A DNA stretch of 64,000 nucleotides, taken from Dactylosporangium aurantiacum (GTDB lineage Bacteria > Actinomycetota > Actinomycetes > Mycobacteriales > Micromonosporaceae). The notes under the pieces were generated by a model, which did not search any database, was not told the origin of the DNA, and saw nothing but the letters and a program-made list of their open reading frames with translations. The stretch is from the NCBI RefSeq assembly GCF_000716715.1, contig NZ_JNYJ01000002.1, positions 1-64,000 of the forward strand, read 5' to 3'. Shown one piece after another: positions 1 through 64,000 of the stretch. How positions within the stretch are numbered: position 1 is the first letter of the stretch; the number at the start of each line of letters is the position of its first letter. Position numbers and translations under genes: made by a program.

Positions 1-1
1 G

Positions 2-232
2 CTCGGCAAGTGCATGGACGTGTCCGGCGGCTCCACCGCCGACGGCGCGGTCGTGCAGCTGTGGACCTGCAACGGCACCGGCGCCCAGAAGTTCACCCTC
101 AGCCCGGCGGGCGACCTGGTGAACATCCAGGCGAACAAGTGCGTCGACGTGCAGAACGTGGCCACCGCCAACGGCTCGAAGCTGCACATCTGGACCTGCA
201 ACGGCGCCAGCAACCAGAAGTGGCGTAGGTAG
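2..232 (+). CDS. C-terminal part of a ricin-type beta-trefoil lectin (CBM13) protein, truncated by the window edge
   Basis: The frame is open from the left edge to a TAG stop and gives 76 residues. It shows two copies of the ricin-B pattern: a K-C-(M/V)-D-V start, then an 'LWTCNG' or 'IWTCNG' core, then 'QKF' or 'QKW'. These are the QxW repeats of a beta-trefoil carbohydrate-binding domain, and the protein ends right after the last one. Such domains usually sit at the C terminus of secreted glycoside hydrolases or peptidases in actinomycetes, so the missing upstream part is probably a catalytic domain; that is inference. The paired cysteines fit an exported, disulfide-bonded domain. Confidence 0.85.
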   Translation, partial: LGKCMDVSGGSTADGAVVQLWTCNGTGAQKFTLSPAGDLVNIQANKCVDVQNVATANGSKLHIWTCNGASNQKWRR

Positions 233-253
233 ACGGGCCTGCGGTGGCGGGGG

Positions 254-1513
254 TCAGGTCCGCCGCCACCGCAGCACCTCCAGGGCCGCGCCGACACTGA
301 CCACGTTCTCCGGCAGCGGCCGGGGCAGCAGCTCGTCGGCGCGGGCCAGGCGGCGCAGCACGGTGTTGCGGTGGGTGTACAGCCGCTGCGCCGTCCGCGT
401 CGTGCTGCACTGCTCGCGCACGTAGGTCAGGACGGTCTCCTGCGTCGCGGCGTCGGCGTGCAGCAGGCCGCCGAGCGTGTCGGCGAGGAACTCCTCCGCC
501 TGGGTCGGCTCGGCGGTGAGCAGCGCGACCAGCTGCACGTCCTCGTACCGGGCGACCTGCTGCGGCGACGTGAGCCTGGTCAGCATCCGCTGCGCCGCGG
601 CCGCGTCGAGGTGGCTGCGGCGGAAGCCGTCGACGTCGGTGCCGGGGCGGCCGACCGCGACCCGCACGTCCGGGTGCGCGGCGAGCAGCTGGGTGAGGTG
701 CCCTTCGCGCGGCGCGGTCCCGGTCGGGAACCACACCCACAGCGCGGCGGCGCCCGCCACGACCGTCAGCCGGTGCGTCGCCCCGGCCGCCCGCATGACC
801 GTCTCCGCGGCCGCCTCCAGCCGCTCGAACGCGCCGCCGGCCACGCTCCACACGATCGCCGCGGTGTGCGGGCCGGCCAGGCCGTACCCGAGCTGCGCCT
901 CGGCCCTCGCCCGGCCGATCGGCGCGCCCTCCAGCAGCAGCGTGACCGCCGCCCGGCGCTCGGCCGACGCGCCGCGGGTCAGCTCGGCGCGCTCCGCCTC
1001 CATCCGCCGCGACACCGCCGCGACCGTGTCGTCGATGAACGTGGAGATCGACAGCGCGGAGGCGTCCAGCAGCTCCCGCAGCAGCACCGGGTCCGAGGTC
1101 AGCTCGAAGCAGATCTCCATCCAGCGCCGCCACGCGACGCTCTGTGCCGTGCGGTACGCGTCCAGGCCGCGCTCGTCCAGGCCGCGGCGGACCATGTCGC
1201 GGGCCGCGTCCAGGGCCTCCGGGCCGGTGTTGGCCGGCACCCGCCGGCCCGGGTGGCGCACGTTCTGCGCCGCCCAGTGCAGCAGGTTGGCGAGGTTGGC
1301 GCGCTTCGTCGCCTCCGCGAGCACCGGGTCCGCCGCCACCGGCCGCATCCGGTCCCCGCCGAGGGCCGCCGCGTGCAGCTCCTCGATCCACTCCGCGCGC
1401 GGGTCGAGGGCGGCCTCGGCGCCCCGCCGGAACAGCTCGGCGACCTCGGGTGACAGCCGCGGCCACCGTACCGTCGCAGCATCATGCACCATGTGGCGAG
1501 TATTTCGGTGCAT
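254..1513 (-). CDS. PucR/CdaR-type helix-turn-helix transcriptional regulator
   Basis: A 419-residue protein whose last ~60 residues carry the PucR-type helix-turn-helix (HTH_30), with the family's recognition pattern 'AQRLYTHRNTVLRRLARADELL'-like around residues 375-395. The middle (~170-330) looks like the GGDEF-like/CdaR sensing region that usually precedes it. It is divergent from the monooxygenase operon and only 44 bp separate the two starts, so it probably controls that operon and itself. A perfect 14-bp palindrome lies next to its first ATG. A second in-frame ATG at 1492 ('MVHDAA') is an alternative start that would leave the palindrome further upstream. The inducer cannot be read from the sequence. 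Confidence 0.85.
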   Translation of the reverse strand: MHRNTRHMVHDAATVRWPRLSPEVAELFRRGAEAALDPRAEWIEELHAAALGGDRMRPVAADPVLAEATKRANLANLLHWAAQNVRHPGRRVPANTGPEALDAARDMVRRGLDERGLDAYRTAQSVAWRRWMEICFELTSDPVLLRELLDASALSISTFIDDTVAAVSRRMEAERAELTRGASAERRAAVTLLLEGAPIGRARAEAQLGYGLAGPHTAAIVWSVAGGAFERLEAAAETVMRAAGATHRLTVVAGAAALWVWFPTGTAPREGHLTQLLAAHPDVRVAVGRPGTDVDGFRRSHLDAAAAQRMLTRLTSPQQVARYEDVQLVALLTAEPTQAEEFLADTLGGLLHADAATQETVLTYVREQCSTTRTAQRLYTHRNTVLRRLARADELLPRPLPENVVSVGAALEVLRWRRT

Positions 1514-1514
1514 G

Positions 1515-1528
1515 TTGCGCTAGCGCAA
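1515..1528. promoter_or_regulatory. Perfect 14-bp palindrome in the PucR/monooxygenase divergent promoter region
   Basis: TTGCGCTAGCGCAA is fully self-complementary. It sits between the PucR start (1513) and the monooxygenase start (1558), where an autoregulatory operator shared by both promoters would be expected. The assignment to PucR is inference from position. Confidence 0.5.
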
Positions 1529-1557
1529 GGCGGCCACGGTGGCGCATCGTCGAGCAC

Positions 1558-3048
1558 ATGAGCACAGCGCCGAGCGCCGTCGAGCACCTCGACGTCCTGA
1601 TCGTCGGTGCCGGCATCTCCGGCATCGGGGCCGGCCGCTACCTGCGCACGCAGCTGCCGGGCACGTCGTTCGCGATCCTGGAGGCCCGCGCCGCGTCCGG
1701 CGGCACCTGGGACCTGTTCCGCTACCCCGGGATCCGCTCGGACTCGGACCTGCACACGTTCGGCTACGAGTTCAAGCCGTGGCGCGACGAGGAGTCGATC
1801 GCCACCGCGCCGCGGATCCTCGTGTACCTGCGGGAGACCGCGACCGAGAACGGCCTCGACGCCCACATCCGTTACCACCACCGGGTCGTGTCCGCGTCGT
1901 GGTCCAGCGCCGAAGCCCGCTGGAGCGTCGAGGTCGAGCGCGCCGACACCGGCGAGCGGCTGCGGCTGAGCGCCGGCTGGCTCTTCTGCGCCGGCGGCTA
2001 CTACCGCTACGACGAGGGCCACACCCCGCACTTCGCGGGCCGGGACCGTTTCGCCGGCCCGGTCGTGCACCCGCAGCAGTGGCCCGAGGACCTCGACTGC
2101 ACCGGCCGGCGGGTCCTGGTCATCGGCAGCGGCGCCACCGCGGTCACCCTCGTGCCGGCCCTCGCCGGCACCGCCGCGCACGTGACGATGCTGCAGCGCA
2201 CCCCGACGTACGTGCTGCCGGTGGCGAAGAAGGACCCGGTGGCGGGCGTGCTGCGGCGGTGGCTCGGCGAGGAGCGCGGGTACCGGGCGACCCGGCGCAA
2301 GAACATCGCCCAGCAGCGGGCGATCTGGCGGTTCTGCCGGCGGTTCCCGAACGCGGCGCGCCGGCTCATCCGCTGGGTGAACACGAAGCAGCTGCCGGCC
2401 GGGTACCCCGTCGACGAGCACTTCAACCCGCCCTATGGACCGTGGGACCAGCGGCTGTGCGCGGTGCCGGACGGCGACCTGTTCCGGGCCATCCGCAACG
2501 GCACCGCCTCCGTCGTCACCGACCGGATCGAGACCTTCACCGAACGCGGCGTGCTGCTCGCCTCCGGCCGGGAACTGGCGGCGGACGTCATCGTCACCGC
2601 CACCGGCCTCAACGTCCAGGCCATGGCCGGGCTCACCCTCACCGTCGACGGCAGGCCGGTGCACCTGCCGGACACCGTCGCGTACAAGGGCATGATGCTG
2701 TCCGGGGTGCCGAACCTCGCCTTCGCGATCGGCTACACCAACTCGTCGTGGACGCTGAAGATCGGGCTGCTCTGCGAGCACTTCTGCCGGCTCCTCGCGC
2801 ACATGGACGCGACCGGCGCCGACATCTGCCGCCCAGAGCCGCGCGACCCCGCGATGCCGACCCGCCCGTTCCTCGACTTCGCCGCCGGGTACATCCAGCG
2901 CGTCGTCGACCAGCTGCCCAGGCAAGGAGACCGGATGCCCTGGCTCACGTCGATGGACTACCACTCCGACGTCCGGCTGCTGCGCACCGGCCGGGTCGAC
3001 GACCCGGAGCTGCGTTTCGAGCGCGCCGCCGCGGCGGTGACCGCATGA
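1558..3048 (+). CDS. Flavin-containing (Baeyer-Villiger type) monooxygenase
   Basis: A 496-residue NAD(P)H- and FAD-dependent monooxygenase. The first Rossmann motif G-A-G-I-S-G is at residues 17-22, followed by the 'SGGTWD..RYPG.R.D' block typical of Baeyer-Villiger enzymes. The fingerprint FxGxxxHxxxWP is complete at F165-P176, and a second dinucleotide motif G-S-G-A-T-A is at 190-195. The family inserts oxygen next to a ketone to make an ester or lactone. ATG 1558 is the first start giving the canonical short N terminus. The stop overlaps the next gene's ATG (ATGA), so the hydrolase is translationally coupled. With the hydrolase and SDR it forms a plausible alcohol-to-ketone-to-ester-to-acid route; the substrate is unknown. 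Confidence 0.92.
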   Translation: MSTAPSAVEHLDVLIVGAGISGIGAGRYLRTQLPGTSFAILEARAASGGTWDLFRYPGIRSDSDLHTFGYEFKPWRDEESIATAPRILVYLRETATENGLDAHIRYHHRVVSASWSSAEARWSVEVERADTGERLRLSAGWLFCAGGYYRYDEGHTPHFAGRDRFAGPVVHPQQWPEDLDCTGRRVLVIGSGATAVTLVPALAGTAAHVTMLQRTPTYVLPVAKKDPVAGVLRRWLGEERGYRATRRKNIAQQRAIWRFCRRFPNAARRLIRWVNTKQLPAGYPVDEHFNPPYGPWDQRLCAVPDGDLFRAIRNGTASVVTDRIETFTERGVLLASGRELAADVIVTATGLNVQAMAGLTLTVDGRPVHLPDTVAYKGMMLSGVPNLAFAIGYTNSSWTLKIGLLCEHFCRLLAHMDATGADICRPEPRDPAMPTRPFLDFAAGYIQRVVDQLPRQGDRMPWLTSMDYHSDVRLLRTGRVDDPELRFERAAAAVTA

Positions 3049-3959
3049 CGGAAACCCCGCCCGGCGACCGGTTCGTGGCGCTGCCCGGCGGCGTCACCAT
3101 CTGCTACCGCGTCGACGGTCCCGCCGACGGCCCGCCGCTGCTGCTCATCGCCGGGCTCGGCCTGGACCTCACGTCGTGGCCGCAGCGCATGATCGACGGG
3201 TTCACCGGCCGCGGCCTGCGGGTCATCCGCCTCGACAACCGCGACGCCGGCCGCTCCACCCGCGTCGCCGCGAAGCCGCCCACCATGCTGCAGCAGCTCC
3301 TGGCGAGGCCGGTGCCGGGCGCGTACGACCTCGGCGACATGGCCGCGGACGCGCACGGCCTGCTGGAGCACCTCGGCGTCGGCCGGGTGCACCTGGCCGG
3401 CATGTCGATGGGCGGCATGATCGCGCAGACGCTCGCCGCCGCGCACCCCGACCGGGTCGCCACCCTCACCTCGATCTTCTCCACCACCGGCGACCGGCGC
3501 GTCGGCCAGCCGGCCCGCTCCACGCTGCTGCGCATGGCGAAACGGCCCGCGGCCACCGTCGAGGAGGGCGTGGTGCGGCACCTGGCGCTGCTGCGGCACA
3601 TCGGCTCGGCGCACTTCCCGCCGGACGAGGCGCAGGAGCGCGCCTGGGTCGAGCAGCTGTGGGCGCGCGCCGAGGGCCGGCCCAACGGCGCCAACGTCGC
3701 CCGCCAGATCGGCGCCATCCAGGCGTCCGGGGACCGCACCGCGCGACTGCGCGCGATCACCGCGCCGACCCTCGTCATCCACGGCGACGCCGACCGCATG
3801 GTCCACCCCAGCGGCGGGCGGGCCACCGCCGCCGCGATCCCCGGCGCCCGGCACGTCGAGATCGCCGGCATGCGCCACCACCTCGCGCCGGGCGTCGTCG
3901 ACCGGCTCGTCGAGCTGACCGCCGGCCACATCACCAGCGTGACGGGGGTCCGCGAATGA
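3045..3959 (+). CDS. Alpha/beta hydrolase (probable esterase)
   Basis: A 304-residue alpha/beta-hydrolase. The nucleophile elbow is G-M-S-M-G-G with Ser121. The acid is probably Asp248 or Asp250 in 'HGDADRMV', and the base is in R-H-H at 277-279. The oxyanion region 'IAGLGLD' follows strand 3. It overlaps the monooxygenase by 4 nt and would be expected to hydrolyse the ester or lactone that enzyme makes. Its final codons run into an ATGAGCGGC string that begins the downstream tandem repeat. Confidence 0.9.
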   Translation: MTETPPGDRFVALPGGVTICYRVDGPADGPPLLLIAGLGLDLTSWPQRMIDGFTGRGLRVIRLDNRDAGRSTRVAAKPPTMLQQLLARPVPGAYDLGDMAADAHGLLEHLGVGRVHLAGMSMGGMIAQTLAAAHPDRVATLTSIFSTTGDRRVGQPARSTLLRMAKRPAATVEEGVVRHLALLRHIGSAHFPPDEAQERAWVEQLWARAEGRPNGANVARQIGAIQASGDRTARLRAITAPTLVIHGDADRMVHPSGGRATAAAIPGARHVEIAGMRHHLAPGVVDRLVELTAGHITSVTGVRE

Positions 3960-4128
3960 GCGGCCAGCGGAGCGTCTCGGGCCGCTCATCATGTGGCAGC
4001 TTGTGGCTCAGGCCGGCGCCGGAGCGTAGCGGAGGTGTTGGCGTGAGCGGCCAGCGGAGCGTCTCGGGCGCTCGTCATGTGGCAGTTTGTGGCTCAGGCC
4101 GGCGCCGGAGCGTAGCGGAGGTGACGGC
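3956..4128 (+). repeat. Tandem repeat of 87 + 86 bp carrying a start codon and a Shine-Dalgarno-like sequence in each copy
   Basis: Two nearly identical units lie between the hydrolase and the SDR. Each unit begins (A/G)TGAGCGGC and ends GGAGCGTAGCGGAGGTG plus a few bases, after which the next (A/G)TGAGCGGC begins. The start-like strings fall at 3956, 4043 and 4129, and only the last opens the SDR. Copy 1 has one extra base near its middle. The unit therefore looks like a duplicated translation-initiation region of the SDR gene. The space is not open in one frame as a plausible protein. Confidence 0.85.
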
Positions 4129-4980
4129 ATGAGCGGCGTGCGCGGCAAGGTCGCCGTGGTCACCGGCGCCGGCTCCGGCATCGGCCGGCAGCTCGCCGCC
4201 GAGCTGGCCCGCCGCGGCGCCCGGCTCGCCGTCAGCGACATCGACGAGGCCGGGCTCGCCGCGACCGCCGAGCAGGTGAAGGCCCTGGGCGCCGAGGTGC
4301 GCGCGGACCGGCTCGACGTCAGCGACCGGCCCGCCGTCGAGGCGTACGCGGCCGCCGTCGCCGGGCACTTCGGCGTCGTGCACCAGGTGTACAACAACGC
4401 CGGCGTCGCCGGTGCCGGGCGCGGCGTGCTGGACACCGACTGGGCGGCGTACGAGCGGACCCTGGCCGTCAACCTGTTCGGCGTCATCCACGGCACGAAG
4501 GCGTTCCTGCCGCACCTCGTCGCGTCCGGCGACGGCCACGTCGTCAACGTGTCGAGCCTCAACGGGATCATGGGCCAGCCGGCGCTCAGCGACTACTGCG
4601 CGGCGAAGTTCGGCGTGCGCGGCTTCACCGAGGCGCTGCGCGGCGAGCTGCTCGCCGCCGGGCACCCGGTCAAGGTCAGCGTCGTGCACCCGGGCGGGGT
4701 ACGCACGAACATCGCGACCGCCGCGCTGGAACGCGCCCGCCGCGACGGCGCCGAGGTGACCGCCCGCGACGAGGCGCGCACCCGGCTCTACAACGAGAAG
4801 CTGCTGAAGATGCCCGCCGAGCGGGCCGCGCGCATCATCGTCGGCGGGGTCGAGGCGGGCCGGCCCCGCATCCTCGTCGGCGGTGACGCCCGGGCCGTGG
4901 ACGTGCTCGTGCGGCTGGCGCCGCGCTGGTACCCGAGGTTCGCCGCCCGCCTGGAGCGCCGCCTGTCCGGCGCCACGTGA
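4129..4980 (+). CDS. Short-chain dehydrogenase/reductase
   Basis: A 283-residue classical SDR. The cofactor motif is T-G-A-G-S-G-I-G at residues 12-19, the N-N-A-G motif follows, and the catalytic residues are Ser142/143 and Y156-x-x-x-K160. The C-terminal ~50 residues include a hydrophobic, Arg-rich tail ('RLAPRWYPRF') that is common in membrane-associated actinobacterial SDRs next to monooxygenases. The start is set by GGAGGTG 6 nt upstream of ATG 4129. As last gene of the operon it would interconvert the alcohol and ketone forms of the monooxygenase substrate. Confidence 0.9.
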   Translation: MSGVRGKVAVVTGAGSGIGRQLAAELARRGARLAVSDIDEAGLAATAEQVKALGAEVRADRLDVSDRPAVEAYAAAVAGHFGVVHQVYNNAGVAGAGRGVLDTDWAAYERTLAVNLFGVIHGTKAFLPHLVASGDGHVVNVSSLNGIMGQPALSDYCAAKFGVRGFTEALRGELLAAGHPVKVSVVHPGGVRTNIATAALERARRDGAEVTARDEARTRLYNEKLLKMPAERAARIIVGGVEAGRPRILVGGDARAVDVLVRLAPRWYPRFAARLERRLSGAT

Positions 4981-5004
4981 GCGCGGGCCGCGGCGTCCTG
5001 AGGG

Positions 5005-5100
5005 TCCGGGCCGCAGCAGCGGTGAACAGGTCGCGCAGCGGCCCCGTCAGCTCCTCCCGGTCGCCGAGGCGAGGGCGATCTGGGCACGCAGCATCCGCTC
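5005..5100 (-). pseudogene. Possible decayed regulator fragment
   Basis: Between the SDR and the exonuclease gene the minus strand reads like protein in two frames, 'RMLRAQIALASAT' then 'EELTGPLRDLF', separated by one frame change. The amphipathic helices look like the ligand-binding half of a TetR-type regulator. No start or DNA-binding half is present. The fragment is too short to be certain. Confidence 0.22.
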
Positions 5101-5199
5101 GCCGCGGCCGTCATCACCGCGCACAGCCCGCCGCGCGGGCTGCCGACCGACACCGCGTTCACCGCCGGCCTCTGGGTCTGCGCCCGGCCGGCTGCCGGG

Positions 5200-7146
5200 T
5201 CAGTCGTCGTCGACGGTGACGCCGTGCAGGGTGGCGAGCTCGGCGAGGCCGTGGTCGTAGCCCTGGCCGACGGCGCGCAGCCGCCAGCGGCCGCCGCGCC
5301 GGTAGACGTGGGCGAGCAGCAGGGTGCGTTCGGTGGTCGCCGCGTCCAGGGTGGCCCGGAGCCGGGGGCTGCCGTCCCCGGTGCGCGCGACGAACTCCAC
5401 CGGGCCGAGGTCGCCGAACGTGCCGGCGCCGGCGAGGGCGGCGGCGATGACGACGCGGCTGACGTCGCCGGGGATCCGGTCGAGCCGGACGTCGACGAGC
5501 GCCTCGTGCGGCACGTCGAGGGTCAGCTCGACGCAGCCGTCGGCGGCGGCGGGCTGGTTGTAGAAGACGAAGTCGGCGTCGGCGCGGACGAGGTCGTCGG
5601 CGTCGGTGAGGAACGCGACGACGTCCACCTCGGCGCCGGTGCCGGTCGGCCAGGTGACCGAGACCGTCCAGTCGTCGACGCCGGCGGGCAGGTCGGTGAC
5701 CGCGCCCCGGGACAGGACCGTCACCGGCACCGGCGCAGTCACCGGCACCGGCGCAGTCACCGGCGCCGGCACCGGCGCGGCGACACCCGCCGCCGACACG
5801 GGCGCGCCGTCGGGAGCCGCGTCGGGAGCCGTTTCCGGAGCCGTTTCCGGGGTCGGTGCCGGGGTCGGGTCCGCGGTCGGGGTCGCGGTCGGGGCGGCGG
5901 CCGTGGGGGCGGGCACTTCGAGCGCCTCGGGGGTGCGCACCGGCAGGCCGAGGGCGGCCACGGTGGCCCAGCGGCGGTCGTCGCCGGCACCGGGGAGCGC
6001 GACGACGTCGGTGACCCGGGCGGTGAGGTTGACCGCCGCGATCCCGCCCAGGCCAGCGATCCGGTCGCGCACCTCGGCGGCCTCGGCGTGGGTGCCGCCG
6101 AGGACCAGCAGGCACCGCCCGGTCAGCGGCCCGGCCGGCACCGCCGCGGCCCGGGCGGCCGCGCGTGGCACCGGCACCACCGGCCCGGCGACCGGCCCGG
6201 CGGCGGGCTTCGAATCCGGCCTGGGGGTGCCGGGCTCGACGTGTTCGAGCAGCGCGGTGAAGGTGGCCTCGTCGACGACGGGGACGGCGTACATGGCGGC
6301 GGCGCGCAGCTTCGAGGTGCCGGCCGCCGGGTCGTTGGTGACCAGCATGCCGGTCCTGGCGCTGACGGTGTTCATCACGTCCAGCCCCGCCGCGGTCGCG
6401 CGGGCCGCGAGCGCGGCGCGGGCCGTGGCGGTGCTGCCGGTGATGGCGACCTTCGTGCCCTGGACGAGGCGCCGGCCCGGGGTCCACCGGCCCGGCCACG
6501 CCCACGGGCACACCGGCCGGGGCAGCCGCGCCGGGTACACCCGGTCGGTGTCGGCGGCGTCGCAGGCGCTCAGCGGCAGCTCGACGGCGAGGGTGTCGGC
6601 GAAGGCGAGGCTGTGGCGCAGGATCTCGGTGAGGACCCGGGTGTCGTCCTCGGCGTCGTGCGGGCGGGCCTGCGTGACACCCCAGTGCGCGGCGAGCGCC
6701 GCGAGGGACAGGCTCGGCGTCGGCAGGTCCAGCCGGCGGCTGAGCGCGACGGTGCACAGCCGGGTGCTGACCGGCAGCGGGTGCGCGGCGCGGTGCGCCT
6801 CCGCGGCGAGGAACTTCCAGTCGAACCCGGCGTTGTGCGCGACGAGGACCCGCCCGTCCAGCAGCTCGGCCAGGTGCGCGACGACCTCGTCGAAGCGGGG
6901 CGCGCCGGACAGCCGCGCGCGGGTGATCCCGTGGACGTGCACCGGCCCCGGGTCGCAGCCGGGGTCGACGAGCGTCGACCAGGTCCGCCCGGGCGTGCCG
7001 TCGGGCTCCAGCTGCGCGACGGCGATCTGCAGCACCCGGTCGCTGGGCGCGTGCAGCCCCGTGGTCTCCACGTCCACGACCGCGTACCGCAGCGGGTACC
7101 GCGTCGAGGCGCTGGCGGGCAGAGGGGTCAGGGCGGCGGACGTCAC
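5200..7146 (-). CDS. DEDDh exonuclease - BRCT - BRCT - TerD fusion protein
   Basis: A 648-residue protein with four domains. Residues ~20-185 are a DEDDh 3'-5' exonuclease of the DNA polymerase III epsilon type: D25-V-E27-T-T-G, then 'HNAGFDWKF', then the H-D-A-E-D-D motif. Two BRCT-like domains follow (~222-300 and ~330-400; 'GTKVAITGST...', 'LTGRCLLVLGG'). A Pro/Ala/Thr linker (~405-470) is built from PVTAPVPVTAPV-type repeats, mirrored by an 18-bp DNA repeat near 5736-5770. The last ~165 residues are a TerD domain with the 'RADADFVFYNQP' and 'RIPGDVSRVVIA' signatures. GTG 7146 has GGAGG upstream. The fusion suggests DNA processing linked to the Ter stress response; the exact role is unknown. 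Confidence 0.85.
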   Translation of the reverse strand: MTSAALTPLPASASTRYPLRYAVVDVETTGLHAPSDRVLQIAVAQLEPDGTPGRTWSTLVDPGCDPGPVHVHGITRARLSGAPRFDEVVAHLAELLDGRVLVAHNAGFDWKFLAAEAHRAAHPLPVSTRLCTVALSRRLDLPTPSLSLAALAAHWGVTQARPHDAEDDTRVLTEILRHSLAFADTLAVELPLSACDAADTDRVYPARLPRPVCPWAWPGRWTPGRRLVQGTKVAITGSTATARAALAARATAAGLDVMNTVSARTGMLVTNDPAAGTSKLRAAAMYAVPVVDEATFTALLEHVEPGTPRPDSKPAAGPVAGPVVPVPRAAARAAAVPAGPLTGRCLLVLGGTHAEAAEVRDRIAGLGGIAAVNLTARVTDVVALPGAGDDRRWATVAALGLPVRTPEALEVPAPTAAAPTATPTADPTPAPTPETAPETAPDAAPDGAPVSAAGVAAPVPAPVTAPVPVTAPVPVTVLSRGAVTDLPAGVDDWTVSVTWPTGTGAEVDVVAFLTDADDLVRADADFVFYNQPAAADGCVELTLDVPHEALVDVRLDRIPGDVSRVVIAAALAGAGTFGDLGPVEFVARTGDGSPRLRATLDAATTERTLLLAHVYRRGGRWRLRAVGQGYDHGLAELATLHGVTVDDD

Positions 7147-7329
7147 GGCGGGCTGCCTCCGGGGGCGACGGGGCGGGCGGAACCGTGCGATTGTCCGGGC
7201 AGCGGCCGCGCGACCCGGCCGCGAAACGCGGGCGGCCGCGGCAACCCGCCGATCGGCACACGACAGTGGCCGCAACGGTCGGCCGGCCTCACCCGAACGG
7301 CCGTGGCGGGGGTGACGGCATGCGTTACG

Positions 7330-8925
7330 GTGCCGGTCGTGGAGAACTCGATCGTCGCCGTCACCGTCTACCCCACCCAGGCGCGGGTCACCCGCCGCGG
7401 CCGTGACACCCTCGCGGCCGGTGAGCAGACGGTCGAGGTGGGGCCGCTGCCGCTGAGCATGGACCCCGACTCGATCCGGGTCAGCGGGCGCGGGCCGGCG
7501 ACGGTCCTCGGTGTCGACGTGGTGCTGCGCCGCCACGCGGTCCCGTCGGACGGCACGGTGACCACGGTCCAGCAGGAGCGGCGGGCGCTCACCGACGAGC
7601 TGGCCGAGATCGGCGACACGGAGACGGTGCTGCGGCAGCGGCAGGCGTTCCTGACGGCGCTCGCTGAGCGGGCCGGCGGCACGTACGCGCGGGCCCTCGC
7701 GACCGGTGAGGCGGCGCCGGACACCGTCGCCGCGTTCACCACCACCATCGGCGGCGAGCTGACCTCGGTCCTGGCCGGCATCCGGCAGCTGCAGCACCGC
7801 CGCACCCAGGTCACGGACCGGATCTCGGCGCTGGACCGGCAGCTGGCCGACGTGGGCGAGCTGCGGGAGCCCGACGCGCGCTACGCGGTCGTCGCGCTCG
7901 CCGTGTCGGCGCCCGGGCAGGTCGAGCTGGACGTGTCGTACCAGGTGCCGGACGCCGGCTGGCGCTCCACGTACGACGTGCGGCTCACCGGCGAGACGCT
8001 GCGCCTGACCTGGTTCGGCCTGGTCGAGCAGCGCACCGGCGAGGACTGGCCGGAGTGCGAGCTGGCGCTGTCCACGGCCCGCCCGTCGGGGGTGGTCGCG
8101 ATCCCGGAGCTGGACCCCTGGTACCTGGACCTGCTGATGCCGCCACCGCCGCCGATGCAGGCGTTCGCCGCGTACGGCGGCGCGCCCGGCGCCCCGGCAC
8201 CCGCGGCCGCGATGCCGCAGCCGGTGGCGCGGGGACGGATGCTGCACGACGAGGAGTTCGACGGGTTCTCCCCGATCGAGGTGGCGCAGGCGACGGTCCA
8301 GGAGGGCCCGGTCGCGGCGACGTACCGGCCGGCCCGGGTCGTGGCCGTGCCCGCCGACGGCACGACGTCCCGGGCGACGGTGCTCGTGCTGGACCTGGCC
8401 GCCCAGCTGGACCACGTGGCGGCGCCGGCCCGCTCCACCGACGTGCACCTGCGGGCGGTGGTGACCAACACGTCGCAGCACACGCTGCCGCCCGGCTCGG
8501 CCGCGGTGTTCCACGAGGCGGACTTCGTCAGCAAGACGGCCCTGTCGGCGTGGGCGCCCGGTGAGGAGCTGGAGCTGGCGCTGGGCCTGGACGACCGGGT
8601 CCGCGTCGAGCGGGAGCTGACCCGCCGCACCGCCACCCGCGCCACGCTGGGCTCCAGCCGCCGCCGCGAGGTCGAGTACCGCACCACGGTCGGCAACTAC
8701 ACCGGCCGCCCGGTGCGCATCACGGTGCTGGACCAGCTGCCGGTCAGCCGGCACGACACGATCACGGTGAAGGAGGCGCTGCTGGAGCCGCCGCCGGCCG
8801 AACGCACCGACCTGGGCGTGCTCACCTGGCGGCTCGTCATCGCGGAGGGCCAGACGCAGACGATCCGGCTCGGGTACCGCGTCGACACCGCCAAAGGCGT
8901 CCAAATGTCCGGCTGGCGGGAGTGA
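7330..8925 (+). CDS. MuiA-like protein with DUF4140 and DUF4139 domains
   Basis: About 531 residues. The N-terminal part ('SIVAVTVYPTQARVTRRG') is the DUF4140 start, residues ~75-150 are predicted coiled coil rich in Gln/Glu/Arg, and the C-terminal two thirds matches DUF4139, with 'SYQVPDAGWRSTYDVRL' near its beginning and a Pro/Ala/Gly-rich insertion ('PPPPPMQAF') near residue 275. The family is named after a mucoidy inhibitor, but its biochemistry is not established. There is no clear signal peptide. GTG 7330 and GTG 7339 are both possible starts, without a strong ribosome-binding site. It is divergent from the TerD exonuclease gene. Confidence 0.8.
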   Translation: MPVVENSIVAVTVYPTQARVTRRGRDTLAAGEQTVEVGPLPLSMDPDSIRVSGRGPATVLGVDVVLRRHAVPSDGTVTTVQQERRALTDELAEIGDTETVLRQRQAFLTALAERAGGTYARALATGEAAPDTVAAFTTTIGGELTSVLAGIRQLQHRRTQVTDRISALDRQLADVGELREPDARYAVVALAVSAPGQVELDVSYQVPDAGWRSTYDVRLTGETLRLTWFGLVEQRTGEDWPECELALSTARPSGVVAIPELDPWYLDLLMPPPPPMQAFAAYGGAPGAPAPAAAMPQPVARGRMLHDEEFDGFSPIEVAQATVQEGPVAATYRPARVVAVPADGTTSRATVLVLDLAAQLDHVAAPARSTDVHLRAVVTNTSQHTLPPGSAAVFHEADFVSKTALSAWAPGEELELALGLDDRVRVERELTRRTATRATLGSSRRREVEYRTTVGNYTGRPVRITVLDQLPVSRHDTITVKEALLEPPPAERTDLGVLTWRLVIAEGQTQTIRLGYRVDTAKGVQMSGWRE

Positions 8926-8973
8926 CCGTCCGCAGGCCAGCGGGGCGCGGGACGCGGCGGTACAGTCCCCGGG

Positions 8974-10107
8974 GTGGTCACCTCGACGGCTTCCACGGCA
9001 CACGTGCAGGTCTACGACTACCGGTACAAGCGTGACGTCGCGGACCTGCGCTACTTCTACGTCGTCAACCCGGCTTCGCCGCACGGCGCGTGGGCGCTGG
9101 GGGAGATCATCCTGCCGGCCGCGCGGGCGCTGCACGCCGACTACGGGGTGACGGTCGAGCCGCTCGCCTACGGTGACCTGCCCGAGGTCCGCCCCGGCGG
9201 CGTCACCTACGTGGTGTACGGCCCGACGAACCCGCTCACGATGCCGCCGCGGGAGCAGGCGTACCTCGCGGCGCTCGCCGCCGCCGGTGCCCGCACGAAC
9301 ATCATCTCGGCGTACCCGCTGACGGAGACCAACGAGGACCGGCCGGACTACGCCGCCGCGAGCAGCGTGGTGCCGCGGCTGTGCGACCTGCTCGACATCA
9401 ACGCGATCTTCCCCGACGCCCTGGACCTCTCCCGGGGCATCCGCACCAACACGTGGCAGGACGTCTACGTCAACGCGATCGGCGAGACGATCCGGGTCAA
9501 GTACCAGCCGACGGAGAGCGTCGACCCGGGCGACCGGGCCGTGCTGCAGCGGCTGCGCCACACGCACGCCGACGAGGTCGCCGAGCTGGCCCGGGTCCAC
9601 CGCGAGCACCACCTGTGGCAGCGCAAGCCGTACACCGACGGCTCGGTCATGTTCACCCACGACGGGTACTGGTTCGCCTCGCAGACCCTCACCGACAAGT
9701 CGCGGATGACCTCCGGCGACTTCGACCTCATCACCTCGTTCGACGAGGGCACCCGCAGCCTCACCTACACCGGCGAGCGGCTGCCGACGTCCGACGCGCC
9801 GGAGTTCCTCATGCTCAGCAGCCTGCTGAGCATGCACGGCCGCCGGCCGCGGCTCATCGTGCACTTCCACCACCGGGAGCTGACCCGCGGCCCCCGCTTC
9901 CGCAATCTCGTCACCGACGCGAGGATCGAGGGCGGGCACTTCTCCGCCGGCCGGCTGTTCTTCCGGGAGCTGCGCCAGAAGCGGACCGACTGGTTCATCA
10001 TCCGCGAGCACGGCATGGTGTGGGTCGGCGACTCGGTGCACCGGTTCGAGGAGTACGTGCACCGCGTCGTGGCCCCGGGGTCCGGGCGGGCGGCCGCGGC
10101 GCGGTAG
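8974..10107 (+). CDS. Two-domain protein, unrecognised N-terminal half plus class II aldolase/adducin-like C-terminal half
   Basis: 377 residues from GTG 8974. From about residue 219 the order of motifs follows class II aldolase/adducin proteins: an N-terminal 'GYWFASQ...MTSGDFDLI' segment, 'PTSDAPEFL', then the metal-site-like H297-F-H299-H300, and near the end R-E-H346-G-M-V. These are the positions where metal-binding histidines occur in fuculose-phosphate aldolases. Residues 1-215 contain several Rossmann-like segments ('GGVTYVVYGPTNPLTM') but I do not recognise the family. It lies directly after the DUF4139 gene in the same direction, 48 bp apart, so the two may be co-transcribed. No substrate can be assigned. 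Confidence 0.6.
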   Translation: MVTSTASTAHVQVYDYRYKRDVADLRYFYVVNPASPHGAWALGEIILPAARALHADYGVTVEPLAYGDLPEVRPGGVTYVVYGPTNPLTMPPREQAYLAALAAAGARTNIISAYPLTETNEDRPDYAAASSVVPRLCDLLDINAIFPDALDLSRGIRTNTWQDVYVNAIGETIRVKYQPTESVDPGDRAVLQRLRHTHADEVAELARVHREHHLWQRKPYTDGSVMFTHDGYWFASQTLTDKSRMTSGDFDLITSFDEGTRSLTYTGERLPTSDAPEFLMLSSLLSMHGRRPRLIVHFHHRELTRGPRFRNLVTDARIEGGHFSAGRLFFRELRQKRTDWFIIREHGMVWVGDSVHRFEEYVHRVVAPGSGRAAAAR

Positions 10108-10110
10108 CCG

Positions 10111-10222
10111 GCCGGGACGGGCCGCGCGGCGTTCACGACCGGGGCGCCCAGGCGGTCACCGGCTCCGCCGGGACGGGCCGCGCGGCGTTCACGACCGGGG
10201 CGCCCAGGCGGTCACCGGCTCC
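10111..10222. repeat. Direct tandem duplication, 2 x 56 bp, at the 3' end of the MFS gene
   Basis: Two identical 56-bp units begin GCCGGGACGG at 10111 and 10167. The right-hand unit contains the last codons and TGA of the MFS gene on the minus strand ('PAEPVTAWAPRS' then stop). The left-hand unit repeats that tail out of use, beyond the stop. Confidence 0.85.
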
Positions 10223-11487
10223 GCCGGGGCGGCGGCCGCGACGCGTTCGTGGCGGCGGGCCAGCAGCAGCACCGGCAGCGCCAGCACCTGCAACGCCCCG
10301 CCGGCGACGTACGAGGCCGGGTAGCCGCACAGGTCCGCGGCCCGGCCCAGGCCCGGCTGCGTCACCACGGCGCCGGCGGAGGAGACCAGCGAGTCGAACG
10401 ACAGCACCGTCGCGCGCTGCCCCGACGGCACCAGGCTGTTCAGGTACGCCTGCCGCGACGGCAGGACCGCCGCGGACACCAGGCTCGACGCGGCCAGCAG
10501 CGCCATCGCCACCGGCACCGAACCGGCCGGCCGGAACCCGGCCAGCCCCAGCCCGGCCATGCCCAGCCCGGCCAGCAGGGTGCCGTTGAGCACCACCCCG
10601 GCGATGACCACGGACATGCGGCGGCGAAACAGCGACCGGAACGTCATGGCGAGGGCCCCGCCGGCCGTCTGCGCCGCCGCGTTGAGCGCGGCCGCGACCC
10701 CGAGCAGCCCGTAGGCGCGCCGGTCGCCCGCCAGCTGCAGCAGGTACGGCTTCATCGTGAACGCGACGTAGTAGCCCACCCCGGCGGCGACGGCCGCGCC
10801 GAGCATCATCCAGCGCACCGCGGGCCGGCCCCAGCCGTGCCGCACCGACGCGGCGAGGACCCGGCGGACCTCACGCACCGGGCCGCCGGTCCGGCGGGGC
10901 GTGAACCCCACGTCGTGCATCACCCGCCAGGCCACCGCGGTGAGGGCCAGCAGCAGCCCGGCCCGGATCAGGAACGGCACGCCGACGTCGGTCGCCTGCG
11001 CCACGTAGGCGCCGCCGAGCGACCCGGCGAGCGAGCCGACCCCGGCCACCACCTGCCCCCGGGCGAAGACCCGCTCCAGCGGGGCGTCGTCGCGCAGGTG
11101 GTGCAGGGCGTCGACCAGCCACGCCTCGGTCGCGCCGGAGAAGAACGTGAACCCGGCCGCGAGCGCCAGCGACACCGCCGCCCACGCCCACACGTCGGCG
11201 TGCAGGCGCCACGCCAGCCAGTACAGCAGCGTCGTGACCGTCAGGGTGCCGCTGCCCAGCAGGTACGACACCCGCCGGCCCCACGTGTCGGCGACGGAGC
11301 CGGTCGGGATCTCGAACACCGCGTAGCCGAGCGTGAAGCAGGCGTTGGCCAGCAGCGCCTCGGTGTTGCTGAGCCCCGCCTCGAACAGCAGCAGCGAGTT
11401 GATGGCCCAGATGCACGTGACGGCGAGGGTGTGCAGCAGTACCAGGGCGAGATACGTGCGTCGCACGCGCCGGCTCGTCACCGCCAC
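10189..11487 (-). CDS. MFS transporter
   Basis: A 432-residue membrane protein with about 12 hydrophobic segments. The loop between helices 2 and 3 carries the MFS signature as 'GSVADTWGRRVSYLLG', and the size fits a drug/H+ antiporter-type exporter. The start is GTG 11487. The C-terminal dozen residues are encoded inside a 56-bp tandem duplication that overlaps the stop. It is divergent from the fatty-acid-hydroxylase-like gene, with a 66-bp gap holding an inverted repeat. The substrate is unknown. Confidence 0.85.
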   Translation of the reverse strand: MAVTSRRVRRTYLALVLLHTLAVTCIWAINSLLLFEAGLSNTEALLANACFTLGYAVFEIPTGSVADTWGRRVSYLLGSGTLTVTTLLYWLAWRLHADVWAWAAVSLALAAGFTFFSGATEAWLVDALHHLRDDAPLERVFARGQVVAGVGSLAGSLGGAYVAQATDVGVPFLIRAGLLLALTAVAWRVMHDVGFTPRRTGGPVREVRRVLAASVRHGWGRPAVRWMMLGAAVAAGVGYYVAFTMKPYLLQLAGDRRAYGLLGVAAALNAAAQTAGGALAMTFRSLFRRRMSVVIAGVVLNGTLLAGLGMAGLGLAGFRPAGSVPVAMALLAASSLVSAAVLPSRQAYLNSLVPSGQRATVLSFDSLVSSAGAVVTQPGLGRAADLCGYPASYVAGGALQVLALPVLLLARRHERVAAAAPAEPVTAWAPRS

Positions 11488-11497
11488 AGCTTAGAGA

Positions 11498-11513
11498 CGT
11501 ACCGGTCCGTACG
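11498..11513. promoter_or_regulatory. Inverted repeat CGTAC-N6-GTACG between divergent genes
   Basis: The arms match perfectly and lie in the 66-bp space between the MFS transporter and the fatty-acid-hydroxylase-like gene. The geometry is like a TetR-family operator, but no such regulator is encoded next to it. Confidence 0.4.
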
Positions 11514-11553
11514 GTCGTCGCTGCGACCCGCGCCGTTGCGGGAGGGTGGCACA

Positions 11554-12357
11554 GTGCGGGGTGTGCACGCGACCGTCACCTGGCTGCGCGACCTGGCTCC
11601 CGGCTGGTTCGCGCTGCTCGCCCTGGCCGAGAACGCGGCGCTGGTCGGGGTGACCGCGCTGCTCGGGCACTGGGTGCTGCGGCTGCCCGGCGCGCACCGG
11701 GTGACCGCGCCGCCGGGCCCGGTCAGCCGGCTGGAGCTGGGTCTGGTCGCGGGCGCGACGGTGCTCAACGCGGCGGTCACCGTGGCCGGCTGGTGGCTGT
11801 GGCGGGCCGGGGCCATCACGCTGACGCTGCCGCTGGACTGGTGGGCGCTGACCGACCTCGCGGTGCTGATCGTGGTCATGGACGTGCTGCTGTACGTGGG
11901 GCACGCCGCCGCGCACGTGCGGTGGCTGTTCCCGTACGCGCACCGGCTGCACCACGTGTTCGCCGACGCCCGGCCGGTCACGCTGTTCGCGCTGCACCCG
12001 GTCGAGGTCCTCGGCTTCGGCGGGGCGTGGCTCGCCGTCCTCGCGGTGCACCCGTTCTCGGTCTGGGCGCTGGGCGCGTACACCGCGGTCAACCTGCTCT
12101 TCGGCATCCTCGGCCACCTGGGGGTGGAGCCGCTGCCGCGGCGGGTGCGCGCCGGCGCCGTGTTCAAGTGGGTGGCCACGCCCGCGATGCACGCCGGGCA
12201 CCACGCGGCGCCGCGGTACAACCTCGGCTTCTACACGACCGTGTGGGACCGGCTGTTCGGCACGCTCGACCCGCACTACGACGCGCGCCGCACCGGCGCC
12301 CTGCCCTTTGCCGACACAACCGCCATCGAAATCCCGACAGCGTCGCCGGCTGGATGA
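11554..12357 (+). CDS. Sterol desaturase / fatty acid hydroxylase superfamily membrane protein
   Basis: 267 residues with four or more membrane segments. The di-iron histidine clusters of the superfamily are visible: 'GHAAAH' near residue 115, 'HRLHH' near 130, and 'HAGHH' near 214. The family oxidises lipids or sterol-like hydrocarbons at the membrane. GTG 11554 is preceded by GGGAGGG at a suitable distance. The substrate cannot be told from sequence. Confidence 0.85.
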   Translation: MRGVHATVTWLRDLAPGWFALLALAENAALVGVTALLGHWVLRLPGAHRVTAPPGPVSRLELGLVAGATVLNAAVTVAGWWLWRAGAITLTLPLDWWALTDLAVLIVVMDVLLYVGHAAAHVRWLFPYAHRLHHVFADARPVTLFALHPVEVLGFGGAWLAVLAVHPFSVWALGAYTAVNLLFGILGHLGVEPLPRRVRAGAVFKWVATPAMHAGHHAAPRYNLGFYTTVWDRLFGTLDPHYDARRTGALPFADTTAIEIPTASPAG

Positions 12358-12422
12358 TCCAGAATGGTGGCTCCACCCCCGGAACGGGACCATCCCCCTG
12401 ACCCGAAAGAAGCGCCACGACC

Positions 12423-12782
12423 ATGCGAGCCACCCGAACCATCATTGCCGCCACGACCATGCTGCTGCTCGGCGCTGGGCTCGCCGGTTGCTCCTCCCAG
12501 GCGGACGACCTGGAGAAGCAGCTGCAGAAGGCCGGCTACACCAACGTGTCCGCCGAGGCCGACTACGACCAGGTCTACAACAAGAAAAAGAAGAAGAACG
12601 AGAAGAAGCTCGACGACTACGAGGCCGAGGCGAAGGCCGGCAACTGCGACGTGGAGATCGAGCAGGACTCCGGCGACGACGACTACGTGATCGAGACCGC
12701 CGCCGGCAAGGACGTCAACTTCACCAACCTCACCGCGTCGGCGCTGGTCGCCGAGCTCGCCAAGCAGGGCATCACCTGCTGA
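12423..12782 (+). CDS. Small secreted lipoprotein, hypothetical
   Basis: 119 residues. The N terminus is a lipoprotein signal peptide with a lipobox L-A-G-C ending at Cys22. The mature part is strongly charged, with a K/E-rich central block (KKKKKNEKK) and acidic patches ('DSGDDD'), and it contains two further cysteines, one of them the last residue. I do not recognise the family. The last 11 bases overlap the 3' end of the convergent rtcB gene. Confidence 0.75.
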   Translation: MRATRTIIAATTMLLLGAGLAGCSSQADDLEKQLQKAGYTNVSAEADYDQVYNKKKKKNEKKLDDYEAEAKAGNCDVEIEQDSGDDDYVIETAAGKDVNFTNLTASALVAELAKQGITC

Positions 12783-13983
12783 GCCGCCCGCGCCGGCGAT
12801 CCGGGCGGCCCGCGCGTTCCCGCGGCTGCCCGGCGTCGGCCGTCTTGTAGGTGACCAGCGGCACCGTGGTGGCCACAGGCGTGGCCAGGCGGTGCTCCAC
12901 AAGGTCACCGATGACCTGTTCGATGCGCTTGTACGCGGTCGGCGCCTCCTCGAACAGCAGCTGCCGGTCGCCGCACACGACCAGCGACCCGACCGGGGTG
13001 CGGCGCAGCTCCTCCACCGTGTGCTTGGCCTTGCCGCGGCGCAGCGCGTCGGCGCGGGACATCTTGCGGCCCGCGCCGTGCGCCACCGAGTGGTTGGCCT
13101 CCGCCCCGGCGTGCGCGGCGACCAGGTACGACGGGGTGCCGCGGGTGCCGGCGACCAGCACGTCCCGGCCGTCGCCCGGCGCGGCGCCCTTGCGGTGCAG
13201 GTAACCGCCGTCGCGGACCTCGACGAGGTTGTGGCACTGGTCGACGACCGGCTCGGTCGGCTGCGCCCCGAGCGCGTGCGCGACCCGGGCGGCGAGGAGC
13301 CGCCGGTTGAGCGACCCCCAGCGCACCGCGTCGTCGTGCGCGGCCAGGTACGCGGCCGGGTCGGGCGCGGGACCGGCGCCGTGGAGCTCCGTGTGCGCCC
13401 GCAGGATCCGCTCGCCGAAGCCGCGCGAGCCGCTGTGCACGACGAGCACGAGGTCGCCGGCGGCGAGCCCGATCCGGGCGGCGTGGGCCGCGTCCAGCAC
13501 GGTGCCGACCCGGGCCAGCTCGACGAAGTGGTTGCCGCGCCCGACGGTGCCGAGACCCTCGGTGTGGCCGCCCGGGACGTCGCTGTTCCCGTCGTCGGGT
13601 CCGTCGCCGCTGAGCGCCGCCCAGGCCGGGTCGCCGTCGCCGGGGACGAGGGGCACGTCGAGGTCGGGGAACCGGGCGGCGAGCCGCTCCGGCACGGGCC
13701 GCTTGAGGCTGATCGGGAACACGGCGATGCCGCAGCCGATGTCGGAGCCGACGAGCAGCGGGTACAGCACGGTCGAGAGCATCGCCGCGCCGATCGGGGC
13801 GCCCTTGCCGGGGTGCAGGTCGGGCATGCCGGCGACGTGGCGCATGCCGTCGAGCGCGGCCACCTGGTGGCACTGCGCGACGGCGTCGGACTCGATCCAG
13901 CTGGTGGGGCCGGCGAACACGGTGACGGTGGCCGGCACGGTGGAGTGGACGGTCTGGTGGTGGGGCACGGACGCTCGCTTCAT
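12772..13983 (-). CDS. rtcB: RtcB-family RNA ligase
   Basis: A 403-residue RtcB homologue. RtcB joins RNA 2',3'-cyclic phosphate or 3'-phosphate ends to 5'-hydroxyl ends using GTP and Mn2+. The metal motif is G-S-D81-I-G-C84-G, 'GRGNHFVEL' is the conserved RGNHF block, and 'VHSGSRGFG' and 'AHGAGRKMSR' supply the metal and guanylylated-histidine regions. The C-terminal ~25 residues are a basic Arg-rich extension. The length is that of the short RtcB group. There is no archease or RtcR/RtcA gene beside it. No Shine-Dalgarno is visible before ATG 13983. Confidence 0.92.
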   Translation of the reverse strand: MKRASVPHHQTVHSTVPATVTVFAGPTSWIESDAVAQCHQVAALDGMRHVAGMPDLHPGKGAPIGAAMLSTVLYPLLVGSDIGCGIAVFPISLKRPVPERLAARFPDLDVPLVPGDGDPAWAALSGDGPDDGNSDVPGGHTEGLGTVGRGNHFVELARVGTVLDAAHAARIGLAAGDLVLVVHSGSRGFGERILRAHTELHGAGPAPDPAAYLAAHDDAVRWGSLNRRLLAARVAHALGAQPTEPVVDQCHNLVEVRDGGYLHRKGAAPGDGRDVLVAGTRGTPSYLVAAHAGAEANHSVAHGAGRKMSRADALRRGKAKHTVEELRRTPVGSLVVCGDRQLLFEEAPTAYKRIEQVIGDLVEHRLATPVATTVPLVTYKTADAGQPRERAGRPDRRRGRLSR

Positions 13984-14091
13984 TTCGCGGATCGGAAAAG
14001 AGTCAGGGCGGCTGGGTCGTCCGTCAGAGCGTCATGCCGTCCACGATCACCGATCGCGGCCGGTGCGGCAACCGGTTTTGCGGCGCGTGGG

Positions 14092-14472
14092 TCAGCCCTG
14101 CTCGCGCCGCTCCAGCAGCTCCCGGATCGCCCGCAGGTGCTCCTTGATCTCCTCCTGCTCCTCGTGCCGGAACGCGTCGTTGTCCACGATGAGCTTGCTG
14201 GCGAAGTGGGCGGTGATGAGCGGGATCACCACCAGCACCATGATGGAGATGAGCAGCCCGGCGACGATCCGGCCGGCGGTCGTCGTCGGGTACGTGTCGC
14301 CGTAGCCGACGGTCGAGGCGGTGACGACCGCCCACCAGAACGAGTCGCCGAAGCTCTTGTCCTCGAACGCGCTGTACAGCGTCCCGCCGACGATGATCAG
14401 TCCGACGTACACCGCCACGGTCGCCTTCACCGAGTTGGCGATCCAGATGAATCCGCTGATGAGGGCCTTCAT
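14092..14472 (-). CDS. Two-TM potassium channel (Ion_trans_2)
   Basis: 126 residues from ATG 14472. Two hydrophobic helices flank a pore loop with the filter T-V-G-Y-G-D ('ASTVGYGDTYP'). The C-terminal ~35 residues are a charged Glu/Arg-rich helix ('EEQEEIKEHLRAIRELLERR') likely to form a tetrameric coiled coil. There is no RCK domain. The frame stays open further upstream, but that part is polar and unlike the family, so the internal ATG was chosen. Confidence 0.88.
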   Translation of the reverse strand: MKALISGFIWIANSVKATVAVYVGLIIVGGTLYSAFEDKSFGDSFWWAVVTASTVGYGDTYPTTTAGRIVAGLLISIMVLVVIPLITAHFASKLIVDNDAFRHEEQEEIKEHLRAIRELLERREQG

Positions 14473-14580
14473 CGCCGTGGCTCCCGTCCGGGCGCAGGTG
14501 CTGGTGCGCGCAGAGTATGGCACCCGGGCGGCCGGCCGGGAAGCCACCGGCCGGCCGCCCCGCGACGGCGCGTCGGACGG

Positions 14581-16023
14581 TCAGTCGAGAGTGAACGTGG
14601 CGTCGGCGCGGCCGGCGGCGTCGCTGACCGCCTGCACGTACAGCAGGCCGCCGCTGGTGCGCACGTACCGGCCGGGGTAGTTCTGCGACTCGAACGACAC
14701 CGCGGTGCCGCTGGCCAGGCCGGCCCGGCGGAAGAAGCTGGCGTCGGCCTTGAACCCGGCCGAGCCGTCGTTGCGCTCGACCCACACCTCGAAGTTGCGG
14801 TGCCGCAGGTAGTACCCGGGGAAGTTGGTCGACTCCAGCGACACGGTGCCGCCGCCGCCGAGCCCGGTGACGATGCGGAACTGCGCGTCGGCGAGCGGGC
14901 TGACGTTGGCCTCGACGCGGCCGCGGTAGTTGTAGTGCCGCACGAAGCCGCCCGGGACGCTGTACGACTGCAGCCGCACCGGCGTGATCCCGTCCGGCAC
15001 CGGAATGCCGAAGTTGGGGGTGCCGTCGGCGTTCCAGTACAGCTTCTGCACGCGGGTGCGCCGGTTCGGGTCGTTGAGCGGGTCGCCGCTGATGTCGCGG
15101 TAGCTGCGGTCGTGGTAGACGAGGATGTCGCTCTGCCCGTCCTCGGACACGGTGAACGAGTTGTGGCCCGGGCCGTACTGGCCGGTCGCGGCGTTGCTGA
15201 CGAACACCGGGTTGGGGCTCTTCACCCACGACGCGGCGCTGAGCAGGTTCGCCGACGCCGAAGCGGTGAGCAGGCCGAGGCAGTAGTTCGCGTCGGTGGC
15301 GCTCGCGGAGTACGTGAGGAAGATCCGCCCGTTGCGCTGGATGACCGTGGGTCCCTCGTTGACGGCGTAGCCGCGCCTCTCCCAGTCCAGGGTCGGTGTC
15401 GCGATCCGCACCGGGGTGCCGGTGATGGTCCACGGGTTCGCCATGCCGGCGATGTACACGTTGGAGTTGGTGGCGATGCCGGGCTCCGACTGGGCCCAGA
15501 CGAGGTACCGCACGCCACCGGCGACGAACGTGGAGGCGTCCAGCGCGAACGTGTCCCAGGCGGTGGTGATGCGGCCCTTCTCGGTCCAGGTCGCGGTCAG
15601 CGGGTTCGCGCCGGTGCCCTCCAGGACGTACATGCGGATCGCCCACACGTTGTCGGTGGCGCCGGCGGCGAAGTACACGTACCACTTGCCGTCGATGTAG
15701 TGGATCTCCGGCGCCCAGATGTGCGCGCCCATGACCCCGCTGGCGTGCTTGCGCCAGATGACGGTCTCCGCCGCCGTGGCCAGGCCCTGCAGCGTCGTGG
15801 CGCGGCGCAGCACGATGCGGTCGTACTCGGGGACGGTCGCGGTGAAGTAGTAGTAACCGTCGGTGTGCCGCACGATCTGGCTGTCGGCGCGCTGGTTGAC
15901 CAGGGGGTTCGTGTACTGCACGGCGGGCGACGCGGCGGCCGCGGCCGGCGTCAGCACGAGTGCGACGGCGGCGGCGGCCAGGGCGGCCAGGGTGGTGAGC
16001 GCGGCGGTCAGGCGTCTGCGCAT
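14581..16023 (-). CDS. Secreted glycoside hydrolase family 43-type enzyme with AbfB (CBM42) domain
   Basis: 480 residues. A Sec signal peptide ends near 'AAAAAS' (residue ~32). The five-bladed GH43 domain (~36-330) shows the three expected acids: Asp47 in 'NQRADSQIV', the Asp of 'ALDASTF', and the Glu of 'VNEGPTV'. The C-terminal ~140 residues are an AbfB/CBM42 beta-trefoil ('NFPGYYLRHRNFEVWVE', 'NYPGRYVRTSGG'). This fits an extracellular arabinofuranosidase or arabinanase. Two LacI-type operators lie between it and the yidD gene, which suggests sugar induction. Confidence 0.88.
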   Translation of the reverse strand: MRRRLTAALTTLAALAAAAVALVLTPAAAAASPAVQYTNPLVNQRADSQIVRHTDGYYYFTATVPEYDRIVLRRATTLQGLATAAETVIWRKHASGVMGAHIWAPEIHYIDGKWYVYFAAGATDNVWAIRMYVLEGTGANPLTATWTEKGRITTAWDTFALDASTFVAGGVRYLVWAQSEPGIATNSNVYIAGMANPWTITGTPVRIATPTLDWERRGYAVNEGPTVIQRNGRIFLTYSASATDANYCLGLLTASASANLLSAASWVKSPNPVFVSNAATGQYGPGHNSFTVSEDGQSDILVYHDRSYRDISGDPLNDPNRRTRVQKLYWNADGTPNFGIPVPDGITPVRLQSYSVPGGFVRHYNYRGRVEANVSPLADAQFRIVTGLGGGGTVSLESTNFPGYYLRHRNFEVWVERNDGSAGFKADASFFRRAGLASGTAVSFESQNYPGRYVRTSGGLLYVQAVSDAAGRADATFTLD

Positions 16024-16053
16024 GAGGGCTCCTCGTGGCGGCGGGGGTACGTC

Positions 16054-16069
16054 ATGTTTGCGCTCACAT
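16054..16069. promoter_or_regulatory. LacI-family-type operator upstream of the GH43 gene (proximal)
   Basis: ATGTTTGCGCTCACAT is a 16-bp imperfect palindrome (12 of 16 positions symmetric) centred on GCGC, the usual LacI-family form. It lies 31 nt before the GH43 ATG. Confidence 0.55.
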
Positions 16070-16100
16070 TCCCGCTTGTCAACGTCTGCCGACGGCCTTC

Positions 16101-16116
16101 ATGTGAGCGCGAACAC
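16101..16116. promoter_or_regulatory. LacI-family-type operator upstream of the GH43 gene (distal)
   Basis: ATGTGAGCGCGAACAC matches the reverse complement of the proximal site at 14 of 16 positions, 47 bp away centre to centre. Two sites at this spacing fit cooperative repression. No LacI regulator is in the window. Confidence 0.5.
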
Positions 16117-16125
16117 GACCGCGCG

Positions 16126-16551
16126 CTACGGGACCAGGTCGCGGGTGCCCCTCGGCGTCGACGCGTTGCACCGCCGGATCCGCGCCGCGGTCAGCCGCGA
16201 GCCGGTGACGAGGCCGTAGCGGCGCACCGCCTCGAGGCCGTAGTTGCTGCACGTCGGGATCTGCCGGCACCGGGTCGGCAGGTGTGGCGACAGCCAGCGC
16301 TGGTACCCGCGGATCGCCGCCATCCCGGCCCGGCCGGGGCCGCTGGCCCGGCTGCGGGGCGGCCTGCCGGGCGCGCTGAGCGCCATCGTGCCGAGCAGCA
16401 TCGTGCCCAGCATGAAGTTGCAGTCGCATCCGCCGATGTCACAGCCGTCGCAGCCGTCGCAGCCCGGCACGTCGCACCCGCCGACGTCGCACCCGTCCCA
16501 CCACCGCGACCGCTGTTGCTGCTGGTCCTGAGTCTCCTCCACGGCCGGCAT
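16126..16551 (-). CDS. yidD: YidD-type membrane protein insertion factor with a Cys-Asp repeat N terminus
   Basis: 141 residues. The C-terminal ~70 are YidD: 'GYQRWLSPHLPTRCRQIPTCSNY' with the family's three cysteines, then 'GLEAVRRYGL'. YidD assists YidC-dependent insertion of membrane proteins. Unusually, residues ~19-45 form an extra head made of G-C-D triplets (seven Cys within about 25 residues), followed by 'FMLGTMLLGTMAL'. The head is mirrored in DNA as a GTCGCA-rich repeat at 16438-16500. The gene is not next to rnpA or yidC as it usually is, so this may be a second, specialised copy. Confidence 0.82.
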   Translation of the reverse strand: MPAVEETQDQQQQRSRWWDGCDVGGCDVPGCDGCDGCDIGGCDCNFMLGTMLLGTMALSAPGRPPRSRASGPGRAGMAAIRGYQRWLSPHLPTRCRQIPTCSNYGLEAVRRYGLVTGSRLTAARIRRCNASTPRGTRDLVP

Positions 16552-16752
16552 TCTCGCGGCGCGCCGTGGACGTGATCAAGGTTCCTGTCGACTGTCTGTC
16601 GGTTTCGCCGCCGAACGCCGGCTGGTGACGGGGCGGTTCACGGGCGGTCCCCGCCGGTCCGGGTCACCGTCCCGGGCCATCCGGGACGCCGGACCCTGGC
16701 GACCCGGGTCACCGGCCTGGTGTGCTGCCGCAGTCCCTACGACGAGGTGGAA

Positions 16753-17016
16753 ATGGAGCCCCACGTGCCGCACGGTCGGGAGGCCCCGCGGGCGCTGCTG
16801 CTGGTGAGCGCGGCGGCGTTGGTGGTGTGCCTGGTGGTGGCCGCCTGCGGCGCCCGCTGCGATGCGGCGCCGCCGGGCGGTCCCGGCCGGGCGGCACGCT
16901 GTGGGGTCGGCCCGCCGGCGGGGCCCGCCCGCACGACGCCCCGCGGGGACACCAAGGCGGCGGCGCGGTGCCCGGACGGTCCGCCGCGCCGGGCCCACGC
17001 CCGACGCTCGCACTGA
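16753..17016 (+). CDS. Small hypothetical membrane or lipoprotein-like protein
   Basis: 87 residues if translated from ATG 16753, which has GAGGTGG upstream. The N terminus has a basic stretch and a hydrophobic segment ending in 'VVAACG', which could be a lipobox. The remaining half is Pro/Arg-rich with no recognisable domain. Competing frames are open across the same bases, so this gene may not be real. Confidence 0.35.
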   Translation: MEPHVPHGREAPRALLLVSAAALVVCLVVAACGARCDAAPPGGPGRAARCGVGPPAGPARTTPRGDTKAAARCPDGPPRRAHARRSH

Positions 17017-17103
17017 TCCGCGCGGCGCTTCCGAGGCGCCGGTGGGCGCCGCCGCGGTGGACGCGGGACGGTCGCGGTGGCCGGGCGGGACGCGGGTGGC
17101 CGG

Positions 17104-17889
17104 TCAGGACAGCTGGGCGGCGGGGCGCTGGGCGGGGGCGCCCAGGGCGGCCGACACCGCCGCGGCCGTCGTCATCACCTGGCCGGCCAGGACCTCGTCG
17201 GCGAGCTCCAGGTCGAACGTGAGCGCGGCGATCGAGACGCCGCCCATGACGGCGCCGGTGTGGTCGAAGACGGGGGCGGCGACGCAGCGGATGCCGGGGT
17301 CGTTCTCGCCGTCGTCGACGGCGTAGCCGCGGCGGGCCACCTCGGCGAGCTGGTCGTGCAGGACCCGCGGGTCGGTGATGGACCGGGCGGTGACCGCGAC
17401 CAGGCCGGCCCGGGCGATGATCCGGTCCGTCTCCTGCGCCGGCAGGTTGGCCATGACGGCCTTGCCGATGCCGGTGGTGTGCAGCGGCACGCTGTTGCCG
17501 ACGCGGGACTTCATGTCGTAGGGCTGGCGGCCCTCCAGCTTCTCGACGTAGACCACCTCGTCGCCGCTGCGGATGGCGAAGTGGACGGTGAAGCCGGTCC
17601 GGTCGCGCAGGTCGCGCAGCGCGGCGCGGGCGTGCTGCGCCGGGTCGAACCGGGTCATGACCTTGCCGGCGAGGGCGAGGATCCGGGGGCCAGGCAGGTA
17701 GCCGCCGCCGCCGTCGGCGCGGGCGAACTCCCACGCGAGCAGCGACTGCAGGATGCGGTGCACCGTGGACTTGGGCAGGCCGGTCGCCGCCGCGATGTCG
17801 GTGACGCGGCTGTGCTGGGCGAGCGACTCGAGCACCATGAGCGCCTTGTCGATGGAACCGTTCGCCGCTCCGACCGCCACGCCTGACAC
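17104..17889 (-). CDS. IclR-family transcriptional regulator (uronate locus)
   Basis: 261 residues: a winged helix-turn-helix (~14-70, 'GLPKSTVHRILQSL') and the IclR effector domain (~85-250, with 'YVEKLEGRQPYDMKSRVG' and 'TGIGKAVMA'). It follows kduD by 27 bp in the same direction and is probably co-transcribed. KdgR-type IclR proteins commonly control KDG and uronate catabolism, so it is the likely regulator of kduI-kduD through the inverted repeats upstream of kduI; that pairing is inference. GTG 17880 is an alternative start. Confidence 0.88.
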   Translation of the reverse strand: MSGVAVGAANGSIDKALMVLESLAQHSRVTDIAAATGLPKSTVHRILQSLLAWEFARADGGGGYLPGPRILALAGKVMTRFDPAQHARAALRDLRDRTGFTVHFAIRSGDEVVYVEKLEGRQPYDMKSRVGNSVPLHTTGIGKAVMANLPAQETDRIIARAGLVAVTARSITDPRVLHDQLAEVARRGYAVDDGENDPGIRCVAAPVFDHTGAVMGGVSIAALTFDLELADEVLAGQVMTTAAAVSAALGAPAQRPAAQLS

Positions 17890-17916
17890 CCTACCGCCAG
17901 GCCCGCCGCGGCAGCC

Positions 17917-18666
17917 TCAACGGGCGAGCCAGCCACCGTCGACGGCGAGCACGTGCCCGGCCACGTACCCGGCCGCGGGCGAGGCGAGGAACACCGCGGC
18001 CCCGGCGACGTCCTCGGGCCGCCCCCACCGGCCCGCGGGGATGCGGCGGCGGATCGCCAGCTCGCGCTCCGCGTCCTCGCGCAGGGGTCGGGTGTTGGCG
18101 GTCGCGATGTACCCGGGGGCGATCGCGTTGACCAGCACGCCCCGCTCGGTCCACTCGTTGGCGAGGGCCTTGGTGAGCCCCGCGACGGCGTGCTTGCTGG
18201 CGGTGTACGCGGCGACGTTGAACCCGCCCTGGAAGGACAGCAGCGAGGCGATCATGACGACCCGGCCGTGGCCGCGGCGCAGCATGCCCGAGCCGAGGGT
18301 GCGGGTCAGCACGAACACCGCGTCGAGGTTGGTGTCCAGCACCTTCCGCCACTCGGTGAGGGACTGCTCGGCGCTCGGCCCGCGGCGGATCAGCCCGGCG
18401 TTGTTGACCAGGATGTCGATCGGCCCGATGCCGGCCGCGGCGTCGGCGACCCGCGCCGGGTCGGACAGGTCGAGGATCCAGCGGGCCGCGGTGCGCCCGG
18501 CCGCGGTCACCTCCCGCGCGACGTCGTCGAGGTCGGCGGCGCGGCGGGCGTGCAGCACCACGTCGGCGCCGGCCGCGGCGAGCGCGACCGCGACGGCCCG
18601 GCCGATGCCCCTGCCCGCCCCGGTGACCAGCGCCGTCTGCCCGGTCAGGTCGAACTGCGCAGGCAT
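17917..18666 (-). CDS. kduD: 2-dehydro-3-deoxy-D-gluconate 5-dehydrogenase (KduD-type SDR)
   Basis: 249 residues, a classical SDR: 'TGAGRGIG' near residue 16, 'NNAG' near 88, catalytic Ser in 'IASLLSFQGG' and Y-T-A-S-K near 155. The 'LIRRGPS' segment after NNAG and the 'QGG..V.AYTASKHAV.GLTKALANEW' region follow the KduD subgroup. The enzyme interconverts 2,5-diketo-3-deoxygluconate and KDG with NAD(H). It begins 2 nt after the kduI stop, which strongly supports the assignment. Confidence 0.88.
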   Translation of the reverse strand: MPAQFDLTGQTALVTGAGRGIGRAVAVALAAAGADVVLHARRAADLDDVAREVTAAGRTAARWILDLSDPARVADAAAGIGPIDILVNNAGLIRRGPSAEQSLTEWRKVLDTNLDAVFVLTRTLGSGMLRRGHGRVVMIASLLSFQGGFNVAAYTASKHAVAGLTKALANEWTERGVLVNAIAPGYIATANTRPLREDAERELAIRRRIPAGRWGRPEDVAGAAVFLASPAAGYVAGHVLAVDGGWLAR

Positions 18667-18668
18667 GG

Positions 18669-19490
18669 TCACCGCATGTCCTCGAGGGCGACCACCTCGA
18701 CGTCGTCGTACGCCTGGTTCTCCCCGCCCATCGCCCACACGAACGCGTAGCTGCGGGTGCCGAAGCCGCAGTGCACCGACCACGGCGGGGAGATGACCGC
18801 CTGGTCGCCGGCGACGACGAGGTGACGGGTCTCGTCGGGGCGGCCCATGAGGTGCACGACCCGGTGGCCGGGCTCCAGGTCGAAGTAGAAGTAGACCTCG
18901 GTCCGCCGGTCGTGGGTGTGGCACGGCATCGTGTTCCACATGCTGCCCGGGGCGAGCACGGTGACGCCCAGCACCAGCTCGCAGCTGCGGATGCCGGCCG
19001 CGTGGACGTGCTTGACGATGGTGCGCTCGTTGGCGCCCTCGGCGCCGCCCAGGTGCACCGGCTCCGCGTCGGCGAGCCGGCTCAGCCGCGTCGGGTGCGC
19101 GGTGTGCGCGGCGGTGGAGACGAGGTAGAACGCCGCGGCCGGGCCGGCGAAGGTGACCTCGCGGGCGCCGGCTCCGACGTACAGGCACTCCTTCGGCGCG
19201 ACCTCGTAGGCGGTGCCGTCCACGACGACCCGGCCGGGCGCCGCGCCCACGTTGACCACGCCGAGCTCGCGGCGCTGCAGGAAGAACTCCGAGCGCAGCC
19301 CGGGCGGGTCCGGCAGCGGCACCGTCGCGTCGCCGGGCCGCACCCCGCCGATGACCAGGCGGTCGTGGTGCGAGTACACCAGCCGCACCGACGCCTCGGC
19401 CAGCAGGTCCTCGGCGAGGAAGCGCCCGCGCAGGGCCGCGGTGTCCATGCCGCGCACCTCGTCCGGGGCCGTCGCGTGGCGGATCTCCAT
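18669..19490 (-). CDS. kduI: 5-dehydro-4-deoxy-D-glucuronate isomerase
   Basis: 273 residues, full length for KduI. This cupin isomerase converts 5-keto-4-deoxyuronate, the product of pectin or alginate-type lyases, into 2,5-diketo-3-deoxygluconate. The zinc-site region is 'HTHDRRTEVYFYF' near residue 195, and 'GREF' is replaced by 'RSEFFLQRRELGVVNVG' in the N-terminal half. ATG 19490 follows the promoter region that holds the IclR-type repeats. First gene of kduI-kduD-iclR. Confidence 0.93.
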   Translation of the reverse strand: MEIRHATAPDEVRGMDTAALRGRFLAEDLLAEASVRLVYSHHDRLVIGGVRPGDATVPLPDPPGLRSEFFLQRRELGVVNVGAAPGRVVVDGTAYEVAPKECLYVGAGAREVTFAGPAAAFYLVSTAAHTAHPTRLSRLADAEPVHLGGAEGANERTIVKHVHAAGIRSCELVLGVTVLAPGSMWNTMPCHTHDRRTEVYFYFDLEPGHRVVHLMGRPDETRHLVVAGDQAVISPPWSVHCGFGTRSYAFVWAMGGENQAYDDVEVVALEDMR

Positions 19491-19521
19491 TCGACGTCCT
19501 CCATACTTCGGGTGTCGTGCA

Positions 19522-19558
19522 TTCCGTATGACAGGATAATGTTCCGCCTATCGGAACA
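19522..19558. promoter_or_regulatory. Two IclR-type inverted repeats upstream of kduI
   Basis: Site B (19540-19558) is TGTTCCG-N5-CGGAACA, with perfect 7-bp arms. Site A (19522-19536) is TTCCGTATGACAGGA, a weaker version with the same 5-nt spacer. They lie 32-68 bp before kduI, as expected for operators of the adjacent IclR regulator. Confidence 0.55.
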
Positions 19559-19587
19559 ACATACCGCCCGCGCGAGGAATCCGGAGC

Positions 19588-19760
19588 AAGCAGGCCGGCG
19601 ACAAAGGCACGAAGATCAACGACGACGCCGCCACCGCGGCCTTCGTCCAGGCGGTCGAGCCCCTGCTGGACGAGCGCCGCGCCACGGTCGGCGACCTGAG
19701 CCGGGCGCACCTCCGGCGTGGCGCAGCTGCTGGCCTACGTGCCGGCGGTCCGACTCCAGC
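19588..19760 (+). pseudogene. Unidentified gene remnant in the 393-bp gap upstream of kduI
   Basis: The plus strand reads as plausible protein in two frames: 'GDKGTKINDDAATAAF' with 'LLDERRATVGDLS', then after one frame change near 19710, 'GVAQLLAYVPAV'. There is no start codon with a ribosome-binding site and no matching 3' part. It lies between operator sites A/B and C and is probably the relic of a gene deleted from the uronate locus. The rest of the gap (19491-19883) holds only the three operator-like repeats. Confidence 0.3.
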
Positions 19761-19803
19761 ACGCCCCGTTGCCCCTCAACCGGTACTGTCCTGTAGAACA
19801 TCC

Positions 19804-19818
19804 TCCCGTATGACGGAA
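19804..19818. promoter_or_regulatory. Third IclR-type inverted repeat
   Basis: TCCCG-TATGA-CGGAA shares the TATGA spacer with site A and the CGGAA arm with site B. It lies 65 bp before the GTD-repeat protein gene and faces the other side of the gene remnant. Confidence 0.42.
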
Positions 19819-19883
19819 CGCGGTCAGTCCCGGCCGCGTCCGGGGTGACCGCCGCGTGAGCACCGGCTGGCTACAGTCATCAC

Positions 19884-20411
19884 ATGGGGACCGACATGGG
19901 GACGGACAGCGGCACCGACACCGGCATCGATGCCGGCACGGACACCGGCACGGGGACGGACACCGGCACGGGGACGGGCACCGGCGCGCAGGACGGCGGC
20001 TGGGAGCCGCGCTCGCGGGTCGGCGCGGTGGTGGCGGCGCTGCTCGTGGGGGACCAGGACGCGGCCGAGCAGGTGGCCGAGGAGCCGCGCGACGACAAGG
20101 ACCCGCTGGTCCTGGCGGCCGCGATCCGGCTCGCCGTGCGCAGCCTGTTCGACGAGGACACCCCGGTCGAGGCGATCGCCGAGGCGGTCGCGGTGATGGC
20201 CCGCGACGTCGAGGTCGACCAGGACGCGGCCGTCGCGCTCATCCAGGCGCAGCTCGGGCCGGAAGACCCGGAGACCGACCCGCTGGCGGCGTTCCCGCCG
20301 CAGGTCGTGATCGACACCACGTGGTCGGTGTTCGGCTACCTGTGCGAGCAGCGGCTCGGCCGCGAGGACTCCCTCGAGCTCATCGCGCAGGCCGAGCGCG
20401 AGACGCTGTAA
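19884..20411 (+). CDS. Hypothetical protein with a Gly-Thr-Asp repeat N terminus
   Basis: 175 residues from ATG 19884. Residues 1-35 are almost only Gly, Thr and Asp in (M/G)GTD and GTGTD units, encoded by a degenerate GGCACCGACACCGGC-type DNA repeat. The rest (~40-175) is an acidic helical domain ('AVVAALLVGDQDAAEQVAEEP', 'ARDVEVDQDAAVALIQAQL') with regularly spaced Val/Ala and acids. I do not recognise the family. There is no signal peptide or membrane segment. The repeat length is likely to vary between strains. Confidence 0.65.
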   Translation: MGTDMGTDSGTDTGIDAGTDTGTGTDTGTGTGTGAQDGGWEPRSRVGAVVAALLVGDQDAAEQVAEEPRDDKDPLVLAAAIRLAVRSLFDEDTPVEAIAEAVAVMARDVEVDQDAAVALIQAQLGPEDPETDPLAAFPPQVVIDTTWSVFGYLCEQRLGREDSLELIAQAERETL

Positions 20412-20515
20412 CCGACGGCCGGGCAACAGTCACCGAACGGCGGTTTCCACCGCCGGGGGTCTGTGCGAGCATCCACGCCAGCGAATGCCGAGCACGCTGG
20501 GAGTGGACCGAATTG

Positions 20516-21841
20516 GTGGAGCGGATCATCGTCCCGTTCGAGGGGCCCGGCGCCGGTGCCGGGCCCCTGGCATGGGGACAGCAGCAGGTGTGGGCCGCGA
20601 TGGTCGAGATCGACTCGTCGATGAGCATGGGCGGCGCGATGCCCGCCACCGACGGGCGCACCGTGCAGGACTACGCCGCCGAGCTGCGGTTCTTCATGTG
20701 CCGGTACGCGGCGATGCGGACCCTGCTGCGCTTCGGCGGCGACGGCACGGTGACCCAGGAGGTGTTCGGCTCCGGCGAGACCGCGCTGGTGGTCCTCGAC
20801 GCCGCCGACGACGAGGACCCGGCCGCGCGCGCCGAGGCCCTCGCCACCGAGTGGCGGCAGCGCAAGTTCGACTACGCCACGGAGTGGCCGCTGCGCATGG
20901 GCGTGGTCCGCCACCGCGGCGCCGTCACCCACGTCGTGGCGCTGATGTGCCACATCGCCGCCGACCTCGGCGGGGTCGCGGTGATGATGCGCGAGCTGGC
21001 CGAGCGGGACCCGGTCACCGGCGCGCCCGCCGGGCCGTACGAGGCGCCGCAGCCGCTCGACCTGGTCCGCCTGCAGCAGGAGCCGGTGATGACCCGGCAG
21101 ACCGCCGCGGCGATGCGCTACTGGGAGTCGCACCTGCGCACCATCCCGGCGTCGCTGTTCGACCCTCCCACCGGCCGGGCGACCCCGGCGGGCACGCCGG
21201 TGTACTGCCGGCTGCGGTGGCAGTCCCGCGCGATGCACGTGGCCTCCGGCGTGGTGTCCGACCGGCTCGGCGCGGACCCCGCGTGGGTGCTGCTCGCCGC
21301 GTTCGCGGCCGGGCTGGAGCGGCTGCGGCCGGGGCGCGGCCCGTTCGTCGCCATCAACATCATCAGCAACCGGTTCCGCCCGGCGCTGCGCGACGTGGTC
21401 AGCCCCATCACCCAGGACGGGCTGTGCGTGCTGGACGTCGCCGGGGTGAGCGCCGAGGAGGCGATCTCCCGGGCCCGCACCGCGTCGATGAGCGCGTCGA
21501 AGCACGCCTACTACGACCCGGCGGCCCGCGCGGCGCTCACCGAACGGATCAGCCGGGAGCGCGGCGAGCACCTCGACCTCACCCTGATCTACAACGACCG
21601 CCGCACCGGGCGCCCCGCCGGCGCCGCGGCCCCCGTGCCGGAGCACACGGCGGTGCTGTCCGAGGAGCCGCTGCCGTCCCTCGGGCCGAAGCTCATGGTC
21701 GTCGTCGAGGACGTGCCGGACGTGGTGCGCCTCAGCGTGGACGTCGACACCCGGCACCTGCCGCTGCCGGACCTGCGGGCGCTGCTGCACGAGATGGAGG
21801 CGTTCGTGGTGACCGCGGCCGCGGGGCAGCCGGTGGCGTAA
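20516..21841 (+). CDS. Stand-alone condensation-domain protein (NRPS C-domain-like)
   Basis: About 441 residues from GTG 20516, with GGGAG upstream. The whole length fits one condensation domain of the CoA-dependent acyltransferase superfamily: the opening 'PLAWGQQQVWAAM' (C1-like), then 'LMCHIAADLGG' at the HHxxxDG position, and a C-terminal latch region. The active motif here is C-H-x-x-x-D, so the first His is Cys while the catalytic second His is kept. No adenylation or carrier domain is nearby. It may act on a carrier made elsewhere, or as a free acyltransferase. Confidence 0.75.
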   Translation: MERIIVPFEGPGAGAGPLAWGQQQVWAAMVEIDSSMSMGGAMPATDGRTVQDYAAELRFFMCRYAAMRTLLRFGGDGTVTQEVFGSGETALVVLDAADDEDPAARAEALATEWRQRKFDYATEWPLRMGVVRHRGAVTHVVALMCHIAADLGGVAVMMRELAERDPVTGAPAGPYEAPQPLDLVRLQQEPVMTRQTAAAMRYWESHLRTIPASLFDPPTGRATPAGTPVYCRLRWQSRAMHVASGVVSDRLGADPAWVLLAAFAAGLERLRPGRGPFVAINIISNRFRPALRDVVSPITQDGLCVLDVAGVSAEEAISRARTASMSASKHAYYDPAARAALTERISRERGEHLDLTLIYNDRRTGRPAGAAAPVPEHTAVLSEEPLPSLGPKLMVVVEDVPDVVRLSVDVDTRHLPLPDLRALLHEMEAFVVTAAAGQPVA

Positions 21842-21898
21842 TCAGGGCCCGGCGGGGCAGTGACGGCCCGGAGCAACGTCCCGCCGAAGGAGGCCGCC

Positions 21899-22750
21899 AT
21901 GCCCTACATCACCGTCGGTGCCGAGAACTCCGGCCCCATCGACCTGTACTACGAGGACCACGGCGCGGGCCAGCCGGTCGTGCTGATCCACGGTTTCCCG
22001 TTCAACGGCGCCACCTGGGAGAAGGTGTCCACGCCGCTGCTCGCCGCCGGGTACCGGGTGATCACCTACGACCGGCGCGGCTTCGGCAACTCCTCCCAGC
22101 CGTCGACCGGCTACGACTACGACACGCTCGCCGCCGACCTCGACACGCTGATGAACAAGCTCGACCTGCGCGACGTGATCCTGGCCGGGCACTCCATGGG
22201 CACCGGCGAGGTGACCCGCTACCTCGGCGCCTACGGCTCCCGGCGGGTGGCGCGCGCGGTGCTCCTGGCGCCGCTCGCGCCGTTCCTGCTCAAGACCGCC
22301 GACAATCCCGAGGGCGTGGACGGCGGCCTGTTCCGCGGGTTCCAGGCGGCGATCCTCGCCGACCGATTCGCCTACCTCACCCAGTTCTGCGAGGCGTTCT
22401 TCAACTGGGACGAGACCAGGGGTGACCTGGTCAGCGAGGAGGCGTTCCGGGCGCACTGGGAGATCGGCGCCCGCGGCTCGGCGAAGGGCACCCACGACTG
22501 CGTCAGCGCGTGGCTGACCGACTTCCGCGGCGACCTGCCGCGCATCGACGTGCCGGTGCTCATCGTGCAGGGCGACCAGGACAACGTGCTGCCGTACGAG
22601 AAGACCGGCCGGCGGCTGCAGCCGATGCTGCCCGACGCGCGGCTGGTCACCCTCGCCGGCGCGCCGCACGGCATCCCGTGGACCCACGCCACCGAGGTGA
22701 CCCGGGCGATGCTGGAGTTCGCCGGCGCCACCGCGATGTCGCACGCCTGA
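21899..22750 (+). CDS. Alpha/beta hydrolase, cofactor-free haloperoxidase-like
   Basis: 283 residues. ATG 21899 has a strong AAGGAGG site 8 nt upstream. The triad is Ser of 'GHSMGTGEVTRY', Asp of 'QGDQDNVLP' and His of 'GAPHGIPWTH'. The 'RRGFGNSSQP' loop and the region after the nucleophile are typical of the non-haem chloroperoxidase group, which makes peracids in vitro but probably acts as an esterase in the cell. It starts 57 bp after the condensation-domain gene and may share its transcript. A strong hairpin terminator follows. Confidence 0.9.
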   Translation: MPYITVGAENSGPIDLYYEDHGAGQPVVLIHGFPFNGATWEKVSTPLLAAGYRVITYDRRGFGNSSQPSTGYDYDTLAADLDTLMNKLDLRDVILAGHSMGTGEVTRYLGAYGSRRVARAVLLAPLAPFLLKTADNPEGVDGGLFRGFQAAILADRFAYLTQFCEAFFNWDETRGDLVSEEAFRAHWEIGARGSAKGTHDCVSAWLTDFRGDLPRIDVPVLIVQGDQDNVLPYEKTGRRLQPMLPDARLVTLAGAPHGIPWTHATEVTRAMLEFAGATAMSHA

Positions 22751-22763
22751 CCTCCCCGCCTCC

Positions 22764-22795
22764 GGGCGCCGGACCCGCTCGCGGGTCCGGCGCCC
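22764..22795 (+). terminator. Rho-independent-type hairpin
   Basis: A perfect 14-bp GC-rich stem with a CTCG loop, right after the haloperoxidase-like gene. There is no U-tract, as usual in high-GC actinomycetes. Confidence 0.7.
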
Positions 22796-22876
22796 GCGCC
22801 GTCCCGGCGGACCGCCGCCGCGGTTCATGCCGGTGGCGTGAGGCCGGCCCGCCGGCCCCGCGACACGCTCGACCTC

Positions 22877-24145
22877 ATGGCGGACACCGCGCGCGTCGTG
22901 GCCACCGAGCGGCCACCGGCCGGACCGGCGCGGCCGGCGCGGCTGACCCCGATGATGGGACCGGCAGTGGTCGCCGCCGTCGCGTACGTCGACCCCGGCG
23001 ACGTCGCCACGAACCTGACCGCCGGCGCCACGTCCGGGTACCGGCTGGTCTGGGTGGTCGTCGCGGCCGGCCTCGTGGCGGTCCTCGTGCAGTACCAGGC
23101 GGCGAAGCTGGGCATGGCGACCGGGCGGAGCCTGCCGGAGCTGTGCCGGGAACGGTTCCCGCGCTGGGGCCGGCGGATCCTGTGGCTGCAGGCCGAGCTC
23201 GTCGTCCTCGCCACCGACCTCGCCGGGTTCGTCGGCGCCGCCATCGGCCTGCGGCTGCTGTCCGGCATGCCGGTCGCGGTGTCCGCGGCCGTCACCGCGA
23301 CCGTGTCGCTGCTGCTGCTGGCCCTGCGCCGCAACGGCCGCGCCCGGCGCTTCGAGTGCGCGACCGCGGCGGCGCTGCTGCTCATCGGCGCCGGCACCGG
23401 CTACGACCTGTTCGCCGCCGGGCACCAGTCCGCGTCCGGTTTCGCCGCCGGGCTCGTGCCCCGCCTCGACGGCGCCGGCCAGGTGCTGCTGGCGATGGGG
23501 ATCGTCGGCGCGACCGTCATGCCGCACGCCGTGTACCTGCACTCCGCCCTGACCGGCCCCGGCGCCCGCCCCGTCGGCCCGCTCGCCGCCGAGCCCCGCG
23601 ACGTGCGGCGCGCGCTGCGGCTGGACTGCGGCATCGCGCTGAGCGCCGCCGCCGTGGTCAACGTGTCGATGATCGCGCTCGGCGCCGGGCTCGCCGCGCT
23701 GACCGGCGGCACCTGGACCGGCGACCTGTTCGACGCGCACACCGTCCTCGCCGAGCGGGCCGGCGGCGTGGCGGCCCTCGCGTTCGCGGTGGCGCTGCTG
23801 TCGTCGGGCTTCGCGTCGTCCGGCGTCGGCACCCTCGCCGGCGACGTCGTCATGGCCGGCTTCCTCGGCCGCGGCGTCCCCGTGTACCTGCGCCGCCTCG
23901 TCACCATGGCGCCGTCGGTCGTGCTGCTGACCGCCGGCACGTCGCTGACCACGCTGCTGGTCGCGAGCCAGGTGGTCATCTCCCTCGGCGTGCCCGTCGC
24001 GCTGTTCCTGCTCATCCACTGCTGCCGCGACCGGGCGCTCATGGGCCCGCTGGTCAACGCCCGCGTCACCACCACCGTGGCGGCCGGCGCGGCGTCGGCC
24101 GTCGCGGCCGCGGGCCTGGCGCTGCCGATGCTGCTGCTGGCCTGA
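22877..24145 (+). CDS. Nramp-family divalent metal transporter
   Basis: 422 residues from ATG 22877, with 11 predicted membrane helices. The transmembrane 1 motif reads 'AYVDPGDVATN', where the classic DPGN has an inserted segment DPGDVATN, as in bacterial MntH-like proteins. The transmembrane 6 motif is 'MPHAVYLHS'. These residues bind Mn2+ or Fe2+. GTG 22838 is an alternative start that would add 13 residues. It is monocistronic, between two hairpin terminators. Whether Mn is the physiological substrate is inference. Confidence 0.9.
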   Translation: MADTARVVATERPPAGPARPARLTPMMGPAVVAAVAYVDPGDVATNLTAGATSGYRLVWVVVAAGLVAVLVQYQAAKLGMATGRSLPELCRERFPRWGRRILWLQAELVVLATDLAGFVGAAIGLRLLSGMPVAVSAAVTATVSLLLLALRRNGRARRFECATAAALLLIGAGTGYDLFAAGHQSASGFAAGLVPRLDGAGQVLLAMGIVGATVMPHAVYLHSALTGPGARPVGPLAAEPRDVRRALRLDCGIALSAAAVVNVSMIALGAGLAALTGGTWTGDLFDAHTVLAERAGGVAALAFAVALLSSGFASSGVGTLAGDVVMAGFLGRGVPVYLRRLVTMAPSVVLLTAGTSLTTLLVASQVVISLGVPVALFLLIHCCRDRALMGPLVNARVTTTVAAGAASAVAAAGLALPMLLLA

Positions 24146-24194
24146 GACCGGCGCCGCACCGCCGTGCGGCGCCGCCGCGCGTCACCCGCTGCAG

Positions 24195-24233
24195 GGGGCG
24201 TGCCGGGCCTTACCGAAGGGCCCGGCACGCCCC
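24195..24233. terminator. Bidirectional hairpin terminator between nramp and chitinase
   Basis: A perfect 15-bp stem (GGGGCGTGCCGGGCC and its complement) with a 9-nt loop lies between the two convergent genes and can serve both. Confidence 0.75.
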
Positions 24234-24237
24234 GGAC

Positions 24238-26820
24238 TCAGCAGGCGCCCTGGTCCTCCCAGACGCCCCACTGCCCGGTGGTCGTCGGGTTCTCGCCCTG
24301 CGTCCACCACTTCGCGCGGTACCTGCGGCCGTTGTACTGCACGACCGTGTTCCCGGCGTACGCGGTGGCCGCGTTCCACACCGGCAGCCCGGTGCAGCCG
24401 GTGCCCGTGGACGCGCTCGGCGAGGTGGACCGGCTCGGCGAGGTCGAGACCGAGACCGAGACCGACGGCGACACCGACGGCGAGACCGACGCCGACGGTG
24501 ACGTGCCGGAGCAGACGCCCTGGTCGACCCAGACCGCGTTGCCGCCGGGGGTGTCACCCTGCGTCCACCACTGCGCCTTCCACGTGTGGCCGTTGTGGGA
24601 GACCAGGTTGCCGCCGGTGTACACGGTGGACGCCGACCACGCCGGCGCGGTGCAGGTGCCGGTCGACGGGTTGCCCGACACGGTCGGCGAGACGGTCGGC
24701 ACGGTGCCGCCGCGGGCGTAGTCGGCCGCGAGGGCGTAGGTCTGGCCGCCGAAGGTGAGGGTGAAGTTCGACGGGCCCGAGATCGGCAGCTGGTAGTTGA
24801 GGGTGACCTCGGCGTACGAGCCCGCCGCGATCGCCGGCACGGTCAGCCGCACCCGGTGGAAGTCGCCCTTGAGGCCGCCGACGTTGCTGCCGGTGTGCCC
24901 GGTCGACACGGTGGTCAGCGCCCAGCCGGACTGCTGGCTGAGGTTGCCCGGCGCGGTCGTCGGGTAGTCGAACTCCAACTGCGCCCCGGCCGGGATCGGC
25001 GCGCCGGTGTTGTTGACCAGGCGCAGCTCCGGGTTGATCGGGTAGTTGTTGTCGCCGAGGGCGAACCCGCCCATCTGCACCCCGACGTTGAGCGTCTGCG
25101 TCGGCAGCGTGATGTTCGCCTTCTTCGCCCCGTACGGCGCCGCCGTCTTGAACTTGTCGTAGAGCAGGTTCGTCAGGGTGTTGCCGATGTAGTACTCGTT
25201 GCGGGTGGCGTTCCACGCGTAGTCACCGGCGAGCTCCCAGATCATGACGCCGCCGATGCCCTTGTTCACCACGTAGTCGGCCTTCACGCCGAGCGACTGG
25301 TCGTCCTCGGTGGACAGGAACACACCCTTCTGCGCGTTCCACAGCCACGGCGCCACCAGGGCGCTGGAGTAGTTGCGGGTGTAGGTGCCGCTGACGCGGT
25401 CCTCCGGGTCGGTCGCCGGGGTCAGCCCGTACGCCTCCAGGTAGCTGCCGGCCCGCCCGTCCTGCAGGTTCTTCGCGTGCCACATCGGGTTGGCGCCCGC
25501 CGGCACCTCGGCGTTGAGCTCCTCGTCGTGCCACAGGTTGTCGATGCCGACCGCGCCGTTGCCGCACGGGGTCGTCGAGCCGATCGCCCCGCCGGTGCCG
25601 GCCGGGCACTTCGTCTGGTCCGGCAGCGCCGCGCGCCCCCACAGGCCGTTGGTGCCGCCGGTGACGCCGCGCCAGCCGCGGGTGTAGTACGGCACGCCGA
25701 TGTTGATCCGGCCGGACTGCATCGCGCCGCGGAAGTAGTGGTACGCCCAGTCGGTGTTGAGGTAGCCGATGTTGGAGTAGGCGCCGTACACGCCGCCCTG
25801 CGACAGCTCCGCGTCGTCGCCGTTGTCGTACAGCGCCGCGTTCGGCCCGACGAAGTGGTTCCACGAGCCGTGCAGGTCGTACGACATGATGTTGACGTAG
25901 TCGAGGTACTGCAGCGCCTGGTAGGACTCCAGGCCGCGCAGCAGCCAGCCGGACGCGGGCGCGGCGACGGTCACCATGTAGTACTTGCCGTCGGCGGCCG
26001 CGGCGGCGTCGAGCTTCTCCCGCAGCGTCTTCATCAGCAGGTGGTAGGAGGCGTTGAGCCCGGCCCGCTTCGCGTCGGCCTGTGCGAAGTCGAGGGGGTT
26101 GCCGGCCTTGGCGTTGGAGGTCGGGTACTCGTAGTCGATGTCGACGCCGTCGAAGCCGTACGTGCGCAGGAACGCCACCACCGAGTCGGCGAAGGTGTTG
26201 ATGCCGGCGACGTTGACGCTGTTGTCGGCGTTCGTGGTCATCCGGTAGAAGCCGCCGGAGTCCACGCGCTCGCCGTTGTCGCCGAAGTAGCCGCCGGTCT
26301 CGGCCCAACCACCGACGCTGATCAGCGTCTTCACCGCCGGGTGCTGCTTCTTGAACTTGTTGAGCAGGTTGAAGTGGCCGGTGTACGAGTACGCCGGGTC
26401 CATCTCCGCGCCGGCGGTGCCGGGCCAGGTCATGTTCGTCGCGGCGTTGTTCGCCGCCGTCGGGGTGCCGACGGAGATCTTGTTGGCGCCGTCGACGTGC
26501 GCGAACGCGTAGTTGATGTGGGTGACCTTGTCCCACGGGATCTGGCTGGCCAGGTACGCGGGCGCGCCGTTCTTGCCGGTCCGCCAGCTGGTGAAGTAGC
26601 CGATGATGCGGCGGCCGTGGTCGGCGCCGAGGTTCTCCCGGCCGTTGGTGTCGTACACGGTGCAGTACGGCACCGTCACGCCAGGCGTCGGGTAGAGCCC
26701 GTCCGGCCGGCAGGCCGCGTGGTCGACCTCCGCGCTGGCGGTGGTCACGAAGAAGGCCGCGGAGGCGGCCACCAGGGCGGCCGTCGCGGCGGACAGGAGG
26801 TGCAGGGCGCGTCGTCGCAT
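24238..26820 (-). CDS. Secreted multi-domain chitinase (GH18 with two C-terminal chitin-binding modules)
   Basis: 860 residues. A signal peptide ends near 'TTASAEV'. The GH18 domain (~45-565) has the catalytic D224-G-x-D227-x-D229-x-E231 motif, 'SVGGW' before it and 'MIWELAGDY' near its end. A beta-sandwich domain follows (~580-720), then two type 5/12 chitin-binding modules (~730-770 and ~820-860, each with 'W..GTVYTGGNLVSHNG.TWKAQWWTQG'-like features), joined by a Ser/Pro/Val linker of SPSVS repeats. It should hydrolyse chitin outside the cell. ATG 26820 has a GAGGGG site; a longer start at 26835 is possible but less likely. Confidence 0.95.
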   Translation of the reverse strand: MRRRALHLLSAATAALVAASAAFFVTTASAEVDHAACRPDGLYPTPGVTVPYCTVYDTNGRENLGADHGRRIIGYFTSWRTGKNGAPAYLASQIPWDKVTHINYAFAHVDGANKISVGTPTAANNAATNMTWPGTAGAEMDPAYSYTGHFNLLNKFKKQHPAVKTLISVGGWAETGGYFGDNGERVDSGGFYRMTTNADNSVNVAGINTFADSVVAFLRTYGFDGVDIDYEYPTSNAKAGNPLDFAQADAKRAGLNASYHLLMKTLREKLDAAAAADGKYYMVTVAAPASGWLLRGLESYQALQYLDYVNIMSYDLHGSWNHFVGPNAALYDNGDDAELSQGGVYGAYSNIGYLNTDWAYHYFRGAMQSGRINIGVPYYTRGWRGVTGGTNGLWGRAALPDQTKCPAGTGGAIGSTTPCGNGAVGIDNLWHDEELNAEVPAGANPMWHAKNLQDGRAGSYLEAYGLTPATDPEDRVSGTYTRNYSSALVAPWLWNAQKGVFLSTEDDQSLGVKADYVVNKGIGGVMIWELAGDYAWNATRNEYYIGNTLTNLLYDKFKTAAPYGAKKANITLPTQTLNVGVQMGGFALGDNNYPINPELRLVNNTGAPIPAGAQLEFDYPTTAPGNLSQQSGWALTTVSTGHTGSNVGGLKGDFHRVRLTVPAIAAGSYAEVTLNYQLPISGPSNFTLTFGGQTYALAADYARGGTVPTVSPTVSGNPSTGTCTAPAWSASTVYTGGNLVSHNGHTWKAQWWTQGDTPGGNAVWVDQGVCSGTSPSASVSPSVSPSVSVSVSTSPSRSTSPSASTGTGCTGLPVWNAATAYAGNTVVQYNGRRYRAKWWTQGENPTTTGQWGVWEDQGAC

Positions 26821-26834
26821 GGAACCCCTCGCCA

Positions 26835-26868
26835 ACCGTTAATAAAGTTAACAGTAAAGTGTCCTAGA
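26835..26868 (-). promoter_or_regulatory. AT-rich promoter region of the chitinase gene
   Basis: A stretch far lower in GC than its surroundings. On the gene strand it has two direct copies of ACTTTA(C/T)T followed by GTTAA or AAC. It probably contains the promoter and a regulator site; no DasR consensus was seen. Confidence 0.3.
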
Positions 26869-26930
26869 TGTATAGCGGCCATCGACGAGGGTGCGCAAGG
26901 GTAAGGCTTAACGGCGCCTTAGTACGGGAC

Positions 26931-27854
26931 TTATTTCTGGGTGGCGGTGTGCAGGTTGCGCGTCGCGAGGATGGATGACCGCACTTCCTGGAGCAGCTCG
27001 GTGGTCGCCAGGGGGCGCCCCCACTCGGCCGTCGCCAGCTCGTCCATGCCGACGGTCTCGATGCCGCAGCGGTACGGCCGGCCCAGCAGCCGCACGGCGT
27101 CGCAGTGCTGGTGCCGCACGTAGGGGTCGTTGGTCACCAGCAGCACCCGGTCGGTCCCGGTCGGCGTGTGAATGTGCTCGGCCCAGCCGAGCAGGGTGCA
27201 GGCGGTGCTGGCCCGCAGCGGCGGCCGGGTCGAGGCGGCGGCCAGGACGTGGACGTCACCCTCCGGCCACTGCCGATGCCACCAGCCGTCGCCGCCGTGC
27301 GTCTTCGCGGGCTCGGGCAGGCCGAGGAACCGGCGCAGCGCGGCCGTCATCATGTCGGCCTCGGTCTCCAGCTCGCCGAGGCCGAGGCGGATCCCTTCCC
27401 GGTGCTCCCGGTCGTCGCGGTGCCGCAGGCTGCCCAGCCCGGCGACCGTGCCGGCCTCGACGCCGCGGCGCAGCAGCCGCGCGGTGTAGTCGACCCGGCC
27501 GAGGGTGACCCGGATGCCGCCGCCGAGGATGACGACGTGGTCGTAGCGCCGGTGCCGGGGCGCGGTGCCACCCAGGCCGAGTTCGTGGATCAGCGCGCGG
27601 AGCTCGTCGTCGAGCGGCCCGTAGCCGACGCGGGCGGTGTCGAACCGCTCCTTCGTCCCGGCCCGGAAGTCCCAGACCGCGCTGAACGCCGCGAGCCGGT
27701 CCAGGACCTCGCCGGTGGGCCCGCCGGCCACCTCGCCGGCGAAGTGCGCGACGAGACCGCGCATGGCGGGGGAGGTGGCCCAGTCGTGGATGGACGCGGC
27801 GACGTCGGCCGGGTCCGTCCCGCCCGGCTCGCACGGCGGCAGCGCGAACGGCAC
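26931..27854 (-). CDS. Hypothetical protein, possibly ElyC/SanA/YdcF (DUF218)-like
   Basis: 307 residues from GTG 27854. Two segments recall the YdcF fold: 'YDHVVILGGG' near residue 104, and 'DRVLLVTNDPYVRHQHCDA' near 240, with 'STACTLLGWAEHI' before it where the family has a conserved nucleotide-like loop. The first ~95 residues are of unknown type. There is no membrane helix, unlike SanA. It is divergent from the TerD-HNH gene with a shared 160-bp gap. The family link is weak and the function unknown. Confidence 0.6.
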   Translation of the reverse strand: MPFALPPCEPGGTDPADVAASIHDWATSPAMRGLVAHFAGEVAGGPTGEVLDRLAAFSAVWDFRAGTKERFDTARVGYGPLDDELRALIHELGLGGTAPRHRRYDHVVILGGGIRVTLGRVDYTARLLRRGVEAGTVAGLGSLRHRDDREHREGIRLGLGELETEADMMTAALRRFLGLPEPAKTHGGDGWWHRQWPEGDVHVLAAASTRPPLRASTACTLLGWAEHIHTPTGTDRVLLVTNDPYVRHQHCDAVRLLGRPYRCGIETVGMDELATAEWGRPLATTELLQEVRSSILATRNLHTATQK

Positions 27855-28014
27855 CCCGGCAGCCTACAAGACCGCCGTTTCCCGCAACGAAGCTGCACAT
27901 GGTCCGCGGCGGGAGACCGGGCGCGGTTGTGCTCCATAGTGGACAGTCCGGGGCGTGACGCGATGATCGACTCCGAGATACGGTGTCGTTACGCTCACGG
28001 CCCGGAGGTGTCCT

Positions 28015-29622
28015 TTGACGACCGCAGCACTCGCCCGCGGTGCGAACACCACGATCGACGAGACGGCGGTCACGGCGCTCGTCGCCTGGCGCTCCGGCGC
28101 AACGGTCGACGCGTGCGCGCTGCTGGTCGGCGAGGGCGGCAAGGTGCGCGGCGACGCCGACTTCGTGTTCTACAACCAGCCGCAGGACGGCTCCGGCGCG
28201 GTCCGGCTGAGCACCGACGGCGTCGGCGCGGCGACCCTCGCCGTCGACCTGGCCCGGGTCCCGGCCGACGTCAGCAGCGTCGTCGTCGCCGGGTCGATGG
28301 ACACCGGCACGTTCGACGGGGTGCCGGGCCTCGAGGTCACCGTCAAGGGCCGGCGCGGGCAGGTCGTCGCCAGGTTCCCCCTCCGCGACGTGGAGCCGGT
28401 CACCGCGGTGGTGTTCGGCGAGTTCTACCGGCGGCAGGGCCGGTGGAAGTTCCGGGCCATCGGGCAGGGCTGGGACTCGGGCCTGGAGGGCCTGGCCACG
28501 GCCTACGGCGTCACGGTCGAGGCCGACCCGGCCGAGGACGCCGCGGCGCCCGCCGCCACCCCCGCGGTGCGCGCCGACTGGTACGTGGCACCGGACAACC
28601 CGTCGCTGCTGCGCTGGTGGAACGGCACCGAGTGGAGCGTGCAGACGGTGCCGCTCATCCACGACACGCCGACGGTCTGCGGCCGGTGCGGCGGCCCGAA
28701 GTACCGCAGCTACGCCGGTGTGCCGTCCGCCTGCCGCCGGTGCGAGCCGGAGATCGCGAACGTGCTCAACGTGTGGCGGACCCGGGCCGCCAGGGTCCTC
28801 GCCGCCACCGGCACCGCCGAGCCCGCCTGGTCGCAGCTGTGGGCCGAGCTGCGCTACCACCGGGTGCGTGAGGAGGCCGGCCGGGAGGCGCTGCGCCCGG
28901 CCGCCCTGCACCACCTGCACCAGCTGCTGACGTTCGCGTTCGCCGACGGGGTGATCGAGCAGCACGAGATGGACGCCTTCGACGACGCGGTCCGCGCCCT
29001 CGGCGTCGTCGACCCCGCGATCAGCCAGCTGCGCCGCCGGCTGCGGCGCGGCCTGGAGCTGGGCCTGATCAGCGGCGGCGACGTGCCCCGGGCCACCTCC
29101 AGCACCCTGCACCTGGACGCGGACGAGATCCTGCACCTGGACGTGCCCGCGACGCGGGTGCGGCAGCTGGCCAGCGGCACCCGCCGCAACAGCGGCCGGC
29201 TCATCGTCACCAACACCAAGCTGCGCTTCGTCGGCGAGGGTGCCGGCGCCGACCTCGCCTGGTCGAAGGTGATCGAGGCCCGCCCCGAGTACGGCACCGT
29301 GGTCGTCGCCGCCACCACCTCCCGCGGCGGCGGCACCTACGAGGTCGGCGACCCCGAGTACGTGGCCGCCGTCCTCACCGGCGTGCTGAAGGTCGCGAAG
29401 CGGATCGCGACCGTGCCCGGCCAGCGCGACTCCCGCTCGGTGCCGCCGGCGATCCGGGCCGAGGTGTGGCGCCGCGACGGCGGGGCGTGCGTGGAGTGCC
29501 AGGCCACCGAGTACCTGGAGTTCGACCACGTCATCCCGTGGAGCCGCGGCGGCGCGACCAGCGTCGGCAACCTGCAGCTGCTGTGCCGCCGGTGCAACCT
29601 CGCCAAGGGCGCCCGGATCTAG
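28015..29622 (+). CDS. TerD - DUF2510 - zinc ribbon - TerB-like - PH-like - HNH nuclease protein
   Basis: 535 residues from TTG 28015, with GGAGGTG just upstream. Domains in order: TerD (~1-165; 'RGDADFVFYNQP', 'RVPADVSSVVVAG'); a DUF2510-like W-Y..P...L-R-W-W-N-G..W motif (~183-205); a Cys4 ribbon 'CGRCGGP...CRRC' (~222-244); a TerB-like helical segment 'FAFADGVIEQHEMDAF' (~303-345); a GRAM/PH-like segment 'NSGRLIVTNTKLRFVG' (~362-458); and a C-terminal HNH endonuclease with C492-x-x-C495, 'FDHVIPWSRGG' (D504, H505) and C524-x-x-C527. The nuclease motif looks intact. It suggests a Ter-sensing DNA-cleaving or repair factor. The gene overlaps the convergent alkX by 4 nt. Confidence 0.85.
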   Translation: MTTAALARGANTTIDETAVTALVAWRSGATVDACALLVGEGGKVRGDADFVFYNQPQDGSGAVRLSTDGVGAATLAVDLARVPADVSSVVVAGSMDTGTFDGVPGLEVTVKGRRGQVVARFPLRDVEPVTAVVFGEFYRRQGRWKFRAIGQGWDSGLEGLATAYGVTVEADPAEDAAAPAATPAVRADWYVAPDNPSLLRWWNGTEWSVQTVPLIHDTPTVCGRCGGPKYRSYAGVPSACRRCEPEIANVLNVWRTRAARVLAATGTAEPAWSQLWAELRYHRVREEAGREALRPAALHHLHQLLTFAFADGVIEQHEMDAFDDAVRALGVVDPAISQLRRRLRRGLELGLISGGDVPRATSSTLHLDADEILHLDVPATRVRQLASGTRRNSGRLIVTNTKLRFVGEGAGADLAWSKVIEARPEYGTVVVAATTSRGGGTYEVGDPEYVAAVLTGVLKVAKRIATVPGQRDSRSVPPAIRAEVWRRDGGACVECQATEYLEFDHVIPWSRGGATSVGNLQLLCRRCNLAKGARI

Positions 29623-30725
29623 CGCGCCACCTCGAGCCGCAGCCAGGCGGCCAGGCCGGCGATCTCGGCGTCGACCGCGGCGGCCGTCGCCGCGTCGAAC
29701 GGCTCGTCCTCGTGGACGGCGCGCACCCGCAGCACCCCGGCCTTGCGGTCCGCGGCCGCGTCGAGCTTGCCCACCAGGCGGTCGCCGTGCAGGATCGGCA
29801 GCGCGTAGTAGCCCCAGCGGCGGTTCGCGGCCGGCTTGTACATCTCCAGGCCGTAGTCGAAGCCGAACAGCTCCACGGCCCGCTTCCGGTCGTGGATGAG
29901 CCGGTCGAACGGCGACAGCAGCGCCACCCGCCCGTCCAGTGGCTCGCCGAGCCGGCCGAGCTGCTCCGGGTCGACCCGCCAGGTGCCCTTGACCCCGTCG
30001 ACGGTCGCCGGCTCCCCGACGTCGCCGACGCCCCACGGCTCGATCGGCACCTCGGTCGTCTTCGCCCGCGCGATGCCGAGCGCCCGCAGCCGCCGCTCGC
30101 TTCGGCACCGCGGTGCGTCCTGCGCGGGCACCGGCGTCTCGTCCGGGTACACCCGCTCCGCCAGGTCCCACAGCCGGTCCCGCCCCTGCCGCCCGGCGAC
30201 CGCGACCTCCCCGCGGGCCGCCATCAGGTCCAGCAGCCGGATCACGTTCTGGTCGTTGGTCCAGCCGGTCGACGCCCACGGCACCACGCACGTGTCGGGG
30301 ATGACCCGCGACGGCAGTGGCCCCTCCGCGGCGAGCCGGGCGAGGATGTCGCGCCGGCACGCGTCGTTGGCCCGGATCCAGTCCAGGTGCCGCTGGTACT
30401 TCCACGCCCCGGGCGCCTCCTCGCGGCGCAGCGACATCTCCGCCCGGTACAGCGCGATGTCCTCCGCCGGCCGCACCGTCGCCGCCAGCTCGACCAGGTC
30501 CCGCCGCCCCAGCGCACCGGCCAGGTCCGCGGGCTCGTACGCGCCCCCGAGCCGGCTCCACGCCACGAGATCGGCACTCGGCGCGACCGCCGCCGTCGGG
30601 TCGAGCTGCAGCAACGTCAGGTGCCGCACCAGCTCCAGCAGCCCCGCGGGCCGGCCCGCCTCCAGCAGCTGCGCCCGCACCGCGATCCGGCGCGCGTCGG
30701 CAGGGGACAACCGGTGCGTGGTCAT
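29619..30725 (-). CDS. AlkX/YcaQ-family DNA glycosylase (HTH_42, winged helix)
   Basis: 368 residues. Members unhook interstrand crosslinks and remove bulky alkylated purines. The catalytic Q-phi-D motif is visible as Q-L-D in 'LTLLQLDPTAAV' (residue ~40), which points to the AlkX (YcaQ) rather than the AlkZ (Q-phi-Q) subgroup. The conserved C-terminal block 'LLSPFDRLIHDRKRAVELFGF' and 'YYALPILHGDRLVGKLD' is present. The stop overlaps the TerD-HNH stop, and both are DNA-acting proteins. Confidence 0.88.
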   Translation of the reverse strand: MTTHRLSPADARRIAVRAQLLEAGRPAGLLELVRHLTLLQLDPTAAVAPSADLVAWSRLGGAYEPADLAGALGRRDLVELAATVRPAEDIALYRAEMSLRREEAPGAWKYQRHLDWIRANDACRRDILARLAAEGPLPSRVIPDTCVVPWASTGWTNDQNVIRLLDLMAARGEVAVAGRQGRDRLWDLAERVYPDETPVPAQDAPRCRSERRLRALGIARAKTTEVPIEPWGVGDVGEPATVDGVKGTWRVDPEQLGRLGEPLDGRVALLSPFDRLIHDRKRAVELFGFDYGLEMYKPAANRRWGYYALPILHGDRLVGKLDAAADRKAGVLRVRAVHEDEPFDAATAAAVDAEIAGLAAWLRLEVAR

Positions 30726-30772
30726 CCTCAGAGGCTAGTACCGCCGCACCGCCCCCGCGGCCCGGCCGCCGG

Positions 30773-31439
30773 TCAGTTCCAGGGGGTGGCGGTGCAGGCG
30801 ACCCGGCCGCAGTCCTCACACAACGACAGGGTGCGCCAGCCGTCGCCGTACTCGCGGACGCGCGCGGGCAGCGTGGCGACGTGGAACATCAGCCGGCCGC
30901 GGGACGGGCAGTGCGGCGACGTCCTCGACGCGCAGGCCGACCGGGTGGCGCTCGGCGGCGAGGTCCTCGTGGCGGGCGACAGGGCGCAGCCGGGCCGCGC
31001 GGCGCCGCGCGGTGAAGCGGTGCCGGGCGGGGCCGTGAGCGGGCACCTCGACGCCCAGGGTCTCGTACTCCTCGCGTGCGGTGCCGGCGCGGACGTCGGC
31101 GGCGACCGCGGCCAGGGCGGCGTCGGTGCCGATGGCGGCGAGGGCCCACGCGTCGCGGAAGTGCCATCGGTCCCGCAGCCGGCGGGCGAGCAGCTCGACG
31201 CAGCGGTCCGGGGCACCGGCGAGCAGTACGCAGAGGTCGTCGAAGCCGACGTCGAAGGGCTCCAGCAGCGCGGCGATGACGTGCTCCTGGTGCGGCCGCA
31301 GCCACTCGGGGTGCGTACCGGCGAGCAGCGAGAAATGGTCGGCCAGGACGCGGGTGTCCGCGCCGGGCCGCGCCAGCGCGGCGACCAGGACGGCGACGTC
31401 CTCGGGGGAGGCGACCGGCAGGGGCTGTCTGCCGGGCAT
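30773..31439 (-). pseudogene. Frameshifted HEAT-like hypothetical protein
   Basis: From ATG 31439 the frame reads as helical repeats ('LLEPFDVGFDDLCVLLAGAPDRCVELL', split here by memory of Leu/Asp spacing) for about 170 residues. Near 30890-30905 it turns into Arg/Pro-rich shadow sequence, while the neighbouring frame starts to read well ('LMFHVATLPARVREYGDGW', then 'CEDCGRVACTATPWN') and stops at 30773. One base lost or gained in a CCCG-rich stretch explains this. It could be a true mutation or a sequencing error. The function is unknown. Confidence 0.55.
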
Positions 31440-31494
31440 GACGCGCACAGGCACGCCGGACCGTAGCATCCGGTCCGGCGTGCCCCACCGCGGG

Positions 31495-34400
31495 TCAGCG
31501 CTTCATGCCGTGCTCGATCGCCTCGATGATGCGGGGGCGCAGCTCGGCGGCGCTGATGATGGCGTCGACGGAGCCGACGGCCACGGCGCGCTGGATGTTG
31601 TGGACGCGGTCGAACTCGGCGGCGACCTCGCCGAGCTTCTCCGCACGCACGGCGGAGTGGACCTCGGCGAGCTGCGCGTTGAGGGCGGCCCGCTCGGCGC
31701 CGGTGGCCCCGGAGATGCGCGCCTGCAGGTCGGTGACCCGCGGGTCGGTCGCGGTGCGGTTGTTGACCTCGCCGGTGAACACGACCGCGGCGGCGGGGGC
31801 GCCGCCGAGCACGGAGGCGAACGAGCCCTCCAGTGCCAGGACGGTCATGTTCGGGTTGAGGGCCTTGGAGAACACCACGAACGCGCCGCCGTGGTAGCGG
31901 GAGATGACGCAGAAGACGATCGGGCCCTCGAAGTTGACGATGGCCCGGCCGATCTCGGCGCCGTACTCCAGCTGCAGCTTGCGCATCGACTCGGGGGAGC
32001 CGTCGAAGCCGGACAGGTTGGCGAGGACCACGAGCGGGCGGTTGCCGGAGGCGGCGTTGATGGCCCGGGCGGTCTTCTTGGACGAGCGCGGGAAGAGGGT
32101 GCCCGCGGTGTACGTGTCGGGCCCGTCGGTGGGCGGGAAACCGCGCCGCGGCACGGAGCGGGACTCGATGCCGATGAGGCACACGGGCCAGCCGCCGATG
32201 TGCACGTCCTGCACCGCGGACGTCTCGGCGTCGGCCATGCCGGCCCAGCGTTCCAGCACCGGGTGGTCCTGGTCGGACAGGGCCCGCATGACGGTGCGGA
32301 TGTCGAAGGGCTTCTTGCGGTCGGGGTTGTGCGCGACCGAGAAGATCTGCCCGACGGTGGTGAAGTCGCTGCCGACGATCGCGTGCGGGAAGTCCGAGAC
32401 GTCCCGGTCGACGGGGTCGCTGGTCACGGCGCGCCGCGGGCCGGTCTCGCCCGGCACCACGTACGTGTGGTCGTAGTGCGCCATGAGGATGTCCCGGGCG
32501 GCCGGCAGGTGCGGCGCCCAGTACTGCGCCTGGCCGTTGGGGCCCATGACCCGGTCGTAGCCGCCGATGCCGTAGTTGTCCTCGGCGGAGACGCCGCCGG
32601 AGAAGTCCAGCGACTGCTTGCCGGTCAGCACCATCGCCGAGTCCGGGGTCATGACCAGGATGCCCTTGGTGTGCATGAGCATCGTCGCCTCGGCGTTCCA
32701 GTACGGCTGCGCGCCGACGTTGATCCCCGCGACCACGATGTTGATCTCACCGCCGGCCTGGGTGAACGTGACGATCCGCTTGAGCGCGGCGGCGACCCAG
32801 TCCATGTTCTCGGTGCCGGAGCTCATCGAGATCCGGGCGCCGGCGGACAGCGCGAACCATTCGAGGGGCACCCGCATCCGCTCGGCCAGGTCGAGCGCGG
32901 CGATGACCCGCGAGCACTCCGGCTCCGACAGGGCACCGAGCGCCTTCGTGGGGTCGCCGAGCAGCACGACCCGGGTGACGCCCTCGGGGTGCCGTTCGGT
33001 GGGGGTGGTGACGACCCCGGCGACGATCGCCGCGCTGTTCCTGCCCTTCGCCCGCTGCACCGGTACGAGCACACCCTGCTCGTCGAGGTCGTGCTCGACG
33101 AAGCTGCCGTCGGCGCCGGCGAGCAGGTCGGTCAGCTCGTAGGGGTACACGTTGCCGCGGCGGGCGGCGCGCAGCACCTTCTGCCGGTAGTCGTCGAGGG
33201 GCTGCAGCGGCTCCGTCGACGGCTTGTCGACCGACACCCGCACGCTCTGGCCGTGGTCGAGGGTGATGCGCACCGCGACCTCGCTGAGGTCCCCGGCGGA
33301 GTTGCGCTGCCGGGCGATGAACTGGACCTCTTCCAGGCCGGCTCCGGCGGTGGTCGGCAGGATGCGCTGGACCAGGGCGTTGAGCTCGTCGCCGGTCAGC
33401 TCGGTCGACGGCCAGACGTACATCATGATCCGGTTGGTGTCGAAGCGCTTGTTCTGCGGCCGCTGCGCCTGGATGTTGCGGATCGCGTCGAGACCGGCGG
33501 TGATCGCGTCCTCGACGGCGGGCAGCGCGACGAGCCGGCCGTCGGCCTCCCGCAGCGGCGTCAGGTCGCGGACCTGGCCCATCGCGATGAGCCGCTCGTC
33601 GGCCGGGTTGCTGCGCGCGACGGCCTTGAACAGGTAGATCTCCTCGTCCGCGGACGGCAGCCGGGTGAGGTCGAACTCGCGCAGCCGGTGCAGCTGCAAC
33701 CGCTGCGCGATCTGCGGGTGCAGGCCGCGGATGAGCCGGTCCTCCGTGAACGCGCCGCTGCCGGCGGCGTCGGGGCGGAACGTGAAGTGGTGGTGCATCA
33801 CGGCGCCGCTGGTGCCGGCGACGGTGGTGGTGATCCGGCGCACCGCCCGGGGCAGCGGCTGCCCGGCGAGCAGCTCGCCGAGGCGGACCGCCATCGCGTC
33901 GGCGTCCGGCTGGTCCTCCCAGGTGACGTACAGGTCGGCGACGAGCCCGTCGTCGGCGACACCGGCGGCGAGCTCGGTGACCGCGCCGATCGCCTGCTTC
34001 AGGGCGGCGATGTCGACGGCGGTGGTGACGATGCGGACCACGCCGGAGCTGTCGGTGCGCTCGGCGGTGACGAACCGGCAGCCGGCCGCCTCCCGCACGG
34101 TGACCCCGGACAGCGCCCGGTTGCCGTAGTACCGGCGGGTCAGCACCTCCAGCAGCGGCGCGTGGTCGCGGCCGGGGCGGCCGATGCGCTGCCCGAGCAG
34201 CCGCACCAGCGGCTCGGCGCTGGCGACCATGGCCTGGATGCGCTCGGCGCGGTCCGGGGCGTCCGGGTTGCGGTCCAGGTGCTGCAGGTCCTCGCGGACC
34301 GCGGCGTACACCTTGGCCCGGTTGCGGCGCAGCAGCGGCTGGGCGAACCAGCGGAACACCACGCCCCGGGCCAGGTCCGACACGGCGGGGAAGCGCACCT

Positions 34401-36993
34401 GGGTGGCCTCGACGAGGTGCTCCAGGACGAGCCCGGCGCGCTCGCTGAGCGACTCGACCGGCGGCATCCCGGCCAGCCACTGCCGCAGCAGCTCCGACAC
34501 GACCGCGACGTCGGCGGACATGCGCTGCTGGGCCAGGAAGATGCGGAAGACCGCGGCCTCCAGCTCCGGCGTGCGGTCCAGCTCGGTGACGCCGTAGTGC
34601 CGCAGCGCGGTGCGCAGCTTCGCCCGGAAGCTCTCGGGCAGGCCGGCCCGCTCCACGTCGAGGCTCTGCAGGTAGCTGTGGAAGAACTCGCGCGGGCTGT
34701 GCACGGGGCTGCCCGGCTCCTCGTCGAAGTCGCCGCCCGGCTTGTTGCGGCTGAGCTCCGACAGGTCCGCGAACACGGTCAGCAGGTCCAGCTCGCCCGG
34801 CAGCGGCCGGCCACCGCCGAGCTCGGCACGGGCGGCCACGTACCCCGACAGCAGCCGCCGGCCGTCCTGCGGGTCGACGTCGAAGCCGAGCAGCAGGCTG
34901 CACAGGTCCTGCAGGCCGCGCTCGACCCGCTCGGCCGCGGACACCCCGTCGGGCTCGGCGGGCAGCTCGATCTCGGCGACCTCGGTGCCGCCGGCGGCGT
35001 CCTCGGCGGCGTCGCCGTCGGCGAGCGGCTCCAGGCGCATCAGCGGCGCGCCGGTCTCGACCTGGCTGCCGACGGACACCGGGCACTCGCGGACCCGGGC
35101 GCGGAACGGCGCGCGCAGCACCGTCTCCATCTTCATGCTCTCCAGCACGAGGATCGGCGCGCCGGACTCGACCTCGTCGCCGACGGCGAGGGGGGTCGCC
35201 ACGACCAGCGCCGGCGCCGGCGAGCGCACCACGCCGCCCTCGTCGCGGCTGATCCGGTGGGTGGTGCCGTCGACCTCGACCAGGTGGATCGGGCCGTGGG
35301 TGGCGGTGACGAGGCGGAACCGGTGGCCGTTGACCACGATCCGGCCGCTGTGCGCGTCGAACCGCTCGATCTCCACGTCCACCGGGTGCACGTCGCCGCC
35401 GCCGGAGACGCCGACGCGGAACCGCTTCTGCCCGACCCGCGCGACGCTCACCCGGTAGCCGACGCCGCGCAGCTTCAGGTCCAGCGGGCGGCCGGTCTCG
35501 TGCTGCACCTGCGGCCGGCCGCCGTGCGCGGTGGCCAGCAGCCGCTGCCGGCTGAGGTCCTCCTCGTCCTGGTAGGCCTCGATCGCGGCGGCGGCCAGGG
35601 CGACCGCGGAGTGCCGGTGGGTGACGAGCCGGCCCTCGGCGCGGACCCGGTCGATCCAGCCGGTGTCGGCGCTGGCGTCGATGACCTCGGGCTGGTCGAG
35701 CAGGTCGAGCACGAAGCTCTTGTTGGTGGTGCCGCCCTCGATGATGACGGTGGTCTCGGCCATCGCGCGGCGCAGCCGCCCGAGCGCCTCGTCGCGGTCC
35801 CGGCCGTACGCGATGATCTTCGCGATCATCGAGTCGAAGTCGGCGGGGATGGTGTCGCCCTCGCTGACGCCGGTGTCGACGCGGATGCCGGGGCCGGCGG
35901 GCAGGACCAGCCGGGCGATGCGGCCGGGGGAGGGGGCGAAGTCGCGGTCGGGGTCCTCGGCGTTGAGCCGCGCCTCGACGGCGTGCCCGGTCTCCTGCGG
36001 CGGCGGGCCCTCCAGGCGGCCGCCGGCGGCGACGTGCAGCTGCAGCCGGACCAGGTCCGTGCCGGTGGTGATCTCGGTGATCGGGTGCTCCACCTGCAGG
36101 CGGGTGTTGACCTCCAGGAACGCGAACAGCCGCTCACCGGGGTGGTACAGGAACTCGACGGTGCAGGCGCCGCGGTACCCGACGGCGATGGCGAGCCGCT
36201 CGGCGGACGCCTTCAGCTCGGCGGACTGCTCCGGGGCGAGGACCGGCGACGCGGACTCCTCGATGATCTTCTGGTTGCGCCGCTGCACCGAGCAGTCCCG
36301 CACACCCAGCGCCCACGCGGTGCCCTGCCCATCGGCGATGACCTGCACCTCGACGTGCCGGGCGCCGGTGACCAGGCGCTCCAGGAACACCACGCCGGAG
36401 CCGAACGCGCGCAGCGCCTCCTGGCTGGTGCGCTCGTAGGCGTCGGTGAGGTCCTCGGCCGAGGTGACCTTGCGGATGCCGCGCCCGCCGCCGCCGGCGG
36501 TCGCCTTGAGCATCAGCGGGTAGCCGATCTCGGCGCCGGCGCGCAGCGCCTCGTCGAGGGTGGACACCGCGCCGCGGCTCCACGGCGCGACCGGGACCCC
36601 GACCTCCTCGGCGACGAGCTTCGAGCCGATCTTGTCGCCGAGCCGGCGCATCGCCTCCGGGCTGGGCCCGATGAACGTCACCCCGAGCTTCTCGCACAGC
36701 TCCGCGAACGCCGGGTCCTCCGCGACGAACCCCCAGCCGACCCAGGCGGCGTCGGCCCGGGTCTCCACCAGGGCCCGCTCCAGCGCGGCGTGGTCGAGGT
36801 ACGGCCGGGCCGAGGCGGGGCCGAGCGGGTAGGCGATGTCCGCCTCCCGCACGAACGTCGCGGTCCGGTCGGCGTCGGTGTAGAGAGCGACCGTCTCGAT
36901 CCGCTCCCCGGTTTCGGCCGACAGGTCCCGGACGGCGTGGATGAGCCGCATCGCGGCCTCTCCGCGGTTGACGATGGCGACACGACTGAACAC
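31495..36993 (-). CDS. Single-chain acyl-CoA carboxylase (BC-BCCP-CT)
   Basis: 1832 residues from GTG 36993, which has GGGAGG upstream. One polypeptide holds all catalytic parts of a biotin-dependent carboxylase: biotin carboxylase (~1-450; 'AGGGGRGIR', 'EVNTRLQVEHPI'), the biotin carrier with Lys621 in 'LESMKMET', a long central region (~680-1150), and a carboxyltransferase (~1200-1832; 'ISMSSGTENMDWV', 'GFDGSPESMRK', 'GGAPAAAVVFTGEV'). The order resembles eukaryotic ACC and the large actinobacterial fused ACCs, not the usual AccA/PccB split. It would make malonyl- or methylmalonyl-CoA. A more upstream ATG (37020) is possible. Confidence 0.9.
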   Translation of the reverse strand: MFSRVAIVNRGEAAMRLIHAVRDLSAETGERIETVALYTDADRTATFVREADIAYPLGPASARPYLDHAALERALVETRADAAWVGWGFVAEDPAFAELCEKLGVTFIGPSPEAMRRLGDKIGSKLVAEEVGVPVAPWSRGAVSTLDEALRAGAEIGYPLMLKATAGGGGRGIRKVTSAEDLTDAYERTSQEALRAFGSGVVFLERLVTGARHVEVQVIADGQGTAWALGVRDCSVQRRNQKIIEESASPVLAPEQSAELKASAERLAIAVGYRGACTVEFLYHPGERLFAFLEVNTRLQVEHPITEITTGTDLVRLQLHVAAGGRLEGPPPQETGHAVEARLNAEDPDRDFAPSPGRIARLVLPAGPGIRVDTGVSEGDTIPADFDSMIAKIIAYGRDRDEALGRLRRAMAETTVIIEGGTTNKSFVLDLLDQPEVIDASADTGWIDRVRAEGRLVTHRHSAVALAAAAIEAYQDEEDLSRQRLLATAHGGRPQVQHETGRPLDLKLRGVGYRVSVARVGQKRFRVGVSGGGDVHPVDVEIERFDAHSGRIVVNGHRFRLVTATHGPIHLVEVDGTTHRISRDEGGVVRSPAPALVVATPLAVGDEVESGAPILVLESMKMETVLRAPFRARVRECPVSVGSQVETGAPLMRLEPLADGDAAEDAAGGTEVAEIELPAEPDGVSAAERVERGLQDLCSLLLGFDVDPQDGRRLLSGYVAARAELGGGRPLPGELDLLTVFADLSELSRNKPGGDFDEEPGSPVHSPREFFHSYLQSLDVERAGLPESFRAKLRTALRHYGVTELDRTPELEAAVFRIFLAQQRMSADVAVVSELLRQWLAGMPPVESLSERAGLVLEHLVEATQVRFPAVSDLARGVVFRWFAQPLLRRNRAKVYAAVREDLQHLDRNPDAPDRAERIQAMVASAEPLVRLLGQRIGRPGRDHAPLLEVLTRRYYGNRALSGVTVREAAGCRFVTAERTDSSGVVRIVTTAVDIAALKQAIGAVTELAAGVADDGLVADLYVTWEDQPDADAMAVRLGELLAGQPLPRAVRRITTTVAGTSGAVMHHHFTFRPDAAGSGAFTEDRLIRGLHPQIAQRLQLHRLREFDLTRLPSADEEIYLFKAVARSNPADERLIAMGQVRDLTPLREADGRLVALPAVEDAITAGLDAIRNIQAQRPQNKRFDTNRIMMYVWPSTELTGDELNALVQRILPTTAGAGLEEVQFIARQRNSAGDLSEVAVRITLDHGQSVRVSVDKPSTEPLQPLDDYRQKVLRAARRGNVYPYELTDLLAGADGSFVEHDLDEQGVLVPVQRAKGRNSAAIVAGVVTTPTERHPEGVTRVVLLGDPTKALGALSEPECSRVIAALDLAERMRVPLEWFALSAGARISMSSGTENMDWVAAALKRIVTFTQAGGEINIVVAGINVGAQPYWNAEATMLMHTKGILVMTPDSAMVLTGKQSLDFSGGVSAEDNYGIGGYDRVMGPNGQAQYWAPHLPAARDILMAHYDHTYVVPGETGPRRAVTSDPVDRDVSDFPHAIVGSDFTTVGQIFSVAHNPDRKKPFDIRTVMRALSDQDHPVLERWAGMADAETSAVQDVHIGGWPVCLIGIESRSVPRRGFPPTDGPDTYTAGTLFPRSSKKTARAINAASGNRPLVVLANLSGFDGSPESMRKLQLEYGAEIGRAIVNFEGPIVFCVISRYHGGAFVVFSKALNPNMTVLALEGSFASVLGGAPAAAVVFTGEVNNRTATDPRVTDLQARISGATGAERAALNAQLAEVHSAVRAEKLGEVAAEFDRVHNIQRAVAVGSVDAIISAAELRPRIIEAIEHGMKR

Positions 36994-37229
36994 CGGTTGA
37001 GCCTCCCATGAACCCCACATGCAGCAGGCGACGTCCGGGTTCCGGAGCGCCGCCTGCACCTTGCTACACCCTGCGTGATTACCGCCGAGTACGCCAATGT
37101 GCCGGATCACGCATACCGGTGCCGTCGTGTTGTAAGGATCCCACAAAAGAGATTCGGGCCAACCCTGAGGTTCCTAGTGACCGGGGTCACGTTGAAGTTC
37201 ACCCGCAGGTCGCCGCGGGGGCGCCGGCG

Positions 37230-37709
37230 TCAGCGGGCCTCCCACATCGACGCGGCCGTCGGCGGCTCGAACTCCTCGAAGACCAGCAGGGTGCGGGTGC
37301 TCACCACGCCCGGCATGCCCTGGATGACGTCGAGGACGAGGCGGCGCAGGTCGGCGTTGTCCTTGGCGCGCACCAGCAGGATCACGTCGAACTCGCCGCC
37401 GACGAGGGCGATGTGCACGACGCCCGGCAGGGCGCGCAGCTGCTCGCCGACCACCCGCCACTCCGCCTGACGCAGGTTGACCGTCAGGTACGCCGAGGTG
37501 CCCATGCCGGCGGCGGCGTGGTCGACGTCGGCGCGGAAGCCGCGGATGACGTTCGTGTCGCGCAGCCGCTGGACGCGGGCGTAGGCGTTGGCGCGCGAGA
37601 TGTGCAGGTGCTCGGCGAGGGTGCGCATCGACATGCGTCCGTCGCGGCTGAGCTCGGCGAGGATACGCCGGTCGATGTCGTCGAGCGGGCTGGCCACCTG
37701 TCTCACCAC
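37230..37709 (-). CDS. Lrp/AsnC-family regulator, divergent from the 2-oxoacid dehydrogenase operon
   Basis: 159 residues from GTG 37709. N-terminal HTH ('LDDIDRRILAELSRDGRMSMRTLA', shown here as separated parts LDDIDRRIL and SRANAYARV) and a C-terminal RAM domain ('GMGTSAYLTV', 'GEFDVILLVRAKD'). It is 120 bp from the E1-alpha start in the opposite direction, the same layout as Lrp-type bkdR genes upstream of branched-chain dehydrogenase genes. GTG 37706 and 37697 are possible starts. Confidence 0.88.
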   Translation of the reverse strand: MVRQVASPLDDIDRRILAELSRDGRMSMRTLAEHLHISRANAYARVQRLRDTNVIRGFRADVDHAAAGMGTSAYLTVNLRQAEWRVVGEQLRALPGVVHIALVGGEFDVILLVRAKDNADLRRLVLDVIQGMPGVVSTRTLLVFEEFEPPTAASMWEAR

Positions 37710-37828
37710 CGTTGCTGAACGAGCCCTAGGTTTGGACGTTTGGCCCGGTCCGGGCCGGTCCCGGGCTCCATCTTCTCGTTTCCGGCCGGGCAGTGGAACG
37801 CGAATGGCATGAGGCCCAGTATTGCCGC

Positions 37829-38965
37829 ATGTCACGTGACCCGAGTCACCTGCTGCCCTCCGCGGAGCCCGTCAGCCTCATCGACGCGCGCGGCCGGGCC
37901 GTCGGGGGTGCGCCGTACCCCGCCCCGGACGACGCCGCCCTGCTGCGGGCGCTCGGTGCGCTGCTCACCGCGCGCCGGCTCAACGACCAGGCGTACGCCC
38001 TCGTGCGACAGGGGCGCCTCGCCGTGTACCCGTCCTCGCACGGGCAGGAAGCGTGCCAGGTCGCCGCGGCCCAGGTCCTCGACGACGGCGACTGGCTGTT
38101 CCCCACCTACCGTGACACCGTCGCCGCCGTCGGCCGCGGCGTCGACCCGGTCGAGGCGCTGAGCCTGCTCAAGGGCGACTGGCACTGCGGGTACGACCCG
38201 TACGAGCACCACGTCGCCCCGCACGCCACCCCCCTCGCGACCCAGCTGCCGCACGCGGTCGGGGTCGCGCACGCGGCCACGCTGCGCGGCGAGCCGACCG
38301 TCGTCATGGCCATGTGCGGCGACGGCGGCACCAGCGAGGGCGACTTCCACGAGGCGCTCAACTTCGCCGCCGTCTTCCACGCCCCCGTCGTGTTCTTCGT
38401 GCAGAACAACGAGTACGCGATCAGCGTGCCGCTGTCCCGGCAGAGCGCCGCGCCGTCCCTGGCGCACAAGGGCATCGGCTACGGCGTGCCCGGCGAGCGG
38501 GTCGACGGCAACGACATGGCCGCCCTGCTCGCGGTGCTCGGCGCCGCCGTGGCCCGGGCCCGCGCCGGCGGCGGCCCGCAGCTGGTGGAGGCGCACACGT
38601 ACCGGATGCAGGCGCACACCAACGCCGACGACGCCACCCGGTACCGCGACGACGCCGAGGTCGCGGCGTGGGTCGAGCGCGACCCGATCACCCGGCTCAC
38701 CACCCACCTGCGCGAGCGCGGCGTGCTCGGCGACGAGCAGCTGGCCGCCTTCACCGCCGAGGCCGAGCGGGTCGCGGCGCACCTGCGCGACGGGCTCAAC
38801 CGGGACGTCGAACCCGACCCCGCGGACCTGTTCGCCCACGTGTACGCCACCCCCACCCCGCAGCTGCGGGAGCAGGCGGCACTCGTCGCCGACGAGCTCA
38901 GCCGGGAGCTCGGCGCCCCCGACCACGCAGCCGACCGGCGCAGCCCGGAAGGAGCAGCCCGATGA
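37829..38965 (+). CDS. 2-oxoacid dehydrogenase E1 component, alpha subunit
   Basis: 378 residues. It binds thiamine diphosphate through the G-D-G...N-N motif: 'GDGGTSEGDFHEALNF' near residue 168 and 'QNNEYAIS' near 193. With the beta subunit it decarboxylates a 2-oxoacid (pyruvate or branched chain). The Lrp regulator next door and the high similarity of this subgroup to BkdA/PdhA leave the substrate open. The phosphorylation-loop 'R..H' region is 'AHTNADDATRYRDD'. Its stop overlaps the E1-beta ATG (ATGA). Confidence 0.9.
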   Translation: MSRDPSHLLPSAEPVSLIDARGRAVGGAPYPAPDDAALLRALGALLTARRLNDQAYALVRQGRLAVYPSSHGQEACQVAAAQVLDDGDWLFPTYRDTVAAVGRGVDPVEALSLLKGDWHCGYDPYEHHVAPHATPLATQLPHAVGVAHAATLRGEPTVVMAMCGDGGTSEGDFHEALNFAAVFHAPVVFFVQNNEYAISVPLSRQSAAPSLAHKGIGYGVPGERVDGNDMAALLAVLGAAVARARAGGGPQLVEAHTYRMQAHTNADDATRYRDDAEVAAWVERDPITRLTTHLRERGVLGDEQLAAFTAEAERVAAHLRDGLNRDVEPDPADLFAHVYATPTPQLREQAALVADELSRELGAPDHAADRRSPEGAAR

Positions 38966-40023
38966 CCGCCGTCGCCGAACCCATGACCACCGCGCCGCAG
39001 GCGCCCCCGGCGGCCCCGGCCGGGCCGGTGCGGCCGGCCGCCGGGACCGTCACCCTGTCGATGGCGCAGGCGCTCAACCGGGCCCTGCGCGACGCGCTGG
39101 CCGAGGACCCGTCGGTCGTCGTGTTCGGTGAGGACGTCGGCGCGCTCGGCGGCGTCTTCCGCATCACCGACGGCCTCACCGCCGAGTTCGGCGAGGTCCG
39201 CTGCTTCGACACGCCCCTGGCCGAGTCCGGCATCGTCGGCATGGCCGTGGGCATGGCGATGAACGGCATGCGGCCGGTGGTGGAGATGCAGTTCGACGCG
39301 TTCGCCTACCCGGCGTTCGAGCAGATCGTCAGCCACGTCGCGAAGATGCGCAACCGCACCCGGGGCCGGGTCGCGCTGCCGATGGTGATCCGGGTGCCGT
39401 ACGCGGGCGGCATCGGCGGCGTCGAGCACCACTGCGACTCCTCCGAGGCCTACTACGCGCACACCCCGGGCCTGCACGTGCTCGCCCCGGCCACGCCCGC
39501 CGACGCCTACGCGCTGCTGCGCGCCGCGGTCGCCTCGCCGGACCCGGTCGTCTTCCTCGAGCCGAAGAAGCTGTACTGGAGCAAGGGCGAGGTCGAGCTG
39601 CCGTCGCGGGCCCCGGGCATCGGCACCGCCGTGGTGCGCCGGCACGGCACCGACGCCACCCTCATCGCCTACGGGCCGTCCGTGCCGGTCGCGCTGCAGG
39701 CCGCCGAGGCCGCCGCGCGGGAGGGGCGCAGCCTGCAGGTCGTCGACCTGCGCTCGATCGTGCCGTTCGACGACGAGACCGTGTGCGCCGCGGTCCGCTC
39801 GACCGGCCGGGCCGTGGTCGTCACCGAGTCCGCCGGGTTCGCCGGCGTCTCCGCCGAGATCGTCGCCCGGGTCACGGAGCGCTGCTTCAACGCCCTCGCC
39901 GCGCCGGTCCGCCGGGTCACCGGGCTCGACATCCCGTACCCGCCGCCGAAGCTCGAGCACTTCCAGCTGCCCGGCGTGGACCGGGTCCTGGACGCCGTCG
40001 ACGACCTGCAGTGGGAGCAGTGA
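38962..40023 (+). CDS. 2-oxoacid dehydrogenase E1 component, beta subunit
   Basis: 353 residues with a ~30-residue Ala/Pro-rich extension before the conserved 'TLSMAQALNRALRDAL'. Family motifs include 'VVVFGEDVG..GGVFR.T.GL', 'TPLAESGIVG' and 'EMQFDAFAYPAFEQIVSH'. It pairs with the alpha subunit (4-nt overlap) to form the E1 tetramer. The TGATG junction at its end couples it to E2. Confidence 0.92.
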   Translation: MTAVAEPMTTAPQAPPAAPAGPVRPAAGTVTLSMAQALNRALRDALAEDPSVVVFGEDVGALGGVFRITDGLTAEFGEVRCFDTPLAESGIVGMAVGMAMNGMRPVVEMQFDAFAYPAFEQIVSHVAKMRNRTRGRVALPMVIRVPYAGGIGGVEHHCDSSEAYYAHTPGLHVLAPATPADAYALLRAAVASPDPVVFLEPKKLYWSKGEVELPSRAPGIGTAVVRRHGTDATLIAYGPSVPVALQAAEAAAREGRSLQVVDLRSIVPFDDETVCAAVRSTGRAVVVTESAGFAGVSAEIVARVTERCFNALAAPVRRVTGLDIPYPPPKLEHFQLPGVDRVLDAVDDLQWEQ

Positions 40024-41372
40024 TGGCGGCGCGCACGTTCCTGCTGCCGGACCTCGGTGAGGGGCTCACCGAGGCGGAGATCGTGCGGTGGCTCGTCGCC
40101 GAGGGTGACGTGGTCGCCGTGGACCAGAGCATCGTCGAAGTGGAGACCGCCAAGTCGGTGGTGGAGGTGCCGTCGCCGTACGCGGGCCGGGTCGAGACCC
40201 TGCACGCGGCGCCCGGGGCGACGGTCGAGGTGGGCCGGCCGCTCATCACGGTGGCCGCCCTGGACCGGGAGCCCGCCACCGTGGGCGCACCTTCGGCAGC
40301 ACCCGCCGCGGCACCGGCCGCATCGCCGGCGGCGGCCGCGGCGGCGGCCACCTACCGGGAGGAGGAGCAGGCCGGGTCGGGCAACGTCCTCATCGGCTAC
40401 GGCACCTCCGGCGGCACCACCTCCGGTCGCCGGCGCCGCCCGCGGGGCGGCGTGCGGCCGGGCGTGTCCGGCACCCGGGGTGCCGCGGGGGGCGCCGGGA
40501 CGCCGCGGCCGGTGCCGCTGGTCGTCTCGCCCATCGTGCGCAACCTCGCCCGGGCCAACGGTCTGGACCTGCGCACCCTCGAGGGCACCGGCGAGGGCGG
40601 CGTCATCACCCGGTCCGACGTGGAGCGCGCCCTCACCGCGGCCGCGTCGTCGCCCGCGTCGTCGCCCGCGGCTCCGCCCGCGCCGGTGGCGGCGGGGGAG
40701 CGGCGGGTGCCGCTGAACGGGTTCCGCAAGACGGTGTCCGCCGCGCTGAGCCGCAGCCGCGCCGAGATCCCCGAGGCGACCGTCTGGGTCGACGTCGACG
40801 CGACCCGGCTGTGGCAGCTGCGCGAGCGCACCCCCGGCGGGCCGGGCCTGATCGCGTACGTGGCCCGGTTCGTGGTCGCGGCGCTGCGCGAGTACCCGGT
40901 GTTCAACGCGCGGCTCGACACGCAGCGCCAGGAGATCGTGGAGTTCGACCGGGTGGACCTCGGCATCGCGGTGCAGGGCGAGCGCGGGCTCGTCGTGCCG
41001 GCCGTCATCGGCGCCGACGCCATGACCACCGCGCAGCTGGACACCGAGATCCGCCGGCTCACCGCGACCGCCCGCGAGGGCCGCAGCACGGCGCGGGAGC
41101 TGTCGGCGGGGACGTTCACCCTCAACAACTACGGCGCGTTCCGGGTCGACGGCAGCGCCGCGATCATCAACCACCCGCAGGTGGCGATCCTCGGCCTCGG
41201 CCGGATCATCGACCGGCCGTGGGTCGTGGACGGCCAGCTGTGCGTCCGTAAGATCACGCAGATGAGCTTCGTGTTCGACCACCGCGTGTGCGACGGCGGC
41301 ACCGCCGCCGGGTTCATGCGCAGCGTCGCCGACGCCATCGAGGACCCCGCGTCGGCCATCGCCAGGCTGTGA
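40023..41372 (+). CDS. 2-oxoacid dehydrogenase E2 (dihydrolipoyl acyltransferase)
   Basis: 449 residues. One lipoyl domain (1-80) with the modified Lys in 'VETAKSVVEVPSP'; an Ala/Pro linker; a peripheral-subunit-binding domain (~160-200; 'VSPIVRNLARANGLDL'); and a catalytic domain (~225-449) ending in 'FDHRVCDGGTAAGF', the HRxxxDG active site with His and Asp kept. It receives the acyl group from E1 and passes it to CoA. There is no E3 gene in the operon. Confidence 0.93.
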   Translation: MAARTFLLPDLGEGLTEAEIVRWLVAEGDVVAVDQSIVEVETAKSVVEVPSPYAGRVETLHAAPGATVEVGRPLITVAALDREPATVGAPSAAPAAAPAASPAAAAAAATYREEEQAGSGNVLIGYGTSGGTTSGRRRRPRGGVRPGVSGTRGAAGGAGTPRPVPLVVSPIVRNLARANGLDLRTLEGTGEGGVITRSDVERALTAAASSPASSPAAPPAPVAAGERRVPLNGFRKTVSAALSRSRAEIPEATVWVDVDATRLWQLRERTPGGPGLIAYVARFVVAALREYPVFNARLDTQRQEIVEFDRVDLGIAVQGERGLVVPAVIGADAMTTAQLDTEIRRLTATAREGRSTARELSAGTFTLNNYGAFRVDGSAAIINHPQVAILGLGRIIDRPWVVDGQLCVRKITQMSFVFDHRVCDGGTAAGFMRSVADAIEDPASAIARL

Positions 41373-42097
41373 CCGCCGTGCCGGCCGCCGTGCTGCTCGC
41401 CGGGCACCCGCTGCCCGGCGGCCCGGCGCGGGACGTCACCCTCGGCCAGGAGCTGCTGCGCGGCGACCTGCCGGACGACCTGCCGGACGATCTGCCGGAA
41501 GATCTGCCCGGTCTGCGCGACGGGCGGCAGTTCCTGCGGGTGTACTCGCCGTCGCCCACGGCCGCGTTCAGCCGCCGCGACACGCTGCGCCCCGGCTACC
41601 CGGCCGCGGCCGGGGCGGTGCGCCGGCTCGGCTGGACGCCGGTGGTGCGCCCGCAGGGTGGCCGCCTCGCCGTGTACCACCAGGGCAGCGTCGTCGTCGA
41701 CCACGTGTACCGCACCCCGGACGCCTCGCGGGACACGGTCGCGCGGTTCCGCCGGTTCGCCGCCCTGCACGCCGGCGTGCTCACCGCGCTCGGCGCCGAC
41801 GCCCGGGTCGGGGCCGTCCCCGGCGAGTACTGTCCCGGCGAGTACAGCGTCAACCTCGGCGGCACCCGCAAGGTCGTCGGCTCCGCCCAGCGGGTCACCC
41901 GCGACGGCTGGCTGTTCAGCTCGATCATCCAGGTGACCGGCGCGGCCGCGCTCCGCGCGCCGCTGCGCGCCGCCTACGCCGCGCTCGGCTACGACCTGGA
42001 CCCGGCGGCCGTCGGCGCCCTGGAGGACGCGCTGCCGGGCGTCACGGTCGCGGCGGTCACGTCGGCGGTGCTGGCCGCCTACGGGATGCGGGGCTGA
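41369..42097 (+). CDS. Lipoate-protein ligase / lipoyltransferase family protein
   Basis: 242 residues from GTG 41369, overlapping the E2 stop by 4 nt. The BPL_LplA_LipB fold is supported by 'FLRVYSPSPTAAFSRRDTL' near residue 50 and by 'GGTRKVVGSAQRVTRDGWLF', where the Lys is at the lipoyl-adenylate-binding position. Before these lies a short acidic repeat of D-L-P-D/E-D units (residues ~32-46). Its place behind E2 suggests it lipoylates that E2's Lys; this is inference. LipB and LplA groups cannot be separated by eye. Confidence 0.82.
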   Translation: MTAVPAAVLLAGHPLPGGPARDVTLGQELLRGDLPDDLPDDLPEDLPGLRDGRQFLRVYSPSPTAAFSRRDTLRPGYPAAAGAVRRLGWTPVVRPQGGRLAVYHQGSVVVDHVYRTPDASRDTVARFRRFAALHAGVLTALGADARVGAVPGEYCPGEYSVNLGGTRKVVGSAQRVTRDGWLFSSIIQVTGAAALRAPLRAAYAALGYDLDPAAVGALEDALPGVTVAAVTSAVLAAYGMRG

Positions 42098-42170
42098 CGG
42101 CGCGGGGCCCGCACCGCCGGCCGCGTCCGGCGCGCCGGGCCGGCCGGGGGCGGCCCGGGTCAGCGTCCGG

Positions 42171-42947
42171 TCAGGCGGACAGCATGCTGCGGGCCTGCCC
42201 GAGCGGCTGGATCAGGTCGGTCAGCGCGTCGACGATGCGGCGCTCGACGTCGGCGCCCATCCGGGTCGTCGGCACGGACACGGACACCGCGTCGGTGGCC
42301 GGGTCGGTCAGCGGCACCGCCATCGCGACGCAGACGATGCCCTCCGCGTTCTCCTCCCGGTCCACCGCATAGCCGGCGGCGCGGACCTCGGCGAGGGCCC
42401 GGTGCAGCTCGCCGCGCTGGGTGACGGTGCCCGCGGTGAGCCGCTGCAGCGGGAACGTGAGCATCCGGTCGACGTCGGCGTCGGGGTGCTGCGCCAGCAG
42501 CGCCTTGCCCAGCGCGGTCGCGTGCGCGGGCAGCCGGCGGCCCACGGCGCTGTACAGCCGCAGCCGGTGCGTCGAGTCGCGCTTGGCGAGATACACGATC
42601 TGGTCGCCGTCGATCCGGCCGAGGTGCACGGTCTCGCCGAGCCGCCGGGACAGCTCGTCCAGCACCCCGGAGACCACCGCGACGCTGTCGTCGCCGTCGA
42701 GGTAGGCGGCGCCGACCTGCAGGGCGCGCATGCCCAGCCGGAACCGGGTGCCGGTCTCGTCGGCGCGCACCCAGCCGCGGGCGGTCATGGTGCGCATGAG
42801 CCCGTGCAGGCTGCTCTTCGGGATGCCCAGCTCGCGGGCGAGGTCGACCAGGGTCCAGGCGCGCGGCTGGCCGGCGAGGACCTCGAGCACGTCGAGCGTG
42901 CGCCCGGCGGACTTGACCGGCTGGAAGTCCTGGAGCTCCTGCTGCAC
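42171..42947 (-). CDS. IclR-family transcriptional regulator (KDG/KDPG locus)
   Basis: 258 residues from GTG 42947 (an upstream ATG at 42989 would overlap the divergent gene's promoter). HTH (~12-60; 'LGIPKSSLHGLMRTM') and IclR effector domain ('HLGRIDGDQIVYLAK', 'HATALGKALLA', 'AEGIVCVA'). It is divergent from KDPG aldolase and KDG kinase and lies beside two GTTCA-N6-TGA(A/C) repeats, so it is the likely local regulator. Confidence 0.88.
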   Translation of the reverse strand: MQQELQDFQPVKSAGRTLDVLEVLAGQPRAWTLVDLARELGIPKSSLHGLMRTMTARGWVRADETGTRFRLGMRALQVGAAYLDGDDSVAVVSGVLDELSRRLGETVHLGRIDGDQIVYLAKRDSTHRLRLYSAVGRRLPAHATALGKALLAQHPDADVDRMLTFPLQRLTAGTVTQRGELHRALAEVRAAGYAVDREENAEGIVCVAMAVPLTDPATDAVSVSVPTTRMGADVERRIVDALTDLIQPLGQARSMLSA

Positions 42948-42983
42948 GGCGCCACTGTAGCGAACCGGCGCGGCTTCCACTAT

Positions 42984-43018
42984 GTTCACACTCGTGACTG
43001 ACGTTCAGAATCGTGAAC
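42984..43018. promoter_or_regulatory. Two operator-like repeats overlapping the KDPG aldolase start
   Basis: GTTCAGAATCGTGAAC (43003-43018) is GTTCA-N6-TGAAC with perfect arms. GTTCACACTCGTGACT (42984-42999) is a weaker copy, 19 bp upstream. TATGTT at 42982 would serve as a -10 element for a leaderless mRNA from GTG 42994. Binding by the adjacent IclR protein would block initiation. Confidence 0.5.
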
Positions 43019-43626
43019 AGCTTGCCATCGGCCGCGTGGTGCCGGTGGTCGTCCTGGAGGACGCCCGGCACGCCGGCGCGCTCGGCGACGCCCTGGTCAA
43101 GGGCGGCCTGACGGCGGCCGAGATCACCCTGCGCACCGCCGCCGGCCTGGATGCGATCGAGGCCCTCGCCGGCCGCGACGACCTGGTCGTCGGCGCCGGC
43201 ACCGTGCTGACCGCCCAGCAGGCCGAGCGGGCCATCGCCGCCGGCGCCCGGTTCGTGGTGACGCCCGGGTTCGCCCCGGCCGTCGTCGCCGCCTGCCAGG
43301 ACGCCGGCGTGCTGGTCGTGCCCGGCGCGGCGACCGCCACCGAGATCCAGATGGCCCTCGACGCCGGCCTGGACCTCGTCAAGTTCTTCCCCGCCGAGCA
43401 GCTCGGCGGCGCCGCGATGATCAAGGCCCTGGCCGCGCCGTTCCGCGGGGTCCGGTTCATCCCGACCGGTGGCATCACCCCCGCCGTGATGCCCGACTAC
43501 CTGGCCCTGCCCGCCGTCCAGGCGGTCGGCGCGAGCTGGATCGTCGCCCCCGACCTGCTCGCCGCCGGGCGCTGGGACGAGGTCACCAGCCGCGCCGCGG
43601 CCGCGGTGGAGGTGGCGGCGAAATGA
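42994..43626 (+). CDS. eda: KDPG/KHG aldolase
   Basis: 210 residues from GTG 42994, the family's usual length. It cleaves 2-keto-3-deoxy-6-phosphogluconate to pyruvate and glyceraldehyde-3-phosphate. The catalytic Glu is in 'AAEITLRTAAG', the Schiff-base Lys in 'DLVKFFPAEQLGG', and 'VGAGTVLTAQQ' and 'IPTGGITP' are family motifs. ATG 42982 is an alternative start inside the operator region. It overlaps the kinase gene by 4 nt. Confidence 0.93.
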   Translation: MTDVQNREQLAIGRVVPVVVLEDARHAGALGDALVKGGLTAAEITLRTAAGLDAIEALAGRDDLVVGAGTVLTAQQAERAIAAGARFVVTPGFAPAVVAACQDAGVLVVPGAATATEIQMALDAGLDLVKFFPAEQLGGAAMIKALAAPFRGVRFIPTGGITPAVMPDYLALPAVQAVGASWIVAPDLLAAGRWDEVTSRAAAAVEVAAK

Positions 43627-44723
43627 CGCTCACCCCGCGCCCCAAGGAGGAGTGCCGCTACGACCTCGTCTCCCTCGGCGAGGTGATGCTGCGCCTCGAC
43701 CCCGGCGCCGGCCGGGTCCGCACCGCCCGCAGCTTCCAGGCGTGGGAGGGCGGCGGGGAGTACAACGTCGCCCGCGGCCTGCGCCGCTGCTTCGGGCTGC
43801 GCACGGCGATCGTGACCGCGTTCGCCGACAACGAGGTGGGGCGGCTGCTGGAGGACCTCATCCTGCAGGGTGGCGTCGACACCGCCTTCATCCGCTGGGT
43901 GCCCTACGACGGCATCGGCCGCGCCGCCCGCAACGGGCTCAACTTCACCGAGCGCGGCTTCGGCGTGCGCGGCGCCGTCGGCACGTCCGACCGCGGGCAC
44001 ACCGCCGCCAGCCAGCTGCGCCCCGACGACGTCGACTGGGAGCACCTGTTCGGCACGCTCGGGGTCCGGTGGCTGCACACCGGCGGCATCTACGCGGCGC
44101 TGTCGGAGACCGCCCCGGAGACCGTCGAGGCGGCGATGACCGCCGCGCGCCGGCACGGCACGATCGTGTCCTACGACCTCAACTACCGGCCCAGCCTGTG
44201 GAAGGCCGTCGGCGGGCAGGCCCGCGCCCAGGAGGTCAACCGCCGCCTCGCCGGCCTGGTCGACGTCATGATCGGCAACGAGGAGGACTTCACGGCCTGC
44301 CTCGGCTTCGCCGTGCCGGACACCGACATCCACGCCGGCGCGCTTGACGCCGGCAACTTCAAGACGATGATCAAGGCGGTCGTCGAGGAGTACCCGAACT
44401 TCAAGGTCGTCGCCACCACGCTGCGCGCCGTGCGCAGCGCCACCGTCAACGACTGGGGCGCGGTCGCGTGGGCCGGCGGCGACTTCGCCGAGGCGACGCA
44501 CCGGCCCGGCCTGGAGATCCTGGACCGGGTCGGCGGCGGCGACAGTTTCGCCTCCGGCCTCATCTTCGCCCTGCTGGAGCGCGACGGCGGGATCGCCACC
44601 GCGGTCGAGTACGGCGCGGCCCACGGCGCCCTGGCGATGACCACCCCCGGCGACACGTCGATGGCGAGCCTCGCCGAGGTCGAGTCCCTGGTCCGCGGCG
44701 GCGGCGCCCGCGTCCAGCGCTGA
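43623..44723 (+). CDS. kdgK: PfkB-family sugar kinase, probable 2-keto-3-deoxygluconate kinase
   Basis: 366 residues. PfkB features: 'SLGEVMLRLDPG' at the start, 'GGEYNVARGLRR' for the sugar, and the catalytic 'GGGDSFASGL' with Asp near residue 305. The start overlaps the aldolase stop (ATGA). The pairing with KDPG aldolase makes KDG the likely substrate, giving KDPG for the aldolase. A strong hairpin follows. Confidence 0.9.
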   Translation: MTLTPRPKEECRYDLVSLGEVMLRLDPGAGRVRTARSFQAWEGGGEYNVARGLRRCFGLRTAIVTAFADNEVGRLLEDLILQGGVDTAFIRWVPYDGIGRAARNGLNFTERGFGVRGAVGTSDRGHTAASQLRPDDVDWEHLFGTLGVRWLHTGGIYAALSETAPETVEAAMTAARRHGTIVSYDLNYRPSLWKAVGGQARAQEVNRRLAGLVDVMIGNEEDFTACLGFAVPDTDIHAGALDAGNFKTMIKAVVEEYPNFKVVATTLRAVRSATVNDWGAVAWAGGDFAEATHRPGLEILDRVGGGDSFASGLIFALLERDGGIATAVEYGAAHGALAMTTPGDTSMASLAEVESLVRGGGARVQR

Positions 44724-44729
44724 GCCGGG

Positions 44730-44779
44730 CCCGGCCTCCGGCAGGTGTGCCTCGCACGGCCCGCCTGCCGGGGGCCGGG
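44730..44779 (+). terminator. Long hairpin after kdgK
   Basis: A 16-bp stem with one G-T wobble and an 18-nt loop, starting 6 nt after the kdgK stop. The rest of the 216-bp gap to the MFS gene holds nothing I can name. Confidence 0.65.
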
Positions 44780-44939
44780 TGCCCCGGTGCGCCTCCCACT
44801 GTCGCCGACGCCGGGCCCGCCCGCTGTCCGCCCGCCGGTCAGGACCTGCCCCGCGACCGCCCGACACCGCGCCGCGGCGAGGGACGCCTCTGCCAGGGGT
44901 CTGGTCCGTCAGGGGCCGGGACGTCAACGGGTCGGGGCG

Positions 44940-46412
44940 TCAGTGGGCCGGGTCCGTCGTGGCGCTCGGGTCGGTGGCGGCGCTCGGGTCGGTGGCGGCG
45001 GTCGGGTCGGTGGCGGCGGGCGCCGCAGGGTCGCCGCCGGTGGCGCGGGCGATGTCGGCGTCGAAGGTCCGGCCGCCGCGCAGGATGATCCAGGCGCCGG
45101 CGCCGAGTGGCAGCAGCAGCACGGTGAACGCGCCGCGCAGCGAGCCCGGGCCGCTGCCGCCCGCGAGGGCGTCGGAGGCGACCCCGACGAGGAACGGCCC
45201 GGCCGCGCCGCCGAGGGTGACGACCGCGTTGAGCACCGCGAAACCCAGGCCGCGCCGGTGGGCGGGGACGACGTCGGCGTTCGCCGCGGTCAGGTTCGGG
45301 ATCGCGGCGGAGAAGCCGGCGTTGGCGACGAAGTACCCGGCGATCTGCACCGCCAGCACCGGCGCCAGCGCCGCGACCGCCAGCCCGAGCGCGCCGGCGA
45401 ACAGGGCCGTGCCGGCCAGGACCATCCGCCAGCCGGGGCGCCGGCCGTGGAAGCGGTCGCCGTACCGGCTGCCGACGACGACACCGAGCACGATGCCCAT
45501 CCCGCCGACCCCGCCGGCGATCCCGGTCGCGGCGGCCTCGTCCAGGCCGAACTGCCGCTGGTAGAACGTCGGCATCCAGAAGAACAGGCCGCCCAGGCCG
45601 AAGAACATGATGGTCAGCCCGGCCACGACCGACCGCAGCGTCGGGATCCGCACCAGGTCCCGCAGCTGCCGCAGCATCGGCACCGCCGGGCCCGGCCCGG
45701 CCGGCGGCGGTGGCGTCGCCGGCGCCGGCACCCGCGCCGCCGCGGCCAGGGCGCCGATCCGGTCGCCGAGCCCGCGCAGCGGCTCGCGGATGGTGAGGCA
45801 CAGCAGGGCGATGACGGCGCCCGGCACCGCGACGACCAGGAACGCCTGCCGCCACCCGACCGCCTGGGCGAGGGCCCCGCCGACCAGGACGCCGACCGGC
45901 AGGCCGACGAAGTAGCCGAGGCGCTCCAGGCCGTAGGCGCGGGCCCGGCCGCCGGGCGGGAAGTAGTCGGCGAGCAGGCTGGACGCCGGCGGGTTGTACA
46001 GCTGCCCGGCCGCGCCGAGCAGCACCCGGATGCCGAAGAGCACGGCGTAGGACCCGGCCAGGCCCGTGCCGAGGGTCAGCACCGCCCACGCGCCGACCAC
46101 GGCGGCGATGATCCAGTTGCGCCGGCTGGTGTCGGCGAGCCGGCCCGCCGGCAGCAGCAGCACCACCCCGGCGATCGCGCCGGCGGTCGGGATCGCGCCG
46201 ACCGCCTTGTCGCTGAGCCCGAACTCCTCCTGGAGCTGCGGCACGACCCCGGCCAGCAGGTTGTACTCGACCCGGTCGACGAACGCGACGAGGGCCACGC
46301 AGATCGCCGGCCACCAGCCCAGGGGCGCGGTCGCGCCGGGGCGCACCGGCACCGGCGGCCGTCCGGCGAAGGCGTCCACCAGCACGGTGCCGCCACGGTC
46401 GGTGCCTGCCAC
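44940..46412 (-). CDS. MFS transporter (spinster/anion-symporter-like)
   Basis: 490 residues with 12 hydrophobic segments. Helix 1 carries 'FVDRVEYNLLAGVVPQL', helix 2-3 loop 'GRLADTSRRNWI', and a Pro-rich cytoplasmic loop ('ATPPPPAGPGPAV') separates the halves. The last ~30 residues are A-T-D-P repeats, also seen as a GGTCGGTGGCGGC DNA repeat. GTG 46412 has GAGGAGG upstream and is preceded by a perfect 17-bp palindrome. The substrate is unknown. Confidence 0.85.
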   Translation of the reverse strand: MAGTDRGGTVLVDAFAGRPPVPVRPGATAPLGWWPAICVALVAFVDRVEYNLLAGVVPQLQEEFGLSDKAVGAIPTAGAIAGVVLLLPAGRLADTSRRNWIIAAVVGAWAVLTLGTGLAGSYAVLFGIRVLLGAAGQLYNPPASSLLADYFPPGGRARAYGLERLGYFVGLPVGVLVGGALAQAVGWRQAFLVVAVPGAVIALLCLTIREPLRGLGDRIGALAAAARVPAPATPPPPAGPGPAVPMLRQLRDLVRIPTLRSVVAGLTIMFFGLGGLFFWMPTFYQRQFGLDEAAATGIAGGVGGMGIVLGVVVGSRYGDRFHGRRPGWRMVLAGTALFAGALGLAVAALAPVLAVQIAGYFVANAGFSAAIPNLTAANADVVPAHRRGLGFAVLNAVVTLGGAAGPFLVGVASDALAGGSGPGSLRGAFTVLLLPLGAGAWIILRGGRTFDADIARATGGDPAAPAATDPTAATDPSAATDPSATTDPAH

Positions 46413-46428
46413 GGGCGCCTCCTCGATT

Positions 46429-46445
46429 GGGAAACAGTGTTTCCC
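46429..46445. promoter_or_regulatory. Perfect 17-bp palindrome upstream of the MFS gene
   Basis: GGGAAACA-G-TGTTTCCC has fully matching 8-bp arms and lies 16 nt upstream of the MFS GTG, ending one base before the stop of the CREST-family gene. This is typical of a TetR-family operator; no such regulator is adjacent. Confidence 0.6.
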
Positions 46446-47252
46446 TCACGCACCATAGGCGTCCGCCCGGCGCACCACAAGATCGGTGGCGGCGTAGTAG
46501 CGGTACAGCAGGTACGCCGACACCGCGCACAGCAGGTGCCAGGCGGCGTGGCCCTGCAGCGGCGAGCGCGGGTCGCACAGCCACGCCTGCGCGGCGTTCC
46601 ACACCGCGAACGCGACCAGGAGCACGGCGATCGCGGCGTACGCGAAACCGGCGCCCGGCGCGGTGCGGTCCCGGCGGATGATCGCGATCTCCAGGGCGGC
46701 CGCGGTGAGCAGCAGCAGGCCGAACGCGGCGTTGCCGGGGTGCAGCACCACCGGCACCCGCACGTCCCACGCGCCGGCGGCCTCGCAGGCGGCCACGGCG
46801 CCCGCGAAGACCCCGGCGAGCACCGCGGTGCCGGCCCGCAGCCACCGCGTCGTCGCGGAGGCGGCGGCGAACGCGGCGATGAGGTACATGCTCAGCAGGT
46901 CCAGGTGCCCGCCGAGCACGGACTGGGTGGCGTGCATCGCCGCGCTGCCCGGCCCGAGCAGCACCACGAGACACGCCAGGGCGGTCGCCCGCCGCCGCGG
47001 ACCGGCCCCGGCACCTGGGTCGGGACGCGCCCCGGCGTGCCAGGCGATGAGCAGCCCGGCCGCGACGAACCCGGCGTTGCTGAAGGTGTTCGCCGGCTGC
47101 CGCACCACCCAGTCGCGGCCGGCCTCGCAGAACTCGGCGCCGCGCCCCGCGTCGGGGCCGAGCCAGCCCCACCGCAGCGCGGCCGCGAGCAGCCCGCACG
47201 AGACGGCCGCGGTGGCCACGGCGGCGGTGATCGGCCTGCGGTCACGGTCCAT
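46446..47252 (-). CDS. CREST-superfamily (ceramidase-like) membrane hydrolase
   Basis: 268 residues with seven predicted helices. The family signatures are 'RQPANTFSNAGFVAAG' near residue 50, 'GPGSAAMHAT' near 100, 'HLDLLSMYL' near 115 and 'QGHAAWHLLCA' near 235. These supply the conserved Ser, Asp and metal-binding His residues of alkaline ceramidases and related membrane hydrolases. The substrate in this organism is unknown. It is followed by the MFS gene after 33 bp. Confidence 0.82.
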   Translation of the reverse strand: MDRDRRPITAAVATAAVSCGLLAAALRWGWLGPDAGRGAEFCEAGRDWVVRQPANTFSNAGFVAAGLLIAWHAGARPDPGAGAGPRRRATALACLVVLLGPGSAAMHATQSVLGGHLDLLSMYLIAAFAAASATTRWLRAGTAVLAGVFAGAVAACEAAGAWDVRVPVVLHPGNAAFGLLLLTAAALEIAIIRRDRTAPGAGFAYAAIAVLLVAFAVWNAAQAWLCDPRSPLQGHAAWHLLCAVSAYLLYRYYAATDLVVRRADAYGA

Positions 47253-47383
47253 GCGGCAACCATAGGACGCACCGTTTCGTCCAATGTGGCCACTCGCACG
47301 CCCCGCGGTCCGTAACGTCCCCGGGGAACCGGCGGTTGTGGATGCGACAGCCAGCCGCCCCCGAACCGGAGAGGAACCCGCAG

Positions 47384-47716
47384 ATGAACCCGACGATCCG
47401 CAGCGTGGTCGTGCCCGTGACCGACCTGGCCGCCGCCAAGGCGGTCTACACGGCGCTGTTCGGCGCGCCCCACACCGACCAGCCCTACTACGTCGGCTTC
47501 AACGCCAACGGCTTCGAGGTCAGCCTGGCGCCGCAGGGCGACGTCGCCGGCGGGCCCGTGGCCTACGTCGACGTCGACGACCTCGACGCCGCCCACGCCG
47601 CGCTGCTCGCCGCCGGCGCCACCGAACGCAGCGCGCCGCGGGAGGTCGCGCCCGGCTCGCGGGTCTGCGTGCTGCAGGACCCCGACGGCAACCCGGTCGG
47701 CCTGCGCGGCAAGTAG
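47384..47716 (+). CDS. VOC (glyoxalase/bleomycin resistance) superfamily protein
   Basis: 110 residues from ATG 47384, with GAGAGG upstream. A single VOC half: 'IRSVVVPVTDLAAAKAVYTALFG' beginning (kept here in its conserved parts V-T-D-L and Y..LFG), 'FEVSLAP', and 'VLQDPDGNPVGL' at the end. It may bind a metal as a dimer. The function is not predictable from the family alone. A terminator hairpin follows. Confidence 0.85.
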   Translation: MNPTIRSVVVPVTDLAAAKAVYTALFGAPHTDQPYYVGFNANGFEVSLAPQGDVAGGPVAYVDVDDLDAAHAALLAAGATERSAPREVAPGSRVCVLQDPDGNPVGLRGK

Positions 47717-47725
47717 CGACCGATG

Positions 47726-47752
47726 ACGCCGGCCGCGCACAGCGGCCGGCGT
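47726..47752 (+). terminator. Hairpin terminator after the VOC gene
   Basis: ACGCCGGCCGC and its exact complement form an 11-bp stem with a GCACA loop, followed by TATT. Confidence 0.75.
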
Positions 47753-47836
47753 TATTGACGAAGACGGATGTTGTCTTGACGTCTCCCGGGTGGTCACCTG
47801 GTAACTCCGGTGCACCTCCACACCCAAGGAGGCTTG

Positions 47837-49705
47837 ATGAGCCATTCCCGTTGGCGCTCCATCCCCCTCACCGTCGCCGCGACCGGCACCCTCCTGGTCG
47901 CCGCCATCAGCCCGGCCGCGGCCCCGGCCGGCGCGGCCCCGACCGACCTGGTCGCCGCCGAGACGTCCGCGCCGTACCTGGTCAGCGACGTCACCACGCT
48001 CGAGCAGCGCAACCGGATCGCGGCCAGCGGCGCGTCGCTGGACGGCGTCGAGCACGGCGTCGCCGACATCACCGCGACCCCGTCGGAGGTGGCGAGCCTG
48101 CGGCAGCAGGGCTTCACCGTCACCCGGGCGCTGCGCCCCGCCACCCCCGGCGGGCCGGCCACCGTCCAGGACTTCCCGTCCGCGGACTCGGCGTACCACA
48201 ACTACGCGGAGCTGACCGCCGAGCTCGACCAGGCCGTCGCCGACCACCCGGCGATCCTGAGCAGGACGAGCCTCGGCACCTCGTACGAGGGCCGCAGCAT
48301 CCCGGTCATCAAGATCTCCGACAACGTCGGCGTCGACGAGAACGAGCCCGAGGTCATCTACACCGCCCACCAGCACGCCCGGGAGCACCTCACCGTCGAG
48401 ATGGCGCTGTACCTGATCAAGCAGCTCACCGACAACTACGGCACCGACCCGCGGATCACCGCCGTCGTCGACTCGCGCGAGATCTGGATCGTGCCGGACA
48501 TGAACCCCGACGGCGGCGAGTACGACATCGCGACCGGCTCCTACCGGTCGTGGCGCAAGAACCGCCAGCCGAACAGCGGCAGCAGCAACGTCGGCACCGA
48601 CCTCAACCGCAACTGGGCGTACAACTTCGGCTGCTGCGGCGGCTCATCGGGCACGACCAGCTCCGAGACGTACCGCGGGCCGTCGGCGTTCTCCGCGCCG
48701 GAGACGTCTCGGGTCCGCGACTTCGTGCTCAGCCGGCGCGTCGGCGGGGTGCAGCAGATCAGAACGCACATCGACTTCCACACCTACGGCAAGCTCGTGC
48801 TGTGGCCGTTCGGCTATACGACCGCGAACACCGCGCCCGGCCTGGACGCCGACCAGGAGGCGACGTTCCGCACCCTCGGCGTGCAGCTGGCCGGCACCAA
48901 CGGCTACACCCCCGAGCAGGCCAGCGACCTGTACATCACCGACGGGTCCATCGACGACTGGATGTGGGGCGACCAGCGGATCTGGTCGTACACGTTCGAG
49001 ATGTACCCGGGCAGCTCCGGCGGCGGCGGCTTCTACCCGCCCGACGAGGTGATCGCGGCGCAGACCGCCCTGAACCGGGAGGCGAGCCTGCAGATCGCCG
49101 AGTACGCCGACTGCCCGTACCGGGTGATCGGCAAGGAGGCGCAGTACTGCGGCGCGGGCCAGGGCACCACCGTGTGGTCCGACGACTTCGAGTCCAACCT
49201 CGGCTGGACGGTCAACCCGTCCGGCACGGACACCGCGACCAGCGGCGCCTGGGAGCGCGGCGACCCCGAGGCCACCGACTCCAGCGGCCCGAAGCAGCTC
49301 GGCACCACGGTCAGCGGCAGCAACGACCTGGTGACGGCGCGCCTGGCCGGCGCCAGCGCCGGCGCCAACGACGTCGACGGCGGCACCACCAGCGTGCGCT
49401 CGCCGAGCGTCACGCTGCCGTCGACCGGCACGCTGACGCTGACCTGGTCGTGGTACCTCGGCCACGGCAGCAACGCGTCGTCGGCGGACTTCCTGCGGGT
49501 CAGCGTGGTCACCGGCAGCGGCACCACGGTGCTGTTCACGGCCGCCGGCGCGGCCACCGACCGGGACGCGTCGTGGGCGACCGCCAGCGCCAACCTCACC
49601 CCGTACGCGGGGCAGACCGTCCGGATCCTGGTCGAGGCGGCGGACGCCTCGACCGCGAGCCTGGTGGAGGCGGGCGTCGACAACGTCACGATCCGCCAGA
49701 CGTAG
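47837..49705 (+). CDS. Secreted zinc carboxypeptidase (M14)
   Basis: 622 residues. ATG 47837 has AAGGAGG 5 nt upstream, followed by a signal peptide ending near 'GAAPTD'. After a pro-region (~40-120), the M14 domain (~125-440) has the zinc ligands H-x-x-E in '[13 protein letters not shown]' and the later His in 'IDFHTYG', and the catalytic Glu in 'YTFEMYPG'. The C-terminal ~170 residues are a beta-sandwich ('[14 protein letters not shown]'), probably for substrate or wall binding. An extracellular peptidase. Confidence 0.93.
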
Positions 49706-49713
49706 AAGAGCCG

Positions 49714-49740
49714 GCCGCCCGTGTCCACGGCACGGGCGGC
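49714..49740 (+). terminator. Hairpin terminator after the carboxypeptidase gene
   Basis: GCCGCCCGTG and its complement make a 10-bp stem with a 7-nt loop, 9 nt after the stop. Confidence 0.65.
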
Positions 49741-49759
49741 CCGCCGCGTGTGTAGGGAC

Positions 49760-50464
49760 GTGACGTTCGAGGAGTACGCGTTCGCCCGGACCCCGGCGCT
49801 GTTCCGCTTCGCCAGGCTGCTCACCGGCGACGACCACCGCGCCGAGGACCTCGTGCAGGACGTCCTGGCCAGGGCCTACAGCCGCTGGGGGCGCATCGCG
49901 GGCACCGAGCGCCCGGACGTCTACGTGCGCCGGATGATGGTCAACGCCCACCGCTCGTGGTGGCGGCGGCGCAGCAGCCGGGAGGTGACCGTCGAGGCGG
50001 TCGCCGAGCCGCCCGGCACCGCCGACGAGGCCGCCGACATCGCCGAGCGCGACGCGCTGTGGCGGCTGGTCCGCGCGCTGCCCGCCCGGCAACGCGCCGT
50101 CATCGTGCTGCGCTACTACGAGGACATGGACGACGCGCGGATCGCGGAGATCCTGGACTGCTCCACCGGCACCGTGCGGACCCATGCGAAACGTGCCCTC
50201 GACACGCTCCGCGCCGCACCGGCGCCCCGACGCCGTCGGCGCCGACCCGCGGGTGCTGCACTTCGCCGCCGACGGTCTGGCCGCCGGCGCCGACTACGCC
50301 ACCTGGAGCGCCGGGTACGGCACCGAGAGCGTCGAGTTCCTGGGCCCCGGACGGCACCCGCCGGCTGTGGTCGGTGCGCTGGCAGCCGGGCGACGGCCTG
50401 TGGGCGCAGCTCGACATGTACGCCGCGGACCGGGACGAGGCGGTCGCGGCGGCGGCCCGGGTGA
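49760..50464 (+). CDS. SigE-family ECF sigma factor with aberrant C-terminal read-through
   Basis: GTG 49760 opens an ECF sigma factor: region 2 ('FRFARLLTGDDHRAEDLVQDVL', conserved parts LLTG and AEDLVQ) and region 4 ('LPARQRAVIVLRYYEDMDDARI', conserved RAVIVLRYYE, then 'CSTGTVRTHAKRAL'). About 155 residues are normal. The frame then has no stop where the family ends and runs ~80 residues through Arg/Pro-rich sequence to 50464. The DNA there belongs to a downstream gene in other frames, so the sigma stop and the start of its partner appear to have been deleted. Confidence 0.72.
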   Translation: MTFEEYAFARTPALFRFARLLTGDDHRAEDLVQDVLARAYSRWGRIAGTERPDVYVRRMMVNAHRSWWRRRSSREVTVEAVAEPPGTADEAADIAERDALWRLVRALPARQRAVIVLRYYEDMDDARIAEILDCSTGTVRTHAKRALDTLRAAPAPRRRRRRPAGAALRRRRSGRRRRLRHLERRVRHRERRVPGPRTAPAGCGRCAGSRATACGRSSTCTPRTGTRRSRRRPG

Positions 50465-50856
50465 CCTTCGACGAGGCCCGCCGCTGCGTGGTGCCGTTCG
50501 GCCTGACGGCGCTGCCCGCCGGCGCGCGGGTGCTGCACTGCTCGGTGGTCCTCGGCACCCCGGAGCGCGGCGGCTTCGCCGAGGGCGCCCTCGTCGCCGG
50601 CGACGGCACCGCCCGCTGGCTCACGGTCCGCGCCGAGCGCACCCCGCCGGGCATGGAGACCGTCACCGGCGAGCTGACCGCCGGCCCCTACCGGGTGGCG
50701 CGCACCGGCGACGGGCTGCTGGAGATGCTCGTGCAGCCGTGCCTGGTCGACCTGTTCCTCACTGGCCGGGGCAGCGGCTACACCGAGCAGGACGGCCTGC
50801 GGGTCCTGGGCGGCTACCGGCCCGTCGAGGACCTGGAGCACCCCGACACCTGGTGA
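50212..50856 (+). pseudogene. Broken partner gene of the sigma factor
   Basis: Protein-like sequence appears without a start ('VLHFAADGLAAGADYATW', to about 50345), then shifts frame at a CCCC run near 50350 and continues ('WAPDGTRRLWSVRW' ... 'DPVEDLEHPDTW'-like end) to a TGA at 50856. No membrane segment remains. In SigE-type pairs the gene here often encodes an anti-sigma or regulatory protein, so this is probably its C-terminal relic. A one-base error in C4 could explain the internal shift but not the missing 5' end. Confidence 0.6.
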
Positions 50857-50956
50857 CGGCCCGGCCGCGGCGAGCTCACCCACCCGCCGGTGGACGTGTA
50901 CCCGCAGGCCGGCCCGCCCGCGGTGCGGCTGCGCACGGACAGGCTGTGCCCGCACG

Positions 50957-51140
50957 GGGGAGCCTGGCGTCCAGGTGACGGTGCCGTCGGCGGCGGCGGT
51001 GACCGTCACCGGGTCGGCGTCGCCGACCTGGTAGGTGTAGGACACCACGCCGTGCAGGTGCCGCCGCTCCCGCTTGCCGCGCCGTCCTTCCACGCCCCGA
51101 CCGGCGCGTTGCCGGCGGCGTCGACGAAGACCCGGTCCGG
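50957..51140 (-). pseudogene. Decayed fragment of a secreted Ig-like or repeat protein
   Basis: The 356-bp gap before cysA reads like protein on the minus strand in two frames, 'RVFVDAAGNAPVGAWKDG' and 'VVSYTYQVGDADPVTV' with 'AADGTVTWTPGSP'. The second has the look of a beta-sandwich surface domain. There are no start and no complete domain. The rest of the gap holds the cysA terminator. Confidence 0.35.
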
Positions 51141-51149
51141 TGTCCGGGA

Positions 51150-51173
51150 GCGGGACGGCCCGCGCCGTCCCGC
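51150..51173 (-). terminator. Hairpin terminator of the sulfate operon
   Basis: GCGGGACGG and its complement form a 9-bp stem with a CCCGCG loop, 40 bp after the cysA stop on the minus strand. Confidence 0.6.
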
Positions 51174-51212
51174 GTCTCCTCTGTGGACAGCGGGGCGAAG
51201 CGCCCCGGCCGG

Positions 51213-52232
51213 TCAGATGCTGCTCGCCGCGAGGTCGTGGTCGGCGCCGGCCGTGGCGGGTGCGGCGGGCGCGGCGGCGGTGGTGGGGCTGCCGGGGGCG
51301 ATGCGCAGGTGCACGGTCGCGCCGGTGTCCAGGCCGAGGGCGAGGAACTCGTTGCGGGTCACGGTCACGATGACCGGCTGGCCGGTCGTGGTGGTGACGT
51401 CGATGCGGATCTCGAAGCCGATCCGGGTGATCCGCGTGACCGTGCCGGTCACGTCGTCCGGGCCGGTCGGGGTCGTGCTGATCTGCAGGTCGTGCGGGCG
51501 CACCAGGTGGTCGCCGAGCTGGGTGACCGGGCCGAGGAAGCGCATGACGAAGTCGTTGGCCGGGCGGTCGTACAGGTCGTCGGGGGAGCCGATCTGCTCG
51601 ATGCGCCCGTCGTTGATGACGACGATCTCGTCGGCGACCTCGAGGGCCTCCTCCTGGTCGTGGGTGACGAACACCGTGGTCACCTCGACCTCGTCGTGCA
51701 GCCGGCGCAGCCAGTCGCGCAGCTCCTTGCGGACCTTGGCGTCCAGCGCGCCGAACGGCTCGTCGAGCAGCAGGACCGTGGGCTTCACCGCGAGGGCCCG
51801 GGCCAGGGCCATGCGCTGGCGCTGGCCGCCGGACAGCTGCGCGGGCAGCCGGTCGGCGAACTGCTCCAGGTGCACCAGGTGCAGCAGTTCGTCGACCCGC
51901 GCGGCGATCTCCGCCTTCGGCCGCTTGCGGATCTGCAGGCCGAAGGCGACGTTGCGGCGCACCGACATGTGCTTGAACGCGGCGTAGTGCTGGAAGACGA
52001 AGCCGACGTTGCGCTTCTGCGGCGGCAGGTCCGTCGCGTCGACGCCCTCGATCTCGACCCGGCCCGTGTCGGCGCGCTCCAGGCCGGCGATGATGCGCAG
52101 CAGCGTGGACTTGCCGCCGCCGGACGGGCCCAGCAGCGCCGTGAGCCGGCCCGACGGGATGCTCACCGATACGTTGTCGAGCGCGACGAAGTCCCCGAAG
52201 CGCTTGCCGACCCCTGCGATCTCGATGCTCAA
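51213..52232 (-). CDS. cysA: Sulfate/thiosulfate ABC transporter ATP-binding protein
   Basis: 339 residues from TTG 52232, with GAAGGAAG upstream. Walker A 'GPSGGGKST' at 35-43, signature '[15 protein letters not shown]', Walker B '[12 protein letters not shown]', and a C-terminal TOBE-like domain from ~240 with 'RPHDLQIS'. It powers the CysT-CysW permease. Last gene of the rrf2-sbp-cysT-cysW-cysA operon; the start overlaps the cysW end by 4 nt. A hydrophobic Ala/Pro tail follows the TOBE part. Confidence 0.93.
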
Positions 52233-53101
52233 CGTTCTTCCTTCGGCCGGAGGACGGATACGACGATGATGCTGGCCACGGCCACGAGGGCGAGGAGGAA
52301 GGCGGTGGCGTAGGCGCCGCCCTTGTCGAAGTTGAGGTACTTCTCCTCGACCACGAGCGGTGCGGTGCGGGTGAGGCCCAGCACGTTGCCGGACACGATC
52401 TTCACGGCGCCGAACTCGCCGAGCGAGCGGGCGAGGCTCAGCACGACGCCGTAGATGATGCCCCACTTGATGGACGGCAGCGTGATCCGGACGAAGGTCT
52501 GCAGGGCGTTGGCGCCCAGGCTGCGGGCGGCCTGCTCCTGCTCGTCGCCGATCTCCTGCAGCACCGGCACGACCTCGCGGATGACCAGCGGCAGGGCGAC
52601 GAAGACGGTCGCCATGACCATGCCGGCCTCGGCGAAGATGATCTGCAGGCCCCAGCTCTCCAGGGTCGGGCCGAACCAGCCGTTGCGCCCGCCGTAGACG
52701 AGCACCAGCGACAGGCCCACGACCACCGGCGACACCGACAGCGGCATGTCCAGCAGCGCGTTGAGCAGCCGCTTGCCGGGGAAGCGGTACCGCACCAGCA
52801 GGATCGACACGAGGACGCTGAAGACGGTGTTGATGACCACCGAGATGATCGCGATCTCCACCGACAGGTGCAGGGCGTGCACGATGTCGGGGTCGGTGAG
52901 GATCGCCCGCAGGTCGTCGAAGCCCTTGCGGAAGGTGTTCTGGCCCACCAGGTACACCGGCCACGCGACCAGGAAGAACAGGTACGTGACGACGACGAGT
53001 CGGACCAGGTGGGTGACCGGGCCGCGGCGGCGGGTCCAGGCCTTGCCGGTGCGCCTGCGCGGCGCCGGTGCCGGCGCGGGTTCGGTGATGGTGTCAGCCA
53101 C
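52229..53101 (-). CDS. cysW: Sulfate ABC transporter permease CysW
   Basis: 290 residues with six membrane helices after a basic ~30-residue N terminus. The EAA loop reads '[23 protein letters not shown]', shown in family form as E-x-A-A-x-x-x-G. '[13 protein letters not shown]' is the CysW-type motif. It forms the sulfate channel with CysT. It overlaps cysT by 8 nt. Confidence 0.93.
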
Positions 53102-53954
53102 GGCGCACCGTCCTTCGCTGGATCACGTCGAGGATGACGATGACGGCGAACGAGATCACCAGCAGCACGGTGGCGACGGCCGCCGCGTTCTCCAGGTGGT
53201 CGTTCTCGATGCTGCTGAAGATGCGCACGGAGGTGACCTCGGTGCGCATCGGCAGGTTGCCCGACAGCAGGACCAGCGAGCCGTACTCGCTGACGCCGCG
53301 GGCGAAGGACAGCGCGGCCCCGGCGGTGATCGCCGGGGTGAGGCTGGGCAGGATGACCCGCCGGAAGATGGTGAACCGGCTGGCGCCGAGCGAGGCGGCG
53401 GCCTCCTCGACGTCCTGGTCGATCTCGGCGAGCACCGGCTGCACCGTGCGCACGATGAACGGCAGCGTCACGAACAGGAACGCGACGAACACCGCGACCC
53501 TGGTGTTGGCGATGTCGACGCCGATGGGGCTGGCCGGGCCGTACAGCGACAGCAGCACCAGGCCCGCGACGATCGTCGGCAGCGCGAACGGGATGTCGAC
53601 GAGCACCTCCAGCACGCGCTTGCCGAAGAACCGGTCCCGGACCAGCACCCACGCGATGAGCGTGCCCATCACCACGTTGACCAGCGTCACCCCGATCGAG
53701 GTGAAGATGGTGAGCTCGATCGAGGCGAGGGTCTGCTCGGCGGTGATCGCGTCCCAGAAGCCGCCCCAGCCCTCCGAGCCGGCGACGGCGACGACCGCGG
53801 CGAGCGGGATGAGCACCAGCAGGCTGAACCACAGCATCGCGACCCCGAGCCCGAGGCCGGAGACGCGGGTGAGGGGCTGACCGGCCGGAGCCGGCCGGCG
53901 GTTGCCCGCCGGCCGGCTCTGGTCGACGTCAGGCGTCGAGGTCGCGGTGGTCAC
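53094..53954 (-). CDS. cysT: Sulfate ABC transporter permease CysT
   Basis: 286 residues from GTG 53954, which overlaps the sbp stop (GTGA). Six helices, EAA loop 'DVEEAAASLGASRFTIFRR' and 'GVSEYGSLVLLSGN', the CysT/CysU signature. The N-terminal ~35 residues are Pro/Ala/Arg-rich and cytoplasmic. Confidence 0.93.
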   Translation of the reverse strand: MTTATSTPDVDQSRPAGNRRPAPAGQPLTRVSGLGLGVAMLWFSLLVLIPLAAVVAVAGSEGWGGFWDAITAEQTLASIELTIFTSIGVTLVNVVMGTLIAWVLVRDRFFGKRVLEVLVDIPFALPTIVAGLVLLSLYGPASPIGVDIANTRVAVFVAFLFVTLPFIVRTVQPVLAEIDQDVEEAAASLGASRFTIFRRVILPSLTPAITAGAALSFARGVSEYGSLVLLSGNLPMRTEVTSVRIFSSIENDHLENAAAVATVLLVISFAVIVILDVIQRRTVRRG

Positions 53955-54988
53955 TTGGCTTTGCCCGACGCGGCGATGATCTTGACGATCAGGCCCTCTT
54001 TCTCGTCGAAGTACTTCTTCGACAGCTTCGACCAGCTCTCGAAGTCCTTGTCGACGGTGAGCAGCTTCTTCGGGGTCGGGAAGGGGTCGTTCGGGTCGAT
54101 GGCGCCCTCGACACCCTTGGCGTCGACGCCGGAGATGACCGGCCGGAAGCCCTTGAGCACGAACTGGCGCTGACCGGCGGGGCTCAGCACGAAGTCGAGC
54201 CACTCCTTCGCCTTCGGGTTGGCGTTGGTGAGGATCGCGCCCGGGTTCTCGATGAGGATCGTGGTGTCGGGGTAGACCCAGTCGAGCTTCTCGCCGCTCT
54301 GCCGGGCCAGGATGGCCTCGTTCTCGTAGGCGAGCAGCACGTCGCCGGTGCCGCCGAGGAAGGCGGTGGTGGCGTCGCGGCCGCTGCCGGGCAGCGCGAC
54401 GACGTTGGCGAAGAGCTTGGTGAGGAACTCGCCGGCCTGCGCGTCGGTGCCGCCGTTGGCGGTGACGTGACCCCACGCCGCCAGGGCGTTCCAGCGGGCC
54501 GCGCCGGAGGAGGCCGGGTTCGGCGTGACGATGCCGATGCCGGGCTTGACCAGGTCGTCCCAGCCGTTGATGTGCTTCGGGTTGCCCGGGCGGACCGCGA
54601 GGACCACGACCGAGGAGGAGACGATGCCCTTGGTCGGGCCCTGGTTCCAGGTCGGGTCGACCAGCTTGGCGTCGACCAGGCGGGTCACGTCGCTGGAGAC
54701 CGAGAAGTGCACGTAGTCGGCCTTGAGGCCGGCCACGACCGCGCGGCTCTGGTCGCCGGAGGCGCCGTAGGAGGTCTGGAACTTGACGCCCTTGCCCGCC
54801 GGGGTCTTGTTCCACTCCGCGGCGATCGCCTTGTTCGCGGCCTCAGGCACCGCGAAGCCGACGATGTTGAGCGTGGTGGACTCGCCACCGGTGCCGGCGT
54901 CGGCCTTCCTGGTGGTCCCCGCGCACGCCGACAGCAGTAAGCCGGCGGCGAGCATGAGCGTGGCAGTCGCTCTGATCGGGTGCTTCAT
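53951..54988 (-). CDS. sbp: Sulfate-binding lipoprotein
   Basis: 345 residues. A lipoprotein signal peptide ends in L-L-S-A-C at Cys22. Family motifs include 'SYGASGDQSRAVVAGLKADYV' (conserved S-Y-G-A-S-G-D-Q-S-R) and 'NPKHINGWDDLVKPGIGIVTPNPASSGAARW' (conserved NPK.I..WDDL and P.PK.SG.AR), which bind the sulfate oxyanion. AGGAGG lies upstream of ATG 54988. It follows rrf2 after 30 bp. Confidence 0.93.
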   Translation of the reverse strand: MKHPIRATATLMLAAGLLLSACAGTTRKADAGTGGESTTLNIVGFAVPEAANKAIAAEWNKTPAGKGVKFQTSYGASGDQSRAVVAGLKADYVHFSVSSDVTRLVDAKLVDPTWNQGPTKGIVSSSVVVLAVRPGNPKHINGWDDLVKPGIGIVTPNPASSGAARWNALAAWGHVTANGGTDAQAGEFLTKLFANVVALPGSGRDATTAFLGGTGDVLLAYENEAILARQSGEKLDWVYPDTTILIENPGAILTNANPKAKEWLDFVLSPAGQRQFVLKGFRPVISGVDAKGVEGAIDPNDPFPTPKKLLTVDKDFESWSKLSKKYFDEKEGLIVKIIAASGKAK

Positions 54989-55018
54989 GGGGAACCTGTC
55001 CTCCTGGGTAGGCGGTGC

Positions 55019-55471
55019 TCATATGGGGGTCGTGCGGTGCCGTACGTGTTCCTCGGTGCGTTCCTCGGTGCGGTCCTCGGCCAGCAGGTCGGCGAGGGTG
55101 GCCTGGTCGACGATCGCGTTGACCGCGGTGTCGACCGACAGCCAGACCCTGCGCAGCCCGCGGCCGACCCCGTCGTAGGTGGCCTGGCCGGTGGGCAGGC
55201 CACGCACCGTGGTCAGCGCCCCGTTCATGGCGCGGAGGATCTCGCCGACCGTGATGGCCGACGCCGGCCGGGCCAGGCCGTAGCCCCGCTCGGTGCCGCG
55301 GTGGCTGAGCACGAGCCCGACGCGGCGCAGTTCGAGCAGGACCGTCTGCAGCGAGCCGATGGACATCTGCTCGTGCTGGGCCAGCTGTGCCGCCGTGACG
55401 CGGCCCGGGTCGGCCGCGGCGATGGCGAGCATGGCTCTGATCGCGTAGTCGGCGCGGACGGAGATGTGCAC
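55019..55471 (-). CDS. Rrf2-family regulator of the sulfate operon (CymR-like, no Fe-S cysteines)
   Basis: 150 residues from GTG 55471. The winged helix is 'ADYAIRAMLAIAA' through 'SIGSLQTVLLELRRVGLV' (residues ~5-60). Rrf2 proteins that carry an Fe-S cluster have three cysteines near residue 90-110; here there are none, so it resembles the CymR group that senses cysteine metabolism through a partner enzyme. It is first in the operon with sbp-cysTWA. The C terminus is a charged 'EDRTEERTEEHVRHR' tail. Confidence 0.87.
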   Translation of the reverse strand: MHISVRADYAIRAMLAIAAADPGRVTAAQLAQHEQMSIGSLQTVLLELRRVGLVLSHRGTERGYGLARPASAITVGEILRAMNGALTTVRGLPTGQATYDGVGRGLRRVWLSVDTAVNAIVDQATLADLLAEDRTEERTEEHVRHRTTPI

Positions 55472-55574
55472 GTCGCTGTGCTCCGATCAGCTCGCCTGTG
55501 GTCGGCGACAACACCTGTGCACGCTGCCTGTCTCCGTTCCGGCTCGAGCGGCAATCCCTAGCTTTCCTATCTTT

Positions 55575-55595
55575 CCTACTTCTCTAGTTAGTAGG
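55575..55595. promoter_or_regulatory. Candidate Rrf2 operator in the AT-rich promoter of the sulfate operon
   Basis: CCTACT-N9-AGTAGG, flanked by TTC and (TA)GGAA, lies about 105 bp upstream of the rrf2 start. It is in the most AT-rich stretch of the region, which probably also holds the -35 and -10 elements. Confidence 0.45.
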
Positions 55596-55717
55596 TAGGA
55601 ATAGAATAGTTGCGCGACGCGGGCTGTCAAGGTTGCGGGGCGCAGTCGATCCGTGTGGGTTGCGTTACATCGGTCGATCGGATCGCTGAACCGCCGGGAC
55701 GGCGGCACCCGCGAGGG

Positions 55718-57517
55718 TCAGGCCCGCGCCGCCCGCTCCCACACCGCGCGCAGCAGCACGGGGTCGATGACCAGGCGTTCGGCGCCGGCCAGCAGCCGGA
55801 TCACGGCGGTCGCGACGTCCGGGGCGACGACCACCGTCAGGCTGGTCGAGTCGAACTGGGCCGGCGCGAGACGGATCCCGTCGGACCGGGTGCCGTCCGT
55901 GGTGAGCACCACGACACAGCCGGCGCTCACGCCGGCCGCGCCCCAGCCGACGCCGTCGACCCGGCGGGCGAGCTCGCGCAGCCTCGTGTCGACGGAGGTG
56001 TTGGGGCGGCCGTCGGCGAACACCCGGCAGGGGTGCCCGCCGGCCGGGTCGAGGTCGTACGAGCCGGGGCGCGCGCCGTCCAGCACCGTCACGAGCACCA
56101 CGCTGCGGTCGCACACCACCGCGTGCCGCACCAGCCCGTCCCGCCACGGCATGGCCCGGGCCGCCGGCAGCGCGCCCAGCACGTCGTCCAGCCACGGCGG
56201 CGGGTCGGCGCCGTCCAGCCAGTACCGGCCGGCGGAGGACTCGAACAGCTGCCGGCGCTCCTCGTTCGCCCGGGCGACCTCCGCCTGGGCGAGGTCCTGC
56301 CGCACGTACCGCTCGATCTCGTGGATCGCGGTGACCTGGCCGCCGAACGCGACCAGCACGAGCGCCAGCATCCCGAGGTTGACGAACGGGTGCTCGCCCA
56401 GGCGCGCCGCGTAGGTCACGACCGGCACCGCGTAACAGGCCAGCGACGCCGCCGCGGCGGGCCCGGCCAGCCGCCGGGCGTGCAGCGCCGCCCGCAGCGC
56501 CACGGCCGCGCCGATCGGCACCGCGACCAGCAGCGCGCCGGCCCACCAGACCCAGTCGAGCAGGGTCAGCAGCCCCAGCGCGCCGAGCAGCGCGGCCAGC
56601 CCCACGCCGATGTTGCGGCCGAGGTCCGGGTCGGCGACCGGGGTCTCCAGCAGTCGCGGGTGGACCCGGGCCGGGGCCGCGGGCCGCTCCGGCATGACCC
56701 TGGTGGCGGCCGGCGGCGCCGCGGCGAACGCGCCGGTCTCCCGCGCCGTCGCCTGCAGCAGGTCCTCGCGCAGCCGGCGGGCCGACTCCGGTCGCTGCGC
56801 CGGGTCCGGCGACAGCGCCCGGCACAGCACGGCGGCGAGCGGCTCCGGCACCGTGGGCAGCTGCGCGGCCGGCGCGAGCGCCGACGGCGGCTCGCCGAGC
56901 AGCAGCGTGTGCAGGGTGGCGCCGAGCGAGTACAGGTCCGACGCGACGCTGTCGGCGTGCCCGGCGTGGATCTCCGGCGCCATGTAGCCGCGCGTGCCGA
57001 TCCTGGCCGTCGCGGTGTACGCGCCGTCGGTCCGCCAGATCGCGGAGATGCCGAAGTCGGTCAGCACCGCGCTGCCGTCGTCGGCGAGCAGGATGTTGCT
57101 GGGCTTGATGTCGCGGTGCAGGATGCGCGTCGGTGCCTCGTGCGCGTACATGAGCGCCTCGGCCACCTGCGCGCCGATGCGCAGCACGTCGGCGACCGGC
57201 AGCGTCCGCCCGTCGGCCAGCCGGTCGGCGACCGAGGCGGCGTACAGGTCCATGACCACGTACCCGGCGCCGTCGGCGGTGAGGTCCGCCTCCAGCAGCC
57301 GCACCACGTGCGGCCGGCCGCGCAGCGCCCGCAACGCCTCGACCTCACGCAGGAAGCGCCGCTGGTCGGCGTCGTCGAGGTCCTGCTTGTACACCTTGAT
57401 CGCGACGGGGGAGCCGTCCATCGTCGCCTTGTGCGCCCGGAACACGTGGGCCTGGCCACCGCGCGCGCTGATCAGCGTGAGGTCGCGGTAACCACGGATC
57501 CGCGGCGCAGTGACCAC
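55718..57517 (-). CDS. Membrane Ser/Thr protein kinase with a C-terminal extension of unknown type
   Basis: 599 residues. Kinase domain ~1-270: Lys41 in 'VAIKVYK', 'HRDIKPSN' with catalytic Asp136, 'DFG' at 154-156 and 'YMAPE' at 178-182, so it should be active. The glycine loop is degenerate ('SARGGQAHVF', lacking the first Gly). A Pro/Ala linker precedes four hydrophobic helices (~305-420) and a C-terminal domain (~440-599) that I do not recognise firmly; it has some look of NERD-like regions. There are no PASTA repeats. Monocistronic. Confidence 0.85.
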   Translation of the reverse strand: MVTAPRIRGYRDLTLISARGGQAHVFRAHKATMDGSPVAIKVYKQDLDDADQRRFLREVEALRALRGRPHVVRLLEADLTADGAGYVVMDLYAASVADRLADGRTLPVADVLRIGAQVAEALMYAHEAPTRILHRDIKPSNILLADDGSAVLTDFGISAIWRTDGAYTATARIGTRGYMAPEIHAGHADSVASDLYSLGATLHTLLLGEPPSALAPAAQLPTVPEPLAAVLCRALSPDPAQRPESARRLREDLLQATARETGAFAAAPPAATRVMPERPAAPARVHPRLLETPVADPDLGRNIGVGLAALLGALGLLTLLDWVWWAGALLVAVPIGAAVALRAALHARRLAGPAAAASLACYAVPVVTYAARLGEHPFVNLGMLALVLVAFGGQVTAIHEIERYVRQDLAQAEVARANEERRQLFESSAGRYWLDGADPPPWLDDVLGALPAARAMPWRDGLVRHAVVCDRSVVLVTVLDGARPGSYDLDPAGGHPCRVFADGRPNTSVDTRLRELARRVDGVGWGAAGVSAGCVVVLTTDGTRSDGIRLAPAQFDSTSLTVVVAPDVATAVIRLLAGAERLVIDPVLLRAVWERAARA

Positions 57518-57780
57518 GAGGCCTCCAGGCTGGCAGGGCTGCGGCGATTCTAGCCGCCGGGGGCCGCCCGCCCGGCCGTCGCGGCGGTCGCTCTCACCCG
57601 TTCTGCCACCCCCGCACCGTTTGGCGCGGACGGTCCGGATGGGTCCGGACGCGAGGCGCTGTTCATCTGCCGCATGTCCGGCGCAGGCCTTTCTTGACGC
57701 GGCGATTCATGCGACCGGAAAAGGCTCACGATTTCGCAATGTCCCCGATCTGAGAATCAAACGCACACCCGCGGTATGCA

Positions 57781-57802
57781 GATTCATTCGTCGTTCATTG
57801 AC
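57781..57802 (+). promoter_or_regulatory. PHO-box-like direct repeat upstream of the phosphate operon
   Basis: Two 11-bp units, GATTCATTCGT and CGTTCATTGAC, share TTCATT at an exact 11-bp spacing, the arrangement bound by actinobacterial PhoP. They lie about 80 bp before the binding-protein gene. The 363-bp gap (57518-57880) is lower in GC than its surroundings and otherwise holds only single GTTCAT or ATTCAT strings. Confidence 0.5.
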
Positions 57803-57880
57803 GCAGCACTCGGCGGTGGTCCTGCACTGCGAAGGTCCCACTCGCATTCAACTTCGAGTGCAGGGCGGAAAGGTCATGGA

Positions 57881-58933
57881 ATGCGACACATCAGTAAGGT
57901 CGGGCTGGGGGTGGCGGGGGTAGCGGTGCTCCTGTTCTCCCAGGCCACCGCCGCTCACGCGGATGTCGCGGCACAGGGCAACGACATCGTCGGCATCGGG
58001 TCCGACACCATCCAGTACGCCGCCGACTTCCTGGCCGACGGCGACTACCAGGGCAACCCGGGTTTCAACGCCGCGGGCGGCCGGGTGTTCAACTTCGACG
58101 CGACCGGTGACGCCAGTGGCAAGCTCACGGCGGGTGCCACCGTCGTGCTGCGCGGCGGCAACTTCCCGGTCACCCGGCCGAACGGCTCCGGCGGTGGTCT
58201 GACGTATCTCACGCAGACCGACACCGGCGCGGTGCACAAGGTGCAGTTCGTGCGCAGCTCCCGCAAGCCCACCAAGGCCGAGGACGACCGCGCGGTCGCC
58301 AACGGCTGGGGCGGCCTGCGCTGCTACCAGCTCGGCCTCGACGGTCTGAAGATCGCCGTGTCCAAGACGGTCGCCTCGAACGCCGGCACCGCCGGCATCA
58401 GCACCGCCGACCTCAAGAAGATCTACAGCAGCCCGCCGCAGATCACCACCTGGGGTCAGGTCACCGGGTACAACGGGCCGAACCCGGGCGCCACGATCGT
58501 GCCGATCCTGCCGCCCGCGACCTCCGGCACCGAGCAGTTCTTCATCGCCCAGATCGGCCTGACCGAGGCTCAGCTGCGCACCACCGCTGAGGGCCTGGTC
58601 CGGGCCGAGGAGCACGACGCGTCGGTCATCCAGAGCAACGCGAACGCCATCGCGCCGTTCTCGACCGCCCGGCTGGTCATGATCCACAACGGGTACTTCA
58701 ACGCCGGCGCCGCGCAGGACCCGATCACGCTGCTGTCCGGCGGCTCGGCGTTCGACGTGACCCGCCCGGTGTACTTCATCGTCCGCAACAGCGAGATCAA
58801 CACCTCCTGGAACAAGGCGCTGTTCGCGCCGAACGGGTTCCTGTCGCAGTCCTTCCTCGCGCAGCCCCTGATCGAGGACTCGGCCGGTTTCACGTACCAG
58901 TACGCCGACGCGGGCCTGTGCCACACCGCGTAA
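57881..58933 (+). CDS. Secreted PstS-like substrate-binding protein
   Basis: 350 residues with a type I signal peptide ending at 'ATAAHAD' (residue ~27); there is no lipobox, so it is released or held by partners. The fold is that of phosphate-binding PBP-like proteins: 'GIGSDTIQYAADFL' near residue 37, 'TTWGQVTGYNGPNPGATI' near 187 and 'SGTEQFF' near 212 correspond to PstS segments. Cys near 148 and near the end may pair. First gene of the cluster that ends in pstB and pstC. Binding of phosphate is inference from family and context. Confidence 0.78.
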   Translation: MRHISKVGLGVAGVAVLLFSQATAAHADVAAQGNDIVGIGSDTIQYAADFLADGDYQGNPGFNAAGGRVFNFDATGDASGKLTAGATVVLRGGNFPVTRPNGSGGGLTYLTQTDTGAVHKVQFVRSSRKPTKAEDDRAVANGWGGLRCYQLGLDGLKIAVSKTVASNAGTAGISTADLKKIYSSPPQITTWGQVTGYNGPNPGATIVPILPPATSGTEQFFIAQIGLTEAQLRTTAEGLVRAEEHDASVIQSNANAIAPFSTARLVMIHNGYFNAGAAQDPITLLSGGSAFDVTRPVYFIVRNSEINTSWNKALFAPNGFLSQSFLAQPLIEDSAGFTYQYADAGLCHTA

Positions 58934-58973
58934 CCGCGGTCCCGCACACCATTCCTTCGAAACGGAGTCCCAG

Positions 58974-60692
58974 TTGAAGATTCGCTCAAGGTCCCTGACG
59001 GTCGGGGCGGCAGCCCTGGCGGTCGTGGCCAGCGTTCTGGTGGGGGGAGGTGTCGCCCACGCGGCGGTGACCCCGGGCTTCGAGCCCGACCCCAACGCGA
59101 TCGGCGGCATCACCCTGTACAACGCCAGCGGCGCCGTCATCACCGGCGGCAACCTCAGCGACAGCCCGATGGTGGCGTTCGCTGCGGCCAGCGGCGCGGG
59201 CCGGGCCGGGGACACGAGGGCCTTCCTCCGGGTAGCCACCCCGAAGGCGGCCACGCCGACCGACCAGTTCGAGTCGGCGGTCGTCACCAACACCAGCAAC
59301 TTCCCGAACCCCACCGCGCCGGCGCCGCTCAACGCCCTGACGACCCCGCTCGTCAGCGCCACGGCCGGCACCTCCCTGGGCGCGTACATCGCGAGCAAGC
59401 CCAACACCGAGACGGCCGCGAACCTGGCGAACATCTACCAGCTCCGCCTGATCACGACCGCCGCGGGCCAGTCCCCCGACGTGAACTACTTCCGCGTGGA
59501 CGTCCAGGTCGACACCACCGCCGGCACGTGGACGGTCGTCCACCCGGCGTCGGCGACGGCCACCACCACCACGCTGTCCGCGAACCCGGCCGGCCCGGTC
59601 GGCAGCGGCACCGCGGTCACCCTGACCGCGCACGTCACCCCGGCCAACACCGCCGGTTCGGTGCACTTCTTCGACGGTGCGACGGACCTCGGTGCCGGCA
59701 CGTACAACCCGGCCACGGGCAACGCGACCATCAGCGTCACGCCGTCGGTCGGCAGTCACTCGCTCACCGCGCAGTTCACGCCGAGTGACACCTCCGCCTT
59801 CTCCGGCTCCACCTCCACGGCGCTGCCCTTCACCGTGAACGCCCCGGGCACGCCGACCACCACCACGCTGTCCGCGACCCCGCCCAGCGGGACCGCGGCC
59901 GGCTCCGGCGGCACCCTCGACGTGACGCTCTCGGCGAGCGTGGCCCCGGCCGGCACCGCCGGCTCGGTCCGCTTCTTCGACGGCGCCACGGACCTGGGCA
60001 CGGGCACCTACGACGCCGCCACCGGTGTGGCGACGCTCGTGAAGGCCCTGGCGACGGGCAACCACCTGCTCATCGCGACGTTCACGCCGAGCGTCGGCGG
60101 CTTCCAGTCGTCGTCCTCGTCGATCCTGAACTACGCGGTGGTCGGTGCGAACTCGGCGGCCGTGCCGCTCGACGCGCAGAACGACACCGACCCGTTCGCC
60201 GGTGCGCTGGTGCTCCAGGTCGCGGCGGGCACCGCCGTGCACCTGACGCAGGTGCCGGTGAACGACCCGAACGGCCACCCGGCGCAGGCGACCGACCCGA
60301 CGGGTCACCGGCACGCCTGGGTGTTCACGGGCAACTTGACCGGTGTCTCGGTCAACGACACCCGGCCCACCCAGGACGGCTGGACGCTCAACGGCCAGGC
60401 CGCGGACTTCCGCAACGGCCAGACCGTGGTGCCGGCGGCCAACCTCGGCTGGGTCCCGGCGACCAGCGGCGGCGACGCCGAGGGCACGGTGGCCGCCGGC
60501 GTGGCGGTCGACTCGAAGCTCAAGACGGCCACCAGCAACGGTCTGCAGACGAGCAGCCAGTTCGCCAAGGCCGCCCCGGGCAACGGGCTCGGCACGAAGA
60601 ACCTCAGCTCCGCCCTGGAGCTGCGGATTCCGGACACGTCGCCGACGGGTCTGTACACCAGCACCCTCACGCTGACCCTGGTCAGCCCCTGA
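58974..60692 (+). CDS. Secreted surface protein with Ig-like repeats
   Basis: 572 residues from TTG 58974, with ACGGAG upstream, and a signal peptide ending 'AHAAV'. The N-terminal ~150 residues form a domain that also occurs in the LPXTG protein two genes downstream ('GGITLYNASG', 'YQLRL', 'GTWTVV'). Two Ig-like repeats follow (~195-290 and ~295-395), each with 'AGSV(H/R)FFDGATDLG.GTY' and 'FTPS'. The last ~170 residues are a separate beta-rich domain. No anchor motif or membrane helix is seen, so it is probably held by other proteins. Confidence 0.8.
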   Translation: MKIRSRSLTVGAAALAVVASVLVGGGVAHAAVTPGFEPDPNAIGGITLYNASGAVITGGNLSDSPMVAFAAASGAGRAGDTRAFLRVATPKAATPTDQFESAVVTNTSNFPNPTAPAPLNALTTPLVSATAGTSLGAYIASKPNTETAANLANIYQLRLITTAAGQSPDVNYFRVDVQVDTTAGTWTVVHPASATATTTTLSANPAGPVGSGTAVTLTAHVTPANTAGSVHFFDGATDLGAGTYNPATGNATISVTPSVGSHSLTAQFTPSDTSAFSGSTSTALPFTVNAPGTPTTTTLSATPPSGTAAGSGGTLDVTLSASVAPAGTAGSVRFFDGATDLGTGTYDAATGVATLVKALATGNHLLIATFTPSVGGFQSSSSSILNYAVVGANSAAVPLDAQNDTDPFAGALVLQVAAGTAVHLTQVPVNDPNGHPAQATDPTGHRHAWVFTGNLTGVSVNDTRPTQDGWTLNGQAADFRNGQTVVPAANLGWVPATSGGDAEGTVAAGVAVDSKLKTATSNGLQTSSQFAKAAPGNGLGTKNLSSALELRIPDTSPTGLYTSTLTLTLVSP

Positions 60693-60782
60693 CGGTGCCC
60701 TGAGCAAACCGCCAGGTCGGCCCGGGCTGCCCCGGGCCGGCCTGTGCCAACTGTCGCACCACCGACGGACGGGAAACCTGCA

Positions 60783-61814
60783 ATGAGACGCCTTTTCGCA
60801 CTGGTCGCGGCGCTTGCCGCCGCCGCGGTGCTGACCCCCGCGGCCGCGCACGCCGAGCCCGCCGACGACGGCAACCGCGCCTGGTCGCTGCGGCCCGGCA
60901 CACCGGACGGCAAGCCGGACAAGCGCACCCACTACACGCTGCAGGGTGTCCCCGGCGCGGCGGTGGAGGAGCAGGTTCTCGTCACCAACAGCAGCAAGGT
61001 CTCCGCATCGTTCGTCATCTACGGCACCGACGCGTTCAACACCGCGACCGGCGCCTTCGACCTGCTGCCCGCCGCGCAGAAGCCCACCGACATCGGCACC
61101 TGGATGCAGTTCCCCGCCTCGACGGTCACCATCGACGCCGGCGCCACCGTCGCCGTGCCGTTCAAGGTCATCGTGCCCGCGAACGCGACCCCCGGCGACC
61201 ACGCCGGCGGGGTCGTGGTGTCCCTGGCCACCGGCACCGACGTCAAGGTCGACACCCGGGTCGCGGTCCGGGTGTACCTCAGGATCGCCGGGCTGCTGCG
61301 TCCGGTCCTCGCCGCGACGAAGGTCGAGGCCGACTACACCGGGGTCGGCAACCCCTTCGGCTCCGGCAGCGTCAGCGTGTCGTACACGACGGAGAACACC
61401 GGCAACATCCGCCTGCGGAGCCACCCGAAGCTGGTCGTCACCTCCGCCCTGACCGGCATCACCCTCGCCGAGCGGCGGCTGCCCGACCTGCCGGAGCTGC
61501 TGCCCGGCCAGCGGGTGCCGCACCAGACCGAGATCGGCGGGGTGTTCCCGGCCGGACCGCTGACCGTGCGCGTCGAGCTGGTGCCGTTCGGCGACCCCGA
61601 GCAGCCCGTCGGCCAGGCCGTGCCGAAGACCGAGGGGCACACCACCATCTGGGCCTGGCCGTGGCTGCTGCTCCTCGCGCTGCTCATCCTCGGCACCGGC
61701 GCCGGCTTCGGAGTCCGCCGCCGGCTGCTGCGCCGCCGCCTGGCCCGCGCCGAGGCCGCCGCCCTGGAGCGCCGCCGCGCCCGCAAGGCGGCGAAGGCCG
61801 GGGCGGCGGCATGA
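60783..61814 (+). CDS. WxL-interacting / DUF916-type surface protein with C-terminal membrane anchor
   Basis: 343 residues. Signal peptide ending 'AHAEP', then two beta-sandwich halves (~30-290) that follow the peptidoglycan- and protein-binding layout of DUF916/WxL-interacting proteins ('FVIYGTDAFNTATGAFDLLP', 'PGDHAGGVVVSLATG', 'TENTGNIRLR'). One transmembrane helix (~285-305) and a basic Arg/Ala-rich cytoplasmic tail follow. Its ATGA overlap with the next gene shows tight coupling. It likely ties the cluster's surface proteins to the cell. Confidence 0.78.
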   Translation: MRRLFALVAALAAAAVLTPAAAHAEPADDGNRAWSLRPGTPDGKPDKRTHYTLQGVPGAAVEEQVLVTNSSKVSASFVIYGTDAFNTATGAFDLLPAAQKPTDIGTWMQFPASTVTIDAGATVAVPFKVIVPANATPGDHAGGVVVSLATGTDVKVDTRVAVRVYLRIAGLLRPVLAATKVEADYTGVGNPFGSGSVSVSYTTENTGNIRLRSHPKLVVTSALTGITLAERRLPDLPELLPGQRVPHQTEIGGVFPAGPLTVRVELVPFGDPEQPVGQAVPKTEGHTTIWAWPWLLLLALLILGTGAGFGVRRRLLRRRLARAEAAALERRRARKAAKAGAAA

Positions 61815-62617
61815 GCCGTCACCCGAGCACCGTCGCGCCGGGCGCGCCGTCCCTGGCCGGGCAGGTCCTGGCCGCGGCGGTGCTGGCCGCGATCGTGCTG
61901 GCCGCGGCCACCGCCTGCACGACCGGTCCCGCGTCCGCGGTGCCGTACACCGACAGCCGTTCGACCGGGGGCATCGTGCTGTACGACAAGGACGGCACGG
62001 CCGTCACCTCCGGCAGGACGAACGACCGGCCGTTCGTCGCGAAGGCGGTCGGCCAGGCCAAGGCCCCGGACCCGTACGACCGCGACGGCCGCAAGGCGAC
62101 GCTGCTGGCGTTCCTGCCGCGCCAGGACGCCGACCCCACGCAGTGGCACGGCCGGTTCCTGACCGGCGCCAGCGCCTACCCGGACCCCGCGCACCCGACG
62201 GTCGTCGCGCCGGACGGCGCCGGGTCCCTCGGCGAGTTCCTCGACGTGTACCCGACCCAGTGGGACGGCCTCGTGCAACTGCGCATCTACCTCGGCGTCC
62301 CCGGTGAGGCGACCCTGACGTCGAGCTACGCGACCGCCGACATCAGGGTCAGCGGTGACCGGTGGACGGTCGTGCGCGCCGGCCGGGCCGGCGCCCTCGG
62401 CGCGGCGGCGATGACGCTGCGGGAGGGCGGCGCCGACGTGCCGATCGAGGTACGCGTCGACGGCAGCCCGGCCCCGTCCCCGGCCGGCGGCGGTGGCGGC
62501 CCCCTGCCGCGCACCGGCACCGACGTGACGACCCTCGCCGGCGCCGGGGCGCTGCTGGTCGCCGCCGGCGTCACCGCGGTCGTGCTCGGCCGCCGCCGCA
62601 GGGCGGTGCGGGCATGA
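61811..62617 (+). CDS. LPXTG-anchored surface protein
   Basis: 268 residues. N-terminal signal sequence (~15-45), an extracellular domain (~45-205) related to the N-terminal domain of the Ig-like protein ('GGIVLYDKDG', 'VQLRIYLG', 'DRWTVV'), a Gly/Pro linker, the sorting motif L-P-R-T-G at 232-236, a hydrophobic helix and 'GRRRRAVRA'. A sortase should cut after Thr and join it to the wall. Cys36 in 'AATACTTG' could instead be a lipobox-like site. Directly coupled to pstB. Confidence 0.85.
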   Translation: MSRHPSTVAPGAPSLAGQVLAAAVLAAIVLAAATACTTGPASAVPYTDSRSTGGIVLYDKDGTAVTSGRTNDRPFVAKAVGQAKAPDPYDRDGRKATLLAFLPRQDADPTQWHGRFLTGASAYPDPAHPTVVAPDGAGSLGEFLDVYPTQWDGLVQLRIYLGVPGEATLTSSYATADIRVSGDRWTVVRAGRAGALGAAAMTLREGGADVPIEVRVDGSPAPSPAGGGGGPLPRTGTDVTTLAGAGALLVAAGVTAVVLGRRRRAVRA

Positions 62618-63438
62618 CCGCCACCTGGACCGACGAGACGACGGCGGCGCCGGGCGCGGCGCCGCTCGCGACGCTCGACGCGCGGGCGATCTCCGCCTGG
62701 TTCGGCACCCGCAAGGTGCTCGACCGGGTGTCGCTGACCATGCGGGCGGGCCGGGTCACCGCGCTCATCGGGCCGTCCGGCTGCGGCAAGTCGACGTTCC
62801 TGCGGATCCTCAACCGGATGCACGAGCTGGTGCCCTCGGCGCAGCTGGCCGGTGAGGTGCTGCTCGACGGCGTCGACATCTACGACACCGGCCGCCGGCT
62901 CACCGACGCCCGCCGGCAGATCGGCATGGTGTTCCAGAAGCCGAACCCGTTCCCGACCATGAGCATCTACGACAACGTGGTCGCCGGGCTGAGGCTCACC
63001 GGCGTGAAGATCCGCCGCGCGGACAAGGACGCCCTGGTCGAGGAGTGCCTCATCAAGGGCGGCCTGTGGCGGGAGGTCAAGGACCGGCTGCGCTCGCCCG
63101 GCGGCGCGCTGTCCGGCGGCCAGCAGCAGCGGCTGTGCATCGCCCGGTCCCTCGCGATCCGGCCGCGGGTGCTGCTCATGGACGAGCCGTGCTCCGCGCT
63201 GGACCCGACCTCCACCCGGGTCATCGAGGAGACGATCGCCGAGCTCGCCGCCGAGGTCACGATCGTCATCGTCACCCACAACATGCAGCAGGCGCACCGC
63301 GTCTCGCAGCAGTGCGCGTTCTTCCTCGCGGAGAACGGCGCGCCCGGCGCGATCGTGGAGAGCGGCGACACCGGGCAGATGTTCGGTGCCCCCGTCGACC
63401 AGCGCACCGCCGACTACGTCAACGGGCGGTTCGGATGA
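62614..63438 (+). CDS. pstB: Phosphate ABC transporter ATP-binding protein
   Basis: 274 residues, with a ~20-residue extra N terminus. Walker A 'GPSGCGKST' at 53-61, 'FQKPNPFPTMSIYDNV' which is diagnostic of PstB, signature 'LSGGQQQRLCIARSLA', Walker B 'VLLMDEPCSALDP' and 'THNMQQAHRVSQ'. It overlaps the LPXTG gene and pstC by 4 nt each. In most genomes pstB is last (pstSCAB); here it precedes pstC. Confidence 0.95.
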   Translation: MTATWTDETTAAPGAAPLATLDARAISAWFGTRKVLDRVSLTMRAGRVTALIGPSGCGKSTFLRILNRMHELVPSAQLAGEVLLDGVDIYDTGRRLTDARRQIGMVFQKPNPFPTMSIYDNVVAGLRLTGVKIRRADKDALVEECLIKGGLWREVKDRLRSPGGALSGGQQQRLCIARSLAIRPRVLLMDEPCSALDPTSTRVIEETIAELAAEVTIVIVTHNMQQAHRVSQQCAFFLAENGAPGAIVESGDTGQMFGAPVDQRTADYVNGRFG

Positions 63439-64000
63439 GCACCGTCCCGCTGCCCGCCGTCGACGGGGACCGGCCGCGCCCGCTCGCCTCCGCCCGCTCG
63501 CTGCCGGACCGGATCTTCCGGGGCGGGTCGCGGGGCGTCGCCGTCCTGGTCACCGTCATCTTCGGCGCGATCGGCTTCTTCCTGGCGCTGCAGGCGGTGC
63601 CGACGCTGGAGCACTACGGGTGGGCGTTCTTCACCGAGAACGACTGGCTGCCGGAGCGCGACACCGTCGGCATGTCCGCGGTCCTGCTCGGCACGCTCCT
63701 GGTCAGCCTCATCGCGATATTCACCGCGTTCCCGCTCGCCCTGTCGTGCGCGCTGTACATCACCGAGTACGCCACGCCGGGCCTGCGCAAGTCGCTGGTG
63801 GCGATGGTCGACCTGATGGCGGCGGTGCCGAGCATCATCTACGGGCTGTGGGGCGTCTTCCTGTTCGGCCCGCGGCTGATCCCGGTCGCCCACTGGCTGC
63901 ACCAGAACCTCGGGTTCATCCCGTTCTTCGAGGTGCGCACCGACCCGGACGCGCCGGTCTGGGCGCAGTCGCAGTACACCCAGTCGGCGTTCACCGCCGG
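63435..64000 (+). CDS. pstC: Phosphate ABC transporter permease PstC, N-terminal part (cut by window edge)
   Basis: The first ~188 residues from ATG 63435. A cytoplasmic start, a first helix ('GVAVLVTVIFGAIGFFLAL'), 'GWAFFTENDWLPE', then 'GTLLVSLIAIFTAFPLALSCALYITEY' (conserved G.L..S.IA...A.P...G.AIYL.EY pattern) and 'AAVPSIIYGLWG', the PstC signature. The gene continues beyond the window, where pstA is expected. Confidence 0.93.
   Translation, partial: MSTVPLPAVDGDRPRPLASARSLPDRIFRGGSRGVAVLVTVIFGAIGFFLALQAVPTLEHYGWAFFTENDWLPERDTVGMSAVLLGTLLVSLIAIFTAFPLALSCALYITEYATPGLRKSLVAMVDLMAAVPSIIYGLWGVFLFGPRLIPVAHWLHQNLGFIPFFEVRTDPDAPVWAQSQYTQSAFTA

Follow-up and report, generated by a model that had tools for sequence, protein, structure and literature searches.

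The HNH-TerD fusion protein of Dactylosporangium aurantiacum is probably a multi-module DNA endonuclease that works as an effector of a Ter stress or defence pathway. Its gene lies at positions 28015..29622 (+) of the window, by which we mean the whole stretch of 64,000 nucleotides analysed, and homologues and coding composition support a frame of 535 aa with a TTG start, the stop being included in these coordinates. The protein has recognisable domains, a conserved active site and modules that keep constant company, and a homologue in Deinococcus radiophilus has a ter-cluster context. In the proposed mechanism the TerD domain would read a Ter signal, either a ligand or a Ter partner, and would then release or position the HNH nuclease. 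The DUF2510, zinc ribbon, helical and PH-like modules would dock the protein on DNA, a partner or the membrane, and the C-terminal HNH with its zinc-stabilised HNN site would nick or cut DNA, be it damaged own DNA or invading DNA. The regulation of HNH by TerD, like the nature of the signal and target, is something we infer.

Domain architecture

Pfam and structure models place the modules in the order TerD, DUF2510, zinc ribbon, helical segment, PH-like domain and HNH, and so confirm the six-module chain proposed by a sequence-only reading of this DNA, with the qualification that the TerB likeness of the helical segment is weak. All modules are on the forward strand. The TerD domain (28027..28506, residues 5-164) scores above the Pfam cut-off for PF02342 and has a TerD fold, and it lacks the Asp-rich loop (GDNxTGxGxGDDE) seen in ordinary TerDs. 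DUF2510 (28579..28653, residues 189-213) is assigned by Pfam, which does not recognise it in the two Deinococcus homologues. The zinc ribbon of CxxC...CxxC type (28678..28743) has C222, C225, C240 and C243 invariant in 35/35 aligned rows. A five-helix segment seen in structure models (28744..29073, residues 244-353) carries a weak TerB-like motif; with the TerB model (PF05099, cut-off 24.4 bits) the window protein scores 13.7 bits, the D. radiodurans homologue 22.6 and that of D. radiophilus 16.7, and fold comparison of the segment gave no clear match. The PH-like domain (29095..29409, residues 361-465) has a PH fold. The HNH domain of HNN type (29446..29619, residues 478-535) is assigned by Pfam (PF01844, 49.8 bits against a cut-off of 21.4), by conservation and by alignment with the solved structure 4h9d. 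When the middle block (residues 216-475) served as query, with scoring of a candidate list limited in number and protein length, HNH was present in all 43 listed matches and TerD in 41, the two matches without TerD being 324 and 338 aa long.

The HNH active site

The catalytic positions are D504, H505, N519 and N528, and zinc would be held by C492, C495, C524 and C527. Across the 35 rows of a first alignment (the window protein and 34 of 120 listed homologues, from 1859 found) D504, N519, N528, K531, R534 and the zinc cysteines show no variation, and H505 is kept in 34, homologue P0021 having Leu there. The HNH domain was matched in 35/35 homologues scanned. A second alignment of 83 rows (the window protein and 82 of 128 listed proteins; some fragments and near copies omitted) likewise has invariant HNH residues, with H505 at 90% or more. 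In 20 C-terminal stretches taken from genomes there is no change at the D, H, N, N and K positions or at the four cysteines, and hardly any at the last Arg. The widespread loss of these residues that might have spoken against the earlier proposal of an intact nuclease was thus not found in either alignment or in the genome stretches. Gene neighbourhoods were studied in the best 80 of 232 loci, retrieved with patterns from the HNH stretch, and a 71-row set was made of 70 of these loci and the window protein by an HNH-end filter; HNH conservation within those loci and rows is circular, because the retrieval patterns and the filter used the HNH itself.

The nearest solved HNH by sequence is 4h9d, a modest match (E 4e-4) in whose ungapped alignment D53, H54, N68 and N77 fall on D504, H505, N519 and N528, and the second zinc Cys pair falls on C524 and C527; the first CxxC is displaced by three residues. 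In the part of the source available (PMC3765158) this protein is a weak Mn-dependent nickase with a preference for AP-site DNA. It seems quite improbable that HNH-TerD is instead a structural or nucleic-acid-binding protein, in which the HNH fold would be a zinc-bound binding module that does no cutting. The Asn at the third catalytic position, the several binding modules of the protein and the Leu of P0021 at H505 would suit such a role, but in both alignments (35 and 83 rows) D504, N519, N528, K531, R534 and the zinc cysteines are invariant, which argues against it, as does the nicking, weak as it is, reported in that same portion of the source for 4h9d, itself an HNN protein.

Distribution and gene neighbourhood

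Among the 120 listed homologues the genera are Dactylosporangium, Virgisporangium, Frankia and relatives, and Nocardia. The C-terminal part was found in 6/200 genomes of the own family and in 23/394 genomes of the class, a patchiness that counts against its being a core part of the Ter machinery. Two plasmid records hold a homologue, one from D. radiodurans (39.7%) and one from D. radiophilus (36.2%). In the own genome the fusion occurs twice, the other copy starting at position 71323 of the same contig and 68% identical in its C-terminal part. This copy (L017:7323-8918, equal to G000:C2:71323-72918) is 43 kb from the first, which brings the number of TerD-nuclease genes in a stretch of about 68 kb on this contig to three.

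No ter cluster around the gene was seen within the window. The neighbours tested there encode a protein that matches DUF218 below threshold, an AlkZ-like DNA glycosylase and a large carboxylase. Elsewhere in the own genome DUF475/TerC and plain TerD genes are on one contig (C11) and another plain TerD is on a second (C63). The AlkZ-like gene (29619-30725, -) is convergent with the HNH-TerD gene, the two overlapping tail to tail by 4 bases, and this arrangement invites a DNA-repair reading, in which the HNH would cut abasic or damaged sites, the TerD and PH modules would recruit the protein under oxidative or metal stress, and the convergent glycosylase would make the abasic sites. Such a nickase would be either a choice of target for the Ter effector or a function independent of Ter. 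The AP-site preference attributed to 4h9d in the part of its source available and the homologues in radiation-resistant Deinococcus are consistent with repair, but the 4h9d match is modest and the AlkZ neighbour recurs in just 1/80 loci (the best 80 of 232), that of D. siamense, so that we regard repair as somewhat unlikely.

The effector role in a Ter pathway that we prefer draws on two other neighbourhoods. On plasmid pRadio2 of D. radiophilus (L126) a homologue without DUF2510 opens a cluster of TerD-, TerF- and TerC-like genes, annotated in the order HNH-TerD, TerD (78 bases on), TerD-vWA, TerD, TerD and DUF475/TerC, and divergent from HNH-TerD are genes annotated as ATP-grasp, phosphoribosyltransferase, HAD, AIM24, StiP and aldolase. 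For six of the eleven neighbours Pfam bears the annotation out (ATPgrasp_Ter, PRTase_2/TRSP, StiP, one TerD, TerD-vWA and DUF475/TerC). This ter-cluster context was seen in the one genome of D. radiophilus, and the genes surrounding the D. radiodurans homologue (L125) form no such cluster. At the latter locus (L125:8323-9954) a small gene with no Pfam match lies directly 3' of the homologue.

In Nocardia the neighbour is a TerD-vWA protein, whose motif is present at 41/80 loci (best 80 of 232), all of them Nocardia (41/68), is absent from the flanks of all 12 non-Nocardia loci among the 80, and is found within an open reading frame at 38 loci. Confined as it is to one genus, this association is probably the product of one inherited event. 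Two membrane-like proteins of about 97 aa with an NPxPEAP motif occur near HNH-TerD and TerD-vWA at 49/80 loci (best 80 of 232), for example at L091:11746-12039 and 12224-12532 and also at L053, L124 and others; none of four such proteins scanned was over a Pfam cut-off. The earlier suggestion of a Ter-linked nuclease thus gains from the D. radiophilus cluster and from TerD-vWA in Nocardia, while the joint pathway with the exonuclease fusion that went with it is not general, and the description of the pathway as dispersed rather than in one operon holds for the window but not for D. radiophilus.

The TerD domain

Phylogenetic analysis of 32 TerD domains, of which 18 come from this genome, 6 from other HNH fusions and 8 from other exonuclease fusions, recovers an HNH clade with support 97/90 and an exonuclease clade with support 100/100. 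A branch supported at 96/98 has the HNH, exonuclease, vWA, C33 and C7 fusions on one side; on the opposite side are ordinary TerDs, the AIM24 fusion and fusions of two further types. Since the latter side holds fusions too, the branch does not simply part effector TerDs from ordinary ones. The DADFVFYNQP core earlier said to be shared by the TerDs of the HNH and exonuclease fusions occurs in 4/18 TerDs of the genome. That the two clades are sisters is neither supported nor rejected (p-AU 0.40).

The GDNxTGxGxGDDE loop, which we take to be the calcium site of ordinary TerDs, is found in none of the 71 HNH-fusion rows (3 of which are without the TerD part), and by strict pattern in 5/18 TerDs of the own genome, a sixth missing it by a changed letter. 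With this loop absent, calcium control of HNH-TerD seems doubtful on sequence grounds, and switching by a ligand or a partner looks more likely than switching by calcium. In the parts of the sources available, Klebsiella TerD binds calcium (as cited in PMC8123226) and TerD is named as a possible recogniser of specialised nucleotide derivatives (PMC7159879).

This genome joins TerD to HNH (twice), to DEDDh (once), to vWA and possibly to a nuclease of PD-(D/E)XK type. It is a tentative idea, and one we hold at rather less than even chances, that a single TerD subgroup serves as a general sensor plug for effectors that act on DNA and that in some lineages the HNH form was built into the ter cluster. 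The possible PD-(D/E)XK case is a 756-aa TerD fusion outside the window on contig C7 (L021:1643-3910), in whose C-terminal half a motif resembling PD-(D/E)XK was noticed by eye, with no family or structure match; it may be a third nuclease class on TerD.

The exonuclease-TerD fusion

A fusion of DEDDh exonuclease, BRCT and a C-terminal TerD (5200..7146, -; 648 aa) lies 21 kb from HNH-TerD. Its exonuclease-BRCT part scores 368 bits against NF004719 (cut-off 389), and the PADLOC phage-defence candidate model PDC-S48 matches it at 5e-69, the best stretch being the exonuclease part. This match bears on an anti-phage or anti-plasmid reading, in which HNH-TerD would be a restriction-type nuclease regulated by the Ter modules. 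The patchy distribution with a paralogue, the PADLOC type II REase models that match the HNH stretch at 5e-7 and a TerD-dependent anti-phage system mentioned in the portion of a HEPN paper available (PMC3710099) are consistent with that reading. Against it, the HNH fusion has no system-specific protein match in PADLOC-DB 2.0.0, where what matches is the REase_II models on the HNH stretch, and we think it unlikely.

Whether the two fusions travel together was followed in 28 HNH-positive genomes, being all those from the own-family and class surveys (some with fragments only, such as G075 and G298), and in 65 controls, of which 56 were chosen by handle number, while 5 came from the same genus and 4 from the same family. 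With the exonuclease-TerD query at E<=1e-45, part of the first-look candidates being scored per genome, matches were found in 12/28 HNH-fusion genomes and 12/65 others (p = 0.02). Exonuclease and TerD are in one frame in 5/28 (G000, G044, G024, G055 and G481) and 3/65 respectively (p = 0.051); counting the TerD remnant in frame in G439 as well would bring this comparison to p = 0.02. The HNH-positive matches left uncounted, besides G439, are G075 (TerD part only) and G271 (stops), and those without TerD in frame are G526, G340, G497 and G552. Inspection of 8 of the 12 matching controls (9/14 places) gave TerD in frame in G316, G514 and G238 and not in G568, G466, G490, G202 and G370, and the frames of 238-405 aa in G256, G310, G502 and G550 were taken as too short.

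An obligate pair of the two fusions is refuted, as the query has no match in the HNH-fusion genomes G237 and G430, each one contig; nor has it one in G309 and G558, each two contigs. The co-occurrence expected earlier holds inside the own family, where the one-frame fusion is in 4/6 HNH-fusion genomes against 0/9 others (p = 0.011, the genomes being related and relatedness ignored), but not outside it (1/22 against 3/56, p = 1). What remains, as judged from sequence, is an apparent association inside the own family. G044 carries both fusion genes on the same contig, about 16 kb from each other.

Relation to known systems

The Ter-dependent stress systems of Anantharaman, Iyer and Aravind (2012), as cited in PMC8115787, share with the present family the TerD modules and, next to the D. 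radiophilus homologue, genes of TerF-like, TerC-like and biosynthetic kinds. They differ in that here one chain combines an HNH nuclease with a zinc ribbon, a helical segment and a PH-like module, and the window gene is without a visible ter cluster. Gmet_0936, the HNH endonuclease of 4h9d (PMC3765158), aligns in its D/H/N/N residues and second zinc Cys pair and also has the first CxxC, offset by three residues, but is a 112-residue chain without TerD or PH modules. The TerF-like TerD-vWA proteins (PF10138) also have an N-terminal TerD fused to another domain, and share its side of the tree with the HNH fusion, but with vWA in place of the nuclease. The exonuclease fusion of the window is an actinobacterial DEDDh-BRCT exonuclease (NF004719/PDC-S48) plus TerD, and differs from the HNH fusion in nuclease class, in having TerD at its C-terminus and in lacking a general tie to it. 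The HNH stretch also aligns with the HNH domains of IscB and McrA. The IscB model (NF040563) scored 39.5 bits, over the HNH stretch only, where 175 would be required, so that membership of this family was rejected, and the Pfam scan had no RuvC family.

Many homologues are already named "TerD family protein" in source records, and the idea that Ter systems possibly touch DNA processing is already in print (PMC8115787, in the part available). The texts covered by our literature search, in the parts available and with the main 2012 ter survey outside its reach, gave nothing pointing to an HNH-TerD architecture.

Implications

The cellular role of the Ter pathway is an old open question. With a nuclease joined to TerD, and being the first gene of one Deinococcus ter cluster, the idea that Ter acts on DNA becomes testable on one protein, and the presence of the HNH-TerD form in D. 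radiodurans as well, where genetics is available, makes such a test practical. Should one TerD subgroup indeed be a sensor plug, with the HNH form built into the ter cluster in some lineages, the Ter pathway would have DNA cleavage as a direct output.
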